Shown: piece after piece, positions 1-64,000 of the stretch
Numbering within the stretch: position 1 is the first letter of the stretch
How the letters are laid out: each line of letters starts with the position of its first letter
Origin: an uncultured Bacteroidota bacterium
GTDB lineage: Bacteria > Bacteroidota > Bacteroidia > Chitinophagales > Chitinophagaceae
Length of the DNA stretch: 64,000 bases
Direction of reading: 5' to 3'
Assembly: GCA_903853805.1 (NCBI GenBank)
Contig: CAINUN010000035.1
Coordinates: 1 to 64,000, forward strand
Notes under the pieces: model-generated
Database searches by the model: none
What the model was told of the DNA's origin: nothing
Seen by the model: the letters and a program-made list of their open reading frames with translations, nothing else
Translations under genes and position numbers: made by a program

Positions 1-3000
1 CATATAGTTGTGTTCGACGCAGCAATATTTACAGTCGGTGTTGCACATGCTGTAATGTCAACTAAGTAATCCTCAGTCTCACCATAAGTGTATGTACCAC
101 ATGCACTAACGTTTGTAGCTTCAGTAACAACAACACGCATAGCTGTTAAACCTGTAGCTGCGGTTATTGGAATTGCGATATTACCTGTAAGCGTTCTACC
201 TAAAGCCAATGAAGTTCCCGCTGCATAAGTAGAGGTATATACATTTTCATTAGGATCAAAAACACCGTTTTGGTTATAGTCAATGTAAATACCCACCTTG
301 TTTGAAGCAAGGGTAGTTCCACAATACTTAACCTTCACAGTAAATGGAATTGTTTGACCTGGATAAACCACAGCCGCAGGAAGAGAGGTATAACTGTTGT
401 ATTGACTTGCAACACTACCGAATACAGGTCCTACCTGACCGCAAGTTGTGATATTATTAATCATATTTCCATTAGTCGCTATTCCGAAAGTTACTTGAGA
501 AAGGTCTTCGTTGAAAGTAGTCGTCGCTTTTGATACGCAATAGCAATCGTAGAACTGATTAATTCCTACGTAAGCTGCTGAAGAGTAATCAGCCATACCA
601 CCACATGAAACGATGACACATTGGTACATAGAAGCTACTGATTGTGCAATACCACTTGCTGTGATATTAGTCGCACCAGCAATATTGCTCCATGTGCTAC
701 CAGCATCTGTTGATACTTGCCATTGGAAAGTAAGACCAGCCAATGAACCTGTATAATCAGTACTTAAATTTACGGTTCCACCTGTACAAACACTTGGTGC
801 ACTTGTAAGGGTGTTCACACCACTTGGTGCAACAGTACCCAAAATCTGCATGGTTACTTGCGCAGAGCCAGCAGCATTAGTACAACCTGTAATTTGGTTG
901 GTGTACGTAATAGAATAAGTAGTAGTAGACGTTGGTGCTACAGACTGACTAAAGATGTTCGTACCTGTAGCAAACTGTGTTCCGTTTGCAAACCAAGTAG
1001 TCGTATAGTTAGCCGCTGGTGTAAAGCGCCATGCCATTGGTGAAGTAATCTCACTTAGCTCACCGTTCCAATAATTAGGTGTATTGTTCGCACAATTTGG
1101 AGCAGTTGCACCGATAGTCTTCGTAGTATCTTGAAGTCCAATATATTTAGGTACGCTAGCGTTAGTATTGCTCTGCGTGCCATTGGTTGCTGCTATCGCA
1201 TGGATTTCAACATTACCTAAAGTTTCATAGAAGACTACTTCAACAGATTGAGTGCCTGGGGTACCACCATAATTATAAGTAGGACAGTTTGCATACTGAA
1301 CCACAAACTTACGATTTGGTGCATAACCTTCAGTCCACGTTTTAATAGAACCACCCGAAGATAAGTTCAAGTCACGAGCACAAGCAGCAATAGTATTTGC
1401 TGGGTTAGAGCCATTAGGGAAACCACCAGTAAATATATATTGACTAGTTCCTGACGCTGTGAAATCTAACACCCCATTCGTACTAATATTGATAGAAGAA
1501 TAGTTGTGTCCGAAATAATTGAACGTAAATCCAAGAGGAAGTGCATTCCAATATCCATCATCTAAACCACCTGCTGACAACGAAGTGGTTGCTGTGCCTC
1601 CTGATGCTAAGGTTACGGCACCTTGAGGTGCGGTAGCTAATGCTGCAGAAGGGGTAATACAAGCTGCGGCAAAGTTGCCAGCACTCAAACCAGAATTAAT
1701 AGTAGCAGGAGTACCAGGACAAACACCAGTAGCAGATGTTGACAAGGTAGCCGTTGGATAAGGATAAACACCAACACTATACACTTGAGAATTATTACAG
1801 CCACTATTCGCATCAACACCCGTTACCAAAATAGAACTTGTTTGTGTAACAGCTGCAGTAACTGCATTTGCTGTTTGGTTACTTAAAACTGCGCCATCTA
1901 AAGCAGTAAAGCTATAGACATACGGTGTTGTTGACGTTACAGTAAGTGTAGTGTTTCCACCATTACCACAGAACGTAGCAGTACTAGCAGCAATATTGAT
2001 TGCTGGAGGCGGAGTGTAAGTAATTGCTTGGGTTGCAGTATTTACACAACCGTTAGCATCTGTACCGGTAACCGTAAATGTAGTTGGTGCTGTTGCTGTA
2101 GATATTACAGTAGCGCCAGTTGCAGATATTAACTGGTTAAATGGAGACCATACATAAGTACTTGCGCCGTTTGCAGTCAACTGTCCGTTTCCACAGAAGC
2201 TACCATTGTTAGAAGCAGTAACTGTAATGGTTGGAAGTGAATTAACGACAACTGTTACTTCGTTTGAAGTTGATGATAAACTTGAAGCATTACAAGTAGA
2301 AAGCAATACATAATAGTAGGTTCCTGGAGTAAGTGTTCCTGTTGTATAGTTTGCAGTTGTAGCTCCTGTTACGTTGGTATAAGGACCGCCAGAAACAGTT
2401 GATACCTGCCATTGGTTAGACATACCACCTGCAATAGTAACGTTGGCTGCGCTCAATTGAGCAGCTCCACCATCACACAATGAACTAGTATTAGTCAACG
2501 TTGCAACAGGCACATTTGGTGCTCCTGAGCAAGGCGGTGCAAGGTTCACAATATAATCTTCTGTTTCACCAGAACCCATAACGGTACATGCATCAGCCGC
2601 GCCATTGATATTTCCAGTACCGCGAGAGCGAATACGCATTCCTGTATTACCAGATAATGCAGTTACTGGAATATTTACTTGAATTGTTGTAGAAGCACCA
2701 GCAAGACAGTTGGTACCTACTTGTTGCCATTCTGTTGCAGCATATACACCATCATGGTTATAGTCAATCCAAATAGAAACAATTGCACCTGTATAGGTTC
2801 CTGTAGCACCAATTGTAACAGTTAAAGGCACAGATGTACCAGCACTTGCAATAAATGGAACCATAGGGAAAGAACTATAATAAGGGGATGCTGTTGGATT
2901 AGTTGCAGCGGTGTTGTTGGTTACACCGTTAAAAGTAACTTGATCCATAAATGTACCAGTACCGCCAGCGTTTGTTGTAGAACAATAACACGAGTAGAAA

Positions 3001-6000
3001 GAGTTAACGTTTATTGTTGCTGTATTAGACGTTACGGTAGTATTACTATAAGAACAAGTAACATTCAAACGATAATCGTATGAGGCAGTAACTCCGCCAG
3101 TAACAGTTAAACTAGCACTAGTGGCACCAGAAATAGTTACCCAAGCATTCTGACCGGCAAGCGATTTTTCCCATTGGTAAGTAACGCCAATGCCAGAAGT
3201 TGCACCTGTATCCAATACAGAAAAAGTAGTGTTAGGGCAAACTGATGCGTTAGAAACAAATGCCGTTCCTGAACTAGGAGTACCAGAACATAAAACTGCA
3301 GGTGTAATATTAACCAAATAGTCTTCTGTCTCACCCCAGCTATAAGTACCACATGGGCTTACAACTGAACTTTCTACAGCCACCACACGCATAAGTGTTG
3401 TTCCAACCGTAGCAGTAAGCGGAATAGTTACTGAACCAGAAACTATTCGTCCTGTTGGAAATGTTCCAGAGCCATAACTTGATAAGAAGATTTGTTCACC
3501 AGGGTCCGTAAATGATCCGTTCTGATTAAAGTCAATGTATGCTGCACCAATGTTGGAATAAGCAGCAGCACCACAATAACCAATTGTCATACTGAACGGA
3601 TAGCTTGCGCCAGCTCCTAATGGAGTAGCTGGTAGTGTATTGTAGTTAGAATAATACTGATTCACACTACCCAAACCAGGCGCTGTAGTGCTACAATCAG
3701 AAGTATTGTTTAATGAACCAATTGATACATTAAAAATTTCTTCGTCTGAACTATAGCCAGCACTTGAAGCGCAATAACAGTTATAGAATGGATTTAATCC
3801 AACTGAAACTGCATTTGAGGTAGCCGTTGAATTGCTATAACTACAATTAACAATCAAATGATAATCTGTAGCGTTGGTAATACCACCTGTTACTGTCAAG
3901 TTAGAAGATGATGCACCTACTATTGGTGTCCAAACATTTAAACCTGCAGCCGATGATTCCCACTGATATGTCATACCAAAACCTGTTGTCGCACCAGTAT
4001 CAGAAATACTGAAGGTAGTGCTAGGACAGAATGAAGTAGCTGATGCAAATGCATTACCAGCACTCGGTGTACCAGAACAAATAACCGGAGCAATAACGTT
4101 GATCAAATAGTCTTCTGTTTCACCCCAACCATAAGTACCACATGGGCTTACGGTTGAACCTTCAACAGCAACTACGCGCATTACCGTATTACCAGGAGTC
4201 GCAAAAATTGGAACAGTAAATGAACCAGTAACCACACGACCGGTTGGTACTACACCTGCGCCATAAGACGACAAGAATATTTGTTCACCAGCGTCAGTGA
4301 ATGATCCATTATGGTTAAAGTCAATATACGCTGCACCTACATTTGAATATGCGTAAGTACCACAATATCCAATAGTCATGCTAAATGGATATGATGAACC
4401 ACCTGTCAAATTGGTAGCAGGTAACGTAGTGTAATTTGAATAAAACTGATTCACACTATTAGGACCAGGTCCTGTTGTGCTACAATCAGAAGTATTATTA
4501 AGTGAACCAACAGTAACGTTAAATATTTCTTCGTCTGATGTGTAGGTTGCACTAGAAGCACAATAACAAGTCATGAAAGAATTAATAACAACAGTTACTG
4601 TATTTGATGTACTAACCAATCCACTATAACTACAAGAGGCAACTAAATGAAAATCTGTTGTAGTGCTAAGACCATTTGTAATGATATAGCTCTGTGTAGT
4701 AGCGCCTGCAACAGGAACCCAGTTATTAAGTCCAGGTTGTGAAGACTCCCACTGATAAGTTGTACCGCCAAAAATAACAGCAGTCGACGTATCATTAAGG
4801 TTAATTGTTATTGAAGGACACACGCCTGAAGTACCTACAATGGCAGGTGTTGGCGGCGTACCACTACAGTTTGGTGGAGGAAGAATAGTAATTAAATAAT
4901 CTTCGTATTCGCCATAAACACCCGTATTGGTACAAGCAGAGGTATTGGTAATACCACCTTGATTTGCCTGACGAACACGCATTCCAGTAATACCAGTTAA
5001 TGCGGTAATTGGAACGTTGACGTTAGAAGTAAAGTTGAATTGAACTGGTAAGGTAGCAGGGGTCGTTGAGCCAATCAAGGTAAACTCATTGGCATCAAAA
5101 GTTCCGCTATGGTTATAGTCAATCCATACCGCTGTACTTCCAGGATTTGAATTTACTTGAGCGGTTACTGAAATAGAATTTGGAAGACCAGCAGTAACGT
5201 TGGTCAAAGTACCCAATCCTTTGTAATCAGAATAACCTGATGTATTGTTACAATAAGCAGAGCTATTGTTCAATGTACCAAAGGTTACGTTTAAGATACC
5301 CTCATTCGTACAATTGCTTGCAGGTGTGCAATAACAAGCATAATAGCTATTTAATCCTAAAGAAACAGATGGAGAAACATCCTGTAAACCACTATTGGTA
5401 CAAGTACTTGTAAAACGATAAGTTGTTGGAACGGATATTCCAGCAGTTACAGTGTACTGAGTGTTCGTTGCACCAGCAATTGCAGACCAAGATTGGGTGT
5501 TAGCATCATACTGTTCCCATTGGAAATTAATATTAATCAAACCAGGAGTCCATCCTGTGGCATTCATCGTAAAGCTACTATTAGGACAAACCGAAGTTGG
5601 CGCAGCAATAGTAACAGCAGATGGTTGACCACTACAAGGAACAGGTGAAGCAATATCTACCAAATAATCCTCTGTTTCACCCCATGAATAAGTACCACAA
5701 GGACTAACCACAGAGCTTTCAACTGCAACAACACGCATACCAGTAAGACCGGTACTAGCTGTCATAGGTACTGTAAAGTTGCCCGTAACTACTCTTCCTG
5801 TTGGAAAAACACCAGCTCCATACGTTGAAGTATAAACGTTTTCGCCAGCATCAGTAAATAACCCATTGTGATTATAGTCAATGTAAACAGCTGCTATATT
5901 AGAATATGCAAATGATCCACAATATGCAATTTGTATGGCAACAGGAACCGATGTACCTTGAATTAAGGTAGTAGGTGTCAAAGTTGTGTAATTTGAATAG

Positions 6001-9000
6001 AATTGATTAACACTTCCTGGACCAGGCGCTACTGTAGAACAGTTAGAAGAATTATTTAGCGTTCCAATGGTAACGTTCCATATTTCCTCATCTGTTGCAG
6101 AGGTTGCATTTGAAGCACAATAACAACTATAGAAATTGGCAAGACCAACTGTAGCTGTGTTTGATACATCTTGTGCACCGCCGTTTGTACAAGTTGTAAC
6201 CATATGATAATCGGTTACAGCACTAATACCAGCAGCAACTGTATAAGTTGGATTCGTAGCACCTGTAATAGGGGTCCACGTACTAGTACCTGAAGGTGAT
6301 GATTCCCACTGATAAGTTATGCCTAAACCAATTGTGTAATTGGCAGCATTTAAGCTAAATGCAGCATTGGCACACGGTGAAAACGCAGGACCTGAAACGG
6401 TTACTGCATTAGGCGTACCAGAACATGCATATATGGTATCAATAGTAATTACATAATCTTCTGTTTCGTAATCTGTTGATGGTGTACACGCATCTGTTGA
6501 TACAAATGCAGAAGCACGTTGTCTTACGCGCATACCAGTATTTCCTGTAAGTGCGGTTAAAGGCACATTGAAGGTAGCACTAGCTGATGGCGCTGATGAT
6601 GGTAAATTTATAAATTCAGAAGCATCAAACGTACCATTATGATCATAATCTATCCAAGCAGCTGTGTAATAACCAGTATAAGCACAGGTTGTTTGTAATG
6701 TATATTGTAATGTTTGTGTAAGATGAGCAGTTGTTGTTGGTGTTGTTGGATAATATTCAGTATAACCAGTAGCTGGTGTGCCCAAAGTTGTTGTATTATT
6801 CAACGTTGTTCCAACAATTTTCACATTAGTCATATATGCATATGGGTAGGTGTTCAAAGTAACTACAGGGCTTGAATTTGGTCCGCAATAACAAGCGAAG
6901 AAAGGACTAATGGCAACACTTACATCTGAAGTATTGTTAGGAAGTCCCACACAACCTGAAATCACACAATGATACATTGTAGGAACCGTAATTGACGTTG
7001 CTGCATACGTAGTACCTGTAGCACCTCCTATACTTGACCAAGTAGCACCACCATCTGTTGATGATTGCCATTGGAAAGAAAGACCATCTAAAATACCCGT
7101 ATAACTTGTGCTTAAATTCACAGATCCATTAGGGCAAACAGTTGTTTTATCTACAATAGCATTAATTCCCGTAGGTGCCGTTGTTTGGAGCACATTCATG
7201 GTCACCTGCGCAGAACCCGGAGCATTTGCACAACCTGTTGTGGTATTGGTATAAGTAATTGAGTAGGTAGTTGTAGCAGTAGGCGCTACAGCTTGACTAA
7301 ATACATTCAACCCTGAAGCGAACTGAGTTCCATTAGCAAACCACTGAACATTATAGTTCGATGGTGGAGAGAAACGCCATGCTTGTGGAGCTGATGAAGA
7401 TATTGTAGCAGTTTGACCAGACCAATAATTTGGTGTTGCTGGAGTAGCCGCACAGTTTGGTGCAGTTGCTCCAATTAATCCTGTAGGACTATTAACACCA
7501 ATTGATTTTGAATTGGTAGAAGCTACTTGTAAAGCGATAATGTCAACAGTTCCTATTGTTTCATAACAAATTGCTCTAAGGTTGACAATATTAGTAGTAG
7601 AACCATATTGGTAAACACGGTATTCAACATTAAATGTTCTGTTTGGTGCAACACCATCTGTCCAATAACGAACATATGTTGGTGGCGTTCCAACTGTTCC
7701 AGTGTTTAAGTCATTGGCGGCTAGATAGATAGCGCCCATTGGGTAACTAGTGCTTGGCAAAGCACCAATTGTATAAGTTCCCAACGCAGTGGAGTTATAT
7801 GCTCCAAATTGAAGCACTCCATTGGTTCCGACATTTACAGTTGTATAAGATGTACCAAAAAAGTTAAAGTTAAAGCCCAATGGAATTGAACTCCAACCAC
7901 CATCATCTAAATTACCAGATGCTTGAGTAACTACTGCTGTTCCGTTATTTACTAAATAATTTGCTGTTGTAGGAATTGCATTTGTAGCGGTACTAATACA
8001 GCCAACTGTAAAGTTACCAGCACTTAAACCAGAGTTGATGGTTGCAGCCGTACCCGGACAAACACCATTTGCAGTTGTTGAAAGTGTAGCGGTTGGTAAT
8101 GGATATACACCAATACTTACATAACCAACATTAGCACAACCAGTAACTGGGTCAGAACCAGAAACCTGTATCGTGCTTGTTTGTGTTACGGTAGCATTTG
8201 CTGATGTAAGTGTCTGATTTGACAATACAGCACCATTAAAAGCTATCCAGTTATAGATATAGTTTCCTGTAGAAGTAGCGGTAATCGTTGTTGTTCCGCC
8301 AGTACCACAGAAAGAAGCAGGAGCTCCTGTAAGGGTAATTGCTGGTGGAGGAGTATAGGTTATCGCTTGTGAAGCAGTATTAACACAACCATTAACATCA
8401 CTTGCAGTTACAGTAAATGTTGTATTTGCTGTAGCAATTGAAGTAACTGTTGTTCCAGTATTTGATTGAAGAGCACTTGATGGCGTCCAAACATAACCAG
8501 TTAAACCAGTTGCTGTTGCTGTCAATGTACCATTACCACAAAAAACGCCATTAGCTGAAGCAGTAATAGTAATTGGTGTTGGTGAACTTACAGAAGTAGC
8601 GACCTCGTTAGTAATCGAAGGTGTACCAGCCAATGCACAAGTTACCTTCAAAACATAATACATGTTTGAAGTTAAAGCAGGTGTGGTATAAGTAAGTTGG
8701 TTAGCGCCCGGAATATCAGTGTATGGTCCGCCACTTGTTGTAGAAGACTGCCATTGATATTGAACGCCTAAACCAGTACCCGCACCATAAGATGACAACA
8801 TTATTTGAGAGTTGGTACACAAAACACTTGGTGTTGAAGAAGCAAGGCTTACGGCAAAAATATGAGCAGCACCTGTTGTTCCTGTTTTTGCAAATGTTAT
8901 TGAGGCAATTGATTTAGAGTAACTAGCCGAACTAAGGTTTAACACCAAATCATAAAGTCTTGGGTTATCAACAGTTACTGAAGTAAAGGCCCCTGTTGCG

Positions 9001-12000
9001 TCTACCCTTCCAATACCCTTAACTGCATATGGCGTTCCATTAAACCAGTCAAGCACGTTTTGAGAAGAAAATGTTTCAGTGCTTGCATCTGTATAAGTAA
9101 CAGTGATGTTAAGTGGAACAGGTCCATTACCAGCAGAAACCAACAAAGAAATTGCTTGCGCACTTTGTGGTGTTGATAAAGTAAGGGTTCCTGTAGCTGC
9201 ACCTTGACCAGTCAAAGGCAATCTAAGAGAGTTGTTGCCTGTTGCGCTGTGCATTTGATACACAAGACCCGGAGTAGCAACACTTCTAATGATTCCGTTG
9301 GTAGGCAAACCAAAAACTGGCAATGCACTTGAAGCTGTGGCTTGATAAGAAGCATCTACAAAATACTGTGCAGGTGAAGAGGCATCTGCAGCACCAGTTG
9401 TAGAAGTGGTTGGCAAACCAACACCATTAGCAATAACGTCAGCATTGAAACCAGTAACAGCAACAGACTGCCAGCCAGCAATGGTACCAGCAACCGGCGT
9501 TGCATTACATGCATTAGGGTTGGTACTTGTACCATTGAATTCATCGGCACCCATATCCGGGCTAAAGCCCGTACCTGCATAACCCAAATTACCTTGACGA
9601 ATATCTCCTTCAAAGTCGGTAGAATAGCCAATAATCGGAGAAGCTCCGCTCTCTGCTGAAGTTGGAACCGAAGGATCCATTTTCAAGTAGTTAGCACTAC
9701 TTCCTGATGTACTCAAATAAACAGGGTTATCAGAAACAGACATATTATCTTTGGGAGAAACCAATGCCTGATATGCCCCTAAGGTTGTTAGTGGTGCATT
9801 TACACCGTCATAATAATATTTATTACCAAAAATTAGGTTATTATTAGATGTTGTAGCATAGTTGCCGAAAGTAGCAGCAGGGCTTCTTCTAATTGCAGCA
9901 CATTTACCAATTCCACTTGGTGTTGATTTATCAACAATAATATTGTTGCGTAAATCAAGCGTTGCTGTTGTAGCGGTTGCACTTGCTGCATGGTATAAAC
10001 CACAAGAACCAAAGTTAGCACCCGTAGAACTAGCATCAAGATTTATGGTGTTGTAATAAATCCTGTTGGTTGAGGCGGACAATGTAGAAGAAATATAAAT
10101 ACCCCTTACCGCCAAAGTGTCTGTTGAATAAGGTGCATACAAACCACCAATTCTATTATTATAAACAGTATTAGTTGTACCCGAGCTAATCAATATACCA
10201 TTTACAGCACCAGCAGTACCACTACAATTATAAGTAATACCCTGTATTTTATTGTTATATACACTAGTGCTTGTACCACCAGAAATCGTTAATCCAGAAA
10301 TCGTTGAAGACCCTGAACCATTTCCAGTTGTTATACTATTAATAACGTTGTTATAAACAATATTGTTGGTTCCTACTGAAATAAGGAATCCAGTAATGTT
10401 TGGTGCTGCAGTACTTGCTGCAGTACACGAAACCGTTAGGTTATTGTTATTAATATTAAAGTATGTTCCAGAAGCAAGAGCATTAATTCCATATATTGTT
10501 GGCGTTAAAGCTGAGTTGGTAATTGCAATGGTATTTTGTGTTACCGTATCTGCACCATAATTAATAGCTATTCCATATACCGTTGTGGATGCGCCAAATA
10601 TAGAAATATTGTTGTTAAACAACTTTTTATTTGCTGAGCCACCATCTTGTGCATACATTCCATATACTGTAGACGTAGTATTGGTGTCACGAAGTGTAAT
10701 GGTGTTATTGCTAACATTATAGTTACTAGTGATTGTGGAAGAAGCAAATGAGTAAATACCATTTAAGGTTGCTGGTCCACTACCTAATGATGCATTAATA
10801 TTAATATTGTTATTGGTAACATTTATTCCAACACCAGTTCCTAGCGCTAGAGTACCATTATGGTTAATACCATATGTTGTGCCCGTAGACCGTTGTGTTG
10901 AACCCGTGTTATTAACGGTATTATTAATAACATTCATCGTTAAGTGAGCCGCAGCTGTATTAATATAAGTAACTGCACTTGAATAAGTAGAAGTACCTAT
11001 TGCAGATGAAGCCTCTTTTAATGTAACAGTGTTACCACTTGAAAGATTACCCATGTTTAATACCAAACCTGCAGTTGTAGCTACAATACCAGAAACCGCA
11101 CCACTAAATGTGCTTGTTCCTGCAAGTGTCATGCTGGTTGCTCTGTTTAACAACACTGTATTTCCCAATGCATTGACTGTAGAGCCTGTGCCACCACCCA
11201 TTTGTAAAGCAATTACAGCACCAGAAAGAGTGGTAGCAATTGCGGCTGTTGGGCTTGCCGTTTGGTTTATAGTAATGTTGTTATTCTGTGCATTGTTTGT
11301 ATTACCGGTAGTGGTTGTTCCAGAAAGTGTAATACCTGTAACAGCCGCTGTACTATTTAATGCGGTTGCTGGACTATGCGTTTGGTTGATTGTAACCGTA
11401 TTATTGTTAGCAGTATTAAAAGCATTTGTATAGTTTGCCTTAATACCCAATATTGCGCCGGCTGTAGTTCCTGTAGTAGTAACATTTACCGTTACGTTAT
11501 TGTTGTTGGCCACCATAGTACCCGTAGCGATACCATGACCAAAGTCAATACCCATTGCTCCACCCACACCACTGTTTCTAACTAAAATGGTGTTGTTATT
11601 AATGGTGTTGGTATAGGTTACAGCAACAGGTGCAGAACCCGACGAAACACAGATACCATTAATGCCTGCTGTTTGTAAATAAAGCAATGACGATGAAGTG
11701 ATGATATTGTAAGATGCGTTAAATCCTGCACCATTACGAAGGCAAATTCCACCCGCTGAGGTTGTAGAAGATCTGTTCCAAGGACCAGAAGTTGCAGTAG
11801 CACATCCAAATGTGATTGTATTAGCAGTAGCTGCAGAGCTGCCACCAAAATCCCATCCTGATTCATTAAGTGTCGTAGTTATTGGAGGACAAATAACCAA
11901 CACACCCATAGCAACACTGTTAATGGTGTTACCATAAATTTTGTTGTTGGCGTTTGTTCCAGAAGTTAAAGTAGCATCGAGTGGCGTGTTTGCACCCGGA

Positions 12001-12572
12001 CTAGCATTAGAAGTAGTAGAAGCAGAAGTTGCCAAAATACCAACAGCATTCGCATAAGCAGCACTTAAGCCAATTGCATTATTTTGAATTGTGTTGTACT
12101 GAGCACCGTCTGTTGCGGAAGCATGGATAATTAATATCCCAGCTTCTGTCATTGTGTTTGTAGTTCCGACAAGAGTAACCGTATTGGCACTATTCTCCTG
12201 AATCACAAAATTCTGGATGGTAATATAATCACCACCAACAATCTTAAATACGGCATCCATATTTCCGCCGGCCACATTGGTTCCTGCTGTAATAGTGCTA
12301 CTACTACCTTGTATGGTAATAGTATTGGTTGACGTACCCGTTGCAGTGATGTAGTATCCTGTTCCTGCAGGCGCAGTTTCATTACCTGAAAGCGTAATGA
12401 CTACCGGGTCGGTAATCGTTGCAGCATTCAAAGCAGTAATAGCGCTTGCCAAATCAGGATAGGTCGAAGCAAGTCCCGACCCACTATTTGTAGTAACCTG
12501 AGCGCTTGCAAAATTTACAAAAAGCGCTAAAAGAAACGTACATAATAGAGTAACTTTTTTAGGAAAGTACAT
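1..12572 (-). CDS. Giant secreted multi-domain adhesin (beta-helix, Ig-like, nidogen-like, GEVED repeats), C-terminus missing
   Basis: The reading frame is open from 12572 to the left window edge, at least 4,190 codons, so the C-terminus (where a T9SS sorting domain would be expected) is not seen. ATG at 12584 is also in frame and a stop lies just before it; 12572 gives a cleaner signal peptide (KK, hydrophobic core, FASAQ). Residues about 25-1020 are a right-handed beta-helix rich in NTIxNN-type rungs, ending in the usual MGADEF motif. Residues about 1020-1245 form an unrecognised beta-rich domain. Then follow Ig-like domains (QWQSSTDGG), a nidogen-like domain near 7940-7480 (DDGGWSSIPLGFNF), six GEVED units, a second copy of the Ig/nidogen module (about 2500-545) and a seventh GEVED unit (GETEDYLVDIT at the edge). 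Each GEVED unit has an IDYNHNG acidic loop and a CYC motif. Inference: surface adhesin. I sampled the frame at several points and saw no frameshift. Confidence 0.88.
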   Translation of the reverse strand, partial: MYFPKKVTLLCTFLLALFVNFASAQVTTNSGSGLASTYPDLASAITALNAATITDPVVITLSGNETAPAGTGYYITATGTSTNTITIQGSSSTITAGTNVAGGNMDAVFKIVGGDYITIQNFVIQENSANTVTLVGTTNTMTEAGILIIHASATDGAQYNTIQNNAIGLSAAYANAVGILATSASTTSNASPGANTPLDATLTSGTNANNKIYGNTINSVAMGVLVICPPITTTLNESGWDFGGSSAATANTITFGCATATSGPWNRSSTTSAGGICLRNGAGFNASYNIITSSSLLYLQTAGINGICVSSGSAPVAVTYTNTINNNTILVRNSGVGGAMGIDFGHGIATGTMVANNNNVTVNVTTTGTTAGAILGIKANYTNAFNTANNNTVTINQTHSPATALNSTAAVTGITLSGTTTTGNTNNAQNNNITINQTASPTAAIATTLSGAVIALQMGGGTGSTVNALGNTVLLNRATSMTLAGTSTFSGAVSGIVATTAGLVLNMGNLSSGNTVTLKEASSAIGTSTYSSAVTYINTAAAHLTMNVINNTVNNTGSTQRSTGTTYGINHNGTLALGTGVGINVTNNNININASLGSGPATLNGIYSFASSTITSNYNVSNNTITLRDTNTTSTVYGMYAQDGGSANKKLFNNNISIFGASTTVYGIAINYGADTVTQNTIAITNSALTPTIYGINALASGTYFNINNNNLTVSCTAASTAAPNITGFLISVGTNNIVYNNVINSITTGNGSGSSTISGLTISGGTSTSVYNNKIQGITYNCSGTAGAVNGILISSGTTNTVYNNRIGGLYAPYSTDTLAVRGIYISSTLSASTNRIYYNTINLDASSTGANFGSCGLYHAASATATTATLDLRNNIIVDKSTPSGIGKCAAIRRSPAATFGNYATTSNNNLIFGNKYYYDGVNAPLTTLGAYQALVSPKDNMSVSDNPVYLSTSGSSANYLKMDPSVPTSAESGASPIIGYSTDFEGDIRQGNLGYAGTGFSPDMGADEFNGTSTNPNACNATPVAGTIAGWQSVAVTGFNADVIANGVGLPTTSTTGAADASSPAQYFVDASYQATASSALPVFGLPTNGIIRSVATPGLVYQMHSATGNNSLRLPLTGQGAATGTLTLSTPQSAQAISLLVSAGNGPVPLNITVTYTDASTETFSSQNVLDWFNGTPYAVKGIGRVDATGAFTSVTVDNPRLYDLVLNLSSASYSKSIASITFAKTGTTGAAHIFAVSLASSTPSVLCTNSQIMLSSYGAGTGLGVQYQWQSSTTSGGPYTDIPGANQLTYTTPALTSNMYYVLKVTCALAGTPSITNEVATSVSSPTPITITASANGVFCGNGTLTATATGLTGYVWTPSSALQSNTGTTVTSIATANTTFTVTASDVNGCVNTASQAITYTPPPAITLTGAPASFCGTGGTTTITATSTGNYIYNWIAFNGAVLSNQTLTSANATVTQTSTIQVSGSDPVTGCANVGYVSIGVYPLPTATLSTTANGVCPGTAATINSGLSAGNFTVGCISTATNAIPTTANYLVNNGTAVVTQASGNLDDGGWSSIPLGFNFNFFGTSYTTVNVGTNGVLQFGAYNSTALGTYTIGALPSTSYPMGAIYLAANDLNTGTVGTPPTYVRYWTDGVAPNRTFNVEYRVYQYGSTTNIVNLRAICYETIGTVDIIALQVASTNSKSIGVNSPTGLIGATAPNCAATPATPNYWSGQTATISSSAPQAWRFSPPSNYNVQWFANGTQFASGLNVFSQAVAPTATTTYSITYTNTTTGCANAPGSAQVTMNVLQTTAPTGINAIVDKTTVCPNGSVNLSTSYTGILDGLSFQWQSSTDGGATWSSIGGATGTTYAATSITVPTMYHCVISGCVGLPNNTSDVSVAISPFFACYCGPNSSPVVTLNTYPYAYMTNVKIVGTTLNNTTTLGTPATGYTEYYPTTPTTTAHLTQTLQYTLQTTCAYTGYYTAAWIDYDHNGTFDASEFINLPSSAPSASATFNVPLTALTGNTGMRVRQRASAFVSTDACTPSTDYETEDYVITIDTIYACSGTPNAVTVSGPAFSPCANAAFSLNAANYTIGLGITYQWESSPSGTSTWTPITGATNPTYTVAAGISAVTDYHMVTTCTNGGAQDVSNTATVGLANFYSCYCASNATSATDEEIWNVTIGTLNNSSNCSTVAPGPGSVNQFYSNYTTLTPTTLIQGTSVPVAIQIAYCGSFAYSNIAAVYIDYNHNGLFTDAGENVYTSTYGAGVFPTGRVVTGNFTVPMTASTGLTGMRVVAVESSVVSPCGTYSWGETEDYLVDIASPVPCSGQPSAVTIAAPTSVCPNSSFTMNATGWTPGLININFQWEQYDANTQSWSAIAGATNTQYTVTAGISVPTTYRFTSTCTNSGLQDVSPSVSLGLNSYYACYCTPASNCTNEGILNVTFGTLNNSSAYCNNTSGYSDYKGLGTLTNVTAGLPNSISVTAQVNSNPGSTAVWIDYNHSGTFDANEFTLIGSTTPATLPVQFNFTSNVNVPITALTGITGMRVRQANQGGITNTSACTNTGVYGEYEDYLITILPPPNCSGTPPTPAIVGTSGVCPSITINLNDTSTAVIFGGTTYQWESSQPGLNNWVPVAGATTQSYIITNGLSTTTDFHLVASCSYSGLVSTSNTVTVVINSFMTCYCASSATYTSDEEIFNVTVGSLNNTSDCSTTGPGPNSVNQFYSNYTTLPATNLTGGSSYPFSMTIGYCGTYAYSNVGAAYIDFNHNGSFTDAGEQIFLSSYGAGVVPTGRVVTGSFTVPIFATPGNTVMRVVAVEGSTVSPCGTYGWGETEDYLINVIAPVICSGTPSAGNAFASATSFCPSTTFSISDTGATTGFGMTYQWESSAAGLNVWTPIVGASSSNLTVTGGITNATDYHLIVNCSYSNSTATSNAVSVGLNPFYNCYCASSAGYSSDEEIFNVSIGSLNNTSDCSTTAPGLGSVNQYYSNYNTLPATPLGAGASYPFSMTIGYCGAAAYSNIGAAYIDFNQNGSFTDPGEQIFLSSYGSGTFPTGRIVSGSVTIPLTATVGTTLMRVVAVESSVVSPCGTYSWGETEDYLVNITPAVLCSGTPSSGTAFVSNASVCPNTTFSVLDTGATSGIGVTYQWEKSLAGQNAWVTISGATSASLTVTGGVTASYDYRLNVTCSYSNTTVTSNTATINVNSFYSCYCSTTNAGGTGTFMDQVTFNGVTNNTAATNPTASPYYSSFPMVPFIASAGTSVPLTVTIGATGTYTGAIVSIWIDYNHDGVYAATEWQQVGTNCLAGASTTIQVNIPVTALSGNTGMRIRSRGTGNINGAADACTVMGSGETEDYIVNLAPPCSGAPNVPVATLTNTSSLCDGGAAQLSAANVTIAGGMSNQWQVSTVSGGPYTNVTGATTANYTTGTLTPGTYYYVLLSTCNASSLSSTSNEVTVVVNSLPTITVTASNNGSFCGNGQLTANGASTYVWSPFNQLISATGATVISTATAPTTFTVTGTDANGCVNTATQAITYTPPPAINIAASTATFCGNGGNTTLTVTSTTPYVYSFTALDGAVLSNQTANAVTAAVTQTSSILVTGVDANSGCNNSQVYSVGVYPYPTATLSTSATGVCPGTPATINSGLSAGNFAAACITPSAALATAPQGAVTLASGGTATTSLSAGGLDDGYWNALPLGFTFNYFGHNYSSINISTNGVLDFTASGTSQYIFTGGFPNGSNPANTIAACARDLNLSSGGSIKTWTEGYAPNRKFVVQYANCPTYNYGGTPGTQSVEVVFYETLGNVEIHAIAATNGTQSNTNASVPKYIGLQDTTKTIGATAPNCANNTPNYWNGELSEITSPMAWRFTPAANYTTTWFANGTQFATGTNIFSQSVAPTSTTTYSITYTNQITGCTNAAGSAQVTMQILGTVAPSGVNTLTSAPSVCTGGTVNLSTDYTGSLAGLTFQWQVSTDAGSTWSNIAGATNITASGIAQSVASMYQCVIVSCGGMADYSSAAYVGINQFYDCYCVSKATTTFNEDLSQVTFGIATNGNMINNITTCGQVGPVFGSVASQYNSYTSLPAAVVYPGQTIPFTVKVKYCGTTLASNKVGIYIDYNQNGVFDPNENVYTSTYAAGTSLALGRTLTGNIAIPITAATGLTAMRVVVTEATNVSACGTYTYGETEDYLVDITACATPTVNIAASNTTI
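2549..6470 (-). repeat. Tandem GEVED-domain repeats inside the giant adhesin
   Basis: The motif (G/Y)E(T/Y)EDY recurs near 6460, 5670, 4900, 4113, 3323 and 2560, with spacings of about 765 or 790 bp (255-263 residues); a seventh copy lies near 62-90. Each unit is an Ig-like segment (QWESS), a CYC motif, an NNTS segment, an ID(Y/F)NHNG loop and the GEVED end. Two subtypes exist: one with MRVRQ/MRIRSR before the end (units 1, 3, 6) and one with VVAVE and SPCGTY (units 2, 4, 5; unit 7 is close). Units 4 and 5 are about 85% identical in DNA where I compared them, which suggests a recent duplication or gene conversion. Confidence 0.8.
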
Positions 12573-12584
12573 TCTGAAATACAT

Positions 12585-12987
12585 ACTATAGTTTTAAGTA
12601 ATCGCCTACTCTATTGGGTTTTCGGCTTACCCCTTTTTTGTTGATAATTCAATAGTAGCTACGCTACAATGCGTTAATTCCGAGGAAAAGATTAATCAGT
12701 ACAATATTCAACAGGGTTGAGAAAAAGTAACAATCATTAACAGTAATCATCTAAGTAAAAGCCGTAACAGGATAACATTTCAAATAATAAAGTCGTCAGT
12801 TTTTCGAGATAAACTTTTTGTTTTTCTACGTCATATTGAGGGATAATTTTTTTTGTTGTTGAAGTAAATTTATGAAAGTTTTTGAAAAAACATCATTTTG
12901 AGAAAAAATATTTTATCCCTCTTTTAACTTTTTTGCGTTTTTTACCTACTTACTTATTCGCTCCGCTTTCTCTAATTTTGAAGACCA
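12585..12987. other. Divergent intergenic region between the giant adhesin and lutB
   Basis: 403 bp without a gene. It must hold the promoters of the adhesin (minus) and lutB (plus). The lutB -7 element is at 12973-12980. For the adhesin the only weak candidate is CAATAGTA at 12650-12657 (minus-strand TACTATTG, one mismatch to TAnnTTTG). The rest is AT-rich DNA with no clear repeat or hairpin. Confidence 0.5.
12973..12980 (+). promoter_or_regulatory. Bacteroidota -7 element of lutB
   Basis: TAATTTTG fits TAnnTTTG exactly and ends 7 nt before the lutB ATG, so transcription would begin at or next to the start codon. No TTTG sits at the expected -33 distance, which lowers confidence. Confidence 0.35.
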
Positions 12988-14361
12988 ATGGCAAATACTA
13001 AAACTCTTTTTCTAGAAAAAAGCGAAATCAAAGCACATGACCTTGAACATAAGCGCAAGCTTGCTTTCAATATTGATAAGTATGCACAATCAGTAATTAA
13101 AGGAAAACTACAATTTTCTAATTTAGATCTTGCTCGCAAACGCGCCAAAAACATAAAATGGAAAACCATTGAAAACCTCGATAAATATTTAGAAGAATTT
13201 GAAAAGAATTTTACGGCTCGTGGGGGGAAGGTAATTTGGGCAGAAACTGCAGAAGAAGCCAACAATGCCGTTTTGAAAATCTGTGAAGAAAAAAACTGTA
13301 AACAAGTTGTGAAATCAAAGTCAATGGTTACAGAAGAAATTCATCTCAATGATTTTTTGGCAAATCACAATATTGAATCAGTAGAAACCGACCTTGGTGA
13401 ATATATTCAACAGTTAGATGGAGAGGCTCCTTATCACATTGTTACGCCTGCCATGCACAAAAGCAAGGAAGATGTGGCACGTGTATTTCATGAAAAATTA
13501 GGAACAGCCCCCAATCTCACACCGCCAGAACTAACTCAAATTGCCCGTGTCAATCTTCGTGCAAAGTACCAAAGTGCGGATGTAGGCATTACAGGCGGGA
13601 ATTTTTTATTAGCTGATGTTGGTGGTGTTTGTGTTACAGAAAATGAAGGCAACGGCAGGCTTTCGACTGCTTTTCCAAAAACGCACATTGCTATTGTTGG
13701 CATCGAAAAAATGTTGCCTTCCATAAAAGACTTAAACACATTTTGGCCATTACTCGCCACCTATGGCACTGGTCAAAATGTAACCGTTTACAATACTATT
13801 TTCACTGGTCCTAAGCAAGCTGGAGAAACCGATGGACCAGAAGAAATGTATGTCATTCTTTTAGACAACGGTCGTACTAATTTGTTGCAAACTCCAGAAG
13901 TGCGCGAGAGTATGTATTGTATTCGCTGCGGCTCTTGTTTGAATGCTTGTCCGGTTTATAAAAACATTGGCGGACATGCCTATGGCGCTACTTATAGCGG
14001 TCCAATAGGTTCTGTTATTAGTCCGCATTTGAAATCTTTGGAAGAATTCAAACACCTCAGTTATTCTTCAAGTCTTTGTGGCAATTGCACTGAAGTTTGT
14101 CCATTGAAAATCAACATTCATGAAATGCTATTGGAGAACAGAAATCTTGCTACCAAAAAAGGATTGAATGATAGAAGCGAAAGTTTGAGTTGGCGTGTTT
14201 GGAAAATGGCAATGCTGAATAAAAGTCTTGTCAATGTAGCTAGTGCTGGCGTGAAAAACACAGTAGTCAATAAACTGTTTAAAAATTCTTGGGGCAAACA
14301 TCGCGGCGAACTTCATTTTGCTAAAAAGTCTTTTCAACAACTTTGGAAAGAGAGAAACTAG
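12988..14361 (+). CDS. lutB: LutB-like LUD-domain iron-sulfur protein
   Basis: 457 residues, the usual length for LutB/YkgF, a component of the LutABC L-lactate oxidation complex. The N-terminal two thirds is the LUD domain (TGGNFLLADVG, GIEKMLPSIKDL). Two ferredoxin-like clusters follow: Cys311, 314, 317 and 321 (CIRCGSCLNACPVY) and Cys364, 367 and 371 (CGNCTEVCPLKI). Both would bind 4Fe-4S. It is cytoplasmic. lutA and lutC are not adjacent here, so the rest of the complex must be encoded elsewhere or the protein serves another oxidation. The next gene starts 8 nt after its stop, suggesting co-transcription. The family call is firm; the substrate is inferred from the family. Confidence 0.9.
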   Translation: MANTKTLFLEKSEIKAHDLEHKRKLAFNIDKYAQSVIKGKLQFSNLDLARKRAKNIKWKTIENLDKYLEEFEKNFTARGGKVIWAETAEEANNAVLKICEEKNCKQVVKSKSMVTEEIHLNDFLANHNIESVETDLGEYIQQLDGEAPYHIVTPAMHKSKEDVARVFHEKLGTAPNLTPPELTQIARVNLRAKYQSADVGITGGNFLLADVGGVCVTENEGNGRLSTAFPKTHIAIVGIEKMLPSIKDLNTFWPLLATYGTGQNVTVYNTIFTGPKQAGETDGPEEMYVILLDNGRTNLLQTPEVRESMYCIRCGSCLNACPVYKNIGGHAYGATYSGPIGSVISPHLKSLEEFKHLSYSSSLCGNCTEVCPLKINIHEMLLENRNLATKKGLNDRSESLSWRVWKMAMLNKSLVNVASAGVKNTVVNKLFKNSWGKHRGELHFAKKSFQQLWKERN

Positions 14362-14369
14362 CAGCTTCA

Positions 14370-15671
14370 ATGAATTCAATAACCATTGTTTCCTCACAAA
14401 AAAGCAATCGCTTGAATTATGTGTGCCAATGGTTATTCAAAGACATTTTAGGTTTAGGTTTTACAATAGTTACCCCTTCTGAAAATATTGATGTTTCGGG
14501 TTTCATTGTTTTTTATGGAATTGAAAATGCCGCCGGCTTTTCAATTCCAGACACTGGGCTTCTTTGGGAAAATGGTTTTTCTAAAAAGGAACTTGCAAAT
14601 GGGCAGTGGGAAAATATTCCTACGCTTTTTCAAAGAGAAAATCATGGCTCCATTCCGTTCGATTTATTTAGCGCCATTTTTTATTTGCTTGCTCGCTATG
14701 AAGAATATATTCCTTTCTTACCCGATAAACACAATCGTTTTCCTCACCAACAATCAGTTTTGTTTCAAAATGATTGCCTGCAGCGCCCTTTAATTGATGA
14801 ATGGGTTTTTCAATTGAAATTGTCTTTAGAAAAACATTTTAATTGCTCACTTACTTTGCCACGCTTTTCCTTCAAGCCTACTTACGATATCGACATTGCT
14901 TATTCCTACCAACACAAAGGCATTGTTCGTTGGGCGGGTGCTTTTGCTAAAGATTTTTTGAAAGGAAATTTTCATGAGTTGCGATCAAGAATTGATGTTC
15001 TTTTAAAAAAAACAGTTGATCCTTTTGATTGTTTTGATTGGCTGCAAAAGACGCATAACGAACTCAATCTTGACCCTGTTTTTTTTATTCTTGCTGCGCA
15101 AAAAAATACTGCATTCGACAAAAACAATTTGCCTTCAAAATCAGCAATGAAAACCTTGATTTCTTCATTGGCTCAACAAGGCAAAATTGGTTTACACCCT
15201 TCTTATTTTTCTAATGAAAAGACAATTTTTCAAAGAGAAAAAAAACTGCTTGAATCTATCTCCGACAAACCCATTACTTCTTCTCGCCAACATTATATCC
15301 GGTTACAAATTCCTAAGACCTATAAATTCCTAGTTGAAAATGGAATCAAAGAAGATTATAGCATGGGCTATGGTGCGGCCTTAGGTTTTCGCGCAGGAAC
15401 GGGCAGAAGTTTTTATTGGTTCGATTTGGAGAAAAATGAGGAAACAGGTTTACGGGTTCATCCATTTTGTTTTATGGATAGCACCGCTCATTATGAAGAA
15501 AAAATGAGTGCAAAAGACGCTGAGGAAACCTTGGAGGAAATGTTCGAAATTCTGAAAAAGACCAACAGCCAAATGATTACCGTCTTCCACAATTTTTCTT
15601 TAGGAACAGCTTATGAATGGATTGGCTGGCAAGATGTTTATTTTTCTTTCTTGAAAAAAGTAAAACAATAA
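14370..15671 (+). CDS. Polysaccharide deacetylase-like protein (DUF7033 type)
   Basis: 433 residues from the ATG at 14370; an upstream ATG at 14343 would overlap lutB by 19 nt and adds no conserved sequence. The N-terminal part matches the domain found ahead of NodB-like deacetylases in Bacteroidota. The C-terminal part carries NodB-fold signatures: the TYDIDIAY acidic motif, HPSYFS (metal-binding His), the SRQHYIRL segment, GFRAGTGRSFYWFD and LRVHPFCFMD. No signal peptide is visible, so the protein is probably cytoplasmic. Likely role: N-deacetylation of a carbohydrate; the substrate is unknown. It sits 8 nt after lutB and its stop directly abuts the convergent L,D-transpeptidase gene. Confidence 0.75.
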   Translation: MNSITIVSSQKSNRLNYVCQWLFKDILGLGFTIVTPSENIDVSGFIVFYGIENAAGFSIPDTGLLWENGFSKKELANGQWENIPTLFQRENHGSIPFDLFSAIFYLLARYEEYIPFLPDKHNRFPHQQSVLFQNDCLQRPLIDEWVFQLKLSLEKHFNCSLTLPRFSFKPTYDIDIAYSYQHKGIVRWAGAFAKDFLKGNFHELRSRIDVLLKKTVDPFDCFDWLQKTHNELNLDPVFFILAAQKNTAFDKNNLPSKSAMKTLISSLAQQGKIGLHPSYFSNEKTIFQREKKLLESISDKPITSSRQHYIRLQIPKTYKFLVENGIKEDYSMGYGAALGFRAGTGRSFYWFDLEKNEETGLRVHPFCFMDSTAHYEEKMSAKDAEETLEEMFEILKKTNSQMITVFHNFSLGTAYEWIGWQDVYFSFLKKVKQ

Positions 15672-16364
15672 TCACTTAAGGATTTCAACGGGTGTGCCTA
15701 CGCTCATAAAAAAACACAGTTCATCGAGGTCTTTATTTTTTATGGCGATACAACCGTCTGTCCAACCAACGCCCATATCAATCAAATCATCTCCGCCTTG
15801 CCAAATGCCATGAATGCCAATATCTCCACCGATTTTTGCATTTGCTGGAATGGCTTTATTCTTTTTCAATGTTTCAAATCTTGCCAACGAACTATCATTA
15901 GGGTAATCAAGTAAAAAAAAGCGGTGGTATTGTGATTGATGATTGATGCTTTTTATCTTGAATTTGCCCTCTGGTGTGTTTCTGTCTCCTTCCATTCTTT
16001 TGTTCATTAAAGGCGTAGGTCCAAAGGTGGCTCTGTATGCACGAACAATTTTGCTGCCATATCTAACATAAACTTTTCGTTTTTTCTTATCAACAATAAT
16101 TGCAACAGAATCCTTTTCAACCCCAGTAGCTGGTATTTTGAATTTCACAAAAACGGGGTCTGCGTTTTTTAAAAAATAAATTGTTTCGGTGACACGCACC
16201 ATTCCCTTATCATATCGGATGACACGCTTGACGTAGTCTTTTCCGAATGGCTCTTCGCTGATGATTTTTATGTTTGTAGGCTTTGGTACGAAAACGTTTT
16301 GCGCCATCGCTGTGTGAATAAAAAACACAAAGGACAACAACCCTAATATTCCTACGCTCTTCAA
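15672..16364 (-). CDS. L,D-transpeptidase (YkuD) family protein
   Basis: 230 residues with a signal peptide ending in AMAQ. The YkuD domain covers about residues 85-228, with His185 (GIHGIW) and the nucleophile Cys205 in TDGCIAI, a variant of the canonical SHGCIR. Family members form 3-3 peptidoglycan cross-links or attach proteins to peptidoglycan in the periplasm; some only bind or modify. The gene starts 2 nt after the DUF2480 gene stops, so the two are one operon. It converges on the deacetylase gene with no gap, and no terminator is visible between them, so read-through antisense RNA is possible. Confidence 0.85.
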   Translation of the reverse strand: MKSVGILGLLSFVFFIHTAMAQNVFVPKPTNIKIISEEPFGKDYVKRVIRYDKGMVRVTETIYFLKNADPVFVKFKIPATGVEKDSVAIIVDKKKRKVYVRYGSKIVRAYRATFGPTPLMNKRMEGDRNTPEGKFKIKSINHQSQYHRFFLLDYPNDSSLARFETLKKNKAIPANAKIGGDIGIHGIWQGGDDLIDMGVGWTDGCIAIKNKDLDELCFFMSVGTPVEILK

Positions 16365-16366
16365 TC

Positions 16367-16885
16367 TTATTTCTTTTTAAAAATAGGCACTGTTGAGCAT
16401 GGCTCTCCATACATTAATGCCTTAACTACAGATAACAACTTTGCTGTTGCTGCTACATAAGCGTATTCGGGCACGGTAACATCTCCGCAGCCTTTTAAAA
16501 CCACTCTTTTTTCGGAAAATTCGTTGGCATCAATCTGATTAATATTTTCAATGGAGAGGTGCTTTCGTTGCTCTTCTTTCTTTCCAAAAAAAATATGCTT
16601 TGATTTCGGTTGCAAATAATTGGTCACTAACATAAATGCCCAAACAGGAATGATGGCATCTACACTGCAAAAAACCGATACATTCTTGTCTTGGTATTGC
16701 TCCCAATTATGTTCAATCATTGATTGGCGAAAATCTTTTTCCTTCAAAATCATTTCTCTAAAAAGAAATGGCTTAAGGTCAAATTCTGTGAAAGAATCTT
16801 CTGTTGGTAAGTAGTTTGAAAGATCAAGTGTTACTATTCCACTTTCTGCCACCTTGTTTACAATCATGTCCATAACTATTGTCAA
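16367..16885 (-). CDS. DUF2480 family protein
   Basis: 172 residues of a Bacteroidota-specific family of unknown function. Recognisable family segments are NKVAESGIVTLDL near the start, the REMILKEKDFR stretch, FCSVDAIIPVWAFMLV, VVLKGCGDVTVPEYAYV and the C-terminal YGEPCSTVPIFKKK. No signal peptide or membrane segment is present; it should be cytoplasmic. The start may be M1, M5 or M7 because the conserved part begins at about residue 8. Two Cys-containing motifs (KGCG and EPCST) hint at metal binding or redox activity, but that is inference. It is the first gene of a two-gene operon with the L,D-transpeptidase. Confidence 0.85.
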   Translation of the reverse strand: MTIVMDMIVNKVAESGIVTLDLSNYLPTEDSFTEFDLKPFLFREMILKEKDFRQSMIEHNWEQYQDKNVSVFCSVDAIIPVWAFMLVTNYLQPKSKHIFFGKKEEQRKHLSIENINQIDANEFSEKRVVLKGCGDVTVPEYAYVAATAKLLSVVKALMYGEPCSTVPIFKKK

Positions 16886-16912
16886 AAATACAATTCCTAG
16901 TTGGTCTAAAAT

Positions 16913-16943
16913 AAAAAACAGCGGCTTTTGACCGCTGCTTTTT
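16913..16943. terminator. Bidirectional rho-independent terminator
   Basis: Stem CAGCGG (16919-16924) / CCGCTG (16932-16937), 7-nt loop, with an A tract on the left and a T tract on the right. It ends the minus-strand ppiD-like gene (stop at 16965). Confidence 0.75.
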
Positions 16944-16964
16944 TCTATATTTTGTTAGAGAAAA

Positions 16965-19115
16965 TTAATAAATATTGTCAACGTTGTAATCAATTTCGGC
17001 ATTGCGTTTATTCGATTCTTGTTTAAAGCTTGCCATACTACCTCTAAGTTGTTGCATTTGCATGGTTTGTTGTTGCATATTTTGATTCATATCACCATTT
17101 ACAACTGGGTTTTGCTGACGTGTTTTAACGCTGATATAAAAAACACCATCTTGACCCTTGATGCCGGGAGACATTGTACCTGGTTTAAGGCTTTCATTGA
17201 AAGTATAACCAACAACCTTGGGTTCAAATCCAATAGCAGGAAAATATGCTGTGCCGGCATTGAATGAATCTGCATTTTGAACTTGTTGTGCAGATGCTTG
17301 AGCCAATGCCTCAAGTGTAGTTGAAGATTTATATTTCTCAGTTATTTTAGCAGCTTTCTTTTCTGCTTTTACAAGACCCTCATACATTGGTCTATTGGTT
17401 TCATCAATTTTTGGTAAACCTGGTGATTGAATGTTTGATAGCTTTCCAACAATATATCTATTGTCCAAAGAAAATACCAGCGAAACATCACCAACTTTCG
17501 CATTATAAATCCAACGAAGAATTTCTCTCGAAGAGCCTAAACCAGGAAGAGTAAAGTCGTTTGGTTTTACATTTTGTGCTTGAAGTTTGTTGATGGATTG
17601 TTTTTTTGTTGTCTCATCAAATGCTTTTGCTGTATTGTTCTTTCCTGCAAATTCTTGTGCTTTAGCATATGCCATATTTCTTGTCTCTTCACTTGCATAA
17701 AGGGATTTTGAAACTGTTGCCAATTTAGAAGCAACATCTACATTCTTTTGACTAATAATTTCTATATAATGATAACCAGCATAAGCATCATTATCAACCT
17801 TCACTATTTTTTTATCTCCAACTTTTCCTTCAAATGCAAAGTCAGCAAATTCTTTAGAAAGGTTTGAGCGTTGTGCTAATGCAAAATCATACTCACCTTT
17901 TGTTGCTTTACTGCCTTGGTCATCAGTATATTTTTGAACTAAAGAATCAAAATTTGCTCCACCTTTTGCCATAGCTTCTACGCTGTCAATTCTTTTCTTA
18001 GCCGCACTATCTGTTAGCGTGCTTGAACCGCGATCTTCTGTCTTCACTAATATATGACGAACCTTTACTGAATCTGGTAAAGATTTTCTGTCAGTTACTT
18101 TAGTCATTTTATAAAAACCATTTTCATAGTAAGGACCGTAAATTGATCCTACCGGTTTATTTAAAATAGAATCAGCAAAGGGATTAGTAAATGTTTTCTT
18201 GGTCACAAAAGAGCCGTTATATGTTTCTTCAGAATTTCTATTTACAAAACTTTCAACGTCTGTTGTTGTTTCAAACTCTGCTTTTACCATGTTCAATGAT
18301 GTAAGCGTTTTTTCTGTATCTAACGAAGATGGTACTACATCGAACGACACATATTCCATACTTCTAGTAGGGTCTTGTGTTTTGTATTGATTTTCGTGTT
18401 TTTTCAAATAATTGTTGATGTCTTCGTCTGTAACTTTTACATCATTATCATTAATAGTAGTAAACGGAACTTTTACAAAACTGATACTTGCTTGATAGAA
18501 TTGATCCTTCGTACTACGGTCTAGCAAAAATTTTGGTGTTGTAATAGCACCTGAAAATAGTGCGTTATACTTTGATACTATTTTATTGCGCTTAATGTAG
18601 TTTTTGAAAATTATCCATTGCTCCATTGCCTTCTGAGCCTCCGGAGTGTTTGGTAATTGCTTCTTTTCAAACTGAGTTAAATACTGAGGATCAAACTCAT
18701 TGGTTTGTGGATTCTTGAAATAAGGAAACTGCTTCACAAATGGCTCTGGATTTACCGGTGAAAACATTTCTTTTTCCTCTTCTGGTGAAATACCTATGCC
18801 AAGTTTTTCTTGCTGAGATTGATTCATCTTTTCAGCAATCATTTCATTCAATACTTGGTTATGAATTTGAGCGCGTGTATTGTCATCAATTTTACTACCC
18901 ATTAATTCATACAACGATTCATACTCGTTGATTCTTGTGGCGTATTCTTTTACGTCAATTTTATTGCCGTTTACTTTTGCCACATAATTACTACCCGAAA
19001 AAATTCTTTTTAGGTTGTCACCCGCGTCCATTAATAAGAAGCTTACTAATGAAAGCGCAATAATTCCACCTGCAAGTTTTGCATACTTATCCCTGATTTT
19101 CTGAATTACAGCCAT
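16965..19115 (-). CDS. ppiD: PpiD-like membrane-anchored peptidyl-prolyl isomerase/chaperone
   Basis: 716 residues. A single N-terminal membrane segment (residues about 12-30, GGIIALSLVSFLLMDAG) anchors a periplasmic body. The SurA-type N-terminal chaperone domain covers about 40-230, and one parvulin (PpiC) domain covers about 345-455, beginning VKVRHILVK. The C-terminal third is a second helical/beta region seen in Bacteroidota PpiD. Family role: helps newly exported proteins fold at the inner membrane. It is followed by a terminator and read divergently from nadA; a TAnnTTTG element lies 35 nt upstream of the ATG. Confident family call; symbol by resemblance of architecture. Confidence 0.9.
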   Translation of the reverse strand: MAVIQKIRDKYAKLAGGIIALSLVSFLLMDAGDNLKRIFSGSNYVAKVNGNKIDVKEYATRINEYESLYELMGSKIDDNTRAQIHNQVLNEMIAEKMNQSQQEKLGIGISPEEEKEMFSPVNPEPFVKQFPYFKNPQTNEFDPQYLTQFEKKQLPNTPEAQKAMEQWIIFKNYIKRNKIVSKYNALFSGAITTPKFLLDRSTKDQFYQASISFVKVPFTTINDNDVKVTDEDINNYLKKHENQYKTQDPTRSMEYVSFDVVPSSLDTEKTLTSLNMVKAEFETTTDVESFVNRNSEETYNGSFVTKKTFTNPFADSILNKPVGSIYGPYYENGFYKMTKVTDRKSLPDSVKVRHILVKTEDRGSSTLTDSAAKKRIDSVEAMAKGGANFDSLVQKYTDDQGSKATKGEYDFALAQRSNLSKEFADFAFEGKVGDKKIVKVDNDAYAGYHYIEIISQKNVDVASKLATVSKSLYASEETRNMAYAKAQEFAGKNNTAKAFDETTKKQSINKLQAQNVKPNDFTLPGLGSSREILRWIYNAKVGDVSLVFSLDNRYIVGKLSNIQSPGLPKIDETNRPMYEGLVKAEKKAAKITEKYKSSTTLEALAQASAQQVQNADSFNAGTAYFPAIGFEPKVVGYTFNESLKPGTMSPGIKGQDGVFYISVKTRQQNPVVNGDMNQNMQQQTMQMQQLRGSMASFKQESNKRNAEIDYNVDNIY

Positions 19116-19149
19116 ATTTGGTGTATATTTTTTTTATTTGTAAGGACGG

Positions 19150-19157
19150 CAAATTTA
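19150..19157 (-). promoter_or_regulatory. Bacteroidota -7 element of ppiD
   Basis: On the minus strand this reads TAAATTTG, a perfect TAnnTTTG, giving a leader of about 30 nt. No convincing -33 TTTG was found. Confidence 0.4.
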
Positions 19158-19252
19158 TAGGAATTTTCGGGATAAAGAATTTATTGTAGCACTATTTTCT
19201 TTCTATAGATAAAAGAATTGTTTTCTAATGCTTAGTTATTCTTTTTTTCCTC

Positions 19253-19519
19253 TGTGAATTAGTGTGGATTATTATGGTAATTCTCGTTTATAGATTATTG
19301 TTATTGTGTTTATTTCTATTGGTAAAACTTTTTTAAGCTTTTTCTCTTCTTAAAACTGATAAGTTACCAACTATAAAAATAAAGTATTTTCTACAGTTTT
19401 AGATTATCCACTTATGCACAAAAACGTGTGAGTTATTTGATTTTATTAGGTTTTAGTTTGTGAATAAACTTGATAATATTGGTACCAAATAATTTCCTCT
19501 AATTTTGCGCTGTGGATTT
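19253..19519. other. DnaA-box-like cluster, candidate oriC
   Basis: The 478-bp spacer between divergent ppiD and nadA holds two perfect DnaA boxes, TTATGCACA (19412-19420) and TGTGAATAA (19459-19467, reverse orientation). There are also three one-mismatch boxes: TTATCCACT (19404-19412, sharing one base with the perfect box), TGTGAATTA (19253-19261) and TGTGGATTA (19263-19271). The sequence between 19271 and 19400 is very AT-rich, like an unwinding element. Genes diverge from here on both sides. dnaA is not adjacent in this window. Confidence 0.45.
19500..19507 (+). promoter_or_regulatory. Bacteroidota -7 element of nadA
   Basis: TAATTTTG matches TAnnTTTG. ATTG at 19478-19481 is an 18-nt-spaced partial -33 element. 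The leader would be about 80 nt. Confidence 0.4.
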
Positions 19520-19593
19520 GTTATTTCTTTCCCCAAATTCACACCCTTAATTGATAATAACCCTTTTTTAATAAAATTTTTTATATTTATTAT

Positions 19594-20589
19594 ATGGTTG
19601 TGAATTATTCTTCTGCTTTTAAAAAAATCAATGATTTAGGTTTTTTGGATATTGAAATTGATCCATCTTTAGATTTATTTAAAGAAATTGAAAAATTAAA
19701 GAAAGAAAAGAACGCAATTATTCTTGCACATTATTACCAAGAACCAGATATTCAGGACATAGCAGATTTTATAGGTGATAGTTTAGGACTTGCTCAAGAA
19801 GCTGCAAAAACAAAAGCAGATATCATTGTTTTCGCAGGAGTTCATTTTATGGCTGAGACAGCCAAAATTTTGAATCCTAATAAGAAAGTTCTTTTGCCAG
19901 ATTTAAAAGCTGGTTGTTCTTTAAGTGATAGTTGTCCACCAAGTTTGTTTAAAAAATTTAAAGAAAAACATCCAAACCATTTAGTTATTTCCTACATTAA
20001 TTGTTCTGCAGGAATTAAAGCCTTGAGTGATATCATTTGTACATCATCAAATGCAAAGAGAATTATCGATTCATTACCTCTTGACCAACCAATTATTTTT
20101 GCTCCTGATAAAAACTTAGGATCTTTTTTAAATAAAGCCACTGGAAGAAATATGATACTTTGGAATGGTGCTTGTATGGTACATGAGCTTTTTTCTTTAG
20201 AAAAGATTATAAGACTAAAAGAAAGAAATCCAGAAGCACATTTTATTGCTCATCCCGAATGTGAAGAATCTATTCTTAAGTATGCTGACTTTATTGGATC
20301 TACAACTGAATTATTGAAATATTCACAAATATGCACATCTAATTTATTCATTGTTGCAACTGAAACGGGTATACTTCATCAAATGAAACTGAAATCACCC
20401 GAAAAAACGTTTATTCCAGCACCACCAGATAATGCTTGTGCTTGTAATGATTGTCCGCACATGAAGCTTAACACGCTTGAAAAACTATATTTGGCTATAA
20501 AATATGAGCAACCCGAAATTATTCTTGAAGAAGAACTTTTAGAAACGTCTAGAAGACCGATTTTAAAGATGTTAGAACTCAGTAAATAG
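19594..20589 (+). CDS. nadA: Quinolinate synthase NadA
   Basis: 331 residues, typical length. It condenses iminoaspartate with dihydroxyacetone phosphate to quinolinate in de novo NAD synthesis. The three cluster-ligand regions are present: Cys108 ([12 protein letters not shown]), Cys194 (WNGACMVHE) and the C-terminal ACACNDC group (Cys282, 284, 287). Substrate-binding motifs include [37 protein letters not shown] and HPECE. It would be a cytoplasmic 4Fe-4S enzyme. nadB and nadC are not in the window, but nadK lies at 37.7 kb. The ATG at 19594 directly precedes family-typical sequence and no better start exists. Confidence 0.95.
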
Positions 20590-20606
20590 GTTTACACCAA
20601 GAAAGT

Positions 20607-20639
20607 TTTTGGTTGTTATTATTTCTTTTGGTACTTTAG
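20607..20639 (+). promoter_or_regulatory. Promoter of the PA-domain secreted protein gene
   Basis: TTTTG (20607-20611) and TACTTTAG (20632-20639) are 20 nt apart and match the -33/-7 pattern with one mismatch in the -7 box. The start codon is at 20668. Confidence 0.45.
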
Positions 20640-20667
20640 TTCGCAAAATCATTTTTATCTATAGTGT

Positions 20668-22572
20668 ATGAAAAAATTAAGTTTACTCAAGTTTGTATTC
20701 GCTGTTTTTTTAGCAGCAATGTCTACTCATTCTCAGGCTCAGTTAATTAATCTTGTTGATCCAACACTTTTAGTTAATGTTCCTGCATCTGTTGCAGGAG
20801 TGAAAAGTTTTACTAAATCTAATGATGGAACCACTAGTACAAGTAATTGGGGAAGAGCGATTGACTCTTTTTATTACATGGTTCCTTTAGTAAAACCAGA
20901 TGCAGCAGATTCTTTAGGTTGTAACCCAATACCTGCGGGCTCTATGACCAATAAATTCGCAATGATATTCAGAGGTAATTGTCAGTTTAGCGATAAAGCA
21001 TTAAGTGCTCAAAATGCTGGAGCTATTGGAATTATTATTGTGAACAATATTCCAGGTGGTCCAGTTGGTATGGCTGCAGGTACTGTTGCTTCTTCAATTA
21101 CTATTCCTGTTTTAATGATTTCACAAGATGATGGTGCTGCTATCAACTCACAAATGTGGAACGGGGAAACCGTTAAAGTATCATTGACTAATTGGGGTTT
21201 CGGTTTTGCTCATGATTTAGGTTTTGTAAATAATTCATTGTCACTTTATAGCGGGTATTCTGTTCCTAAATATGAACTCAATACTGCAAGTCAACACGTT
21301 CCTTACAATGCCTATACAGGTGCATACGTTGCTAATTTCGGTAGTAATGCAGAGTCTAACGTAAAAGTAAAATCAATAATTTCTTTCACTCCAACTTCTG
21401 GCTCATCATCTGTTTTACACACCGACTCTGTATTAGTTAGTGGAACTTTTAACACTACTGATTCTGTCATGCAAACTATAGGTGCTAACGGCTTTAGTTT
21501 ACCAGCTATTACCAATACTGGAACTTTAAAATTTGATTATCAACTATCATCATCTTCTTCAGATGATCAACCACTAAACAATAATGCTAGTTTCTCTGTA
21601 AACGTAACAGATACTATTTATAGTAAGTGTAGAATTAATACCACTACAGGTGAACCTTTAGTAACCATTGGTTATAAAATAAGTCAAACAGGTACTACAG
21701 ATACTTGGGGACCATTCTTTTATATTAGAGAAGGCGGTCACATGGCTATGAGTTCTCAATTTACTGTTAGTAACGGTACATCAGGAACAACAGAAAAAGA
21801 TCTTTCTGGTGGTGCTGTAAATATTTATGCCTTCAAATGGGAAGATTTAAACGCAGATAAATTTATTAATATAGGTGAGCTTATTCCTGTTGGCGTTGCA
21901 CCAAAGACATTTGGAATTACAGATTCAAACTATAATATTTTCACGGCAAATTACCATGATTTTAATAATTCATCTAAACCACTATATTTAAACTCAGGTC
22001 ACTGGTATTGGTTTGCAGCAGAAGTTACTAGTGATTTATATTTAGGTTGTGATGGTGAAATTAATTATTTCCAAAGAAGCAACGCTGCGTCATTAGCAAC
22101 CACGCCTGTCCAAGAGTATTGGGCACCGCAGTTTTATGGAGCAGAATCTGACTTAATTAGTTCTGATCCTAATTCTACACTTCACCATTTCCCATTTTTT
22201 AGAGTTACTGCAAACGTTATGGATTCAATTGGTTTTAGTAGTTCAAAAGGTTTGGTTCCCTCTATTAATTTACGCACTTCAGTAAGTAAATCAAATGGAG
22301 TTGATAATGTTATGCAGTCAGGACCAGAATTTTCTTTTTATCCTAACCCAGCAAACGATTTGTTGAATGTAAAAGTAGCTGCATCTTCTGGAAACAAATT
22401 AACAGCCAGAATTATGGATGGTTTAGGAAGAATTATTTTTAAAAAATCATTTGACTTTAGTCAAGGCGAGTTTTCTATTAATACACAAGGATATCAAATT
22501 GGCAACTATTATTTGACTATTCAAGAAGAGAACGGTCAAATGATTGCTAAAAAGTTTGTAATTACAAAGTAA
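20668..22572 (+). CDS. Secreted PA-domain protein with T9SS type A sorting domain
   Basis: 634 residues. A signal peptide (MKKLSLLKFVFAVFLAAMS onwards, cleavage near SQAQ) leads to the periplasm. Residues about 75-175 are a protease-associated (PA) domain (FRGNCQFSDKA, NAGAIGIIIVNN, IPVLMIS). The middle has beta-sandwich segments and a DLNADKF calcium-loop-like motif. Residues about 555-634 are a T9SS type A domain (FYPNPANDLLNVKV, GLGRIIFKK, GNYYLTI). No catalytic protease domain was recognised, so the PA domain may serve in binding. The protein should end at the cell surface or in the medium. A strong terminator follows. Confidence 0.85.
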   Translation: MKKLSLLKFVFAVFLAAMSTHSQAQLINLVDPTLLVNVPASVAGVKSFTKSNDGTTSTSNWGRAIDSFYYMVPLVKPDAADSLGCNPIPAGSMTNKFAMIFRGNCQFSDKALSAQNAGAIGIIIVNNIPGGPVGMAAGTVASSITIPVLMISQDDGAAINSQMWNGETVKVSLTNWGFGFAHDLGFVNNSLSLYSGYSVPKYELNTASQHVPYNAYTGAYVANFGSNAESNVKVKSIISFTPTSGSSSVLHTDSVLVSGTFNTTDSVMQTIGANGFSLPAITNTGTLKFDYQLSSSSSDDQPLNNNASFSVNVTDTIYSKCRINTTTGEPLVTIGYKISQTGTTDTWGPFFYIREGGHMAMSSQFTVSNGTSGTTEKDLSGGAVNIYAFKWEDLNADKFINIGELIPVGVAPKTFGITDSNYNIFTANYHDFNNSSKPLYLNSGHWYWFAAEVTSDLYLGCDGEINYFQRSNAASLATTPVQEYWAPQFYGAESDLISSDPNSTLHHFPFFRVTANVMDSIGFSSSKGLVPSINLRTSVSKSNGVDNVMQSGPEFSFYPNPANDLLNVKVAASSGNKLTARIMDGLGRIIFKKSFDFSQGEFSINTQGYQIGNYYLTIQEENGQMIAKKFVITK

Positions 22573-22592
22573 TTTCATTATTATTATTATTT

Positions 22593-22624
22593 AAAGGCTG
22601 GTCTGAAATGATCAGCCTTTTTTA
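22593..22624 (+). terminator. Rho-independent terminator
   Basis: 11-bp stem AAAGGCTGGTC (22593-22603) / GATCAGCCTTT (22610-22620) with one G-T pair, 6-nt loop and a T run. It separates the PA-domain gene from mnmG. Confidence 0.85.
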
Positions 22625-22643
22625 TTGGTTCAATTTTCATTCT

Positions 22644-22651
22644 TATCTTTG
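22644..22651 (+). promoter_or_regulatory. -7 element of mnmG, possible leaderless start
   Basis: TATCTTTG matches TAnnTTTG and ends 5 nt before the mnmG ATG at 22657. ATTG at 22624-22627 is a partial -33. Initiation would fall on or beside the start codon. Confidence 0.45.
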
Positions 22652-22656
22652 CAACA

Positions 22657-24525
22657 ATGTTTAATGTTTACGATGTAATTGTGGTTGGAGCTGGTCATGC
22701 AGGCTGTGAAGCTGCTGCCGCTGCGGCCAATATGGGGTCTTCTGTTTTGCTAATAACAATGAATATGCAAACCATTGCACAAATGAGTTGTAATCCAGCA
22801 ATGGGTGGAATTGCTAAAGGGCAAATTGTTAGAGAAATCGATGCATTAGGTGGCACAAGTGGAATCATTACAGACTTGAGTACTATTCAATTTCGAATGT
22901 TAAATAGGTCCAAAGGACCAGGTATGTGGAGTCCTCGTTCTCAAAATGACCGTGAAATGTTTGCTAACACATGGAGGGAGAAATTGGAATCAATACCAAA
23001 TGTAGACTTTTGGCAAGACGTGGTTAAGGGACTAATTGTTTCACGTGAAACAGTGAAAGGTGTTGTGACAGGAATGGGTATAGAAATTTTCGGGAAAACA
23101 GTTATTCTAACCAATGGAACCTTCTTAAATGGGGTAATCCATATTGGAGAGAAACAATTTGGTGGCGGAAGAATAGGGGAAAAAAACGCAACAGGCATTA
23201 CGGAACAATTAGTTGGTTTTGGTTTTGAAACAGCTAGGCTAAAAACAGGAACCCCTCCAAGAATAGACGGAAGAAGCCTCGATTATTCAAAAATGGAAGT
23301 GCAAGAGGGAGATGATGAAGTTGTTGGGTTTTCCTACTTACCAATAAAGAAAATTAAGCCAGAGCAGCAAAAATGTTGTTGGATTACCTATACAAGCTCA
23401 GTTGTTCACGAAATTTTACAGACTGGTTTTGAGAAGTCGCCAATGTATCAAGGAAGAATTAAAGGTAGTGGACCAAGATATTGTCCGAGCATTGAAGACA
23501 AAATTAATCGTTTTGCAGAAAGAGATCGTCATCAACTATTTGTAGAACCAGAAGGATGGAACACTGTTGAGATTTATGTAAATGGCTTTAGCACGTCATT
23601 GCCTGAGGATGTACAATTCAAGGCTCTAAGAATGGTTCCCGGATTTGAAAACTGTAAATTTTTCCGTCCTGGTTATGCAATTGAATACGATTATTTTCCA
23701 CCAACACAATTGAAATTCACGCTTGAAACTAAATTAATCAAGAATTTATTTTTTGCCGGTCAAATTAACGGGACCACAGGCTATGAAGAAGCTGCTTGTC
23801 AGGGTTTAATGGCAGGAATAAACGCACACAGAAGTGTAATTGAACAAGAACCCGTTGTTTTGAAGAGAAGCGATGCCTATATAGGTGTGCTTATTGATGA
23901 TTTAATAAACAAAGGAACAGATGAACCATATAGAATGTTCACAAGTAGAGCAGAGTATAGAACGTTACTTCGTCAAGATAATGGTGATCTAAGACTAACT
24001 GAACTAGGACATAAGATAGGTTTAGCCACAGATGAAAGGTTGCGAATAATGGAAGAGAAAAATAAGCAAGTTTGTTCCATCAAGCAATCATTATCTGAAA
24101 TATCCGTTAGCCCAGAAACTATTAACGATTACCTATTGAGTATCGATTCATCGCCAATTTCTGAGAAATACAAAACTGAAAAACTACTTCTTCGCCCGGG
24201 AATTAGCATCGAAGATCTAATGAATAATATACCAGATCTTATTTCTTCCTTAAAAGATTTTCCTCGTTTGGCTTTAGAACAAGCCGAAATCCAAACCAAG
24301 TATGAGGTTTATATAGAAAAGGAAAAAGAGCTTGTTAAGAAAATGGCTGGTCTTGAGGATTTGATAATTCCAGAGAGTTTCAACTATTCTAAGCTAACTG
24401 CTTTAAGCACAGAGGCTCGCCAAAAATTAGATAAGATTCGTCCTCAAACGTTGGGTCAAGCAAGTAGAATTAGCGGCGTAAATCCAAGTGATGTGCAGAT
24501 ATTAATGGTATTCATGGGAAGATAA
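22657..24525 (+). CDS. mnmG: tRNA uridine-5-carboxymethylaminomethyl modification enzyme MnmG (GidA)
   Basis: 622 residues, full length. With MnmE it installs the cmnm5 group on wobble U34 of certain tRNAs, using FAD and methylene-tetrahydrofolate. Seen: the FAD-binding GAGHAGCE (residues 11-18), MSCNPAMGGIAKG, RLKTGTPPRIDGRS, GYEEAACQGLMAG and TSRAEYRTLLRQDN, plus the helical C-terminal tRNA/MnmE-binding domain ending QASRISGVNPSDVQIL. The start codon follows its promoter directly. It leads a plus-strand run with recX 41 nt downstream. Confidence 0.97.
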   Translation: MFNVYDVIVVGAGHAGCEAAAAAANMGSSVLLITMNMQTIAQMSCNPAMGGIAKGQIVREIDALGGTSGIITDLSTIQFRMLNRSKGPGMWSPRSQNDREMFANTWREKLESIPNVDFWQDVVKGLIVSRETVKGVVTGMGIEIFGKTVILTNGTFLNGVIHIGEKQFGGGRIGEKNATGITEQLVGFGFETARLKTGTPPRIDGRSLDYSKMEVQEGDDEVVGFSYLPIKKIKPEQQKCCWITYTSSVVHEILQTGFEKSPMYQGRIKGSGPRYCPSIEDKINRFAERDRHQLFVEPEGWNTVEIYVNGFSTSLPEDVQFKALRMVPGFENCKFFRPGYAIEYDYFPPTQLKFTLETKLIKNLFFAGQINGTTGYEEAACQGLMAGINAHRSVIEQEPVVLKRSDAYIGVLIDDLINKGTDEPYRMFTSRAEYRTLLRQDNGDLRLTELGHKIGLATDERLRIMEEKNKQVCSIKQSLSEISVSPETINDYLLSIDSSPISEKYKTEKLLLRPGISIEDLMNNIPDLISSLKDFPRLALEQAEIQTKYEVYIEKEKELVKKMAGLEDLIIPESFNYSKLTALSTEARQKLDKIRPQTLGQASRISGVNPSDVQILMVFMGR

Positions 24526-24566
24526 GTTTCTTATTTACAATAATATATAGTTAGCTTTTGTTTTAA

Positions 24567-25025
24567 ATGGATAATAAAACCGCCATCATTCATTATTGCA
24601 ATTATCAAGAGCGTTGTCATAATGAGGTAAGAAACAAACTTTATGAGTTAGGCTGTAAAACAACGGAAGTCAACGATTTGATTGCATTGCTTATTGAAAA
24701 AAACCTATTAAATGAAGAAAGGTTTGCGCGTTCCTATGCCCGAGGAAAATTCAGGATAAAACATTGGGGCAGGAACAAAATCATTCAACAACTGAAGCTA
24801 AAAAAGATTTCAGATTATTGCATAAAAAAAGGAATGTCAGAAATTGATGAAGAGACATATGAAAATACCCTTTTCAAAATTGCAGAAAAAAAATGGCAAG
24901 AACTGAGAACGGAAAGAAATTCAAGAACGAAAAAGGTTAAACTATTTCGATTTTTATTACAAAGAGGCTTTGAAACTAATTTTATCAATACTGCAATAAA
25001 TAATTTGATAACAAAAACGCAATAG
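24567..25025 (+). CDS. recX: Regulatory protein RecX
   Basis: 152 residues of the RecX family, which modulates RecA filaments. Typical segments are CHNEVRNKLYELG, IALLIEKNLLNEERFARSYARGKF (a split of the conserved LNDxxFA..yvr motif), HWGRNKIIQQLKLKKI and a C-terminal KLFRFLLQRGFET. The three tandem three-helix repeats expected for the family can be traced. It is cytoplasmic and probably monomeric. recA is not nearby, as is common in Bacteroidota. It lies between mnmG and apaG on the same strand. Confidence 0.88.
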   Translation: MDNKTAIIHYCNYQERCHNEVRNKLYELGCKTTEVNDLIALLIEKNLLNEERFARSYARGKFRIKHWGRNKIIQQLKLKKISDYCIKKGMSEIDEETYENTLFKIAEKKWQELRTERNSRTKKVKLFRFLLQRGFETNFINTAINNLITKTQ

Positions 25026-25044
25026 TTTACTCTTTGTTTTTGTG

Positions 25045-25052
25045 TAAATTTG
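25045..25052 (+). promoter_or_regulatory. -7 element of apaG
   Basis: TAAATTTG matches TAnnTTTG and lies 19 nt before the ATG at 25072; it supports that start over the one at 25063. No clear -33. Confidence 0.35.
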
Positions 25053-25071
25053 TTTTTGAAAATTGGATTTC

Positions 25072-25458
25072 ATGGTACAAAAAATAACAGAAGGTGTAAG
25101 TGTTTCGGTAGATACTTTTTATCAACCAGCTCAATCAAATCCCATAAAGCAGGAACATGTTTTCGTTTATAGAATTACTATAGAAAACCAAACACCTAAC
25201 CCAATAAAATTACAACGCCGACATTGGGTAATCGTTGATAGCAACGGCATTAAAAAAGAAGTAGATGGAGAGGGGGTAGTTGGTAGAAAGCCAGTTATTG
25301 AACCTGGGGCAAGTTATCAGTACATTTCTTCAACACTAATTAATACAGACATTGGCAAAATGTTTGGCACCTATGAAATGATGAACCTTTACAATAGAAC
25401 CTTGTTCAAGGTAGCCATTCCAGAATTCCCTTTAGTTTATCCCTTCAAGCTGAATTAA
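25072..25458 (+). CDS. apaG: ApaG domain protein
   Basis: 128 residues from ATG 25072 (an in-frame ATG at 25063 is possible). The whole chain is one ApaG/DUF525 beta-sandwich: VQKITEGVSVSVDTFYQP, the EHVFVYRITIENQ strand, KLQRRHWVIVDSNG, the VVGRKPVIEPGASYQY loop and GTYEMMNLY. ApaG was linked to Co2+/Mg2+ resistance in enterobacteria; its biochemical function is unsettled, and the fold resembles fibronectin III. Cytoplasmic. It sits between recX and typA on the same strand. Confidence 0.93.
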   Translation: MVQKITEGVSVSVDTFYQPAQSNPIKQEHVFVYRITIENQTPNPIKLQRRHWVIVDSNGIKKEVDGEGVVGRKPVIEPGASYQYISSTLINTDIGKMFGTYEMMNLYNRTLFKVAIPEFPLVYPFKLN

Positions 25459-25502
25459 CCGATTGATTTTATTGGGATAGCTTTTTGCATCCTTTATTCT
25501 CG

Positions 25503-25510
25503 TACCTTCG
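25503..25510 (+). promoter_or_regulatory. -7 element of typA
   Basis: TACCTTCG (one mismatch to TAnnTTTG) with TTTG at 25483-25486, 16 nt upstream. It lies inside the longer possible reading frame and so supports the ATG at 25578. Confidence 0.4.
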
Positions 25511-25577
25511 CGCCTCGTTTTCATGCCCCTCCTCGAAGGAAGGGTTTTTAATTGCAAAAAACGTACACGAATTATTT

Positions 25578-27386
25578 ATGAAAATCAGGAATATTGCCAT
25601 CATTGCACACGTTGACCATGGGAAAACTACTTTGGTAGACAAAATTATTCACGCCACTCAAGTGTTTCGCGACAACCAAGAAACGGGTGAGTTAATACTC
25701 GACAGCAATGATCTTGAACGTGAGCGCGGTATTACCATTCTAGCAAAAAACATTGCAGTAAACTATAAGGGCGTAAAGATTAATGTTATTGATACTCCAG
25801 GTCACGCCGATTTTGGTGGTGAAGTGGAAAGAGTTTTGAAAATGGCTGATGGCGTTTTACTTTTAGTAGATGCATTTGAAGGACCAATGCCACAAACTCG
25901 TTTTGTGTTGCAAAAAGCATTAAACCTCGGGCTTCATCCAATTGTTGTTATCAATAAGGTGGACAAACCAAATTGTCGTCCAGACGAAGTGCATGATGCA
26001 GTTTTTGAATTGTTCTTCCAGCTCGACGCTACTGAAGAGCAATTGAATTTCCCCACACTTTATGGTTCTTCAAAACAAGGCTGGTTCAATACTTCTTTAG
26101 AACAAACAACCGACATCATGCCGTTGCTCGATATGATTTTGGATAAAGTACCAGAGCCAACAGTTAGTGAAGGTACCCTCCAAATGCAAATCACTTCTTT
26201 AGATTATTCTTCTTTCCTTGGTCGTATTGCAATTGGTAAAGTAACACGTGGAACTATCTTCGAAAACCAACCGGTTCAACTATGTAAAGTTGACGGAAGC
26301 TTTGTAAAAGGTAGAGTAAAAGAACTATATACTTTTGAAGGGATGGGCAAGAAAAAAGCCCCATCCGTAAAGCACGGAGATATTTGTGCAGTAGTAGGCA
26401 TTGAAGGTTTTCAAATTGGCGAAACTGTTGCCGATTTTGAAAATCCTGAGCAACTTGAAATTATTGCTATTGATGAGCCAACAATGAACATGTTGTTCTC
26501 CATAAACAACTCTCCATTTTTTGGTAAAGAAGGAAAGTTTGTAACGAGTCGTCACATTCGTGATAGACTCATGAAAGAGTTAGAGAAAAACTTGGCTTTG
26601 CGTGTAAGCGAAACAGACGAAGCAGATAAGTTCATGGTTTATGGTCGCGGCATTCTTCACCTATCCGTATTGGTTGAAACCATGCGTCGTGAAGGGTATG
26701 AATTGACAGTTGGCCAACCGCAAGTGCTTGTTAAAGAAATAAACGGTAAGAAATGTGAACCTTTTGAAACACTTGTAGTAGATGTGCCTCAAGAGTTTAG
26801 CGGAAGAGTAATTGACTTAGTTACTCAACGCAAAGGCGAGTTGTTGATAATGGAAACCAAAGGCGAAATGCAACACCTTGAATTTGATGTTCCTTCGCGT
26901 GGAATGATTGGTTTGCGTTCTCAAATGCTTACTTCTACTGCTGGCGAGGCTGTGATGGCACACCGTTTTAGAGAATATGAACCATGGAAAGGAAATATTC
27001 CCGCTCGTAATAATGGCGTGTTGATTGCCAAGCAAGCAGGAAGCGCTACGGGCTATTCAATAGATAAACTTCAAGACCGCGGTCGCTTTTTTGTAGATCC
27101 AGGAGAAGAAGTTTATGCAGGTATGATTGTGGCAGAAAACATTAAACCTGGCGACTTGAATGTGAATGTGGTGGAAGGTAAAAAACTAACCAACATGCGC
27201 GCATCGGGAACGGATAATGCCAACAACATTGCCCCTAAAATTTTGATGTCTTTAGAAGAATGTATGGAATACATTCAACAAGATGAGTGCATTGAAATTA
27301 CACCTCAAAGCATTCGTCTTCGAAAGATTTTGCTTGATGAAAACGAACGATCGAAATACAATAAAATGGTGAAAATGGATGCCTAA
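25578..27386 (+). CDS. typA: Translational GTPase TypA/BipA
   Basis: 602 residues from ATG 25578, the family's usual length. An ATG at 25485 would add 31 residues of non-conserved sequence and would include the promoter, so it is rejected. The G domain has [32 protein letters not shown] and NKVDKP. EF-G-like domains III and V and the TypA-specific C-terminal domain follow ([29 protein letters not shown]). It binds the ribosome and affects assembly of the large subunit and stress responses. A terminator follows. Confidence 0.97.
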
Positions 27387-27422
27387 GAATATTCCAAATT
27401 CCAAATAACAATACCACAAAAG

Positions 27423-27447
27423 ACCGAGGCTGTGCTTCGGTTTTTTT
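27423..27447 (+). terminator. Rho-independent terminator of typA
   Basis: Stem ACCGAGGC (27423-27430) / GCTTCGGT (27434-27441) with one G-T pair, loop TGT, followed by a T tract. Confidence 0.8.
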
Positions 27448-27522
27448 ATTCTAAAAAGAAAAACGCGCATTGAAACTATTGCTTTTACTTTGCTGCGCAT
27501 TTTCCCTTAAAAAAATGAAACT

Positions 27523-27894
27523 ATGGATATTCAAGAATTGGTAAAAAATCATTCTGCACAGTTAATCGAAAAAATAATTACTGAAGTCCTCAGCAAACCG
27601 CATGTGGATGTTCATTTCGATTTCTTTGAAAAAGACCAATGGGCCGCTGTCACCATCAATCAATACGAAGAAGACAAAGAGTTTTCAATTCGCTACCACA
27701 TCAACGATACCTACGACCTTGTGGTGGGATACTATGATGATGAAGACGAGTTTTTTGAAATCAATCACACGCTCACACAAGACGAAATAGACAGCCTGCC
27801 CGATGGTATCAAAAAAATAATGAAAAAAGTGGTGAATGATGAAGATGGGCTTCGGGTAGCATCGAGTCTTTTGACACCACCCAAAAAGAGCTAA
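27523..27894 (+). CDS. Small acidic protein of unknown function
   Basis: 123 residues, rich in Asp and Glu (YYDDEDEFFEIN in the middle). I recognise no family. There is no signal peptide and no membrane segment, so it is probably cytoplasmic. Predicted by eye: an N-terminal helix (IQELVKNHSAQLIEKIITEVL), a set of beta strands (residues 28-75) and a helical C-terminus. Codon use looks like its neighbours and the frame is clean. It stands alone between the typA terminator and a gene-poor stretch. Confidence 0.7.
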   Translation: MDIQELVKNHSAQLIEKIITEVLSKPHVDVHFDFFEKDQWAAVTINQYEEDKEFSIRYHINDTYDLVVGYYDDEDEFFEINHTLTQDEIDSLPDGIKKIMKKVVNDEDGLRVASSLLTPPKKS

Positions 27895-28103
27895 AGATTT
27901 TTTATAAAAAAGCTAGTCACAGACTGCCGACTTATTTTGACAATAGAGCGCTGCACTAACTTTAGCGACAGTGGATGAGTTGGTGTTGTTCTAAAATTGG
28001 TGCTTACTCCCAAATATACGAAGTTCAATTTCGTAAAGCCAACCAATATGAGTAGTTATTGCGCAAGTTTTTAGCATAAACTACTTCGCAAATCCGTTTC
28101 CTC

Positions 28104-28349
28104 TCACTTCACCCGCAATATCATCCAACCGCTACGGTCGGCATGAGCGCCGCGTTCAAATCTCATGGTGTATTTCTTTTCAATATGGTTTACCAAGCGG
28201 GTAGGCGGGTAGCTGTGTTTCCATTCGGTTTTTTTAATTTCTAATGCTTGGTCTATTTGCAAGCCCATTATGGCATTATATACCGGCGAACTGCTCCCTT
28301 TTCCGTGCAGTTTCATCTTGCGAAATTCTTCTGCGGTCTTTATTTCCAT
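28104..28349 (-). CDS. Small basic protein of unknown function
   Basis: 81 residues, rich in Lys and Arg. Seen: KLHGKGSSSPVYNAIMGLQ, then a helix-like EIKKTEW, PPTRLVNHIEKKYTMRFE, and an end GWMILRVK. The layout (loop, helix, strand) resembles small DNA-binding or anti-toxin-like proteins of Bacteroidota, but I cannot name the family. No export signal. The 7 x 21-bp array lies 61 bp upstream of its start codon, in its probable promoter region, so binding of this protein to the array is a reasonable guess, not evidence. Confidence 0.65.
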   Translation of the reverse strand: MEIKTAEEFRKMKLHGKGSSSPVYNAIMGLQIDQALEIKKTEWKHSYPPTRLVNHIEKKYTMRFERGAHADRSGWMILRVK

Positions 28350-28409
28350 TGGTTTCTCTGTTATTTACTTCAAAAATACAACTTACTACTTATAAAGATA
28401 CACAAATGC

Positions 28410-28556
28410 TCTTGTAAGGTAAATTAATGATGTCAAAAAGTAGATTAATGACGTAGTAAGGTAGATTAATGATTTCAAAAGGTAAATTAATGATATAATA
28501 AGTTAGATTCATGACTACTAAAATGCAACTCATGACTACTAAAAGACAACTTAAGT
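28410..28556. repeat. Seven imperfect 21-bp tandem repeats
   Basis: Exact 21-nt register: units begin at 28410, 28431, 28452, 28473, 28494, 28515 and 28536. The first four share the core GGTA(A/G)ATTAATGA; units 5-7 drift (TTAGATTCATGA, TGCAACTCATGA, GACAACTTAAGT). The array is AT-rich and lies between the regulator's terminator and the 81-residue gene. No open reading frame of its own. Confidence 0.85.
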
Positions 28557-28564
28557 GATAAAAC

Positions 28565-28592
28565 ATAAAAAAACCACCTTTCGGCGGCTTTC
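28565..28592 (-). terminator. Rho-independent terminator of the response regulator gene
   Basis: On the minus strand, stem AAGCCGCC / GGTGGTTT (plus-strand 28583-28590 and 28571-28578), loop GAAA, followed by a T tract (A run 28567-28573 on plus). Confidence 0.8.
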
Positions 28593-28620
28593 TTAAGTTT
28601 TTAATATAAAATCACAAATG

Positions 28621-29325
28621 CTACTCAGGTGCCACAAGGCGGAAACCATTTCCATGAATGTTCACAATTTCCACGGTGGTGTCTTCCTTTAGGTATTTGC
28701 GTAGTTTAGCAATGTAAACATCCATACTGCGTCCATTGAAATAAGTGTCGCTACCCCAAATGCGTTTTAAAGCAAGTTCGCGCGGCAGAAGATCATTCAT
28801 GTATTCGCAAAGCATAGTGAGCAATTCGTTTTCTTTTGGCGAAAGTGTTTGAGCAATTCCGTCTTTAAAACTCAGTGTGCGCAGCTTGCTATTGAAGTGA
28901 TATTTACCAACAGCCCACTCAATTTTAGCGTGGTTTTTTTCTTGAATTTCTTGATTGCGTTTGATGATGGCAAGAATTTTTTGCAAAAGAATTTCGCTAT
29001 CAAAAGGTTTGCTGATATAATCATCGGCACCCAATTTATATCCATGAAGAATGTCTTCTTTCATGCTTTTTGCAGAAAGGAAAAACAAAGGAACATCGGG
29101 GTCCACATTGCGAATTTCTTCAGCCAAAGTAAAACCATCCATATTGGGCATCATTACATCGAGCAGGCAAATGTCAAACTTCTCTCTGCGAAAGGCAGCC
29201 AAACCAAGAATGCCATCGCGGGAGAGCTCTACACTAAAATCATTGAGTTCGAGATAATTTTTCAAAACTTGGCCGAAGTTGGTATCATCTTCAACTAGCA
29301 GCACTTTGAATTTTTTTTCTTCCAT
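28621..29325 (-). CDS. OmpR/PhoB-family response regulator
   Basis: 234 residues from ATG 29325 (an ATG at 29364 would add 13 unconserved residues). Receiver domain about 5-120: acidic pair VEDD (12-14), phospho-acceptor Asp56 in CLLDVMMPNMDG, SAK and the conserved Lys in ISKPF. A winged-helix Trans_reg_C domain fills about 135-232 (SPKENELLTMLCEY, RSMDVYIAKLRKYL, IVNIHGNGFRLV). No histidine kinase is adjacent. It lies downstream of the PorP/SprF-like gene but has its own -7 box, so it may be transcribed separately. The target is unknown. Confidence 0.93.
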   Translation of the reverse strand: MEEKKFKVLLVEDDTNFGQVLKNYLELNDFSVELSRDGILGLAAFRREKFDICLLDVMMPNMDGFTLAEEIRNVDPDVPLFFLSAKSMKEDILHGYKLGADDYISKPFDSEILLQKILAIIKRNQEIQEKNHAKIEWAVGKYHFNSKLRTLSFKDGIAQTLSPKENELLTMLCEYMNDLLPRELALKRIWGSDTYFNGRSMDVYIAKLRKYLKEDTTVEIVNIHGNGFRLVAPE

Positions 29326-29348
29326 AGTTTTTTTGAATTTTAGTAAAT

Positions 29349-29356
29349 CAAAAATA
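29349..29356 (-). promoter_or_regulatory. -7 element of the response regulator gene
   Basis: Minus-strand TATTTTTG, a perfect TAnnTTTG, 23 nt before the ATG at 29325. No -33 TTTG at the right spacing. Confidence 0.35.
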
Positions 29357-29390
29357 GTTCCCAAAAAACCTTTCGGCCAGAAAAGCTTTG

Positions 29391-30416
29391 TTAAAAGCGA
29401 GGGCAGTTATAAGAACGACGCTCTCGCGAAAGAGCATTATAGTAGCCAGTGTAGATGAGTGAAACCTCTGTTCCACCATGTCCTTGAATAGCAGGGCTGA
29501 TAGATGACATGGTGAAGTCGTAGCTTGTTGTAATGCGCCACCCTTCAATATCAATACCCACACTTCCAATTACCGATTCGCCAAGACGATGAAAAGCACC
29601 AAGGATAAGTTGCATATTGTCGGATTGTGCTGAGCTAATATCTACTTGAAAAATAGTACCAGCAATTAATTCAGAAGCGTCTTTTTGATTGGTGTAATAA
29701 ACAGAAGGGTTTAAAATCACCCAAGGACTCAACTTCATTAAAAGGTCCACATTCACCGTTGGACGAATGCCCAATTGATTGGTTTGGTTGTAAAAAGTTT
29801 CTTTAGGTTTGGTAAGATGTGCTAGCCCTAAGCCCACCTTTAAGTAAGTGTTTTCGTTGGGGAAATAAGCTAGATTGACACCGGTTCCCAAATCCATAAA
29901 ATGGGTTTTCATTTCATAGCCTTGCTCGCCAGTTGGCAAGTTGCCATTGAAAGTAAAACCATCCCACTGGTTGTCGAAAGAGAATTTGTCGAAGTTTACA
30001 GAACGCTGCACAGAGGCAAGAGAAACACCGGCGGAAATCATGTATGATTCGCCCAACATGACATGGTAAGCAAGATATCCTTCGTAGCGAGAAAGCGCAA
30101 GACTACCCAGACCAGCCTTATCATTCCAAAGAGCAAAACCATAGCCCAACCAATTGGTGAGTAGCTTTGTTCTCATTGCTTGAAAATCGCCAAAAACAGA
30201 AGTGGTGTTGTAAGGCACAGGCACAGTAGCCCATTGGTTTCTATAATTAACGCCCACTCGATAATCTTTTTCTGGCATCAAAGCGGTGTTTGCAGGATTG
30301 AGCAATAATGGAGCGTTGTAAAACTGTGAAAAGTGCATTCCCTGAGCAAACGAACGCTCAACAACGACAAACAAAAAGAATAAAAAAAGGAGTCCTGTAA
30401 AAATGCTTCTGTTCAT
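29391..30416 (-). CDS. PorP/SprF family type IX secretion-associated outer membrane protein
   Basis: 341 residues with a signal peptide ending in SFAQ. The mature start GMHFSQFYNAPLLLNPANT is the hallmark of the PorP/SprF family, followed by an outer-membrane beta-barrel (VGVNYRNQWATV, YEGYLAYHVMLGESYMISAGVS, GTGVNLAYFPN). SprF of Flavobacterium johnsoniae is needed for secretion of SprB, which has a type B sorting domain. Here the gene begins 4 bp after a type B protein gene on the same strand, so it is probably the dedicated outer-membrane partner of that protein. The stop at 29391 lies 25 nt from the upstream limit of the regulator frame. Confidence 0.93.
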   Translation of the reverse strand: MNRSIFTGLLFLFFLFVVVERSFAQGMHFSQFYNAPLLLNPANTALMPEKDYRVGVNYRNQWATVPVPYNTTSVFGDFQAMRTKLLTNWLGYGFALWNDKAGLGSLALSRYEGYLAYHVMLGESYMISAGVSLASVQRSVNFDKFSFDNQWDGFTFNGNLPTGEQGYEMKTHFMDLGTGVNLAYFPNENTYLKVGLGLAHLTKPKETFYNQTNQLGIRPTVNVDLLMKLSPWVILNPSVYYTNQKDASELIAGTIFQVDISSAQSDNMQLILGAFHRLGESVIGSVGIDIEGWRITTSYDFTMSSISPAIQGHGGTEVSLIYTGYYNALSRERRSYNCPRF

Positions 30417-30420
30417 ACAA

Positions 30421-33400
30421 TCATCTTAAGAGGGTTACATTTCCTTTTTGTTTCACAGATGAGTCGTCAATAAAAGTAGCTTCAAGCGTCCAAGCATAAG
30501 CTTCCATTTCTTGTGGCTTTCCTTTGTAATTGCCATCCCATCCGAAGTCCATATTGGTGGTTTCAAAAACCATTTCACCAAAACGATTATAGACTTTGAA
30601 GTCAACCGTTTTTACTGCCGCACCACGAACATACAAAATATCATTTGCGCCATCGCCATTAGGGCTAAATGCAGTTGGCACACCGATAGCGGGCATTACA
30701 TCGGCGCTAACAGTTTTACAAACAGTGTCTACACAACCGGAAGTGTTTTTTGCTTCAAGACAAACAGTGTATTTACCCGTCTTGTTATACATGTGCACGG
30801 GATTTTCTTCTGTGCTACTTGTGCCATCACCAAACGCCCAAAAATAGCTTACTGCATTTGTTGACAAGTTGGTAAATGTAGTTGAGCCATTAGTCACAGG
30901 AACAAGAGGAAGAAAAGAAAAATCGGCAGTAGGTGCAGGTAAAATTTTTATAGTTCTTTTTACGGAATCAAACTTATTGCAAGAGCCAGGGTTAGAAACT
31001 ACGAGGGTGATGGTGTAGGTTCCAACATTGTTGAAAGTATAAAATGGAGAGGTAGATGTAGAAGTATTACCATCTCCCAAAAACCAATTAGTTGAAAGTG
31101 CAAATTGAGAAGCATTTGCAAGTAAAGCCCCGCTGCCAATACACAAAGAGTCAGGCGAATTGAAAGCAGCTTTTGTTTTAAAACCTTTTAAGCAAACAAT
31201 TTTAGTTGCAGTATCAATGGGCTGACATGCTGTTGAGTCATACATGAATAAACGAACAGTATAACAACCCGTATCAGGGAAACTGTGGCTACCAGGATTC
31301 AAACCATTGAAAGTAGAGCCATCACCAAAATCCCAAACAAACTTGGTGAAAGTGGATGCCCCAGGTGTGCTGCCAAATTGGGATGTATTGGAGAATGTTG
31401 CTTTGTAAGGATTACAACTGTCGGTTACTATATAATTGAAGTTTGCATTGATACCATTGGCGTTCACATTTATAGTGAAATGCATGGTATCTGAATTTTG
31501 AAAACAACTATTAGGGTTATTGGCAATTAGGGTTACTGTAAACGTTCCTGTGGTTGTATATGTGTGAGTCGGGCTTGCTGTTGTAGTAGTTGGTGACCCA
31601 TCACCGAAGTTCCACAAATAGTTTACTGAATTGGTAGAGTTATTGGTAAAGTTTACTACCAAAGGGGGGCAACCCGAAGTGTCAGGTCCGGCTATGGCAG
31701 TAGCTACCGGACTTACAAACTGAAAGGCAATCTTTAGAGCGACTAGATTACAATTAGTGCTTCCATTCGTTTGAGACCACGAACCCGCAGTTGTTGGAAA
31801 TGGACTGGCAACCCCACCACTTCCAGCACATCCACCACAAATGGCTTGATATACAATTCCATTTTTATCGAAACGGCTTGTACCGCCATCCACGTGTTCT
31901 CCTTTGCTTGCATCTGAACTATTTCGACCATAGTAAGTGGCATATAGCAAACCAGCAAGATTGGGTGTAAACACAATGAAATAAAAATCGTTACCGTCAG
32001 TAGTTGATTGAGCAGGTGTATTAGGAAATGAAGAAAGAGGAAGGTTGAGGGTATTGCCAACATTAGAGGGTGAAAAACCTAAGCCACCACCCCATCCGCT
32101 GATATATACATTTTGACAAGTATCTACAAGAAAAGCAACAGGTGAAATATTGGTAACGGTTGAATTTCCAGAACCAAAAACAGTGGATAATAAATTTGCA
32201 GAAAGGGTGTTGTTGGTTTTTATAACAAATTGACTAGAGTTAGGATTGGAATATACACCAGCTGTAACAGGAAATGTTCCGCCAAGCGTTTGTCCCATCA
32301 AATAAACGTTGTTGCTGCCATCAATTTGAATTCCATAAACTTGGTCATAGCCATTCTTTCCAATAAAACTTCCATTCAACAAACTATATGGAAAACTATT
32401 CTGAAATTTTAAAACAAATCCGTCAGCAGTTCCGCCTTGATAACCTGCCCAAATACCACTTCCTGCCATCGGAAAATTAGTGCTTGAAGTACCACCAGCT
32501 ACATATAAATTGCCTTGACTATAATCTAGCGCCAACACATAACCAGCATCATCACTATTCCCACCGAGGTAAGTACTCCAAACCAAATTACTTAATGTAC
32601 CGTTCATTTTAAGCACAATAGCATCTTGTAAATCGGCACCCAAAAGCGTTGATTTTATTGCTGTTGCTGTCGTTGGAAAATTAGTGGAGCGAGTAGAGGC
32701 GGTCATGTAAATATTACCTGCATTATCTATCATCACTTCACTGCGCGCATCATCACCATAATTGTGTTTTAAGTTTCCGAAAATGGTTTCGTTGGCATTG
32801 TAGTTTACAACATCGGCACCACTACCGCCAACATAAGTAGAGGCAAGTAATGCTGTTCCTGTAGCATTGAGTTTTGTAATAACAATATCCGCATCTCCAT
32901 TATAGGTGTTGTCATAACAACCTGGAGTAACTGGATAATTATTGCTGTAAGTTCTTCCGGCAATGATGAGATTATCATTGGCATCCACAATCATACTATG
33001 GGGTTGGTCGTTATCTGCCCCACCAATATAAGTTGAAAATGCAAGAGAATTACCATTAGCATTGAATTTTGTAATAGACATGTCGCAGGGATAAAGACTT
33101 CCCGTAACAGAGGAGCCACCGCCAAAAGTGCTTTGGAATGCTCCTAAAGAAAGAGGATAGCCACCGCCACTTACTAAACCACCAGCATAAAAATTTCCTT
33201 GATTATCGTAGGTAGCAGTAAAGCCCCAATTGTCTGAAGTGGAACCAGTAAATGTGCAAAACACAACAACGGGGTCAATAATTAACAACTTACTTTTATC
33301 ATATCCTTTAGGAAAGGAAAAATGAACAGTGTTTCCACTTAAAACATAATCGCAGGGAACTTCTTTTCTTCCATCTTCACCATATTGAAGTGCAAGTGGT

Positions 33401-33993
33401 TTCATTTCCAAAACTTCGCCAACACTAGTTGTAACAACTAAGTTTTTATTTTTAAGTTGAACATTGTCTACTCCGTCAAATCGAAATTGAATATTATTCG
33501 CATTAGCATTTGGCAGCACCATGAAATCGTACTTCAAATTTCCTTTTTCAGAAGAAAGATGCAAGTCCACACCAGCATAAATACCTGAATAATCTAAAGC
33601 TAAAAAGGGGTGAATACCCGATTGCCAATGTGTTGGGTCTTTTCCTAAAAAATAATTGTAGTAATAGTTTTGTTTCTTACTCCCCTCAATGCTCGCGCTT
33701 AAATTGGCATTTTCCAACACCATTTTATAAGCATGATACTTCAATACAGGTGGCGTTTTTATTTGTCCATGATGATAAGCTTCTGCCAAATCTTCATTAT
33801 CCGATTTTCCAAGCACATAGGTAAATCCATCTTTCTCTATAAAAATGTCTCTGTTGCCAGAAGAAGATTTATAAAGAAAGTTGCCCTCCCATTGTCCACG
33901 GTTTTCCACAAATTCAATAGCGGCAGTTTGTGCATGACTTATTAAAGAGCCAAGCAAAAACATAAATGATAATAGAGAAGACAGCTTTTTCAT
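30421..33993 (-). CDS. Large secreted PKD-domain protein with T9SS type B (CHU_C) sorting domain
   Basis: 1,190 residues from ATG 33993; a longer start at 34038 places 15 residues ahead of a good signal peptide (MKKLSSLLSFMFLLGSLIS, cut near SHAQ). The N-terminal region (FVENRGQWEGNFLYKS) is the domain found ahead of beta-propeller repeats in Bacteroidota. SBBP-type propeller repeats follow (FSTYIGGADNDQPHSM, STYVGGSGADVV, STYLGGNSDDAGYVL). Four PKD domains lie in about residues 765-1090 (NYLWNFGDGSPT, FVWDFGDGSTF, WFLGDGNTS, YFWAFGDGTSS). The end is a gliding-motility-type CHU_C domain (PTAFSPNGDGANDIL, YNRFGEMVFET, GWDGNYKGKPQEMEAYAW). Likely a surface adhesin exported with the PorP/SprF partner. 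Confidence 0.93.
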   Translation of the reverse strand: MKKLSSLLSFMFLLGSLISHAQTAAIEFVENRGQWEGNFLYKSSSGNRDIFIEKDGFTYVLGKSDNEDLAEAYHHGQIKTPPVLKYHAYKMVLENANLSASIEGSKKQNYYYNYFLGKDPTHWQSGIHPFLALDYSGIYAGVDLHLSSEKGNLKYDFMVLPNANANNIQFRFDGVDNVQLKNKNLVVTTSVGEVLEMKPLALQYGEDGRKEVPCDYVLSGNTVHFSFPKGYDKSKLLIIDPVVVFCTFTGSTSDNWGFTATYDNQGNFYAGGLVSGGGYPLSLGAFQSTFGGGSSVTGSLYPCDMSITKFNANGNSLAFSTYIGGADNDQPHSMIVDANDNLIIAGRTYSNNYPVTPGCYDNTYNGDADIVITKLNATGTALLASTYVGGSGADVVNYNANETIFGNLKHNYGDDARSEVMIDNAGNIYMTASTRSTNFPTTATAIKSTLLGADLQDAIVLKMNGTLSNLVWSTYLGGNSDDAGYVLALDYSQGNLYVAGGTSSTNFPMAGSGIWAGYQGGTADGFVLKFQNSFPYSLLNGSFIGKNGYDQVYGIQIDGSNNVYLMGQTLGGTFPVTAGVYSNPNSSQFVIKTNNTLSANLLSTVFGSGNSTVTNISPVAFLVDTCQNVYISGWGGGLGFSPSNVGNTLNLPLSSFPNTPAQSTTDGNDFYFIVFTPNLAGLLYATYYGRNSSDASKGEHVDGGTSRFDKNGIVYQAICGGCAGSGGVASPFPTTAGSWSQTNGSTNCNLVALKIAFQFVSPVATAIAGPDTSGCPPLVVNFTNNSTNSVNYLWNFGDGSPTTTTASPTHTYTTTGTFTVTLIANNPNSCFQNSDTMHFTINVNANGINANFNYIVTDSCNPYKATFSNTSQFGSTPGASTFTKFVWDFGDGSTFNGLNPGSHSFPDTGCYTVRLFMYDSTACQPIDTATKIVCLKGFKTKAAFNSPDSLCIGSGALLANASQFALSTNWFLGDGNTSTSTSPFYTFNNVGTYTITLVVSNPGSCNKFDSVKRTIKILPAPTADFSFLPLVPVTNGSTTFTNLSTNAVSYFWAFGDGTSSTEENPVHMYNKTGKYTVCLEAKNTSGCVDTVCKTVSADVMPAIGVPTAFSPNGDGANDILYVRGAAVKTVDFKVYNRFGEMVFETTNMDFGWDGNYKGKPQEMEAYAWTLEATFIDDSSVKQKGNVTLLR

Positions 33994-34215
33994 TAGTGGT
34001 CTATATGAACATTCAAGTAAATGTAGTGATTTCCGCATTTTAAGACGGGAAATTCCTACCTAAAGTAGGGGATTTTGTTTTGTTGCTTTTCTGTTCAATT
34101 CGTTTGCAATGAAATTATCAAAGCAAGCGATTCAGAAAATGTAATTGAGCTAAAATTATTTGTGAGTAAATCCTCGCATTTTCTTTCGCGCCCTTGCCCC
34201 CTCGTCTCAATTTTC

Positions 34216-34223
34216 TACCTTTG
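34216..34223 (+). promoter_or_regulatory. -7 element of purL
   Basis: TACCTTTG, perfect TAnnTTTG, 18 nt before ATG 34242. Its position inside a longer frame supports that ATG as the start. Confidence 0.4.
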
Positions 34224-34241
34224 TGGCTTTCCACCACAATT

Positions 34242-36470
34242 ATGCAAGCTACCATGCACACTCCGCAGCCCGCAACACTGGAACAAGCCGTTAAATTAGG
34301 TTTACGCGAAGAAGAATATGAAAAGATAAAAGAGGTTTTGGGTCGCACGCCCAATTTCAATGAAGTGGCCATGTACTCCGTGATGTGGAGCGAGCATTGC
34401 AGTTATAAAAACTCCATTACTTGGCTCAAAACGCTTCCACGCGATGGCGAAAGATTGTTGGTAAAAGCCGGAGAAGAGAACGCGGGTTTGGTGGATATTG
34501 GCGATGGTTGGGGTTGTGTGTTCAAGATTGAAAGTCATAATCACCCAAGTGCCATCGAACCATTTCAAGGTGCGGCAACAGGTGTGGGCGGAATTCACCG
34601 CGATATTTTCACCATGGGCGCTCGTCCTATCGCAGCTTTAAATTCTCTTCGTTTCGGAAAGCTCGATAATCCTAAAACCAAATGGTTGTTGAAAGGGGTA
34701 GTGAAAGGCATTGGTCATTATGGCAATTGCTTTGGTGTGCCTACAGTTGGTGGTGAAATTTATTTCGAGCATTGCTATCAAACCAACCCATTGGTAAATG
34801 CCATGAGTGTGGGGGTGATTCAAGCTGGTAAAATGGTGAGTGCTACGAGTCATGGCGAAGGAAACCCAGTATTTATTGTGGGTGCATCCACAGGTAAAGA
34901 CGGTATTGGCGGCGCTTCTTTTGCTTCTGCCGATATTTCTGAAAACAGTGCAGAACAATTGCCTGCGGTTCAGGTCGGCGACCCATTCGAGGAAAAGAAA
35001 TTACTCGAAGCTTGCCTCGAAGCGGTGGAATTAAACGTCCTAATTGGTATGCAAGATATGGGTGCTGCAGGCATCACTTGTTCTACAAGCGAGATGAGTG
35101 CAAAAGGCGAGCACGGCATGATTATTCACCTCGACAAAGTGCCTACTCGTCAAGCCAATATGAAAGTGTGGGAAATGTTGTTGAGCGAAAGCCAGGAGCG
35201 TATGTTGATTGTTGTGAAGAAAGGTAGAGAGCAAGAAATTGAAGACCTTTTCAAAAAATGGGATATTCACTGTGTGCAAATAGGCGAGGTAACCAAAGAG
35301 CCAATTCTTCGTTATTATATGCACGATGAATTGGTGGCAGAAGTGCCTGCCGAAAGTTTGGTGTTAGGCGGTGGTGCGCCTATTTATGAGCGCGAATACA
35401 CCGAGCCAAAATATTTCCAAGAAATCAAAAAGTTTGATGCCAATACCATTCCTGTTCCGGCAGATGTGGCCGACATTGCCCATCAGTTGGTGCAGTTGCC
35501 CAACATTGCCAGCAAGCGTTGGGTATATGAGCAATACGATAGCATGGTGGGCACGGGCAATACCCACACCAATGAACCAAGCGATGCAGCCGTAGTGCGT
35601 GTTCATGGCACGCAAAAAGCCTTGGCTTGCACCACCGATTGCAACAGCCGTTATGTATATGCCGACCCTTACAAAGGTGCTATGATTGCCGTGAGCGAAG
35701 CCGCAAGAAATATTGTGTGCAGCGGTGGCATTCCGGTTGCCATCACCAACTGTCTCAACTTTGGCAATCCTTACAACCCCGAAGTCTATTATCAGTTTGT
35801 ACACGCCATCAAAGGCATGGGCGATGCTTGTCGCAAATTAGGCACTCCGGTTACGGGCGGTAACGTAAGTTTCTACAACCAAAGCGAAGACGGACCTGTG
35901 TATCCTACACCAACTATTGGTATGGTGGGCGTGCTCGATAGTGTGGACGATAAAATGACCATGTTCTTCAAAAACGAAGGCGATGTCATTTACCTTTTGG
36001 GCACACAACGCAACGATATTAATTGTTCCGAATACCTGCATCATATTGTGGGCATCAGCCAAAGCCCTGCGCCTCATTTCGATTTGGAAGAAGAATACCG
36101 CTTGCAAGAAACCATCATCCAACTCAATAAAGCCAAGCTCATCAACTCGGCACACGACCTTGCCGAAGGTGGTTTGTTTATAGCCTTGGTAGAAAGTTGT
36201 ATGCAGAAAAACACTGGTTTTGAAATCACTACCGATGCCGCTATTCGTAAAGATGCCTACCTCTTTGGCGAGGCACAAAGCCGCGTAATCGTGAGTGTAA
36301 GTGCCGACCGTCAACAAGCATTTGAAGCAGCCTTAGGCAATCAACCATTTACCAAAATAGGCACCGTAAAAGCCGATGGACACCTCCGCATTGATAGCAG
36401 CGATTGGGGACACATCCGCAATTGGAAAAAGCTCTATGATGAAGCAATTGAGAAGCTGTTGGGGGTCTAG
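34242..36470 (+). CDS. purL: Phosphoribosylformylglycinamidine synthase subunit PurL (small type)
   Basis: 742 residues from ATG 34242, the length of the small PurL that works with PurS and PurQ. It catalyses the ATP-dependent conversion of FGAR to FGAM in purine synthesis. Seen: [91 protein letters not shown] and [14 protein letters not shown]. purS and purQ are not in the window. An upstream ATG at 34194 covers the promoter and is rejected; ATG 34254 is a second possible start. Codon use looks richer in G+C than the flanking genes. Confidence 0.96.
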
Positions 36471-36515
36471 GATGTCGAATTCTTTTCCTAAAAAGCTGTA
36501 ATAAACTTTATAAAA

Positions 36516-36947
36516 GTGGGTGCCAAAAATAATATTTCAGGTCAGTGGTTTGGTTACTTTAGTTATGGTATTGATTATGGTCCAAAGTTGTACGATGAGA
36601 GGGTTGTTTTCTCACTTATTATTGAGGAATTAATTGACAAGAAATTTAAGGGTACGTGTATAGAAATTGAGGGGATTGGAGCCAGTACAGAAGTTTCAAA
36701 AATTGAAGGAAGCCTGATTGATTCTTTTATTACATTTAAAAAGGAATATCCTACTAATTATGAAATAGATGATAAAGGCAAGGAAATAGAAATACTTGAG
36801 CCAATTACACACGAGCTTGTATATATGGGAGTATTTAACCAAGATACCAATTGTTATATTGGAACTTGGGAAATAACTAAGCTAGATTATACTTGTACAG
36901 GGAAGTGGGAAATGTCAAGAGATAGGTTTAAGTATGGAATAAAATAG
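36516..36947 (+). CDS. Hypothetical protein, GTG start
   Basis: 143 residues. No ATG occurs before residue 104, so the GTG at 36516 is the likely start. It reads as an all-beta protein (SGQWFGYFSYGIDYG near the start, YIGTWEITKLDYTCTGKWEMSR near the end), resembling small beta-barrel or lipocalin-like folds that bind ligands, but no family is recognised. No signal peptide. It is 45 nt after purL and much more AT-rich, so co-transcription is possible but the origin looks different. Confidence 0.6.
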   Translation: MGAKNNISGQWFGYFSYGIDYGPKLYDERVVFSLIIEELIDKKFKGTCIEIEGIGASTEVSKIEGSLIDSFITFKKEYPTNYEIDDKGKEIEILEPITHELVYMGVFNQDTNCYIGTWEITKLDYTCTGKWEMSRDRFKYGIK

Positions 36948-37301
36948 CTCTCATTCTCTCATGTTCCACTTTGTTTTATCAAAATACTAAACCTAAGCAT
37001 TTGCTTAATTGTTTTTATGAAGAACTAAGGCACTCTAATTCTCAATTCGTATACTAATAGTTTCATTAAAGATGCTATTAAGAACCTAAATTTAACACAA
37101 CAATACATTTAATACAACAACAATAACTTACTTGTTTTTATTGGCATTCTTTATGTTGTAATTATTGTATTAAATAATGCTAAAAACAACCTGTTTGTTG
37201 CTATTAGTGTAATATTTATACACTTTTAACGACTTTTTTTGTGTTTATTGTAATATTTATTCGCTTTTAGACACTAAAATGTGTTTAAAAGCATCAAATA
37301 T
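36948..37301. other. AT-rich convergent intergenic region with weak 41-bp repeats
   Basis: 354 bp between the ends of the 143-residue gene and folB. TAATATTTAT occurs at 37210 and 37251, exactly 41 nt apart, each followed by CNCTTTTA and a GTGTTTA further on. CAACAATA recurs at 37098 and 37118 (20 nt). A 21-nt arm at 37107-37127 pairs with 37155-37175 (17 of 21). No gene, no tRNA and no standard terminator seen. Confidence 0.55.
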
Positions 37302-37640
37302 TTACCCCTCAAAACACACCTGCGAATACCGTACATCCGCAGTTAATGGCGGTCGCAATTTTCTTATCGCCACTTTTATTTTCTCAGCTTCGGGAAAAGC
37401 CATTTTCAATTGACTATGAATATCCTGCACCAACTCTTCAAGCAATTCTGCTTCTTTATTAAATGCCGCCACCACAATATCGTGAATAAGGGCATAATCA
37501 TAAAAAGGCAAAGGCTCTCCTTTTTCAGTGTTTGCCCACACATCAACATCTATTTCAAAATCATTACCCTTTATTTTTTCTTCAGGATACAAACCAATTT
37601 TTGCATGAAGCTGAATGCCGTGTAGTGAAATGGTAAGCAT
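37302..37640 (-). CDS. folB: Dihydroneopterin aldolase FolB
   Basis: 112 residues from ATG 37640; the extra 13 residues from 37679 are not family-like. It converts dihydroneopterin to 6-hydroxymethyl-dihydropterin and glycolaldehyde in folate synthesis. Seen: ISLHGIQLHAKIGLYPEEK with the conserved GlyTyr-like LYPEE segment, FEIDVDVWAN, the YDYALIHDIV substrate motif, LEELVQDIHSQL and VAIRKLRPP. Cytoplasmic, usually octameric. It is divergent from nadK with a 76-bp shared promoter region. Confidence 0.92.
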   Translation of the reverse strand: MLTISLHGIQLHAKIGLYPEEKIKGNDFEIDVDVWANTEKGEPLPFYDYALIHDIVVAAFNKEAELLEELVQDIHSQLKMAFPEAEKIKVAIRKLRPPLTADVRYSQVCFEG

Positions 37641-37716
37641 AGTATTTTTGGTGTTAAAGATATAAGCATTGGAAAACAAGTTGCAACAAAACCGCTAATT
37701 TTACTTTTTACTTACC

Positions 37717-38598
37717 ATGTTAGTAGCCGTATATAACCGAACATTTGAAGAGCGCAATATTCCGCAGCTCAGGAATGTGATTACAAAAATTCATGAACAA
37801 AACATTCAAATGGTTTTCTTCAAGGATTTTTATGACCGAATTGCCACACACTTAAACCTTGGTTATACACCTGCTTTTTTTTCTTCAAAAAAAGACCTTC
37901 CTAGCAATATTGATATGCTCATTAGCCTCGGTGGCGATGGCACTTTGCTCGATACAATTACTTATGTAGGCTCTTCTAACATTCCTATTATCGGCATCAA
38001 TCTTGGAAGGCTTGGTTTTCTTGCTGCCATTCCCGAAAATGAATTGGACAGCGCTATTCTTTCTCTTGCGCGAGGATCTTATAGCATTGAAAGGAGAACG
38101 CTTGTACACCTCGATTCCAGTGTGCCACTTTTTAACGGAACCCCTTTTGCCCTCAATGAATTTACGCTTCATCGCAAAGATTCTTCTTCCATGATTAAAA
38201 TTCATACTTACCTCAATGGTGAATTCTTGAATACTTATTGGGCAGATGGATTAATTGTTGCAACACCTACTGGTTCTACTGGTTATTCTTTGAGTTGTGG
38301 TGGTCCGGTTGTTTTTCCACAAACCTCCAGTTTTGTCATTACACCTGTTGCACCGCACAACCTCAATACACGCAGCATTGTAGTGCCAGACGATAATGTA
38401 ATTTCTTTTGAAGTGGAAGGAAGAGCTGAACAGTTTTTATGTACGATGGATGCGCGCACCGAATCCATTGCAAGTGGTGTTCAATTAGCTGTGAAAAAAG
38501 AAAGTTTTACAATTGGTTTGGTTCGCCCCGACGAGCATAATTTCTTAAATACTATTCGCCAGAAACTATACTGGGGCATAGACCGTAGAAATTGGTAA
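37717..38598 (+). CDS. nadK: NAD kinase NadK
   Basis: 293 residues. It phosphorylates NAD to NADP. The GGDGT motif is at about residue 72 (LISLGGDGTLLD), followed by GINLGRLGFLAAIP, the ALNEFTLHRKD segment and the catalytic/diacylglycerol-kinase-like loop WADGLIVATPTGSTGYSLSCGGP. The C-terminal domain ends with a short tail. The ATG at 37717 is the only sensible start. It precedes the DUF6089 gene by 48 bp, an arrangement common in Bacteroidota. Confidence 0.96.
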   Translation: MLVAVYNRTFEERNIPQLRNVITKIHEQNIQMVFFKDFYDRIATHLNLGYTPAFFSSKKDLPSNIDMLISLGGDGTLLDTITYVGSSNIPIIGINLGRLGFLAAIPENELDSAILSLARGSYSIERRTLVHLDSSVPLFNGTPFALNEFTLHRKDSSSMIKIHTYLNGEFLNTYWADGLIVATPTGSTGYSLSCGGPVVFPQTSSFVITPVAPHNLNTRSIVVPDDNVISFEVEGRAEQFLCTMDARTESIASGVQLAVKKESFTIGLVRPDEHNFLNTIRQKLYWGIDRRNW

Positions 38599-38618
38599 GT
38601 TTTAAGACAATAAAAATC

Positions 38619-38626
38619 TAATTTCG
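38619..38626 (+). promoter_or_regulatory. -7 element of the DUF6089 gene
   Basis: TAATTTCG, one mismatch to TAnnTTTG, 20 nt before the ATG at 38647. No -33 box identified. Confidence 0.3.
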
Positions 38627-38646
38627 CCGTTACCGTTAGAAGGTTT

Positions 38647-39501
38647 ATGAAGAAAATCGTTGTCATACTCTTATTGTTTATTGCTCAAAAATCGTTTGCT
38701 CAAAACTATTTTGGTGGCGGCGAGTTTGGTGTGTCGGGTGGATTTGCCAATTATTTTGGCGATTTGAATGAAGAGTATGGTGTTCATTATGTTCGTCCTT
38801 CTTTTGGCTGTTTCTTCCGCAGGCATTTGAATCCGTATATTTCGGTAAGAGCTAATTTTTTATTAGGTCATATTGGCTACAAAGACGAGTATAACAAGAA
38901 CATTTATTACAAAACCCGCAATCTTAGTTTCGAAAGCAATCTTGTAGAAACCTCGGTTCAGGCAGAGTTTAATTTCTTCAAGTTTTCAACGGGTGATTTT
39001 GAACACCGTTGGACACCATTTCTTACTTGTGGCATTGGCATTTTTTATTATGACCCATATACCCAATTGAATGGAAAAAACTATCAACTTCGTCCGTTAG
39101 GAACAGAAGGACAATCAGCTGGATTAGATCAAAGAAAATATGGAAAGGTAGCGGTGTGTTTACCCGTTGGAATGGGCTTTAAATATTGGTTACGCCCAGG
39201 TTTGAATTTTGGATTGGAAGTGGTGGATAGAATGACAACAACTGATTATTTGGATGATGTAAGCGGAACTTACATTGGTAGCAATTTCTTTCCTACTGAC
39301 CCTCTTAACCCAAATCCAGCATCAATATTACAAGATCCGTCTATTCTAATTAATCCCAATAATCCTCTGGGGAGACCAGGCAAACAACGTGGCAACTCAG
39401 CTACTAAAGACCAGTATATGATGGTGTTATTTCACCTTTCTTTTCAGGTGAAAGTGTATAAATGTCCAACTTATATGAATGGTGACCTGCTTGCTTATTA
39501 A
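38647..39501 (+). CDS. DUF6089 outer-membrane beta-barrel protein
   Basis: 284 residues with a signal peptide ending in SFAQ. The mature start (YFGGGEFGVSGGFANYFGDLNE) and following strands (ISVRANFLLGHIGY, NLVETSVQAEFNFFKF, PFLTCGIGIFYYDPY, LPVGMGFKYWL) match the DUF6089 family of barrel proteins found after nadK in many Bacteroidota. Function unknown; a structural role in the outer membrane is inferred. In many relatives uppS and bamA follow; here the next gene is convergent nfu, so that link is broken. Stop at 39501 is 2 nt from the nfu stop. Confidence 0.85.
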   Translation: MKKIVVILLLFIAQKSFAQNYFGGGEFGVSGGFANYFGDLNEEYGVHYVRPSFGCFFRRHLNPYISVRANFLLGHIGYKDEYNKNIYYKTRNLSFESNLVETSVQAEFNFFKFSTGDFEHRWTPFLTCGIGIFYYDPYTQLNGKNYQLRPLGTEGQSAGLDQRKYGKVAVCLPVGMGFKYWLRPGLNFGLEVVDRMTTTDYLDDVSGTYIGSNFFPTDPLNPNPASILQDPSILINPNNPLGRPGKQRGNSATKDQYMMVLFHLSFQVKVYKCPTYMNGDLLAY

Positions 39502-39503
39502 AC

Positions 39504-40097
39504 TTACTCGCTTTCAGCAACCACTTCTTTCACTTCAGGAATCATGCGCTTCATCATTCCTTCAATACCAGCTTTTAAAGTAATCATGGATGAAGGACAA
39601 CCAGAGCATGAACCTTGCATCATCAACTTTACCACTCCATCATCATAGCCACGGAAACTAATAGCGCCACCATCCATTTCAACAGCAGGCTTTACGTAGT
39701 TTTCAAGCAGTTCTTTGATACGTTTCACCACATCGCTATCATCGGCATGAACATCATTAGTTGCAGCAGGTCTTGCTTCAATTTCACTTTCGTTGATAAT
39801 GGTTTTGCCTTCTTGCAAATAGTTTTTCAAAAACTCGCGGATTGTAGGAATGACATCATCCCAAATAGCATCGGTGGTTTTTGTAAGTGTTACAAAATTG
39901 CTAGCGATGAACACGCTTTTGATGAAAGGAAAAGCAAACAATTCTTTGGCAAGCGGTGATGGCTTTGCGCTCGATTCATCTTGGAAGTCAATGCTCTTTC
40001 CAGGAAACAAAAGTTTGTTAGCAACAAATTTCATAGTCTCTGGGTTCGGAGTCATTTCCGTATAAATACTAACGATGGTGTTTCCTGTTTTAAGCAT
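39504..40097 (-). CDS. nfuA: NifU-like Fe-S scaffold/carrier protein (Nfu)
   Basis: 197 residues. The N-terminal half is the Nfu_N domain (TEMTPNPETMKFVANKLL, KELFAFPFIKSVFIASNFVT). The C-terminal half is the NifU C-terminal domain (VKRIKELLENYVKPAVEMDGG split over the core, then CSGCPSSMITLKAGIEGM), with the cluster-binding CxxC at about residues 162-165. It carries 4Fe-4S clusters to target proteins. Last gene of the iscS-iscU-iscA-nfu set, with a 39-bp gap from iscA. Symbol given by function, as NifU/NfuA naming varies in this phylum. Confidence 0.9.
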   Translation of the reverse strand: MLKTGNTIVSIYTEMTPNPETMKFVANKLLFPGKSIDFQDESSAKPSPLAKELFAFPFIKSVFIASNFVTLTKTTDAIWDDVIPTIREFLKNYLQEGKTIINESEIEARPAATNDVHADDSDVVKRIKELLENYVKPAVEMDGGAISFRGYDDGVVKLMMQGSCSGCPSSMITLKAGIEGMMKRMIPEVKEVVAESE

Positions 40098-40136
40098 GTT
40101 CTTTTCTTTTTTTAAAATTAAATAGGGTGCTGCAAT

Positions 40137-40463
40137 TTAAACAGCAAAACTTTCTCCACAACCACAACTTCTGCTGGCGTTAGGATTTAGGAAATGAAAT
40201 CCCTTTCCATTTAAGCCATCAGAGAAATCCAGTGTAGTGTCACAGAGGTAGAGAAAACTTTTTAAGTCTGTTACCAACCTCACGCCTTTGTCTTCAAAAC
40301 TTTGGTCGTTGGGCTGGCTTTCGTTATCGAAATCGAGTTTGTAACTCAAGCCTGAACAACCACCACCAACTACACTCACCCGAAGAAAATATTCTTCGCT
40401 AAGATGAGCATCGGTCATCAACTGGGCTACCTTTTCTTTTGCTTTATCGCTTACGTATATCAT
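40137..40463 (-). CDS. iscA: A-type Fe-S carrier IscA
   Basis: 108 residues, the usual length. Three conserved cysteines bind the cluster: Cys36 (GGGCSGLSY) and Cys100/Cys102 (SRSCGCGESF). The fold segment KGFHFLNPNAS is typical. It transfers 2Fe-2S or 4Fe-4S clusters in the ISC pathway. It lies 26 bp downstream of iscU and upstream of nfu on the same strand. Confidence 0.93.
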   Translation of the reverse strand: MIYVSDKAKEKVAQLMTDAHLSEEYFLRVSVVGGGCSGLSYKLDFDNESQPNDQSFEDKGVRLVTDLKSFLYLCDTTLDFSDGLNGKGFHFLNPNASRSCGCGESFAV

Positions 40464-40489
40464 GTCAAAAACCCATTGGGTTTATTGTA

Positions 40490-40906
40490 TTAATGATGTT
40501 TTTCTTCGGTTTCTAATACCGGCATACCATTCTTAGAGCGGTAATCGTTGATGGCTGCTTTAATAGCATCTTCGGCTAAAACCGAACAGTGAATTTTCAC
40601 AGGAGGAAGATTGAGCTCTTCCACAATATCCATGTTATCTATAGTCAAAGCTTGGTCAACGGTTTTTCCTTTGAGCCATTCGGTAGCCAAAGATGATGAA
40701 GCTATTGCAGAACCGCAACCAAAGGTTTTGAATTTTGCATCTTGAATAATGCCGCTCACTTCGTCCACTTCAATTTGAAGTCGCATTACGTCGCCACACT
40801 CAGGTGCGCCAACGAGTCCGGTGCCTACGTTCGTTTTACTTTTATCGAGTGTACCTACATTTTTAGGATGTTGGTAGTGATCTATTACTTTTTCTGAATA
40901 AGCCAT
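40490..40906 (-). CDS. iscU: Fe-S cluster scaffold IscU
   Basis: 138 residues. Cluster assembly residues Cys37 (APECGDVM), Asp39, Cys64 (FGCGSAIASSS) and Cys107 (KIHCSVLAEDAI) are all in place. The usual LPPVK motif recognised by HscA is present (residues 100-104: LPPVK), although hscA is not nearby. It is the scaffold on which sulfur from IscS and iron are joined. It lies 34 bp downstream of iscS. Confidence 0.96.
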   Translation of the reverse strand: MAYSEKVIDHYQHPKNVGTLDKSKTNVGTGLVGAPECGDVMRLQIEVDEVSGIIQDAKFKTFGCGSAIASSSLATEWLKGKTVDQALTIDNMDIVEELNLPPVKIHCSVLAEDAIKAAINDYRSKNGMPVLETEEKHH

Positions 40907-40940
40907 AATATTAGTTTTTAGTGAGTGTTTGAATTTGTTT

Positions 40941-42161
40941 TTAGTGGTGTGACCATTCGATTTTATCTAAGTCTATTCCTTCTTTAAACATTTCCCAAAG
41001 TGGACTCATTTCTCTGAGTTTGGTAACCGTATCTTTTACAGATTGTATAGTAAAGTCTATTTCTTCTTCAGTGGTAAATCTGCCAAGACCAAAGCGCAGA
41101 GAGCTATGTGCTAAATCGTCGCCAAGTCCTAATGCTTTCAAAACATAAGAAGGTTCTAAAGATGCAGATGTACAAGCAGATCCGCTCGATAAGGCAATGT
41201 TTTTATTAAATCCCATCATCAAGCCCTCCCCTTCTACATATTTAAAGGAAACATTCGCTGTATGGGGTAAGCGGTGTTCACGATTCCCATTGACATAGGC
41301 TTCTTCCAAAACCAACAAACCTTTTTCCAAACGGTCGCGCATGGTACTTAGGCGTTTAGCTTCTGCTTCCATTTCGTTTTTACACAATTCGCAAGCTTTA
41401 CCAAAACCAACTATTCCAGGAACATTCAATGTACCGCTACGCATGCCACGCTCGTGTCCGCCGCCGTCCATTTGGGCAGTTACTTTTACACGAGGGTTTT
41501 TACGACGAACATATAAAGCACCAACGCCCTTTGGTCCATACATTTTATGAGCGCTAAAAGCCATGAGGTCAATTCCATCTGCCATTACATCCACAGGAAT
41601 TTTACCTACTGCTTGTGTACCATCCGTAAAGAGTAATACACCATGCTTGCGGGCAATTTTGCTGATATCACGAATAGGTTGAACTACACCAATTTCATTA
41701 TTGCCGTACATAATGGCTATAAGAATTGTTTTATCGGTAATGGCGTTTTCTAACTCTTGAAGGTCTATCAAACCGTCAGGTTGCACCTCTAAATATGTTA
41801 CTTGACCGCCAATTTTTTCTATATGTTTACAAGAATCGAGCACTGCTTTGTGTTCGGTAGTGCATGTGATAATATGATTGCCTTTAGTGGCATACATTTC
41901 AAATACTCCTTTGAGTGCAAGATTATCTGCCTCGGTAGCGCCACTAGTAAATATAATTTCCTTTGGGTCGGCATTGATGAGCGAAGCCACTTGTTCGCGG
42001 GCATAATCCACCGCCTCTTCAGCAACCCAGCCATAAGGATGACTGCGGCTTGCTGCGTTACCAAATTTCTCTACAAAATAAGGCAGCATGGTTTCCAACA
42101 CACGCGGGTCCATGGGTGTGGTGGCATTGTTATCTAAATAAATGGTTTGATGTGCGTTCAT
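40941..42161 (-). CDS. iscS: Cysteine desulfurase IscS
   Basis: 406 residues. A PLP enzyme that takes sulfur from cysteine for Fe-S clusters and tRNA thiolation. Seen: [49 protein letters not shown], the PLP lysine Lys206 ([10 protein letters not shown]) and the persulfide loop Cys330 ([10 protein letters not shown]). The length and loop are of the IscS rather than SufS type. First gene of a four-gene isc operon that lacks iscR, hscBA and fdx. A perfect -7 box lies 37 nt upstream of the ATG. Confidence 0.96.
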
Positions 42162-42198
42162 AAAAGATGCCCTTTGGGGGCTAAATATTTTCTGGACA

Positions 42199-42206
42199 CA
42201 AAATTA
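42199..42206 (-). promoter_or_regulatory. -7 element of the isc operon
   Basis: Minus-strand TAATTTTG, perfect TAnnTTTG, leader about 30 nt to iscS. It shares a 120-bp divergent region with the epimerase gene. Confidence 0.4.
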
Positions 42207-42281
42207 GTTCAATTGGCCTACTTTGCCCTTATAACCGTATAAGAGGTTTTAAATATTCCCATACTTAAAAACTATTTCCTG

Positions 42282-42683
42282 ATGTTGAAAATTGAACATT
42301 TAGGTATTGCAGTAAAAGATTTGAAGCAATCCATCCCTTTATTTGAGCAGCTATTAAACACCCCTTGCTACAAAACTGAAGCCGTGGAAACAGAGGGCGT
42401 GATCACCGCATTTTTGGGGGTAGGTGAGTCGAAGATTGAACTGCTTGAAGCATCGAAACCTGAATCGCCGATTGCCAAATTCATAGATAAAAAAGGAGAA
42501 GGTATTCATCATATTGCTTTTGATGTAGCAGATATTGAAGCGGAAATGAAACGTCTTGCCGCTCTTGGTTTTGAACTATTGAATCCTGTTCCTAAGCGTG
42601 GTGCCGATAATAAATTGGTTTGTTTTCTTCACCCAAAAAGTACCAATGGGGTACTGATAGAGCTTTGTCAGGAAGCTAAATAA
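42282..42683 (+). CDS. mce: Methylmalonyl-CoA epimerase
   Basis: 133 residues of the glyoxalase/VOC superfamily. It interconverts (2R)- and (2S)-methylmalonyl-CoA in propionate metabolism. Typical segments are IEHLGIAVKDL with metal-binding His6, VITAFLGVGESKIELLE, the GIHHIAFDV motif, MKRLAALGFELL and the closing PKSTNGVLIELCQ with the metal Glu. Cytoplasmic. The mutase genes are not in the window. It is divergent from iscS and followed by a protease gene 38 bp downstream. Confidence 0.93.
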   Translation: MLKIEHLGIAVKDLKQSIPLFEQLLNTPCYKTEAVETEGVITAFLGVGESKIELLEASKPESPIAKFIDKKGEGIHHIAFDVADIEAEMKRLAALGFELLNPVPKRGADNKLVCFLHPKSTNGVLIELCQEAK

Positions 42684-42721
42684 AACGGCAATATAAATTT
42701 CCACCCTAACCCCCGCAACCC

Positions 42722-43408
42722 ATGTACCAACACGCCATTCAACAAATCAAAAACGCCATTTTCCCTATTTTCTATCAATCGGTGCAAGGCGCAAACACAC
42801 AATTAGGGGTGTCGGGCACTGGGTTTTTCATAGACAACTTTGGGCATTTCATTACTGCGCATCATGTGATGAGCGAGGTGCCACCTCAATCTACTTTATT
42901 GTATTTTGGTAATGTGCCCGAGCGGGTTATTCCTGCCGTACCAATCCTAGAAATTTATAGTGACCCATCAAGAGATATCTTTTTAGGCAAAGTAGAAACG
43001 GGTGCATTGCCGCCTGTGAAATTAAGTTTCGAAAAGCCCAACATCGGTAAATCGGTGTGTCTTTGCGGCTATCCTTTGGCGCAAATAACCAAGAACCCCA
43101 ACGGCAGCTTGCATGTGGGCAATGTGCGCCAATATTGGCAACCCACTTTTGTGATAGATAAAATAACCGCCAACATTGGTAACCGATATTATTCGGGGTT
43201 TATGACCCAAGACATTTCGCTGAATGGCATGAGCGGCGGACCAGTTTTTGACCTTGAAGGAACGGTGTATGGGGTGGATGTTGCTTTTCTTACCAGAGAA
43301 ATTCCGCAAAAAGACCGAGCCCCCATCGCTGTGCACAACGGAGTAGTGGTAGAAAACAATACTCTTGTAGATGTATATCAAAAAGTGAATATCGGAGGGT
43401 ATTACTAG
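42722..43408 (+). CDS. Trypsin-like (S1C-type) serine peptidase without export signal
   Basis: 228 residues. The chymotrypsin-fold triad can be placed at His48 (ITAHHVM), Asp85 (SRDIFLG) and Ser171 (NGMSGGPVFD). Oxyanion and strand motifs such as GTGFFIDNFGHF and VCLCGYPLA are typical of DegP-like protease domains, but there is no PDZ domain, signal peptide or membrane segment, so it is presumably cytoplasmic. The role is unknown; stand-alone members of this kind occur in stress and defence contexts, which is only a hint. It may be co-transcribed with mce. Confidence 0.85.
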   Translation: MYQHAIQQIKNAIFPIFYQSVQGANTQLGVSGTGFFIDNFGHFITAHHVMSEVPPQSTLLYFGNVPERVIPAVPILEIYSDPSRDIFLGKVETGALPPVKLSFEKPNIGKSVCLCGYPLAQITKNPNGSLHVGNVRQYWQPTFVIDKITANIGNRYYSGFMTQDISLNGMSGGPVFDLEGTVYGVDVAFLTREIPQKDRAPIAVHNGVVVENNTLVDVYQKVNIGGYY

Positions 43409-43518
43409 TGTTAGTTTTTCTAGAAAAGGTGTTGTTGAAAGCTGCTTTCATCTGCAATTGCCCATGATGCTGCATTTTTTAATTTGTTTATAATAACAGT
43501 CACTTTTACTTTCGTGCT

Positions 43519-43536
43519 AACTAACTATAGTTAGTT
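43519..43536. promoter_or_regulatory. Perfect 18-bp palindrome upstream of the receiver gene
   Basis: AACTAACTATAGTTAGTT is its own reverse complement. It lies 57 bp before the start codon at 43593 and just downstream of TTACTTTCG (a -7-like element), so it could be an operator or a 5' leader hairpin. A second short hairpin, CTTCG-TTCG-CGAAG, follows near 43558-43571. Confidence 0.45.
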
Positions 43537-43592
43537 GTTCCCTCCCAATATTATTACTTCGTTCGCGAAGCAAATCTTTTAACCAAAAAACG

Positions 43593-44015
43593 ATGAGCAA
43601 TATGAGCCAGGAACTATTTCATTTTTTGATTCTTGATGACAATAAACTTGATTGTTTCATTGCCGAAAAGGTAATTGCAAACACGCATCGTAGTGTTTCT
43701 ATTCATGTTTTTAATTTTGGACATGAGGCGCTAAATTTTCTTAAAACCACAGAATTGGACCCCAACTACCGTGTGGTGCTAGTGGTGGATATCTATATGC
43801 CGGTGATAAATGGTTTTGAGTTTCTTAAATCGGTTCTTGATGTTATTCCCGAGCAGCGCAAAGGCAATTATGTTTTTTCATTTTTCACTTCTTCAATAAG
43901 CGAAGTGGACGTTGAAGAAGCAAAGAAAATTTCAATGGACATAAAGTTTCACACCAAGCCCATTACCTCCGCCACATTCAATGCTTTTTTAGATGAAATT
44001 CAATGCTTTTCTTAA
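43593..44015 (+). CDS. Stand-alone receiver-domain response regulator
   Basis: 140 residues, a receiver domain only. Acidic pair LDDN (residues 15-16), phospho-acceptor Asp66 (VVDIYMPVINGFEF), a Ser/Thr at FFTSS and the conserved Lys in HTKPIT. No output domain, so it should act through protein contacts as CheY- or Rcp1-like proteins do. An alternative start is Met4. No kinase gene is adjacent. It converges on the winged-helix-like gene with 25 bp between stops. Confidence 0.9.
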   Translation: MSNMSQELFHFLILDDNKLDCFIAEKVIANTHRSVSIHVFNFGHEALNFLKTTELDPNYRVVLVVDIYMPVINGFEFLKSVLDVIPEQRKGNYVFSFFTSSISEVDVEEAKKISMDIKFHTKPITSATFNAFLDEIQCFS

Positions 44016-44040
44016 AACAGAAAAATACAACCCTTCGCCA

Positions 44041-44478
44041 TTACAATAAATCATACACCTCATTATATGCCCCTTGAAGGCTATTAGCGCGCTCCATAAA
44101 TTGCCAACCTTTTGGAGAGAGTTTAAACATGCCGTACGAAACTTTTTCTACCAAGCCCCTATTACAAAGTGAATAGAAATGACTGGAAATAGTCATAATG
44201 TGCAAGCCCTTTAAGTGGGGCAGGTTGCGATTGGCGCCATTAGGTGTTTCGCAAAGTTTTTTAAGCGTTAGTGCCATCTTTTCTTTAGCGGGAATTCCTG
44301 CTTTGGGCACTACTTCTTTTTTCAATAAAAAAATAATGATTTTAGGGTCAGTGGCAGCCATTTTTTGGCGGTAAAGCAATGCATTGTGTTCATTTACCAA
44401 GTCTTCTAACTGCTTGCTGAACTCAGAGTGTGCACTGAGCTTGTCGTCTATCAATTGTAAGAGTTCTTTCTTTTCCAT
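44041..44478 (-). CDS. Winged-helix-like hypothetical protein
   Basis: 145 residues. The N-terminal half is a helical, probably coiled segment (KKELLQLIDDKLSAHSEF, LEDLVNEHNALLYRQK). The C-terminal half reads like a winged helix: LHIMTISSHFYSLCNRGLVE as helix-turn-helix, then KVSYGMFKLSPKGWQFM as a wing, close to the LTPKG ends of MarR/PadR-like proteins. I do not recognise a named family. No export signal. The five-unit 41-bp array starts 59 bp upstream of its start codon, so autoregulation through that array is a fair hypothesis. Confidence 0.65.
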   Translation of the reverse strand: MEKKELLQLIDDKLSAHSEFSKQLEDLVNEHNALLYRQKMAATDPKIIIFLLKKEVVPKAGIPAKEKMALTLKKLCETPNGANRNLPHLKGLHIMTISSHFYSLCNRGLVEKVSYGMFKLSPKGWQFMERANSLQGAYNEVYDLL

Positions 44479-44537
44479 AGAAAACTTCTTTAGTAATTGC
44501 TTTGCAAAAATAATGAAGTTTAGTTATAAAGTTTATA

Positions 44538-44742
44538 GTGTGCAATAATACTATTGAATGATAAATCTTCAATTAATAGTGCACAATGCGATTAACAAGT
44601 GATAAATCTTCACTTAATAGTGCACAATGTGATTAACAAGTGGTAAATCTTCACTCAATAGTGCGCTAGTACATTAATAAGTAATGAATCATCACTTAAT
44701 AGTGCGCAAGCACATTAATAAATGATAAACTTATAATTTAAT
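44538..44742. repeat. Five 41-bp tandem repeats built of 20- and 21-nt halves
   Basis: Units start at 44538, 44579, 44620, 44661 and 44702, exactly 41 nt apart. Each has a B half (GTGCACAATGCGATTAACAA-like, 20 nt) and an A half (GTGATAAATCTTCACT-like plus TTAATA, 21 nt). Each clear A half holds an AGTGA...TCACT inverted repeat, and the B half holds GTGCAC or GTGCGC. Units 2 and 3 are the most alike, and the two outer units are degenerate. Confidence 0.88.
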
Positions 44743-44935
44743 GAAAAATTGTTCATTCATTAAATAATAAGCTCATGATTCATTAAAATACAGTATAATT
44801 AATGAACCATGCATTATTACCTATCTAGAGTGAAAAAAACAAGAACAAACCATTATCAACACGAAACTCATTTGCGAAAAGGCTATATCTGTAGGAAAAG
44901 AAGGGGATTGCGTGTTAATAATTAACAAATTTTAC

Positions 44936-44943
44936 TACCTTCG
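44936..44943 (+). promoter_or_regulatory. -7 element of the 1,512-residue adhesin gene
   Basis: TACCTTCG, one mismatch to TAnnTTTG, 20 nt before ATG 44964. A TTG at 44908-44910 is further upstream than usual. Confidence 0.35.
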
Positions 44944-44963
44944 CGGCGTTAAAATCCAAAATT

Positions 44964-47900
44964 ATGTTGCAAACCTTTACGTTAAGGAGGCTATTCTTAC
45001 AAGTGGCTTTCCTAAGTTTCCTTTTTTCTTTAAGTTTCAATGTTGTTCGGGGGCAGCAAACCTTGTATGTAGATTCAAGTATTGTAAACCCAGGTAACGG
45101 AAGTTCTTGGTCTACAGCATTTCAAAATCTTACAACAGCATTAAACATAGCCAATAGTGGTACGGGCAATTATACCATTCATATTGCACAAGGAACGTAT
45201 CTTCCTACAAGTGTAGGTGGCAATATTGCCACAAGTCGCGATTCTAGCTTTGCCATATTTCGCAAAGGCATCAGTATTCTTGGTGGATATCCTGCTGGCG
45301 GCGGCGTAAGAAACAGTAAACAATATGTTACGCGCCTTAGCGGCAATATAGGCACTGTGGGAGTCAATACCGATAATCTTTACCACGTATTGATATTGGC
45401 TATTAATACTAATACTTCCGACAGCCTTATTATTGATGGTGTAAATATTGAAGGGGGTTATGGCAATGGAAGTGGTTCGGCAACTATTAATGGCGTTCCA
45501 TTTATTCGTAGTACTGGTGGTGGCGTTTATATTAATAACAGTGGTTCAAGCACTATTAATAAAGTTTTACTTAAAGATTGTTTAGTTCAAAACAATACCG
45601 TTTCATCTGACGGTGGAGGTATGGAAAACTATAATTGCACCCTTACTATTGTGGGTTGTTGTTTTAACAACAACATTAGTGGCGGTTATGGTGGGGGTTT
45701 AAATAACGAAGCGGGTGGTTCTTTAAATTTATTTAACGATGTTTTTACGAATAATGCCAACCCTAACGGTTTTGGTGGTGGATTGCGCGTTTCAGGAAGC
45801 TCTACTAATCAAGTAATTAATTGCACGTTTACAAATAATAACGGATCATCGGGAGGCGCAATTCGTGTGGCATCGTTAGGAACTGCAACCGTAAATATTC
45901 ATAATTGCATTTTTAGAGGAAACCATTCAGGCTCCAGTTATACAAGTACTGAATCCGACGTAAGTAATGGTGCAACTCTTTTTATTGATACATCATGTTT
46001 ACAATCTACACAAACATGTACAGGTTGTCTAGCAGCTAATACAGACCCTTTGTTTACAGACATCAATAATCCTTTAGGTGCTGATGGATTTTTTGGAACA
46101 GCAGATGATGGACTTACTTTAACTAATGCTAGCCCATGTGTGAATACTGGGAATGCTGGTATTGCCGCTTTATATGACATCACAACAGATATTGTTGGTT
46201 CATCAAGAAACCAAGGAACCAACATAGATATGGGTGCTTATGAAAATGGACCGATTGTTTCAGCAGTTACGAATGGTTCATTTGGCATCGTTTATCTTTG
46301 TTCTGGAGTTCAGACTAACCAAAACAGTTTTAATGTTTCGGGAAGTGCTTTGGTTGGAGATATTATTGTAACTCCCCCAACAGGTTTTGTAATTTCTACC
46401 ACGTCCAATTCAGGATATTCTAGTTCTGTTATTACACTTACACAATCTAATGGTATTGTTCTTTCAACGCCTATTTATGTTAGAGCCAATACTTCTTTGA
46501 CGACAGCAACATCAGGAAACATAAGTATTACTTCTACAAATGCAGTGAATCAAAGTTTACCAATCTCTGCAATTGTAGGAAGTGGAACGTCAACATCAAC
46601 TACTATAATTAATTGTACCGGTACTTATACATGGGCTTTAAACAATCAGACCTATACAACTAGTGGAACCTATACTGCTTTTAGCGGTTGTCATACAGAT
46701 ACGTTACAGCTTACCATTATGAGCACATCGCTCATAGATACTGTTCATGTTGCAGCTTGTGTTAGTTATACTTGGAACTTGACAGGGCAGACGTATACAA
46801 ACAGTGGTTATTATTCATACTCACCTAACGTTTGCACTACACACTATTTAGACTTAACCATTAACCCGCTCCCACCTGTTTTTGCAGGAAACGATACGGC
46901 AATATGTATTGGACATAGCATTTCACTCCATGGTTCAGGGGCTAACAATTATACTTGGGATTTCTTTGTAAATAATGGTGTTGCCTTCAACCCGAATATT
47001 ACACGCACCTACACAGTAACTGGAACTGACGGAAATGGTTGTGTGAATACTGACCAAATAAAAGTAACAGTTAATTCTCTTCCTGTAGTTAGTGCAGGAA
47101 TGGATACCGCAGTTTGTAGTGGACAATATGCAGTTCTTCGCGGCTTTGGCAGCAACAGTACTTATACTTGGAACAATGGTGTTACCAATTTGGTTCCGTT
47201 TATTCCTTCTGCCACTCAAACATATACTGTTACCGGAACCGATAATAATGGCTGTAGCAGCACCGACCAAGTTGTCGTTACTGTAAAACCATTACCAAAT
47301 GTATATGGTGGAAACGATACTATTATTTGTGCAGGCACTAACCTTTCATTAGTTCCTTCAGGTGCAGTAACGTATACTTGGACCTACAGCTATGGTAACA
47401 ACAATTGGTCACCAATAGCAGGCGGAACATCTACCCTTAATATTGCTCCAAACGCTACAGTAACCTACTTATTAGAAGGGTTAGGCTCAAATGGTTGTAG
47501 CAATAGCGACCAAGTATTAATTACAGTAAGACCTTTACCAACAAATAGTATTGATACAATTGGATCAAAAAGTTGTTTTGATGCCAATGGAAATCTGTTT
47601 ACACTCAACGGAACTTCTTCGGCAGGAACACCAACATGGAGCATCGTCAGCAATCCAAATGCTTTAAACATTACTTGGTACACAGGACAAAATGTGGATA
47701 GCCCTGTAATCAAAATTCTTGGAGGAACTGGCGGTAGCGTTGTATTTAAATACAGAGTGACAAGCAATCAAACACCTAACTGTGGCGTTTCTGAAAAATC
47801 GATAGCAGTAAAAGTAATTCCTATTCCAACAGTGAATTCAATTGGTAACTTGAGTATTTGTAACGGCACACCTGTTGCTGCTGCAACATTTAGCTCACCT

Positions 47901-49502
47901 CAAGACTCTGCAGCCAACCCAGTAACTTATACATGGTCGAACATAGCTCCACCAACAGGACTTAATGGTCAGAATATTGCAGGAAACCTTCCGGGCTATA
48001 CAGCTATCAATACTTCTGACATTCTTATTTACGATGCTATTAAAGTAACACCAACCATTTCTTTAAATGGCGGCAACCTTGTTTGTCAGGGAACAGAAAC
48101 ATTAGTAAGAACAGTTGAAGTAAAACCTTTGCCAAGAGCAGTTTTAAACAACCCTAACGACACCATTCAATGTAATGGTTCACAATTAACCCTGAACATT
48201 CAACCATTTGTTGCTAGCCAATACACTTGGACAACAAGCGGTGATAATGTTGGTTTAGGTAGTACAATTGGTAGTAACCCAATTCCAACATTTACAGCAA
48301 CCAATATTGGTAACAATACACTAACAGGTAACATTGTCATTACGCCTGCATCGGTGAATGGTTGTTCTGGTGTTCCGTTATACTTCAATGTAGTAGTGAA
48401 ACCAACACCACACTTAACCAATCTTCCTTCAAAAGATTCTTTATGTAGTGGAAGTACATTCACATTCACGCCTACAACCAATGTTTCTGGAACTACAGTT
48501 GCTTGGCAAAGAGTAGGACCTAATGGAATTAATGATACCTCTTCGGGAATTAACAACATTCAAGAAACACTTTCTTCACATAATGCACTTAGCTACAACG
48601 CTGCTCAATACAATGTTCATTTGAATGCAGCAGGATGTACTAATGACACAGCAATTCGTGTGGTGGTAAAACCAATTCCAACAAAACCAACCTTTACTTT
48701 ACCAAACGATTTTTGTCACAATACTTCTTACATCAATCTACAAGCAGATCGTGCGCCTTTTGCAAATGAACATTTCATTTGGTCAACTGAGCCAGATTCA
48801 GCTTTGTTCCAATCACAGCAACGTGCAATGATCAAATTTGCTTTGGGTCAAAACATCATTCACCTACAATCAGAAATCATTGGTTCAGGTTGTAAGACAG
48901 AAGCATATACAGATACATTCAACAATACACCAACACCGTTTGTTGATCCTTACATCATTAAGAAAGAATACTTAGTAAACGATATTCTTCATCACATTGT
49001 GTTGGTTTGCTTGCACAATCCAGTTCAAAATTATCATTGGGGAAGAACAAATGCCACAACGTTGGTAGAAGACACACAAGTATATGCAGCTGAAAAAGGT
49101 CAAGAGTTGTACTTCAAAAACCCACAAGATTTTGATACTGCAAACTATTACTACTGGGTGAAAATTGTAACAGATACAGAGAACAATTGCTTCCGTCAGA
49201 TTTACTACAACGGACCATTTGTTTCTAAATCAGAAAATGTAATTGTTGCTACCAATACACCAACGAGCATGAAGGTTTATCCTAACCCAGCACAAACCAA
49301 TGTTGCTGTAGAGCTTACTGGAAAAGTAGAAGGCAATTATCAAATCAAAATTCAAGATGTTATCGGACAGGTTATTCAATCATTTGAGATGACGGATAAA
49401 AAACAACAAGTGGACATTCAATCTTTGCCGAGCGGTTATTATTTAATTTCCTGCTGGCAGCAAGGTGTTCATATTGCTACAAACAAACTCATCAAAAACT
49501 AA
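44964..49502 (+). CDS. Large secreted beta-helix/Ig-like adhesin with T9SS type A sorting domain
   Basis: 1,512 residues. The signal peptide ends near VVRGQ. Residues about 30-430 form a right-handed beta-helix with GGG-xx-N rungs of the polymorphic outer-membrane type (SSDGGGMENYNCTL, GGYGGGLNNEAGG, FGGGLRVSG), ending MGAYENG. Then come repeated Ig/PKD-like modules of about 80 residues with C-x-G...YTW and DxNGCxxTDQ motifs. The end (residues about 1430-1512: MKVYPNPAQTNVAVELTG, DVIGQVIQSFEM, SGYYLISCWQQG) is a type A T9SS domain. It probably functions as a surface adhesin. It is followed after 27 bp by an OmpA-family gene and may be co-transcribed with it. Confidence 0.92.
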   Translation: MLQTFTLRRLFLQVAFLSFLFSLSFNVVRGQQTLYVDSSIVNPGNGSSWSTAFQNLTTALNIANSGTGNYTIHIAQGTYLPTSVGGNIATSRDSSFAIFRKGISILGGYPAGGGVRNSKQYVTRLSGNIGTVGVNTDNLYHVLILAINTNTSDSLIIDGVNIEGGYGNGSGSATINGVPFIRSTGGGVYINNSGSSTINKVLLKDCLVQNNTVSSDGGGMENYNCTLTIVGCCFNNNISGGYGGGLNNEAGGSLNLFNDVFTNNANPNGFGGGLRVSGSSTNQVINCTFTNNNGSSGGAIRVASLGTATVNIHNCIFRGNHSGSSYTSTESDVSNGATLFIDTSCLQSTQTCTGCLAANTDPLFTDINNPLGADGFFGTADDGLTLTNASPCVNTGNAGIAALYDITTDIVGSSRNQGTNIDMGAYENGPIVSAVTNGSFGIVYLCSGVQTNQNSFNVSGSALVGDIIVTPPTGFVISTTSNSGYSSSVITLTQSNGIVLSTPIYVRANTSLTTATSGNISITSTNAVNQSLPISAIVGSGTSTSTTIINCTGTYTWALNNQTYTTSGTYTAFSGCHTDTLQLTIMSTSLIDTVHVAACVSYTWNLTGQTYTNSGYYSYSPNVCTTHYLDLTINPLPPVFAGNDTAICIGHSISLHGSGANNYTWDFFVNNGVAFNPNITRTYTVTGTDGNGCVNTDQIKVTVNSLPVVSAGMDTAVCSGQYAVLRGFGSNSTYTWNNGVTNLVPFIPSATQTYTVTGTDNNGCSSTDQVVVTVKPLPNVYGGNDTIICAGTNLSLVPSGAVTYTWTYSYGNNNWSPIAGGTSTLNIAPNATVTYLLEGLGSNGCSNSDQVLITVRPLPTNSIDTIGSKSCFDANGNLFTLNGTSSAGTPTWSIVSNPNALNITWYTGQNVDSPVIKILGGTGGSVVFKYRVTSNQTPNCGVSEKSIAVKVIPIPTVNSIGNLSICNGTPVAAATFSSPQDSAANPVTYTWSNIAPPTGLNGQNIAGNLPGYTAINTSDILIYDAIKVTPTISLNGGNLVCQGTETLVRTVEVKPLPRAVLNNPNDTIQCNGSQLTLNIQPFVASQYTWTTSGDNVGLGSTIGSNPIPTFTATNIGNNTLTGNIVITPASVNGCSGVPLYFNVVVKPTPHLTNLPSKDSLCSGSTFTFTPTTNVSGTTVAWQRVGPNGINDTSSGINNIQETLSSHNALSYNAAQYNVHLNAAGCTNDTAIRVVVKPIPTKPTFTLPNDFCHNTSYINLQADRAPFANEHFIWSTEPDSALFQSQQRAMIKFALGQNIIHLQSEIIGSGCKTEAYTDTFNNTPTPFVDPYIIKKEYLVNDILHHIVLVCLHNPVQNYHWGRTNATTLVEDTQVYAAEKGQELYFKNPQDFDTANYYYWVKIVTDTENNCFRQIYYNGPFVSKSENVIVATNTPTSMKVYPNPAQTNVAVELTGKVEGNYQIKIQDVIGQVIQSFEMTDKKQQVDIQSLPSGYYLISCWQQGVHIATNKLIKN

Positions 49503-49529
49503 TTAGTCACCTGTCGAAACAATAATTAA

Positions 49530-51233
49530 ATGAAAAAGCTTAGTCTCATCATCGCTTTAATAGCACTTACAATAAATGGTTTTGCTCAGTCGAAACCGGT
49601 TACTATGCGTCCTCTTAAAACGGACGATCAATATTTTCCTCGTTGGGCATTCGACCTTACTTACAAATTCGGTAGCCTTAGCCAGGATATTACAATGTAC
49701 GACCTCGGTCAGTTTTATGATCAAAGTATTGCCTCTAAAAATCTCTTCTCAAAACCAAAATTTACAGAAGGACAATCGCATGGCATCTCTGCTGGCATTG
49801 GTTATTTCTTTGGTGAAAAAAGAAGATGGGGTGTAGGAACTGGTCTTTCATTCTTCATGCAAAAAGGTGTGATGACAATGGATGATTTTCATACAGAATA
49901 TCGTTCTGTTGACAATAACAACGACACCTTCCGCCAAATCTTAAACAACTTCGGAGCTGTGGAAGAAAAGTTAACAATGTACAACCTCACTATGCCTTTC
50001 CTTTTGAAATTCAAACATCAGTGGAATGGTCAAAAATGGGGTGTTGCCATTGATGCTGGTCCGTTTCTTGGTTTACACAACAGCAATAGCACTTCGGGTA
50101 AAGGCATCTTTAATTATGAAGCTGCTTATAAATACAACGGACAAAATGCGGTGCATGATAATGGCGCTACACTCGATCCAAATGATGAAATCATTACCCG
50201 TGCTTTTTGGGTAGCTCACCCAACTACTGATGCTACTGTGCAAGATTATTTTGGTCGTAAATACACCGAAGGAATGAACGTGGCTTTAGATCATCAGCTA
50301 GATAAAAACAACACCACTTCATACACGTCACTTTCTTATGGACTCACTGTTCAACCTTCACTTACTTATCAGCTTTCTTACAAAAGCAGTTTGTTGTTGG
50401 GCATGTATTTCAACCAACAATACTTCCAAAACAAAGATGTTAGCAGCTATCATCTTACCGACAAAGTAGGCGAGTATAATTCCATGACCAATGGTGTGAA
50501 AACAAGTGTCGCTACTTCTTGGGGTGTGAATGTAGGCGTGCGCATTTTCTTTGGTGAAAAAGCTGACCGCGATGGCGATAATGTTGCTGATGCTGATGAT
50601 AAGTGTCCTTTGGTTTGGGGTGATGTAAAAGTACATGGATGTCCTGATCGTGATGGTGATGGTGTGATTGATGAAATGGATGAATGTCCTGATGTGGCTG
50701 GCCCTGCTTATGCACGTGGCTGTCCTGATCGTGATGGAGATGGCATTGCTGATAAAGACGATAAGTGCCCTGATGTAGCTGGTGAATACAGTGGTTGTCC
50801 GGTTGAAAAAATTGCTGATCGTTTTGGCTATACCAAAGTTCAAAAAGTGGAAGTAAAAGACCCACTCGAAAACTACTTCGATATCCTTCAAACAAGTGTT
50901 ATCAACTTCAACTCTGGCAAGAGCAACTTGCTTGATTCAAGCATCGTAGCATTAGATAATGCTGTGGATGCGTTGAACAAAGACACGAAGACCATCATCT
51001 ACGTAAGTGGTCATGCCGATTCATTAGGAAGCTATGCTACCAACATGCGCTTGTCTTTTGCAAGAGCACAAGTTGTTAGAGATTACTTCGTGAAGAAAGG
51101 CATCAGCCCAGAAAGAATTTTGATTGCCGGTTATGGTAAAGAAACACCGTTGGTAAACAACAAAACTGCTGCCAACCGTGCAAGAAACAGAAGAACCGAA
51201 CTCAAACTATTATTGCCTTTGAAGAAAAAGTAA
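49530..51233 (+). CDS. OmpA-family outer-membrane protein with thrombospondin type 3 repeats
   Basis: 567 residues with a signal peptide ending in GFAQ. Residues about 30-335 form a beta-barrel (FDLTYKFGSLSQDI, GISAGIGYFFGEKR, LTMPFLLKFKH, GVNVGVRIFFGEKA). Residues about 343-427 hold calcium-binding TSP3 repeats (DRDGDGVIDEMDECPDVAG). Residues about 450-565 are the OmpA peptidoglycan-binding domain (INFNSGKSNLLDSS, SGHADSLGSYATNMRLSFAR, GYGKETPLV, NRARNRRTEL). It links the outer membrane to the cell wall. It lies directly after the adhesin gene and before a strong terminator. Confidence 0.95.
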   Translation: MKKLSLIIALIALTINGFAQSKPVTMRPLKTDDQYFPRWAFDLTYKFGSLSQDITMYDLGQFYDQSIASKNLFSKPKFTEGQSHGISAGIGYFFGEKRRWGVGTGLSFFMQKGVMTMDDFHTEYRSVDNNNDTFRQILNNFGAVEEKLTMYNLTMPFLLKFKHQWNGQKWGVAIDAGPFLGLHNSNSTSGKGIFNYEAAYKYNGQNAVHDNGATLDPNDEIITRAFWVAHPTTDATVQDYFGRKYTEGMNVALDHQLDKNNTTSYTSLSYGLTVQPSLTYQLSYKSSLLLGMYFNQQYFQNKDVSSYHLTDKVGEYNSMTNGVKTSVATSWGVNVGVRIFFGEKADRDGDNVADADDKCPLVWGDVKVHGCPDRDGDGVIDEMDECPDVAGPAYARGCPDRDGDGIADKDDKCPDVAGEYSGCPVEKIADRFGYTKVQKVEVKDPLENYFDILQTSVINFNSGKSNLLDSSIVALDNAVDALNKDTKTIIYVSGHADSLGSYATNMRLSFARAQVVRDYFVKKGISPERILIAGYGKETPLVNNKTAANRARNRRTELKLLLPLKKK

Positions 51234-51253
51234 AAAGCAATTTTGATAGTCTT

Positions 51254-51300
51254 TAAATGAAAAAGCGCCTGCACGATTTGTGTGGGCGCTTTTTCATTTA
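51254..51300. terminator. Strong bidirectional terminator
   Basis: Perfect 16-bp stem: TAAATGAAAAAGCGCC (51254-51269) pairs with GGCGCTTTTTCATTTA (51285-51300), 15-nt interior. It separates the convergent OmpA and 314-residue genes. Confidence 0.85.
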
Positions 51301-51302
51301 AA

Positions 51303-52205
51303 TCATTCCCCCTTCACCATCCTCACCTCTACCCTCAACTTATGCTCTATACTAAACTCCCGTTCCAAAGTTTGTGTTTCATAACCCTCGGCGGTGATGA
51401 TAATGAGTTGCTTGCCTTCCCTCAGGTTGCGAATTTGGAGATTGCCCAGCTTGCTTGCTTTTCGTTTTATTTTTTCGGGGTGAATTTCTACAACTGCGTT
51501 CGGAACAGGCGCACCTGTTACGTCATCTACAATCTTCATCATCAGTGCCAGGTGGCGGCGACCGAGAATCTCCAACTTGCGTGCATGGAAATAAATAAAC
51601 TCAAAATCGGGATACTCCACCATCACAATGCTGGCACACAAATCCAAACGCCTGTTCAATATTTCCAGCGCTTCTTTCACTAGCTTTTTGATGGAGGCAG
51701 TATTTTTCTTCGATGCTTTTTTGGCGTGCTTTTGCGCCTCATCAGCTTTATTAAAATCGGCTATCAACACCTCCACACGGTCAATTGTTTGCTGCGTGAT
51801 GCCATACGGTGGCAAGGCTGCCAGCTTTTCGGCAGCCAGGTTCTTTAGTTTTTCTGCCATTCCCACCAGCACCAACTGCTTTGCCTTCTTAAAGTCGGTG
51901 GGAGAATAATGAACCAACACCCGCAGGTCTTCATCCTCAATCGAAGCAGCATAAGCCTCCAAACCAGCCGACAAAACCCCGCCCAAAATCAACAATTCTT
52001 TACGCAGTTTTTGCTTACCAACAGTCTCTAACGCGCCAGTGAAGACTTCATTAGGAATAAGCGCACGCGCAGCCGTTTTCTTAGCTATGAAAAGTTGAAA
52101 AGCAGTACTGAAAGCTTGGTTTCCCTGCCACATTGCTTGGCTTTTGTTGCAATTAATTTCTACAACATCAAACATTTTAAGGTATGCGCCGGTGGTTCTA
52201 TCCAT
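51303..52205 (-). CDS. Hypothetical helical protein with C-terminal carboxypeptidase-regulatory-like domain
   Basis: 300 residues from ATG 52205 (MDRTTGAYLKMFDVVEINCN); an upstream ATG at 52247 would give 314 residues and include the inverted-repeat arm, so the shorter start is preferred with modest confidence. The first 230 residues are strongly helical and rich in Lys and Ala, possibly coiled coil (EAQKHAKKASKKNTASIKKL). The last 75 residues are a beta-sandwich like carboxypeptidase-regulatory domains (VDDVTGAPVPNAVVEIHP, REGKQLIIITAEGYET). No signal peptide. Function unknown; similar proteins occur in Bacteroidota. It lies beside an unusual inverted-repeat-bounded region. Confidence 0.7.
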   Translation of the reverse strand: MDRTTGAYLKMFDVVEINCNKSQAMWQGNQAFSTAFQLFIAKKTAARALIPNEVFTGALETVGKQKLRKELLILGGVLSAGLEAYAASIEDEDLRVLVHYSPTDFKKAKQLVLVGMAEKLKNLAAEKLAALPPYGITQQTIDRVEVLIADFNKADEAQKHAKKASKKNTASIKKLVKEALEILNRRLDLCASIVMVEYPDFEFIYFHARKLEILGRRHLALMMKIVDDVTGAPVPNAVVEIHPEKIKRKASKLGNLQIRNLREGKQLIIITAEGYETQTLEREFSIEHKLRVEVRMVKGE

Positions 52206-52220
52206 AATTTCATTCCAAAG

Positions 52221-52708
52221 CGGATTATGGTCGCTTCGGAACAGCAAATTTAAGAAACTGATTTTATTTGCTTCAACACTTTTTTTAGTTCTTTTAATAA
52301 TGAATCAATATTTCTTAAAAATAAATCATAATTTTTTTAAGAAGAATTAAATTTCTTTTTAAAAGAAGATATTTTATTTTAAAATAGTGAGTGTTTCTTT
52401 TACATAGAGCAATATTATTTTAAAATAGGGCTTTATTTTTAAAACATTGAACCTTATTTCTAAATTTTTAATTTACTTCAATGTTGAAGAAAAATAATTC
52501 TTTTTAAAAAAAAGCATAAACTAATTTAAATCAACATAATCAATTTTTACAGAAATAAAAAAACAGAAAGAACAATCATTAATCAATTTTACAGAAACTA
52601 ATTTCAATTAAAAAGAAATGTAAAAAAAGTATAAAGAAATGTAATTCAGTGTTGAAGAAATAAATATCAACAAATGAAATAAACTATTCCGAAGCGACCA
52701 TAATCCGT
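52221..52708. repeat. AT-rich repeat region bounded by a perfect 21-bp inverted repeat
   Basis: Left arm 52221-52241 (begins CGGATTATGGTC, ends TTCGGAA) and right arm 52688-52708 (begins TTCCGAAGC, ends ATAATCCG) are exact reverse complements, 21 of 21. The 446 bp between are very AT-rich and show a 20-21-nt rhythm: TTATTTTAAAATAG recurs 41 nt apart near 52370 and 52411, TAATCAATTTT at 52537 and 52580, and a run of AAGAAA-ending segments near 52600-52665. No target-site duplication flanks it. No gene inside. Confidence 0.75.
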
Positions 52709-52750
52709 ATTGTAACGGAAATTTGGTATAAAAAGATGTAGGTAAAAGGT

Positions 52751-53437
52751 TTAAGGAACAATTATAGTGCTTGCCTGCACATAGTTTACCTTGCGGAAGA
52801 TGTAATGATTGCCATTGACAAGCTCGGTATGTTGGTTGTAAATGTTGATCGACATACCTACAATAGAATCTTGAATATTGGTGAAGTAATTGGAGGAAAA
52901 GCTAATGGAATTGATATTGCCTGTGAAGGTTTTTGTAAGCTTTTGACTATTGGGTACTCCATTAAATGGAAAATAAAAATTGACTTCGACAGAATCTGCA
53001 TTAGTGAATGTGCAAGGAAAGGAAAAGCCTTGATGATAATGGATAGTGTCGGGGATAGTGATGTTGTAATAAGGAAATGGAGCAGAGTAAGTAAAGTCAT
53101 AATCCTTTATCGTTTTGCCGCCTGAAATTTGCCAGTGAATGGGGCTATCTATATCTGTAAAAGGGGCATAATATGCCCAACCGAAAAACATACCATTTAT
53201 GTAACGTCCCAACCCCAAAGAAGAATCGTTTGCCTTTGCGATCATGCCAGAATTAAAATAGATAGTAGATATTACATCCAATGGAGGATAAACATATTTT
53301 TGAGCATCAAAAAAGGTCAAATTTGCACTTTTATTAGAAATCTCAAAAATTCCATAGTAATAATTTGGAGTGGTTGCATCTTTCTTACAACCCAAAAACA
53401 AAAACGATGCTGCAAGGAGGAAGGAGAGGTGTTTCAT
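52751..53437 (-). CDS. Lipoprotein of unknown function
   Basis: 228 residues with a lipoprotein signal: MKHLSFLLAASFLFLGC, lipobox FLGC, mature start Cys-Lys-Lys-Asp. The body is beta-rich (YYYGIFEISNKSANLTFFDA, SFPCTFTNADSVEVNFYF) and ends VNYVQASTIIVP. I recognise no family. It is probably anchored in the outer or inner membrane, facing the periplasm or the surface. It begins 7 nt after the next lipoprotein gene's stop on the same strand, so the two are likely one operon. Confidence 0.78.
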   Translation of the reverse strand: MKHLSFLLAASFLFLGCKKDATTPNYYYGIFEISNKSANLTFFDAQKYVYPPLDVISTIYFNSGMIAKANDSSLGLGRYINGMFFGWAYYAPFTDIDSPIHWQISGGKTIKDYDFTYSAPFPYYNITIPDTIHYHQGFSFPCTFTNADSVEVNFYFPFNGVPNSQKLTKTFTGNINSISFSSNYFTNIQDSIVGMSINIYNQHTELVNGNHYIFRKVNYVQASTIIVP

Positions 53438-53444
53438 GGGGTTG

Positions 53445-54086
53445 TTATTTGTAATAAAGTCTTTTCAAAATGATTCTGGTAATTTGTTCTACTTCGCTAT
53501 TCACTCTTGGGTCGTAGTTTTTGGTAACTATTTTTTGATGGAAGACAACTTTTTCTTCTTCAAGGTCAATAACTAATAGTCGTAAGATAGTTTGTGGTTT
53601 TATGTTCTTATTGACAACATAAAAATCGGTTGCTAAAGAGGTCTTTAATTGATAGTGCGGTTCAAAAGCGGGGTTGATTTTTGCATCCATCAGCAAAAGA
53701 GCTGCATACTTTCCTTTTAGTTCGACTTTGAGCGCATCGAAAACAGCATGAGTGGAATAATTATTTAGCTCTTTCGATTTATCTGCATCAATTTTTAAGC
53801 ATAAATCTTGCAATGCACCTTGGTCAAAATCATGTATGGTGCTTTGTGTTATCTTATATTTTGATGAAAGAAGTTTGAGGGCAATTTTCTCAATATTGTT
53901 GGCAATATTTTTACTAAGTGATAAAGCTTCAGTTGTTTCATCTCTTGTTTTAGTAACAACATTTACAATAGGTTTTAAAACAATCAACTCATTGAGGTGT
54001 TTTTTCTTTGCCTTGAAATTTGAAGTATATTTTGCAGTGCTGCAACTCACTAATAAGCATACAAAAAGGAAGGAGAGGAGTTTCAT
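53445..54086 (-). CDS. Lipoprotein of unknown function
   Basis: 213 residues with lipobox LVSC (MKLLSFLFVCLLVSCST). The mature part has a helical middle (LSKNIANNIEKIALKLLSSKYK) and a C-terminal beta-rich half (KYAALLLMDAKIN, ILRLLVIDLEEEKVVFHQKIVT), a layout seen in periplasmic GNA1162-like or LpoB/TolB-N-like proteins; that is only a resemblance. It is first of a two-gene lipoprotein operon and lies 105 bp downstream of pbpC on the same strand. Confidence 0.78.
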   Translation of the reverse strand: MKLLSFLFVCLLVSCSTAKYTSNFKAKKKHLNELIVLKPIVNVVTKTRDETTEALSLSKNIANNIEKIALKLLSSKYKITQSTIHDFDQGALQDLCLKIDADKSKELNNYSTHAVFDALKVELKGKYAALLLMDAKINPAFEPHYQLKTSLATDFYVVNKNIKPQTILRLLVIDLEEEKVVFHQKIVTKNYDPRVNSEVEQITRIILKRLYYK

Positions 54087-54191
54087 GAAGTCTTTTTTAA
54101 AAAGAAAAAATTCTCGAAGGCGTAGTCATTTTTAATTGAGAAGTAAATCGAAAAGCATTGAATTTCTTCACCCAAAACTAAATAAAGAGAA

Positions 54192-56528
54192 CTAGATAAA
54201 CTTCACTTTGATACTAATGTTGGCGGTTCTTCCTTTATCATCGGTGCAAGAAATTTTGAGGTCGTTGGCAGAAGGAAAGAAGGAAATTTTTTTGTTCGAC
54301 TCGGTGCTGCCAAGAAATTTATCATTCACATACCAATAGACTTTGTGTACATCATTTGCGGTATTGCACTCCAGTTGTAACGCCTGTTTTTCTTTATCTG
54401 CAATGAGGTAAGTCAATCCATTTTGAAGAGAAGTAATGACAGGGGCATGCCCATCAAAAATGCGATTACAAGCGGGATTGTGTTGCGGAATTTTTTGGTA
54501 AGAAAAATGAGTGGCGTCAAACCAATTGGCAAGGTCGGCATCAATGTTGGGATACTTTACCGTTTTATATCCATTAGCGGGAAGACAAGATGTGCAATAA
54601 GAAAAACTTTCGTCGGCAGTAACCCACACCTCACGAATATGATCACAAACTTCGTTGCTAGATATGCCGGGTATATAAGCATCGGACACCAACTCTTCAC
54701 AATAATCGTTGGGTAGTTTCCCTGTTTTACTACAAACCATTCTATACGATATTCCTTGTGGTGCAGGTTGCCATTCGTTGGCAGCATGAGGGTCAATGGC
54801 CGTAAATAATTGAAACAAAAGAGGAGTTGCAGTGCCAGCACCACTTAGTGAAGGAGCGCCATCACCATTGAAATTTCCTACCCAAACGCCTATGGTATAT
54901 TGTTGATTAAACCCAATGCTCCATCCATCTTTTCGACCGTAAGAAGTGCCCGTTTTCCAAGCAACACGCGGAATGTTTTTGGCATGGTCATAAAGATTGG
55001 GCAAGTCGGGGCGATGCAATTCGAGCATGATTTGAGCAATCATATAATTTGCCGCAGGCGAAATGACTTGTCTTGGTTTTTCTTGGTCAACAAATTTCTT
55101 TTTCCATTTCCAAACACTATCGGGAATAACAAAACGCAGTCCATGGTAATTACCTTCGTTTGAAAACGCACTGTATAATGCAGCCATTCCATCCAATCGT
55201 ACTTCACAACCACCCAAAATCATGGAGAGTCCGAGGTTCTTTTTTTCTTTTGAAATTTCTTTGAAACCAAATTGTGCCATGCGTTCTGAAAATGTTTTTA
55301 CCCCTAACTTTTCTAAAGTTTTTACAGCAGGTATATTCAACGACCAACGAAGAGCATCTTCAATCGTAACATTTCCTCGGAAGTTGAGATCGTAGTTTTC
55401 GGGAGAATAGCCAGCAATATTGATAGGCACATCGGCAATAACCGTTTTAGGCGTAAGCAAACCATAATCGAAAGCCAATCCATAAAGCAAAGGCTTTAAA
55501 GCACTGCCTGGCGAACGAGCACCTTGCACACCATCCACTTCGCCATGATGTTCTTTGTCGTTGAAGTTGGGAGACCCTATATAAGCAAGCACTTCGTGGC
55601 TATGATTGTCAACCACAATGACTGCAGCATTATAAATCTGTTGCAATCGCAAACCATTGGCATAATTTGTTGCCATGTCTTCTGCTTTTTGTTGAAGGTC
55701 AGCATCGAGTGTGGTATGAATTTCATTCAATTGCGGATAAGCAAATCGCATTCGCCAACAAAATTGTGGCGCAGCACCGGGCGCTTGATGACGATAGGCA
55801 GTTAACGGCTCTTCTAAGGCATCGTTGATAACAGAAGAAGGAAACAATTTGGCAATAGCAAATTTTTTCAACCACTTATTTCGTTCAAGCATAATGGCAG
55901 CATTATCTTTTCCCATAACTAAAGAATTAGGTCGATTGGGGATAACGCTCAACGCGGTGAGTTCTGCAAGAGAAAGTTGGTCGGGAGATTTGTTGAAGTA
56001 TAAAATGGAAGCTGCTTTTACACCTTGAATATTGGAGCCATAAGGAACGAGATTAAGATAGAGTTGTAGGATTTCATCTTTAGAAAATGAAGTTTCTAAT
56101 TGCAAAGCCCGAAACATTTCCACGATTTTGTTCCAATAATTTCTTGGTTTTCTATCCAGCATTCTTGCTACTTGCATGGTGATAGTAGAAGCACCTGAAG
56201 TGCGACGAAGATGAAAGACATTATTCACCAAGGCTCTCACAATTGCCAAAGGATTGATACCAAGATGTTGATAGAAATGTTTGTCTTCTTTAAACAAGAT
56301 GGTTTCGCGAAGCTGTGGTGTAATTTCTTCAAGTCTTGCTTTCATCCGCCATTGTTCATCTTTGGTGATGTAGGTATGAATTACCGCCCCATTTCTATCA
56401 TAAACTACTGGAGCAAATTCCACATTTGCATTCAATGGAAAAATCAAATCGAACACAAAAAAAAGCACAATCAGCACCGTAATGCTGATTGTACTCCATT
56501 TGATTATTTTATGAGAGGTTAACGTCAC
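54192..56528 (-). CDS. pbpC: Penicillin-binding protein 1C
   Basis: 778 residues. A short cytoplasmic tail and one membrane segment (residues about 12-32) anchor it. The GT51 glycosyltransferase domain has catalytic Glu near residue 80 (EDKHFYQHLG) and the TITMQVARML helix. The transpeptidase domain has the SxxK nucleophile near 340 (GSALKPLLYG), SLN near 394 and KTGTS near 525. The C-terminal BiPBP_C domain is present (about 690-778, VHKVYWYVNDKFLG). It polymerises and cross-links peptidoglycan. It begins 6 bp after the alpha-2-macroglobulin gene; this pair is a known conserved operon (pbpC-yfhM), where the macroglobulin is thought to guard the repair site. Confidence 0.96.
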   Translation of the reverse strand: MTLTSHKIIKWSTISITVLIVLFFVFDLIFPLNANVEFAPVVYDRNGAVIHTYITKDEQWRMKARLEEITPQLRETILFKEDKHFYQHLGINPLAIVRALVNNVFHLRRTSGASTITMQVARMLDRKPRNYWNKIVEMFRALQLETSFSKDEILQLYLNLVPYGSNIQGVKAASILYFNKSPDQLSLAELTALSVIPNRPNSLVMGKDNAAIMLERNKWLKKFAIAKLFPSSVINDALEEPLTAYRHQAPGAAPQFCWRMRFAYPQLNEIHTTLDADLQQKAEDMATNYANGLRLQQIYNAAVIVVDNHSHEVLAYIGSPNFNDKEHHGEVDGVQGARSPGSALKPLLYGLAFDYGLLTPKTVIADVPINIAGYSPENYDLNFRGNVTIEDALRWSLNIPAVKTLEKLGVKTFSERMAQFGFKEISKEKKNLGLSMILGGCEVRLDGMAALYSAFSNEGNYHGLRFVIPDSVWKWKKKFVDQEKPRQVISPAANYMIAQIMLELHRPDLPNLYDHAKNIPRVAWKTGTSYGRKDGWSIGFNQQYTIGVWVGNFNGDGAPSLSGAGTATPLLFQLFTAIDPHAANEWQPAPQGISYRMVCSKTGKLPNDYCEELVSDAYIPGISSNEVCDHIREVWVTADESFSYCTSCLPANGYKTVKYPNIDADLANWFDATHFSYQKIPQHNPACNRIFDGHAPVITSLQNGLTYLIADKEKQALQLECNTANDVHKVYWYVNDKFLGSTESNKKISFFPSANDLKISCTDDKGRTANISIKVKFI

Positions 56529-56534
56529 AGTCGT

Positions 56535-59500
56535 TTACTTCTCTAACACTTTTATTACGCCTGCACCATTATAGGAATGATAGTTTCCGTTGTACATAGC
56601 ATCTGCCATCACAGGACCTTGCTGGTAAATACCTGGAGAAACAGCACGTACCATGTAATAGAAAACCTTTGATTCACCATGCAGGAATGTAAATAGATTG
56701 ATGCGATCATCACGAACATCTTTGTACTCAGGTTCTGCACCATTTTTCATCCAGTTCATTTCCGGCAAATCAGTAAGTCTTGTGTTTTCAATTTCAAAAC
56801 CAGCAGGCAACATATCGGTGATGGCGATATTGTCAATCATACCGCTTTGCTGAGGCGACAATGTGATTTTTACAACAACTAAATCATTTTGTTTGAACTG
56901 ATTTCCTGAAATAGGTTTTCCTGTTCTGTCGAAATAACTTCTTCTGACTTGAATGAAATTGTCTTCTTGTTTGTAGCTACCGTCAGCTGTAATGCCTTTT
57001 GTTTCCCAGAAATAGTAATAAGCACCTTTGCCCGATGTTTTTATTTGCACCGGTTGATTCATTGCCTGTTTTAAATCTACCACATAGTTCTGTCCGTTCA
57101 TCGAAGCAATGTTTTTTCCGTTAGCAGTAATGATTGCCGTTGCCGTAGTGTTATTTGCCTTACGGGCAATTTTACCAAAGGCAAGCATCGCCCACACATT
57201 TTCCTGCGTATTTAAATAACGCGCTTGTTTTACTTGTTCGGAAAGCAAGCGCGCTAAGATACCCACCTGTGCATGATTAGGATCAATATCAATCAGTGCA
57301 TTAAGAGAAATACCCATATCGCGGATGTAGGAATAAAAGCTTCCGCCCATCATGGTGTTGGATTTTTCACCCTCGAAAGCAGGTGGCAAGATTTGCATGG
57401 CTTGTGTTTTTTGACCAGCCAAAGAATAAGCAGCACTCATTAAATATCTACTATCCAGAGAAAGCAATTTAGGATTGCCTTTATAATAGTTCATGGTTGC
57501 TGTTTGTGGTTCACCTGCAAGTGCTAAAACGTACAATGAATAAGCAACCTCTTTAGCAGCAATTTCTTTTTGCAGCTTTTCGTTGTAGTAATAAATCTCT
57601 GTTTCTTTTTTCTGCAAACGCATTTTCAAATACTGTTGCAAGCGCTTAATTGTAGTAGCATTGACTTCGTATCCGGCTTTCTTTGCTTCTATAAGGAAAT
57701 GAGTGGCATAGACACTTCCCCACCAACTTTCTCCGCCATTGAAGCCTGGCCAATACGCCAATGACCCATTCGATAATTGCATGGATTGTAGTTTAAGAAT
57801 GGCTTGTTGCACATTATAGCTCGGGTTCAAATCACTCGATTCTTTTCCGGTGATGCTTTTCACCAAATCACCGTAATACAATTGAGGAAAGGCAGCGGAT
57901 GTTGTTTGTTCTACACACCCATATGGATACTGAACTAATTCTTTTAAGTTTTTAGAAAACTGAATCAACGGTGATTTACTCACAATCAGGTTTCCAGAAA
58001 AAGTAGTTGGAATAAAAATGTTAGCTGGCACTATCGTTGCAGACTGATTTTCCGCAACGATTCCGTTTCCTGTTATTTTTTGGAGAGATGCTGTTGGTCT
58101 AATACTTATTTCCGTTTCGTTGGTAAATGTTTCATTCATCGCTTTCACAGTCACGGTTACTTTTCCTGCACCCGTAGTTTGTATGGCTGCAACTTGGAAA
58201 ACAACTCTTGCTTCTCTATTTGCTGGGATACGAATTTGTTGCACAGACTCGCCACTTACAGATAATGCACCCAATACTTTTACGCTCACATTTGCCATTG
58301 CATCTTTATTGGTTGTGTTACTCAAGGTAACAGGCATAACCACTTCATCTTTTGGACTTAAAAATCTAGGCAATGCTGTGCTGATTACGATTGGGTCTGC
58401 AACTTTAATATGCTTATCAGAACCACCAAAAGCTTTGCCTTTGTAGGCAACGGCCATTACGCGAATGTCTCCTGAAAACTGTGGAATATCAATATTATAT
58501 CGAAGATTACCATTACCATCGGCTTGCAATATTCCACTCCAGAAAGAAACATTTTTGATGCGATTAACGAACATCGGATTGACACGCATGTTTTGATCGG
58601 AACTCATGGCGTCCCCTCCAGTGCTGTTGCGCGTCAACTTTATTTCCGGCAACAACAAAGGATAGATATCGTAACTACCAACAGATAATGCCACCTTTTG
58701 ATAGAAGTAATCATATGGGTCTGGTGTTCTGAAATTTTTTACTTGTAAAATACCCTCATCTACAGCAGCAATTGTTACAAAGGCATTAGGCACTGTTTTT
58801 ATTGCTATGGTTTTCACTGTTTTTGAACGAGTTTTATCATCTAATTTCACATCAACAGCAATATGGTTTCTATTGTTTTGAACTGACATAGTTTTAAACC
58901 CATGAGCAACAGTCAATGGCATACTACTACCATCCATTGCTCGGAACAAAGTAGCGGTTATGTAAACGTTTGGTAAGTAATTATCGTTGGTATTTAAATC
59001 CAGTGAGGCTGATTTATTTTTAACATCAAGAAAGTAATGTTCGAACATTTTATTTCGTTCAACAGTTACCAACATTCTACCGTCAAAAGGAGTAGTGAAC
59101 AATACATGAGCTTTCTCGCCAGTGTTGAATTTATCTTTATCAAACTTCATGTCCACATTGCCTTCATTGTTTACTTCAAACGATGTGTATTGACCATCAT
59201 TCCAACCCCAGGCATAAAATTCACGCGACACAAATACATTCCTCCCGGGTAATGAAATCCGCACTTCATACTCGCCATTGAGTTGTGGTGTGTAACTGAA
59301 ATAACTGTTGTTGCCATTAAGATTGATGCCTTGTTGCGTCAATGTTTTTTCTTCACTTTTAGAAACATAACGATAATGGCTTCCATTTTGTTCAATCACG
59401 GTGTTCCATTCTTTTTTGATAATAGTAACAATTGCTTCTTGATTTTGTATTGCACCATTTTTATCAACAGCAATCAAGCCTATACGCATGGGCTTGTGCG

Positions 59501-61934
59501 TAGCTGTGTACCATTCGAAATCTTTAATGCCAAGAAAAACTTTTTGGGTGTAAATGTCAAAGTGTTCAAAACGGTGAACAGGTCTTCCTGTTTCATCAAA
59601 AACAGTAGAGGAAATATTTCCTTTAAGTAAACCAGCGTCTTCTATTTCTGATTGCAAAATGAAAGATTCTTTTGCGCCACCCATATCATTTGTTTTACCA
59701 GAACGTAGTACTGGTACAAACTCAAAATTATTCTTGATATCAAAGGTGTAATTGTCTAAATTTTTGGGCGAAAAGGTTACCTTATTCAAGTTCAACTCGC
59801 AATCATAATTTCTATTTGCTGCAGGCGTTCCAAATAAATTATCAGCTTTGATATTTACACGCACCGAATCTCCCATATTGTATTCCTTCTTGTCAATTTT
59901 TATATCCTGTTTCAATCTGTCAGGGATAAAATCTTCGATGCTGAAATTGTAACTGTTTAACAAGACATCATTTCCGGAGTATACCTCCAACACATAGGTT
60001 CCAGTCATAGCACTTGAAGGAATATTATAAGAAGCTTCGCAAGAACCCTCCTCGTTTAATATTTTGCGAATAGTAGAAAACTCTTTGCCATTAGGCATAT
60101 TGAGTTTTAGTTTCACTGGCATATCGCTAGGTAGGGACCAACTTTCATCTCGCACAATTGTGCTTACATGAATGGTTTCTCCTGGACGATATAGGTTTCG
60201 CTCAGCATATATCCAAGCATTCATTCCTGATTCATTTGGCATTCGTCCACCCACATCAAAACGAGAAGTTTCTACAGCACTTTGTTGCAGCCATATGAAT
60301 GTAAATTCATCGTTTCTTTTTGCCGTTATCATTCCAATTCTAAAGCCCGGAGACTTGGTATTGATGTCTTTGAAAATTGCCATTCCATCTCCATCCGTTG
60401 TAGTTGTATAGAGGGATTGATTGTTGGTGCTAATAAAAGAAATTTTCACACCCGACATTGGCGTTGCATTTCTGATGGAGTTGGCAAAAACATACATGTT
60501 GTTTTGTTCTTGCTTCACAATTAGCCCGATATCTGAAATGGATAAAAGTTTAGAGTCCTGAATCCAGAAATGGTCTTTAGATGCCACATACAATACGTAC
60601 ACCCCGTTGTAGTCTTTTATCTTATCCTGAAAATCGAGATGAAGAATTCTTGCCGAATTTTGTTTTGGTAATTTAGATGTTTCGTATTCCTTTGTAAAAA
60701 TGGTATCCCCTAAGTTTTGGGCATCAAAATATTCATAACTTCCACCATCACCCTCCTCGCTGTAATCATAACCATATTGTTTTTCACGACTCATGAAGGT
60801 TTCCAAATTGTTTTCATAAACTTTCAAAACGGTGACTTGCACCTTTGGTACATTCACAATCTCTAATGACAGGTTTTTGAACCCTTGTGAAGAAAGGTAT
60901 ATCCCCTTTGCATTTTGAAAATGTATTGCAGGGTCTAATTGTCCGAATGAAACTTGATTGGAATAATCATCCTTAAACTTACCACCAAAAACGCCTTCGA
61001 GGCTTTTGTCAATACTGATTTCATAAGTTTGGTCGGCTTTCATTTCGGTGCTTGTAATTGTAAAGCCCGACTCTTTCATCTCCACATCAAATTTTACAGA
61101 AGGGTGAAAAATTATTTTTGATTTCAATCCATCTTCCAATACTGGTTGTGATGTATTCACCTCAATCATTCCCTCTAAGCCTGAATGCTGAGCGACAATA
61201 TCTGTAACTGAAAGATTAAACCGCGATGGAATTGCTTCTTCAAATGAAGTGTCTTTTGTTGAAACATATTTGCTGTGTACAACAGCAATACCACTAAGGA
61301 GTTCAATATTGATAGGCGTTTCTACATCTTTCATTTCGCCAACTGAAGGAAATTGAAGAGAAATATTTTTGCCTATTCCATTAGACACTGAAACAGGAAT
61401 AATATTATTTCCTTTAGAACTGAGTTTGAGTTTAGCAACAGCTTCTGGAATGTTGACTTCATAATTCAAATCAAGGTCAAGCTGAACAACCACACTCGAC
61501 TGATCTTGCCCACGAGTCCATGATAGATGAGTATTCATCACCTTCAGTGGAGCAGTATGAAATGAAATTTCGTTGTTACTCCCAAGATAGTAAGGCTTCA
61601 TGGAGTAGCTCAATAACTGTTTCGTGGCTTTGGCTTTATATTCAGTTCCAGGTTCAAAACCAATAGCAGGAGAAAATACCAATTCGCTAGATTGATTCCA
61701 CTTGAACATACCAGCTACTTTAGGTGTTATTTCTAAGTATGCACTACTATCCCATTTATTCAACAGACTATCTGGCAACAAATCTTTGTTGAAATTGAAT
61801 AAAAGGTTTTGCTGTAGGTCTATTTCTTGTTCAAAACTGTGAGAGACAATATTTACTTCGTTTTTCTTGTCATGACAAGAAAATAAAAAAAGGCAACCTA
61901 CGAATAGTAGTAGTTGCCAGAGTTTGTATTTCAT
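56535..61934 (-). CDS. Alpha-2-macroglobulin family lipoprotein
   Basis: 1,799 residues from ATG 61934 (a longer start at 61976 adds 14 residues ahead of the signal). Lipobox LFSC with a Cys-His-Asp mature start. MG (macroglobulin) domains make up the first 1,100 residues; the bait and anatoto-like region follows. The thioester motif GCVEQ is near residue 1338 (PYGCVEQTTSAA), so it is the covalent-trapping type rather than the thioester-less type. The thioester helical domain follows. Periplasmic protease inhibitor of the YfhM type, in an operon with pbpC. An upstream -7 box (minus-strand TAATTTTG at 61974-61981) drives both. Confidence 0.95.
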   Translation of the reverse strand: MKYKLWQLLLFVGCLFLFSCHDKKNEVNIVSHSFEQEIDLQQNLLFNFNKDLLPDSLLNKWDSSAYLEITPKVAGMFKWNQSSELVFSPAIGFEPGTEYKAKATKQLLSYSMKPYYLGSNNEISFHTAPLKVMNTHLSWTRGQDQSSVVVQLDLDLNYEVNIPEAVAKLKLSSKGNNIIPVSVSNGIGKNISLQFPSVGEMKDVETPINIELLSGIAVVHSKYVSTKDTSFEEAIPSRFNLSVTDIVAQHSGLEGMIEVNTSQPVLEDGLKSKIIFHPSVKFDVEMKESGFTITSTEMKADQTYEISIDKSLEGVFGGKFKDDYSNQVSFGQLDPAIHFQNAKGIYLSSQGFKNLSLEIVNVPKVQVTVLKVYENNLETFMSREKQYGYDYSEEGDGGSYEYFDAQNLGDTIFTKEYETSKLPKQNSARILHLDFQDKIKDYNGVYVLYVASKDHFWIQDSKLLSISDIGLIVKQEQNNMYVFANSIRNATPMSGVKISFISTNNQSLYTTTTDGDGMAIFKDINTKSPGFRIGMITAKRNDEFTFIWLQQSAVETSRFDVGGRMPNESGMNAWIYAERNLYRPGETIHVSTIVRDESWSLPSDMPVKLKLNMPNGKEFSTIRKILNEEGSCEASYNIPSSAMTGTYVLEVYSGNDVLLNSYNFSIEDFIPDRLKQDIKIDKKEYNMGDSVRVNIKADNLFGTPAANRNYDCELNLNKVTFSPKNLDNYTFDIKNNFEFVPVLRSGKTNDMGGAKESFILQSEIEDAGLLKGNISSTVFDETGRPVHRFEHFDIYTQKVFLGIKDFEWYTATHKPMRIGLIAVDKNGAIQNQEAIVTIIKKEWNTVIEQNGSHYRYVSKSEEKTLTQQGINLNGNNSYFSYTPQLNGEYEVRISLPGRNVFVSREFYAWGWNDGQYTSFEVNNEGNVDMKFDKDKFNTGEKAHVLFTTPFDGRMLVTVERNKMFEHYFLDVKNKSASLDLNTNDNYLPNVYITATLFRAMDGSSMPLTVAHGFKTMSVQNNRNHIAVDVKLDDKTRSKTVKTIAIKTVPNAFVTIAAVDEGILQVKNFRTPDPYDYFYQKVALSVGSYDIYPLLLPEIKLTRNSTGGDAMSSDQNMRVNPMFVNRIKNVSFWSGILQADGNGNLRYNIDIPQFSGDIRVMAVAYKGKAFGGSDKHIKVADPIVISTALPRFLSPKDEVVMPVTLSNTTNKDAMANVSVKVLGALSVSGESVQQIRIPANREARVVFQVAAIQTTGAGKVTVTVKAMNETFTNETEISIRPTASLQKITGNGIVAENQSATIVPANIFIPTTFSGNLIVSKSPLIQFSKNLKELVQYPYGCVEQTTSAAFPQLYYGDLVKSITGKESSDLNPSYNVQQAILKLQSMQLSNGSLAYWPGFNGGESWWGSVYATHFLIEAKKAGYEVNATTIKRLQQYLKMRLQKKETEIYYYNEKLQKEIAAKEVAYSLYVLALAGEPQTATMNYYKGNPKLLSLDSRYLMSAAYSLAGQKTQAMQILPPAFEGEKSNTMMGGSFYSYIRDMGISLNALIDIDPNHAQVGILARLLSEQVKQARYLNTQENVWAMLAFGKIARKANNTTATAIITANGKNIASMNGQNYVVDLKQAMNQPVQIKTSGKGAYYYFWETKGITADGSYKQEDNFIQVRRSYFDRTGKPISGNQFKQNDLVVVKITLSPQQSGMIDNIAITDMLPAGFEIENTRLTDLPEMNWMKNGAEPEYKDVRDDRINLFTFLHGESKVFYYMVRAVSPGIYQQGPVMADAMYNGNYHSYNGAGVIKVLEK

Positions 61935-61973
61935 ATTTATGAGATAATGTGTGTATGGATAAACGCGTACTTT

Positions 61974-62010
61974 CAAAATTATTGTATGAATAAAGAAGTT
62001 TTTTCAAAAA
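61974..62010 (-). promoter_or_regulatory. Promoter of the alpha-2-macroglobulin/pbpC operon
   Basis: Minus-strand TTTTTG (plus 62005-62010) and TAATTTTG (plus 61974-61981) are 23 nt apart; the -7 box is perfect, the spacing a little long. Leader about 35 nt. Confidence 0.45.
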
Positions 62011-62034
62011 GAAATCCACAACAACATAAAACTT

Positions 62035-62071
62035 TTTGCAACCCAAACCATTTATCGTAATATTGCAATAT
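62035..62071 (+). promoter_or_regulatory. ars operon promoter with overlapping operator palindrome
   Basis: TTTG (62035-62038), exactly 19 nt, then TAATATTG (62058-62065; one mismatch to TAnnTTTG). The perfect 12-bp palindrome ATATTGCAATAT (62060-62071) overlaps the -7 box and ends 12 nt before the arsR ATG at 62084, the expected place for an ArsR operator. Confidence 0.65.
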
Positions 62072-62083
62072 AGAAATAAAGCA

Positions 62084-62416
62084 ATGGGTGCTACCAAGAC
62101 CACACATTTTACCGACAAACAGAACCAGATTGCCACCATGCTCAAGGCGCTCGCTCATCCGGCAAGAGTGGCTATTGTAGAGTATTTGATGAAAGTAGAA
62201 GGTTGCATTTGTGGCGATATCGTCAATGAATTGCCCCTCGCCCAGCCCACAGTCTCCCAGCATTTGAAGGAATTAAAAAACGCGGGGCTCATCAAAGGCA
62301 ACGTGGAAGGGAATGCCATTTGTTATTGCATTGATGAACAAGCTATCACAGAGCTGCACGATTATTTTACCGTGATATCCAATCATTTTGAAACCAAGAA
62401 AAACCAATGTTGTTAA
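62084..62416 (+). CDS. arsR: ArsR-family arsenic-responsive repressor
   Basis: 110 residues from ATG 62084; an upstream ATG at 62036 would cover the operator and is rejected. Winged helix with [15 protein letters not shown], metal site Cys41/Cys43 (EGCICGDIV, the counterpart of ELCVCDL) and the recognition helix [17 protein letters not shown]. It should release DNA on binding As(III). It ends with NQCC, a further vicinal pair. It is the first gene of the operon, 18 bp before arsM, and the palindrome upstream is its likely site, giving autoregulation. Confidence 0.93.
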
Positions 62417-62434
62417 ATCCATAAAACAAACCTT

Positions 62435-63274
62435 ATGAACACAGAAGATCAAATAAAAGAAATGGTAAGGCAGAAATACAGTGAAATCGCCTTACAAGAT
62501 AAAGAAGCAAACGCATCCTCTTGTTGTGGTGCCGGTGGCTGCAGCACCGAAGTCTATAATATCATGAGCGAAGAATATGATACCCTTGATGGCTACAACC
62601 CCGAGGCAGATTTAGGGCTTGGCTGTGGATTACCTACGCAATTTGCCAAAATCAAAAAAGGGGATGTGGTGATCGACCTCGGTAGCGGTGCGGGCAATGA
62701 TTGTTTTGTATCAAGAGCGGAAACAGGCGAAACCGGAAAAGTAATCGGCATCGATTTTACACCTGCCATGATTGACAAAGCAAGAGTAAACGCCGAAAAA
62801 CTGGGTTTCCATAATGTTGAGTTCCGTCAGGGAGATATTGAGAAAATGCCTGTAACGGCAAACCTTGCCAATGTTATTGTAAGCAACTGTGTACTCAACC
62901 TTGTACCAAATAAAAAAGCAGTTTTTCAAGAAATTCATAGAGTCTTAAAACCAGGCGGACACTTCAGTATTTCCGATATTGTACTTACCGGTAATCTACC
63001 CGACAAAATAAAATCAGCAGCAGAAATGTATGCAGGCTGTGTGGCCAGTGCCATCAATAAAGAAGAATACCTTGGCTATATTCATGAAGCGGGCTTCAAT
63101 GAAATCACCATTCAAAAAGACAAGCCCATCATTGTACCGAATGATATTTTAAAGAATTACCTCAATGATGAGGAAATCGCCATATACCAGTCTAATCCAA
63201 CCATCATCCGCAGCATCACGGTATATGCCGAAAAGAAACAAAGTTGTTGTGACCCAAAATCAGGTTGTTGTTAA
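62435..63274 (+). CDS. arsM: Arsenite S-adenosylmethionine methyltransferase ArsM
   Basis: 279 residues. It methylates As(III) with SAM to volatile or less toxic products. SAM-binding motif I VIDLGSGAGNDC, with PEADLGLGCGLPTQFA before it. The three cysteines expected for arsenic binding are at Cys64 (GLGCG), Cys152 (VSNCVLNL) and Cys202 (YAGCVASA). Extra cysteine pairs occur at both ends: SSCCGAGGC near residue 30 and SCCDPKSGCC at the C-terminus. It lies between arsR and a Cys-rich membrane protein with 18-bp gaps. Confidence 0.94.
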   Translation: MNTEDQIKEMVRQKYSEIALQDKEANASSCCGAGGCSTEVYNIMSEEYDTLDGYNPEADLGLGCGLPTQFAKIKKGDVVIDLGSGAGNDCFVSRAETGETGKVIGIDFTPAMIDKARVNAEKLGFHNVEFRQGDIEKMPVTANLANVIVSNCVLNLVPNKKAVFQEIHRVLKPGGHFSISDIVLTGNLPDKIKSAAEMYAGCVASAINKEEYLGYIHEAGFNEITIQKDKPIIVPNDILKNYLNDEEIAIYQSNPTIIRSITVYAEKKQSCCDPKSGCC

Positions 63275-63292
63275 CTGTAACCCATCAATAGG

Positions 63293-63814
63293 ATGAAAAA
63301 AATCAAGTCCATCTGGACAACCTTATCAGGAAGTATTAGCTCCATAATTCCTTTGTTTTTTACCGTGTGTAAAAGTGGGGCTTGTGGGGCAATTTGTGTT
63401 AGTCCAATTGCTTCCTTACTAGGTATTTCAAGCGCTAGTCTCATAGCTTCTCCATTAATGCAGTCTTTGTTTCCCTTACTACTTGTCATTAGCTCGGTGT
63501 CATTTACTATTTCCTATTACAAACTGTATGTTTTACCCCAACATGTAGCAGCATGTAATTCAGATTGTGACTGTCCGGCACCTACTAATAAATCAAAACA
63601 ATACTTAATTGCAGCTTGGACCTTCTGGATAGGATTATTAGCAAGTATTTTTTTCGTCTCTTATTTTGAATACCAGACTTATAAATCAAATACGGCAGTA
63701 ACGGCTAAGCCCAAAGCAACAATTTCAAACAACCAATCTGTTTTAACACAACCAAACTCTGATACTACAGAAACAACAAAGCCATGTTGTTCTGACGGAA
63801 AAAAATGTGAATAA
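63293..63814 (+). CDS. Cys-rich small membrane protein of the ars operon
   Basis: 173 residues with about three to four membrane segments: [15 protein letters not shown], then [20 protein letters not shown], then [16 protein letters not shown]. Cysteines cluster at [10 protein letters not shown], at [11 protein letters not shown] and at the tail [11 protein letters not shown]. The [17 protein letters not shown] segment resembles the metal-binding first helix of MerT-like transporters, but the overall family is not clear. Its place between arsM and the acr3-like gene (2-bp gap) suggests it moves or holds As(III) for the efflux pump; that is inference. Confidence 0.75.
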
Positions 63815-63816
63815 TT

Positions 63817-64000
63817 ATGCAGCCTAAACTTAAATTTTTAGACCGTTATTTAACTCTCTGGATTTTTCTTGCCATGTTGTTGGGAATTGGCATCGGTTAT
63901 TTTTTCCCATCAGCTCCCGTCTTTATCAATTCCCTTTCATCAGGTACCACCAATATTCCATTGGCAATTGGTTTGGTCTTGATGATGTTTCCTCCGTTGG
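63817..64000 (+). CDS. acr3: Acr3-type arsenite efflux transporter, 5' end only
   Basis: Only the first 61 codons are in the window; the gene continues past 64000. The start [20 protein letters not shown] and the following [28 protein letters not shown] are the typical N-terminus of the ACR3 (BASS-superfamily) arsenite permease. Membrane helix 1 and most of helix 2 can be read. It would export As(III) from the cell. It overlaps closely with the preceding gene (2-bp gap), completing an arsR-arsM-membrane protein-acr3 operon. Confidence 0.9.

Follow-up and report, generated by a model that had tools for sequence, protein, structure and literature searches.

Contig C35 (69,467 bp), one of the 106 contigs of the 3.5-Mb genome, holds the window, which is the whole 64,000-nucleotide stretch of DNA that was analysed. 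On its minus strand, a penicillin-binding protein gene (54192-56528; product domains Transgly, Transpeptidase, and BiPBP_C) is followed by two small putative lipoprotein genes, the non-coding element described here, and a gene at 51303-52205. The upstream neighbour of the element (52751-53437) lies on the same strand as gene 51303-52205, encodes a putative lipoprotein of 228 aa, and ends 43 nt outside the right arm of the inverted repeat that bounds the element. Gene 51303-52205, the presumed target of a promoter within the element, encodes 300 aa with a weak, carboxypeptidase-regulatory-like C-terminus that scores below the Pfam cut-off; the product seems not to be a surface antigen. Homologues are present in 20 of the 394 genomes of the family, own genome included. 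Their N-termini align at ATG 52205 (MDRTTGAYLKMF versus MNKRQNAYLLMF, MNAKQEAKLNML, MTKREEAKLSMY and others), which places the start codon there and makes the left arm of the repeat an untranslated leader that covers -16 to -36 relative to this codon. None of the family homologues has comparable flanking repeats, which means that gene and arrangement are not conserved together. The relatives within the genus are without this locus, and in relative G001, lepA adjoins the penicillin-binding protein gene instead.

The left arm (CGGATTATGGTCGCTTCGGAA) occupies positions 52221-52241 on the plus strand; the right arm (52687-52707, minus strand) is its exact reverse complement over all 21 bp. The original prediction had described these arms correctly but set them 446 bp apart; the gap measures 445 bp (52242-52686), and the bracketed segment including the arms 487 bp. 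This pair is the longest perfect inverted repeat of the window. In 30 Markov-2 resamplings of the window, the longest arm per resampling was 13-17 bp, and 21 bp was never reached; an origin of the arms by chance, already dismissed in the original prediction, is rejected. For the arm 20-mer, zero chance matches are expected, even with three mismatches. Elsewhere in the genome, the next longest perfect inverted repeats (gap of at least 60) measure 15-17 bp, as judged from the 422 kb of 3.5 Mb that were scanned and to which genome-wide statements on inverted repeats refer. Perfect identity is limited to the arm, the flanks beyond the 21 bp being unlike (17 of 45 identities, P 0.67), and the outer boundary is sharp. 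As originally observed, no target-site duplication or other direct repeat is visible at the arm ends. The peptide FRSDHNP (TTC CGA AGC GAC CAT AAT CCG) can indeed be read on both sides, but this carries no coding meaning, since any inverted repeat read outward yields the same peptide twice. The suggestion of a duplicated and inverted mini-ORF is contradicted by the gene start at ATG 52205, downstream of the left arm, and by the reading frame of the right arm, which is part of no gene.

On the minus strand, TTG-N21-TAAATTTG (52276-52245) lies close to the left arm on its core side. It matches the -33/-7 pattern of Bacteroidota promoters, for which TAnnTTTG is the consensus (PMC3090145), and reads outward through the arm toward gene 51303-52205. 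In simulations with the composition of the core, a promoter that points outward and lies no more than 45 nt from an arm is rare (P=0.004). The TAAATTTG box is situated at -47 before the gene here and recurs at -50 in two homologous loci of another genus (L162 and L175), and because of this recurrence it is likely to belong to the gene's real promoter. Transcription is predicted to start where the arm meets the core, so that the left arm would supply both the start site and the leader of the minus-strand transcript. When the segment is flipped in silico, no promoter match toward the gene is left, and one match faces right, where no evident plus-strand gene start is found beyond the element.

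The left arm is also contained in a dyad, TTCCGAAGCG-ACCATAATC-CGCTTTGGAA, of 10-9-10 layout (52213-52241, minus strand), whereas the right arm is without a matching outer half. In the predicted leader RNA, this region would form a hairpin of 10 bp (-13.3 kcal/mol) whose end lies 7 nt short of the AUG; the homologue leaders examined are mostly unstructured and without such a hairpin. A dyad with an asymmetric spacer, as in the 10-9-10 arrangement here, is the layout of tyrosine-recombinase core sites. Dyads of equal quality occur in 1.8% of 48-nt windows, however, so the dyad alone is weak evidence.

The core between the arms is the most AT-rich stretch of the window (17.5% GC) and consists of a degenerate array with a period of about 21 nt. 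Its autocorrelation peaks at lag 21 (z=5.7) and lag 42 (z=4.3), the 95th percentile of the maximum over all lags being 3.2, which bears out the previously reported rhythm of 20-21 nt with recurrences at 41-43 nt. At lags 10 and 11, there is no signal, so the rhythm is not a simple helical phasing of A-tracts. The left half of the core shows the period most strongly. The left side is T-rich, the right side A-rich, and the whole is weakly self-complementary. Both inner flanks carry AGTGTTGAAG at 39 nt from the arm (P about 0.004), within an alignment that extends to AGTGTTGAAG(C)AAATAAA(T)ATCA (P 0.006-0.017 by other measures). The left copy of this shared block (52259-52280, minus strand, AGTGTTGAAGCAAATAAAATCA) includes the -33 box of the promoter; the right copy (52648-52669, plus strand, AGTGTTGAAGAAATAAATATCA) starts at the same offset, but no intact TAnnTTTG follows it, and the right side is therefore without an intact -7 box. 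With the arms removed, the core still folds better than shuffled sequences (z -1.7 to -4.0), so the whole element is a loose quasi-palindrome, which may be a consequence of symmetric array units. No Rfam match was obtained inside the element, even at E<=1, and searches with the core gave only short AT-rich matches and no homologues.

Arrays of this kind are widespread in the genome. Tandem Repeats Finder, run on 697 kb of the 3.5-Mb genome, to which genome-wide statements on arrays refer, found 50 array loci, and in 32 of them the period is 21 or close to a multiple of 21. A crude gene call places most of these 32 between genes, and their units differ from locus to locus. Two arrays lie inside the window (28414-28551 and 44535-44729); further loci are L084:6457-6641 and 13597-13916, L089:13785-13965, L095:7325-7470, and L092:14469-14644. 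The array at L080:1361-1572 consists of ten near-perfect palindromic 21-nt units (GAACAAAAGGTAATTGTTCGT), and its contig also carries a tyrosine recombinase gene at a distance of about 2 kb. An array of 19-21-nt units (CAAACAGTGGTGCATCTAA) at L084:18603-18722 is broken by an inverted repeat that is nearly perfect over about 27 bp, and array copies are present outside the repeat too. Among samples of relatives, G001, G003, G004, and G005 have few or no 21-nt arrays, and G002 has several. One of the latter, a GCATTCAAAGCCAATGCTCGA-like array at L022:1-180 (G002:C133), immediately precedes the genus homologue of gene 51303-52205. DNA with a 21-nt period, of unrelated sequence in the two cases, is thus found before two members of this gene family.

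The core of the element is best seen as a degenerate member of this population. It shares with the other intergenic arrays of the genome the period of 21 (or 41-43, 63, 84) and the intergenic position. The others differ from it in being cleaner arrays with a unit specific to each locus, and inverted repeats of at least 13 bp flank just 2 of 27, in one case partly owing to a palindromic unit. Inverted-repeat flanks as a generic feature of 21-nt arrays are rejected on this count. That one common period, 21 nt, is combined with differing sequences across the genome raises a testable question, namely what sets the period.

Beyond this locus, the genome holds no further copy of the arm sequence at up to three mismatches. 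The arm is absent from the genus, the one three-mismatch match (in G004) being unrelated sequence, and across the 394 family genomes its matches do not exceed a reversed-pattern control. The arms are absent from viral contigs and the whole region from plasmids. An exact match to the arm 20-mer in an alphaproteobacterial MAG was dismissed as an unrelated, apparently coding region, roughly what chance yields at this database size, and AT-rich BLAST matches in G011, G029, and others proved to be unrelated promoter or coding sequence. The outermost 14 nt of the arms have no exact copy elsewhere, and their two-mismatch matches are scattered (11 including both arms versus 5 in the control). Occurrence of the arm at this place alone is what the original prediction had named as its refutation; being unique in the genome, the arm does not delimit AT-rich spacers as a dispersed class. 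Of the protein-binding boundary site originally proposed, what survives is a candidate crossover site for a recombinase. The 69-kb contig carries no tyrosine or serine recombinase gene. Elsewhere, the genome encodes eight tyrosine and two small serine recombinases, and near the sampled recombinase genes no inverted repeat resembling the arms was found. At L091 (2282-2884 and 3956-5843), a small serine recombinase that resembles Mpi-type invertases weakly, with a score below the cut-off, is about 1 kb from a 17-bp inverted repeat, the arms of which lie within two genes.

The layout is fitted better by an invertible promoter than by the other known arrangements considered, and the 487-bp segment is tentatively regarded, at somewhat short of an even chance, as a candidate phase-variable inverton. 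The case is circumstantial. A recombinase encoded elsewhere in the genome would cross over between the identical, oppositely oriented, asymmetric arms and flip the segment. In the assembled orientation, the promoter would drive gene 51303-52205 (ON); after the flip, the end without an intact -7 box would face the gene and the promoter would point away (OFF), making the gene phase-variable. Invertons have been defined by inverted repeats of about 10-40 nt flanking a segment (PMC11892184), a range that includes the perfect 21-bp arms. As in known invertons, the repeat sits between promoter and start codon, and motif and comparative evidence point to an internal promoter that reads out over one repeat and is lost from the gene on inversion. 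The asymmetric spacer of the dyad around the left arm and the recombinase complement of the genome, with its one weakly Mpi-like member, are also in favour. Moreover, 21 perfect base pairs next to diverged sequence are what repeated strand exchange would produce. Against this reading stand the missing recombinase gene on the contig, the uniqueness of the arm pair, the poor outer half-site of the right arm, the absence of arm-like repeats from the family homologues, and a product unlike surface antigens. A repeat motif common to several sites of one recombinase, which is typical without being obligatory, was not found either.

In Bacteroides fragilis, the fin/PS promoters are flipped by the FinA/Mpi invertase and the large-capsule promoter by the tyrosine recombinase Tsr19 (PMC3090145, PMC11892184). 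The present element resembles Bacteroidota invertons in its short perfect inverted repeats around an intergenic segment, its outward TAnnTTTG-type promoter beside one repeat, and the gene close downstream. It differs from them in the lack of an adjacent recombinase gene, the genome-unique arm, the AT-rich core with its 21-nt period, and a target that is not an evident surface gene, and in that switching is here a prediction. An extended version of the inverton reading, in which a site used by a recombinase at this single locus is combined with a functional, 21-nt-phased AT array that joins the arms or sets the flip rate, would make the element a specialised member of the genome-wide, locus-specific arrays; only a slight probability is attached to it.

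The main rival is a duplication that is inverted but passive, with no switching function. Template switching would have placed an inverted copy of the leader (about 21-24 nt, perhaps together with the upstream -33 region) a few hundred bases farther upstream, and the AT-rich array between the arms would be a minisatellite that expanded and then decayed. This is a serious alternative, though in itself rather unlikely. It would explain why the left arm is at the same time the leader of the gene and follows a promoter found in homologues, and it agrees with arms that are unique and unconserved in a genome that readily forms 21-nt arrays; the second shared block may merely reflect symmetric array units. 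If that block was part of the copy, however, the duplication must be old, and a perfect 21 bp beside heavy divergence then needs selection or repeated exchange. Another origin, which would place a decayed, non-autonomous, MITE-like transposon with an internal minisatellite between the lipoprotein gene and gene 51303-52205, is suggested by BrickBuilt and PgRS/MITE464 of Porphyromonas gingivalis. These multi-copy, minisatellite-bearing MITEs of the same phylum have 12-nt IS5-like TIRs around arrays of 23 or 41 nt, and BrickBuilt has outward promoters (PMC4596501). The element shares with them inverted-repeat ends enclosing a non-coding, tandem-repeat core, the intergenic position, and an outward promoter (an activity there, a motif here), and its outer ends are sharp and its core AT-rich. 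Unlike them, it is present as one copy in genome and genus, its array is very degenerate, and its 21-bp ends occur in no repeated element found; from the scattered matches to the outermost 14 nt, no resident IS evidently has the same ends. The MITE reading is disfavoured and considered unlikely, because of the single copy, the missing target-site duplication (a feature that is variable in BrickBuilt), and an internal promoter that goes with the gene family and not with an insert; the earlier view that this is not a classic MITE thus holds.

It is less probable still that the locus is a regulatory leader, in which the hairpin at the 5' end of the mRNA, together with an operator-like dyad over the start site, would control the gene, the distant arm acting as a second site for a looping regulator. 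The stability of the predicted hairpin, its position close to the AUG, and the mostly unstructured leaders of the homologues would suit such a role, but the right arm cannot form the hairpin, its operator dyad would be one-sided, and no other copy of the site exists in the genome.

Of the invertible-promoter reading, the arms, the promoter motif with its recurrence in two homologues, the start of the gene, and the effect of an in-silico flip are observed or computed, whereas the flip itself, a recombinase acting from elsewhere, and phase variation of the gene are inferred. If the segment does flip, one more phase-variable gene would be known from beyond the well-studied gut Bacteroidales, and the protein family thus controlled, which has no assigned role, would not be an evident surface antigen.
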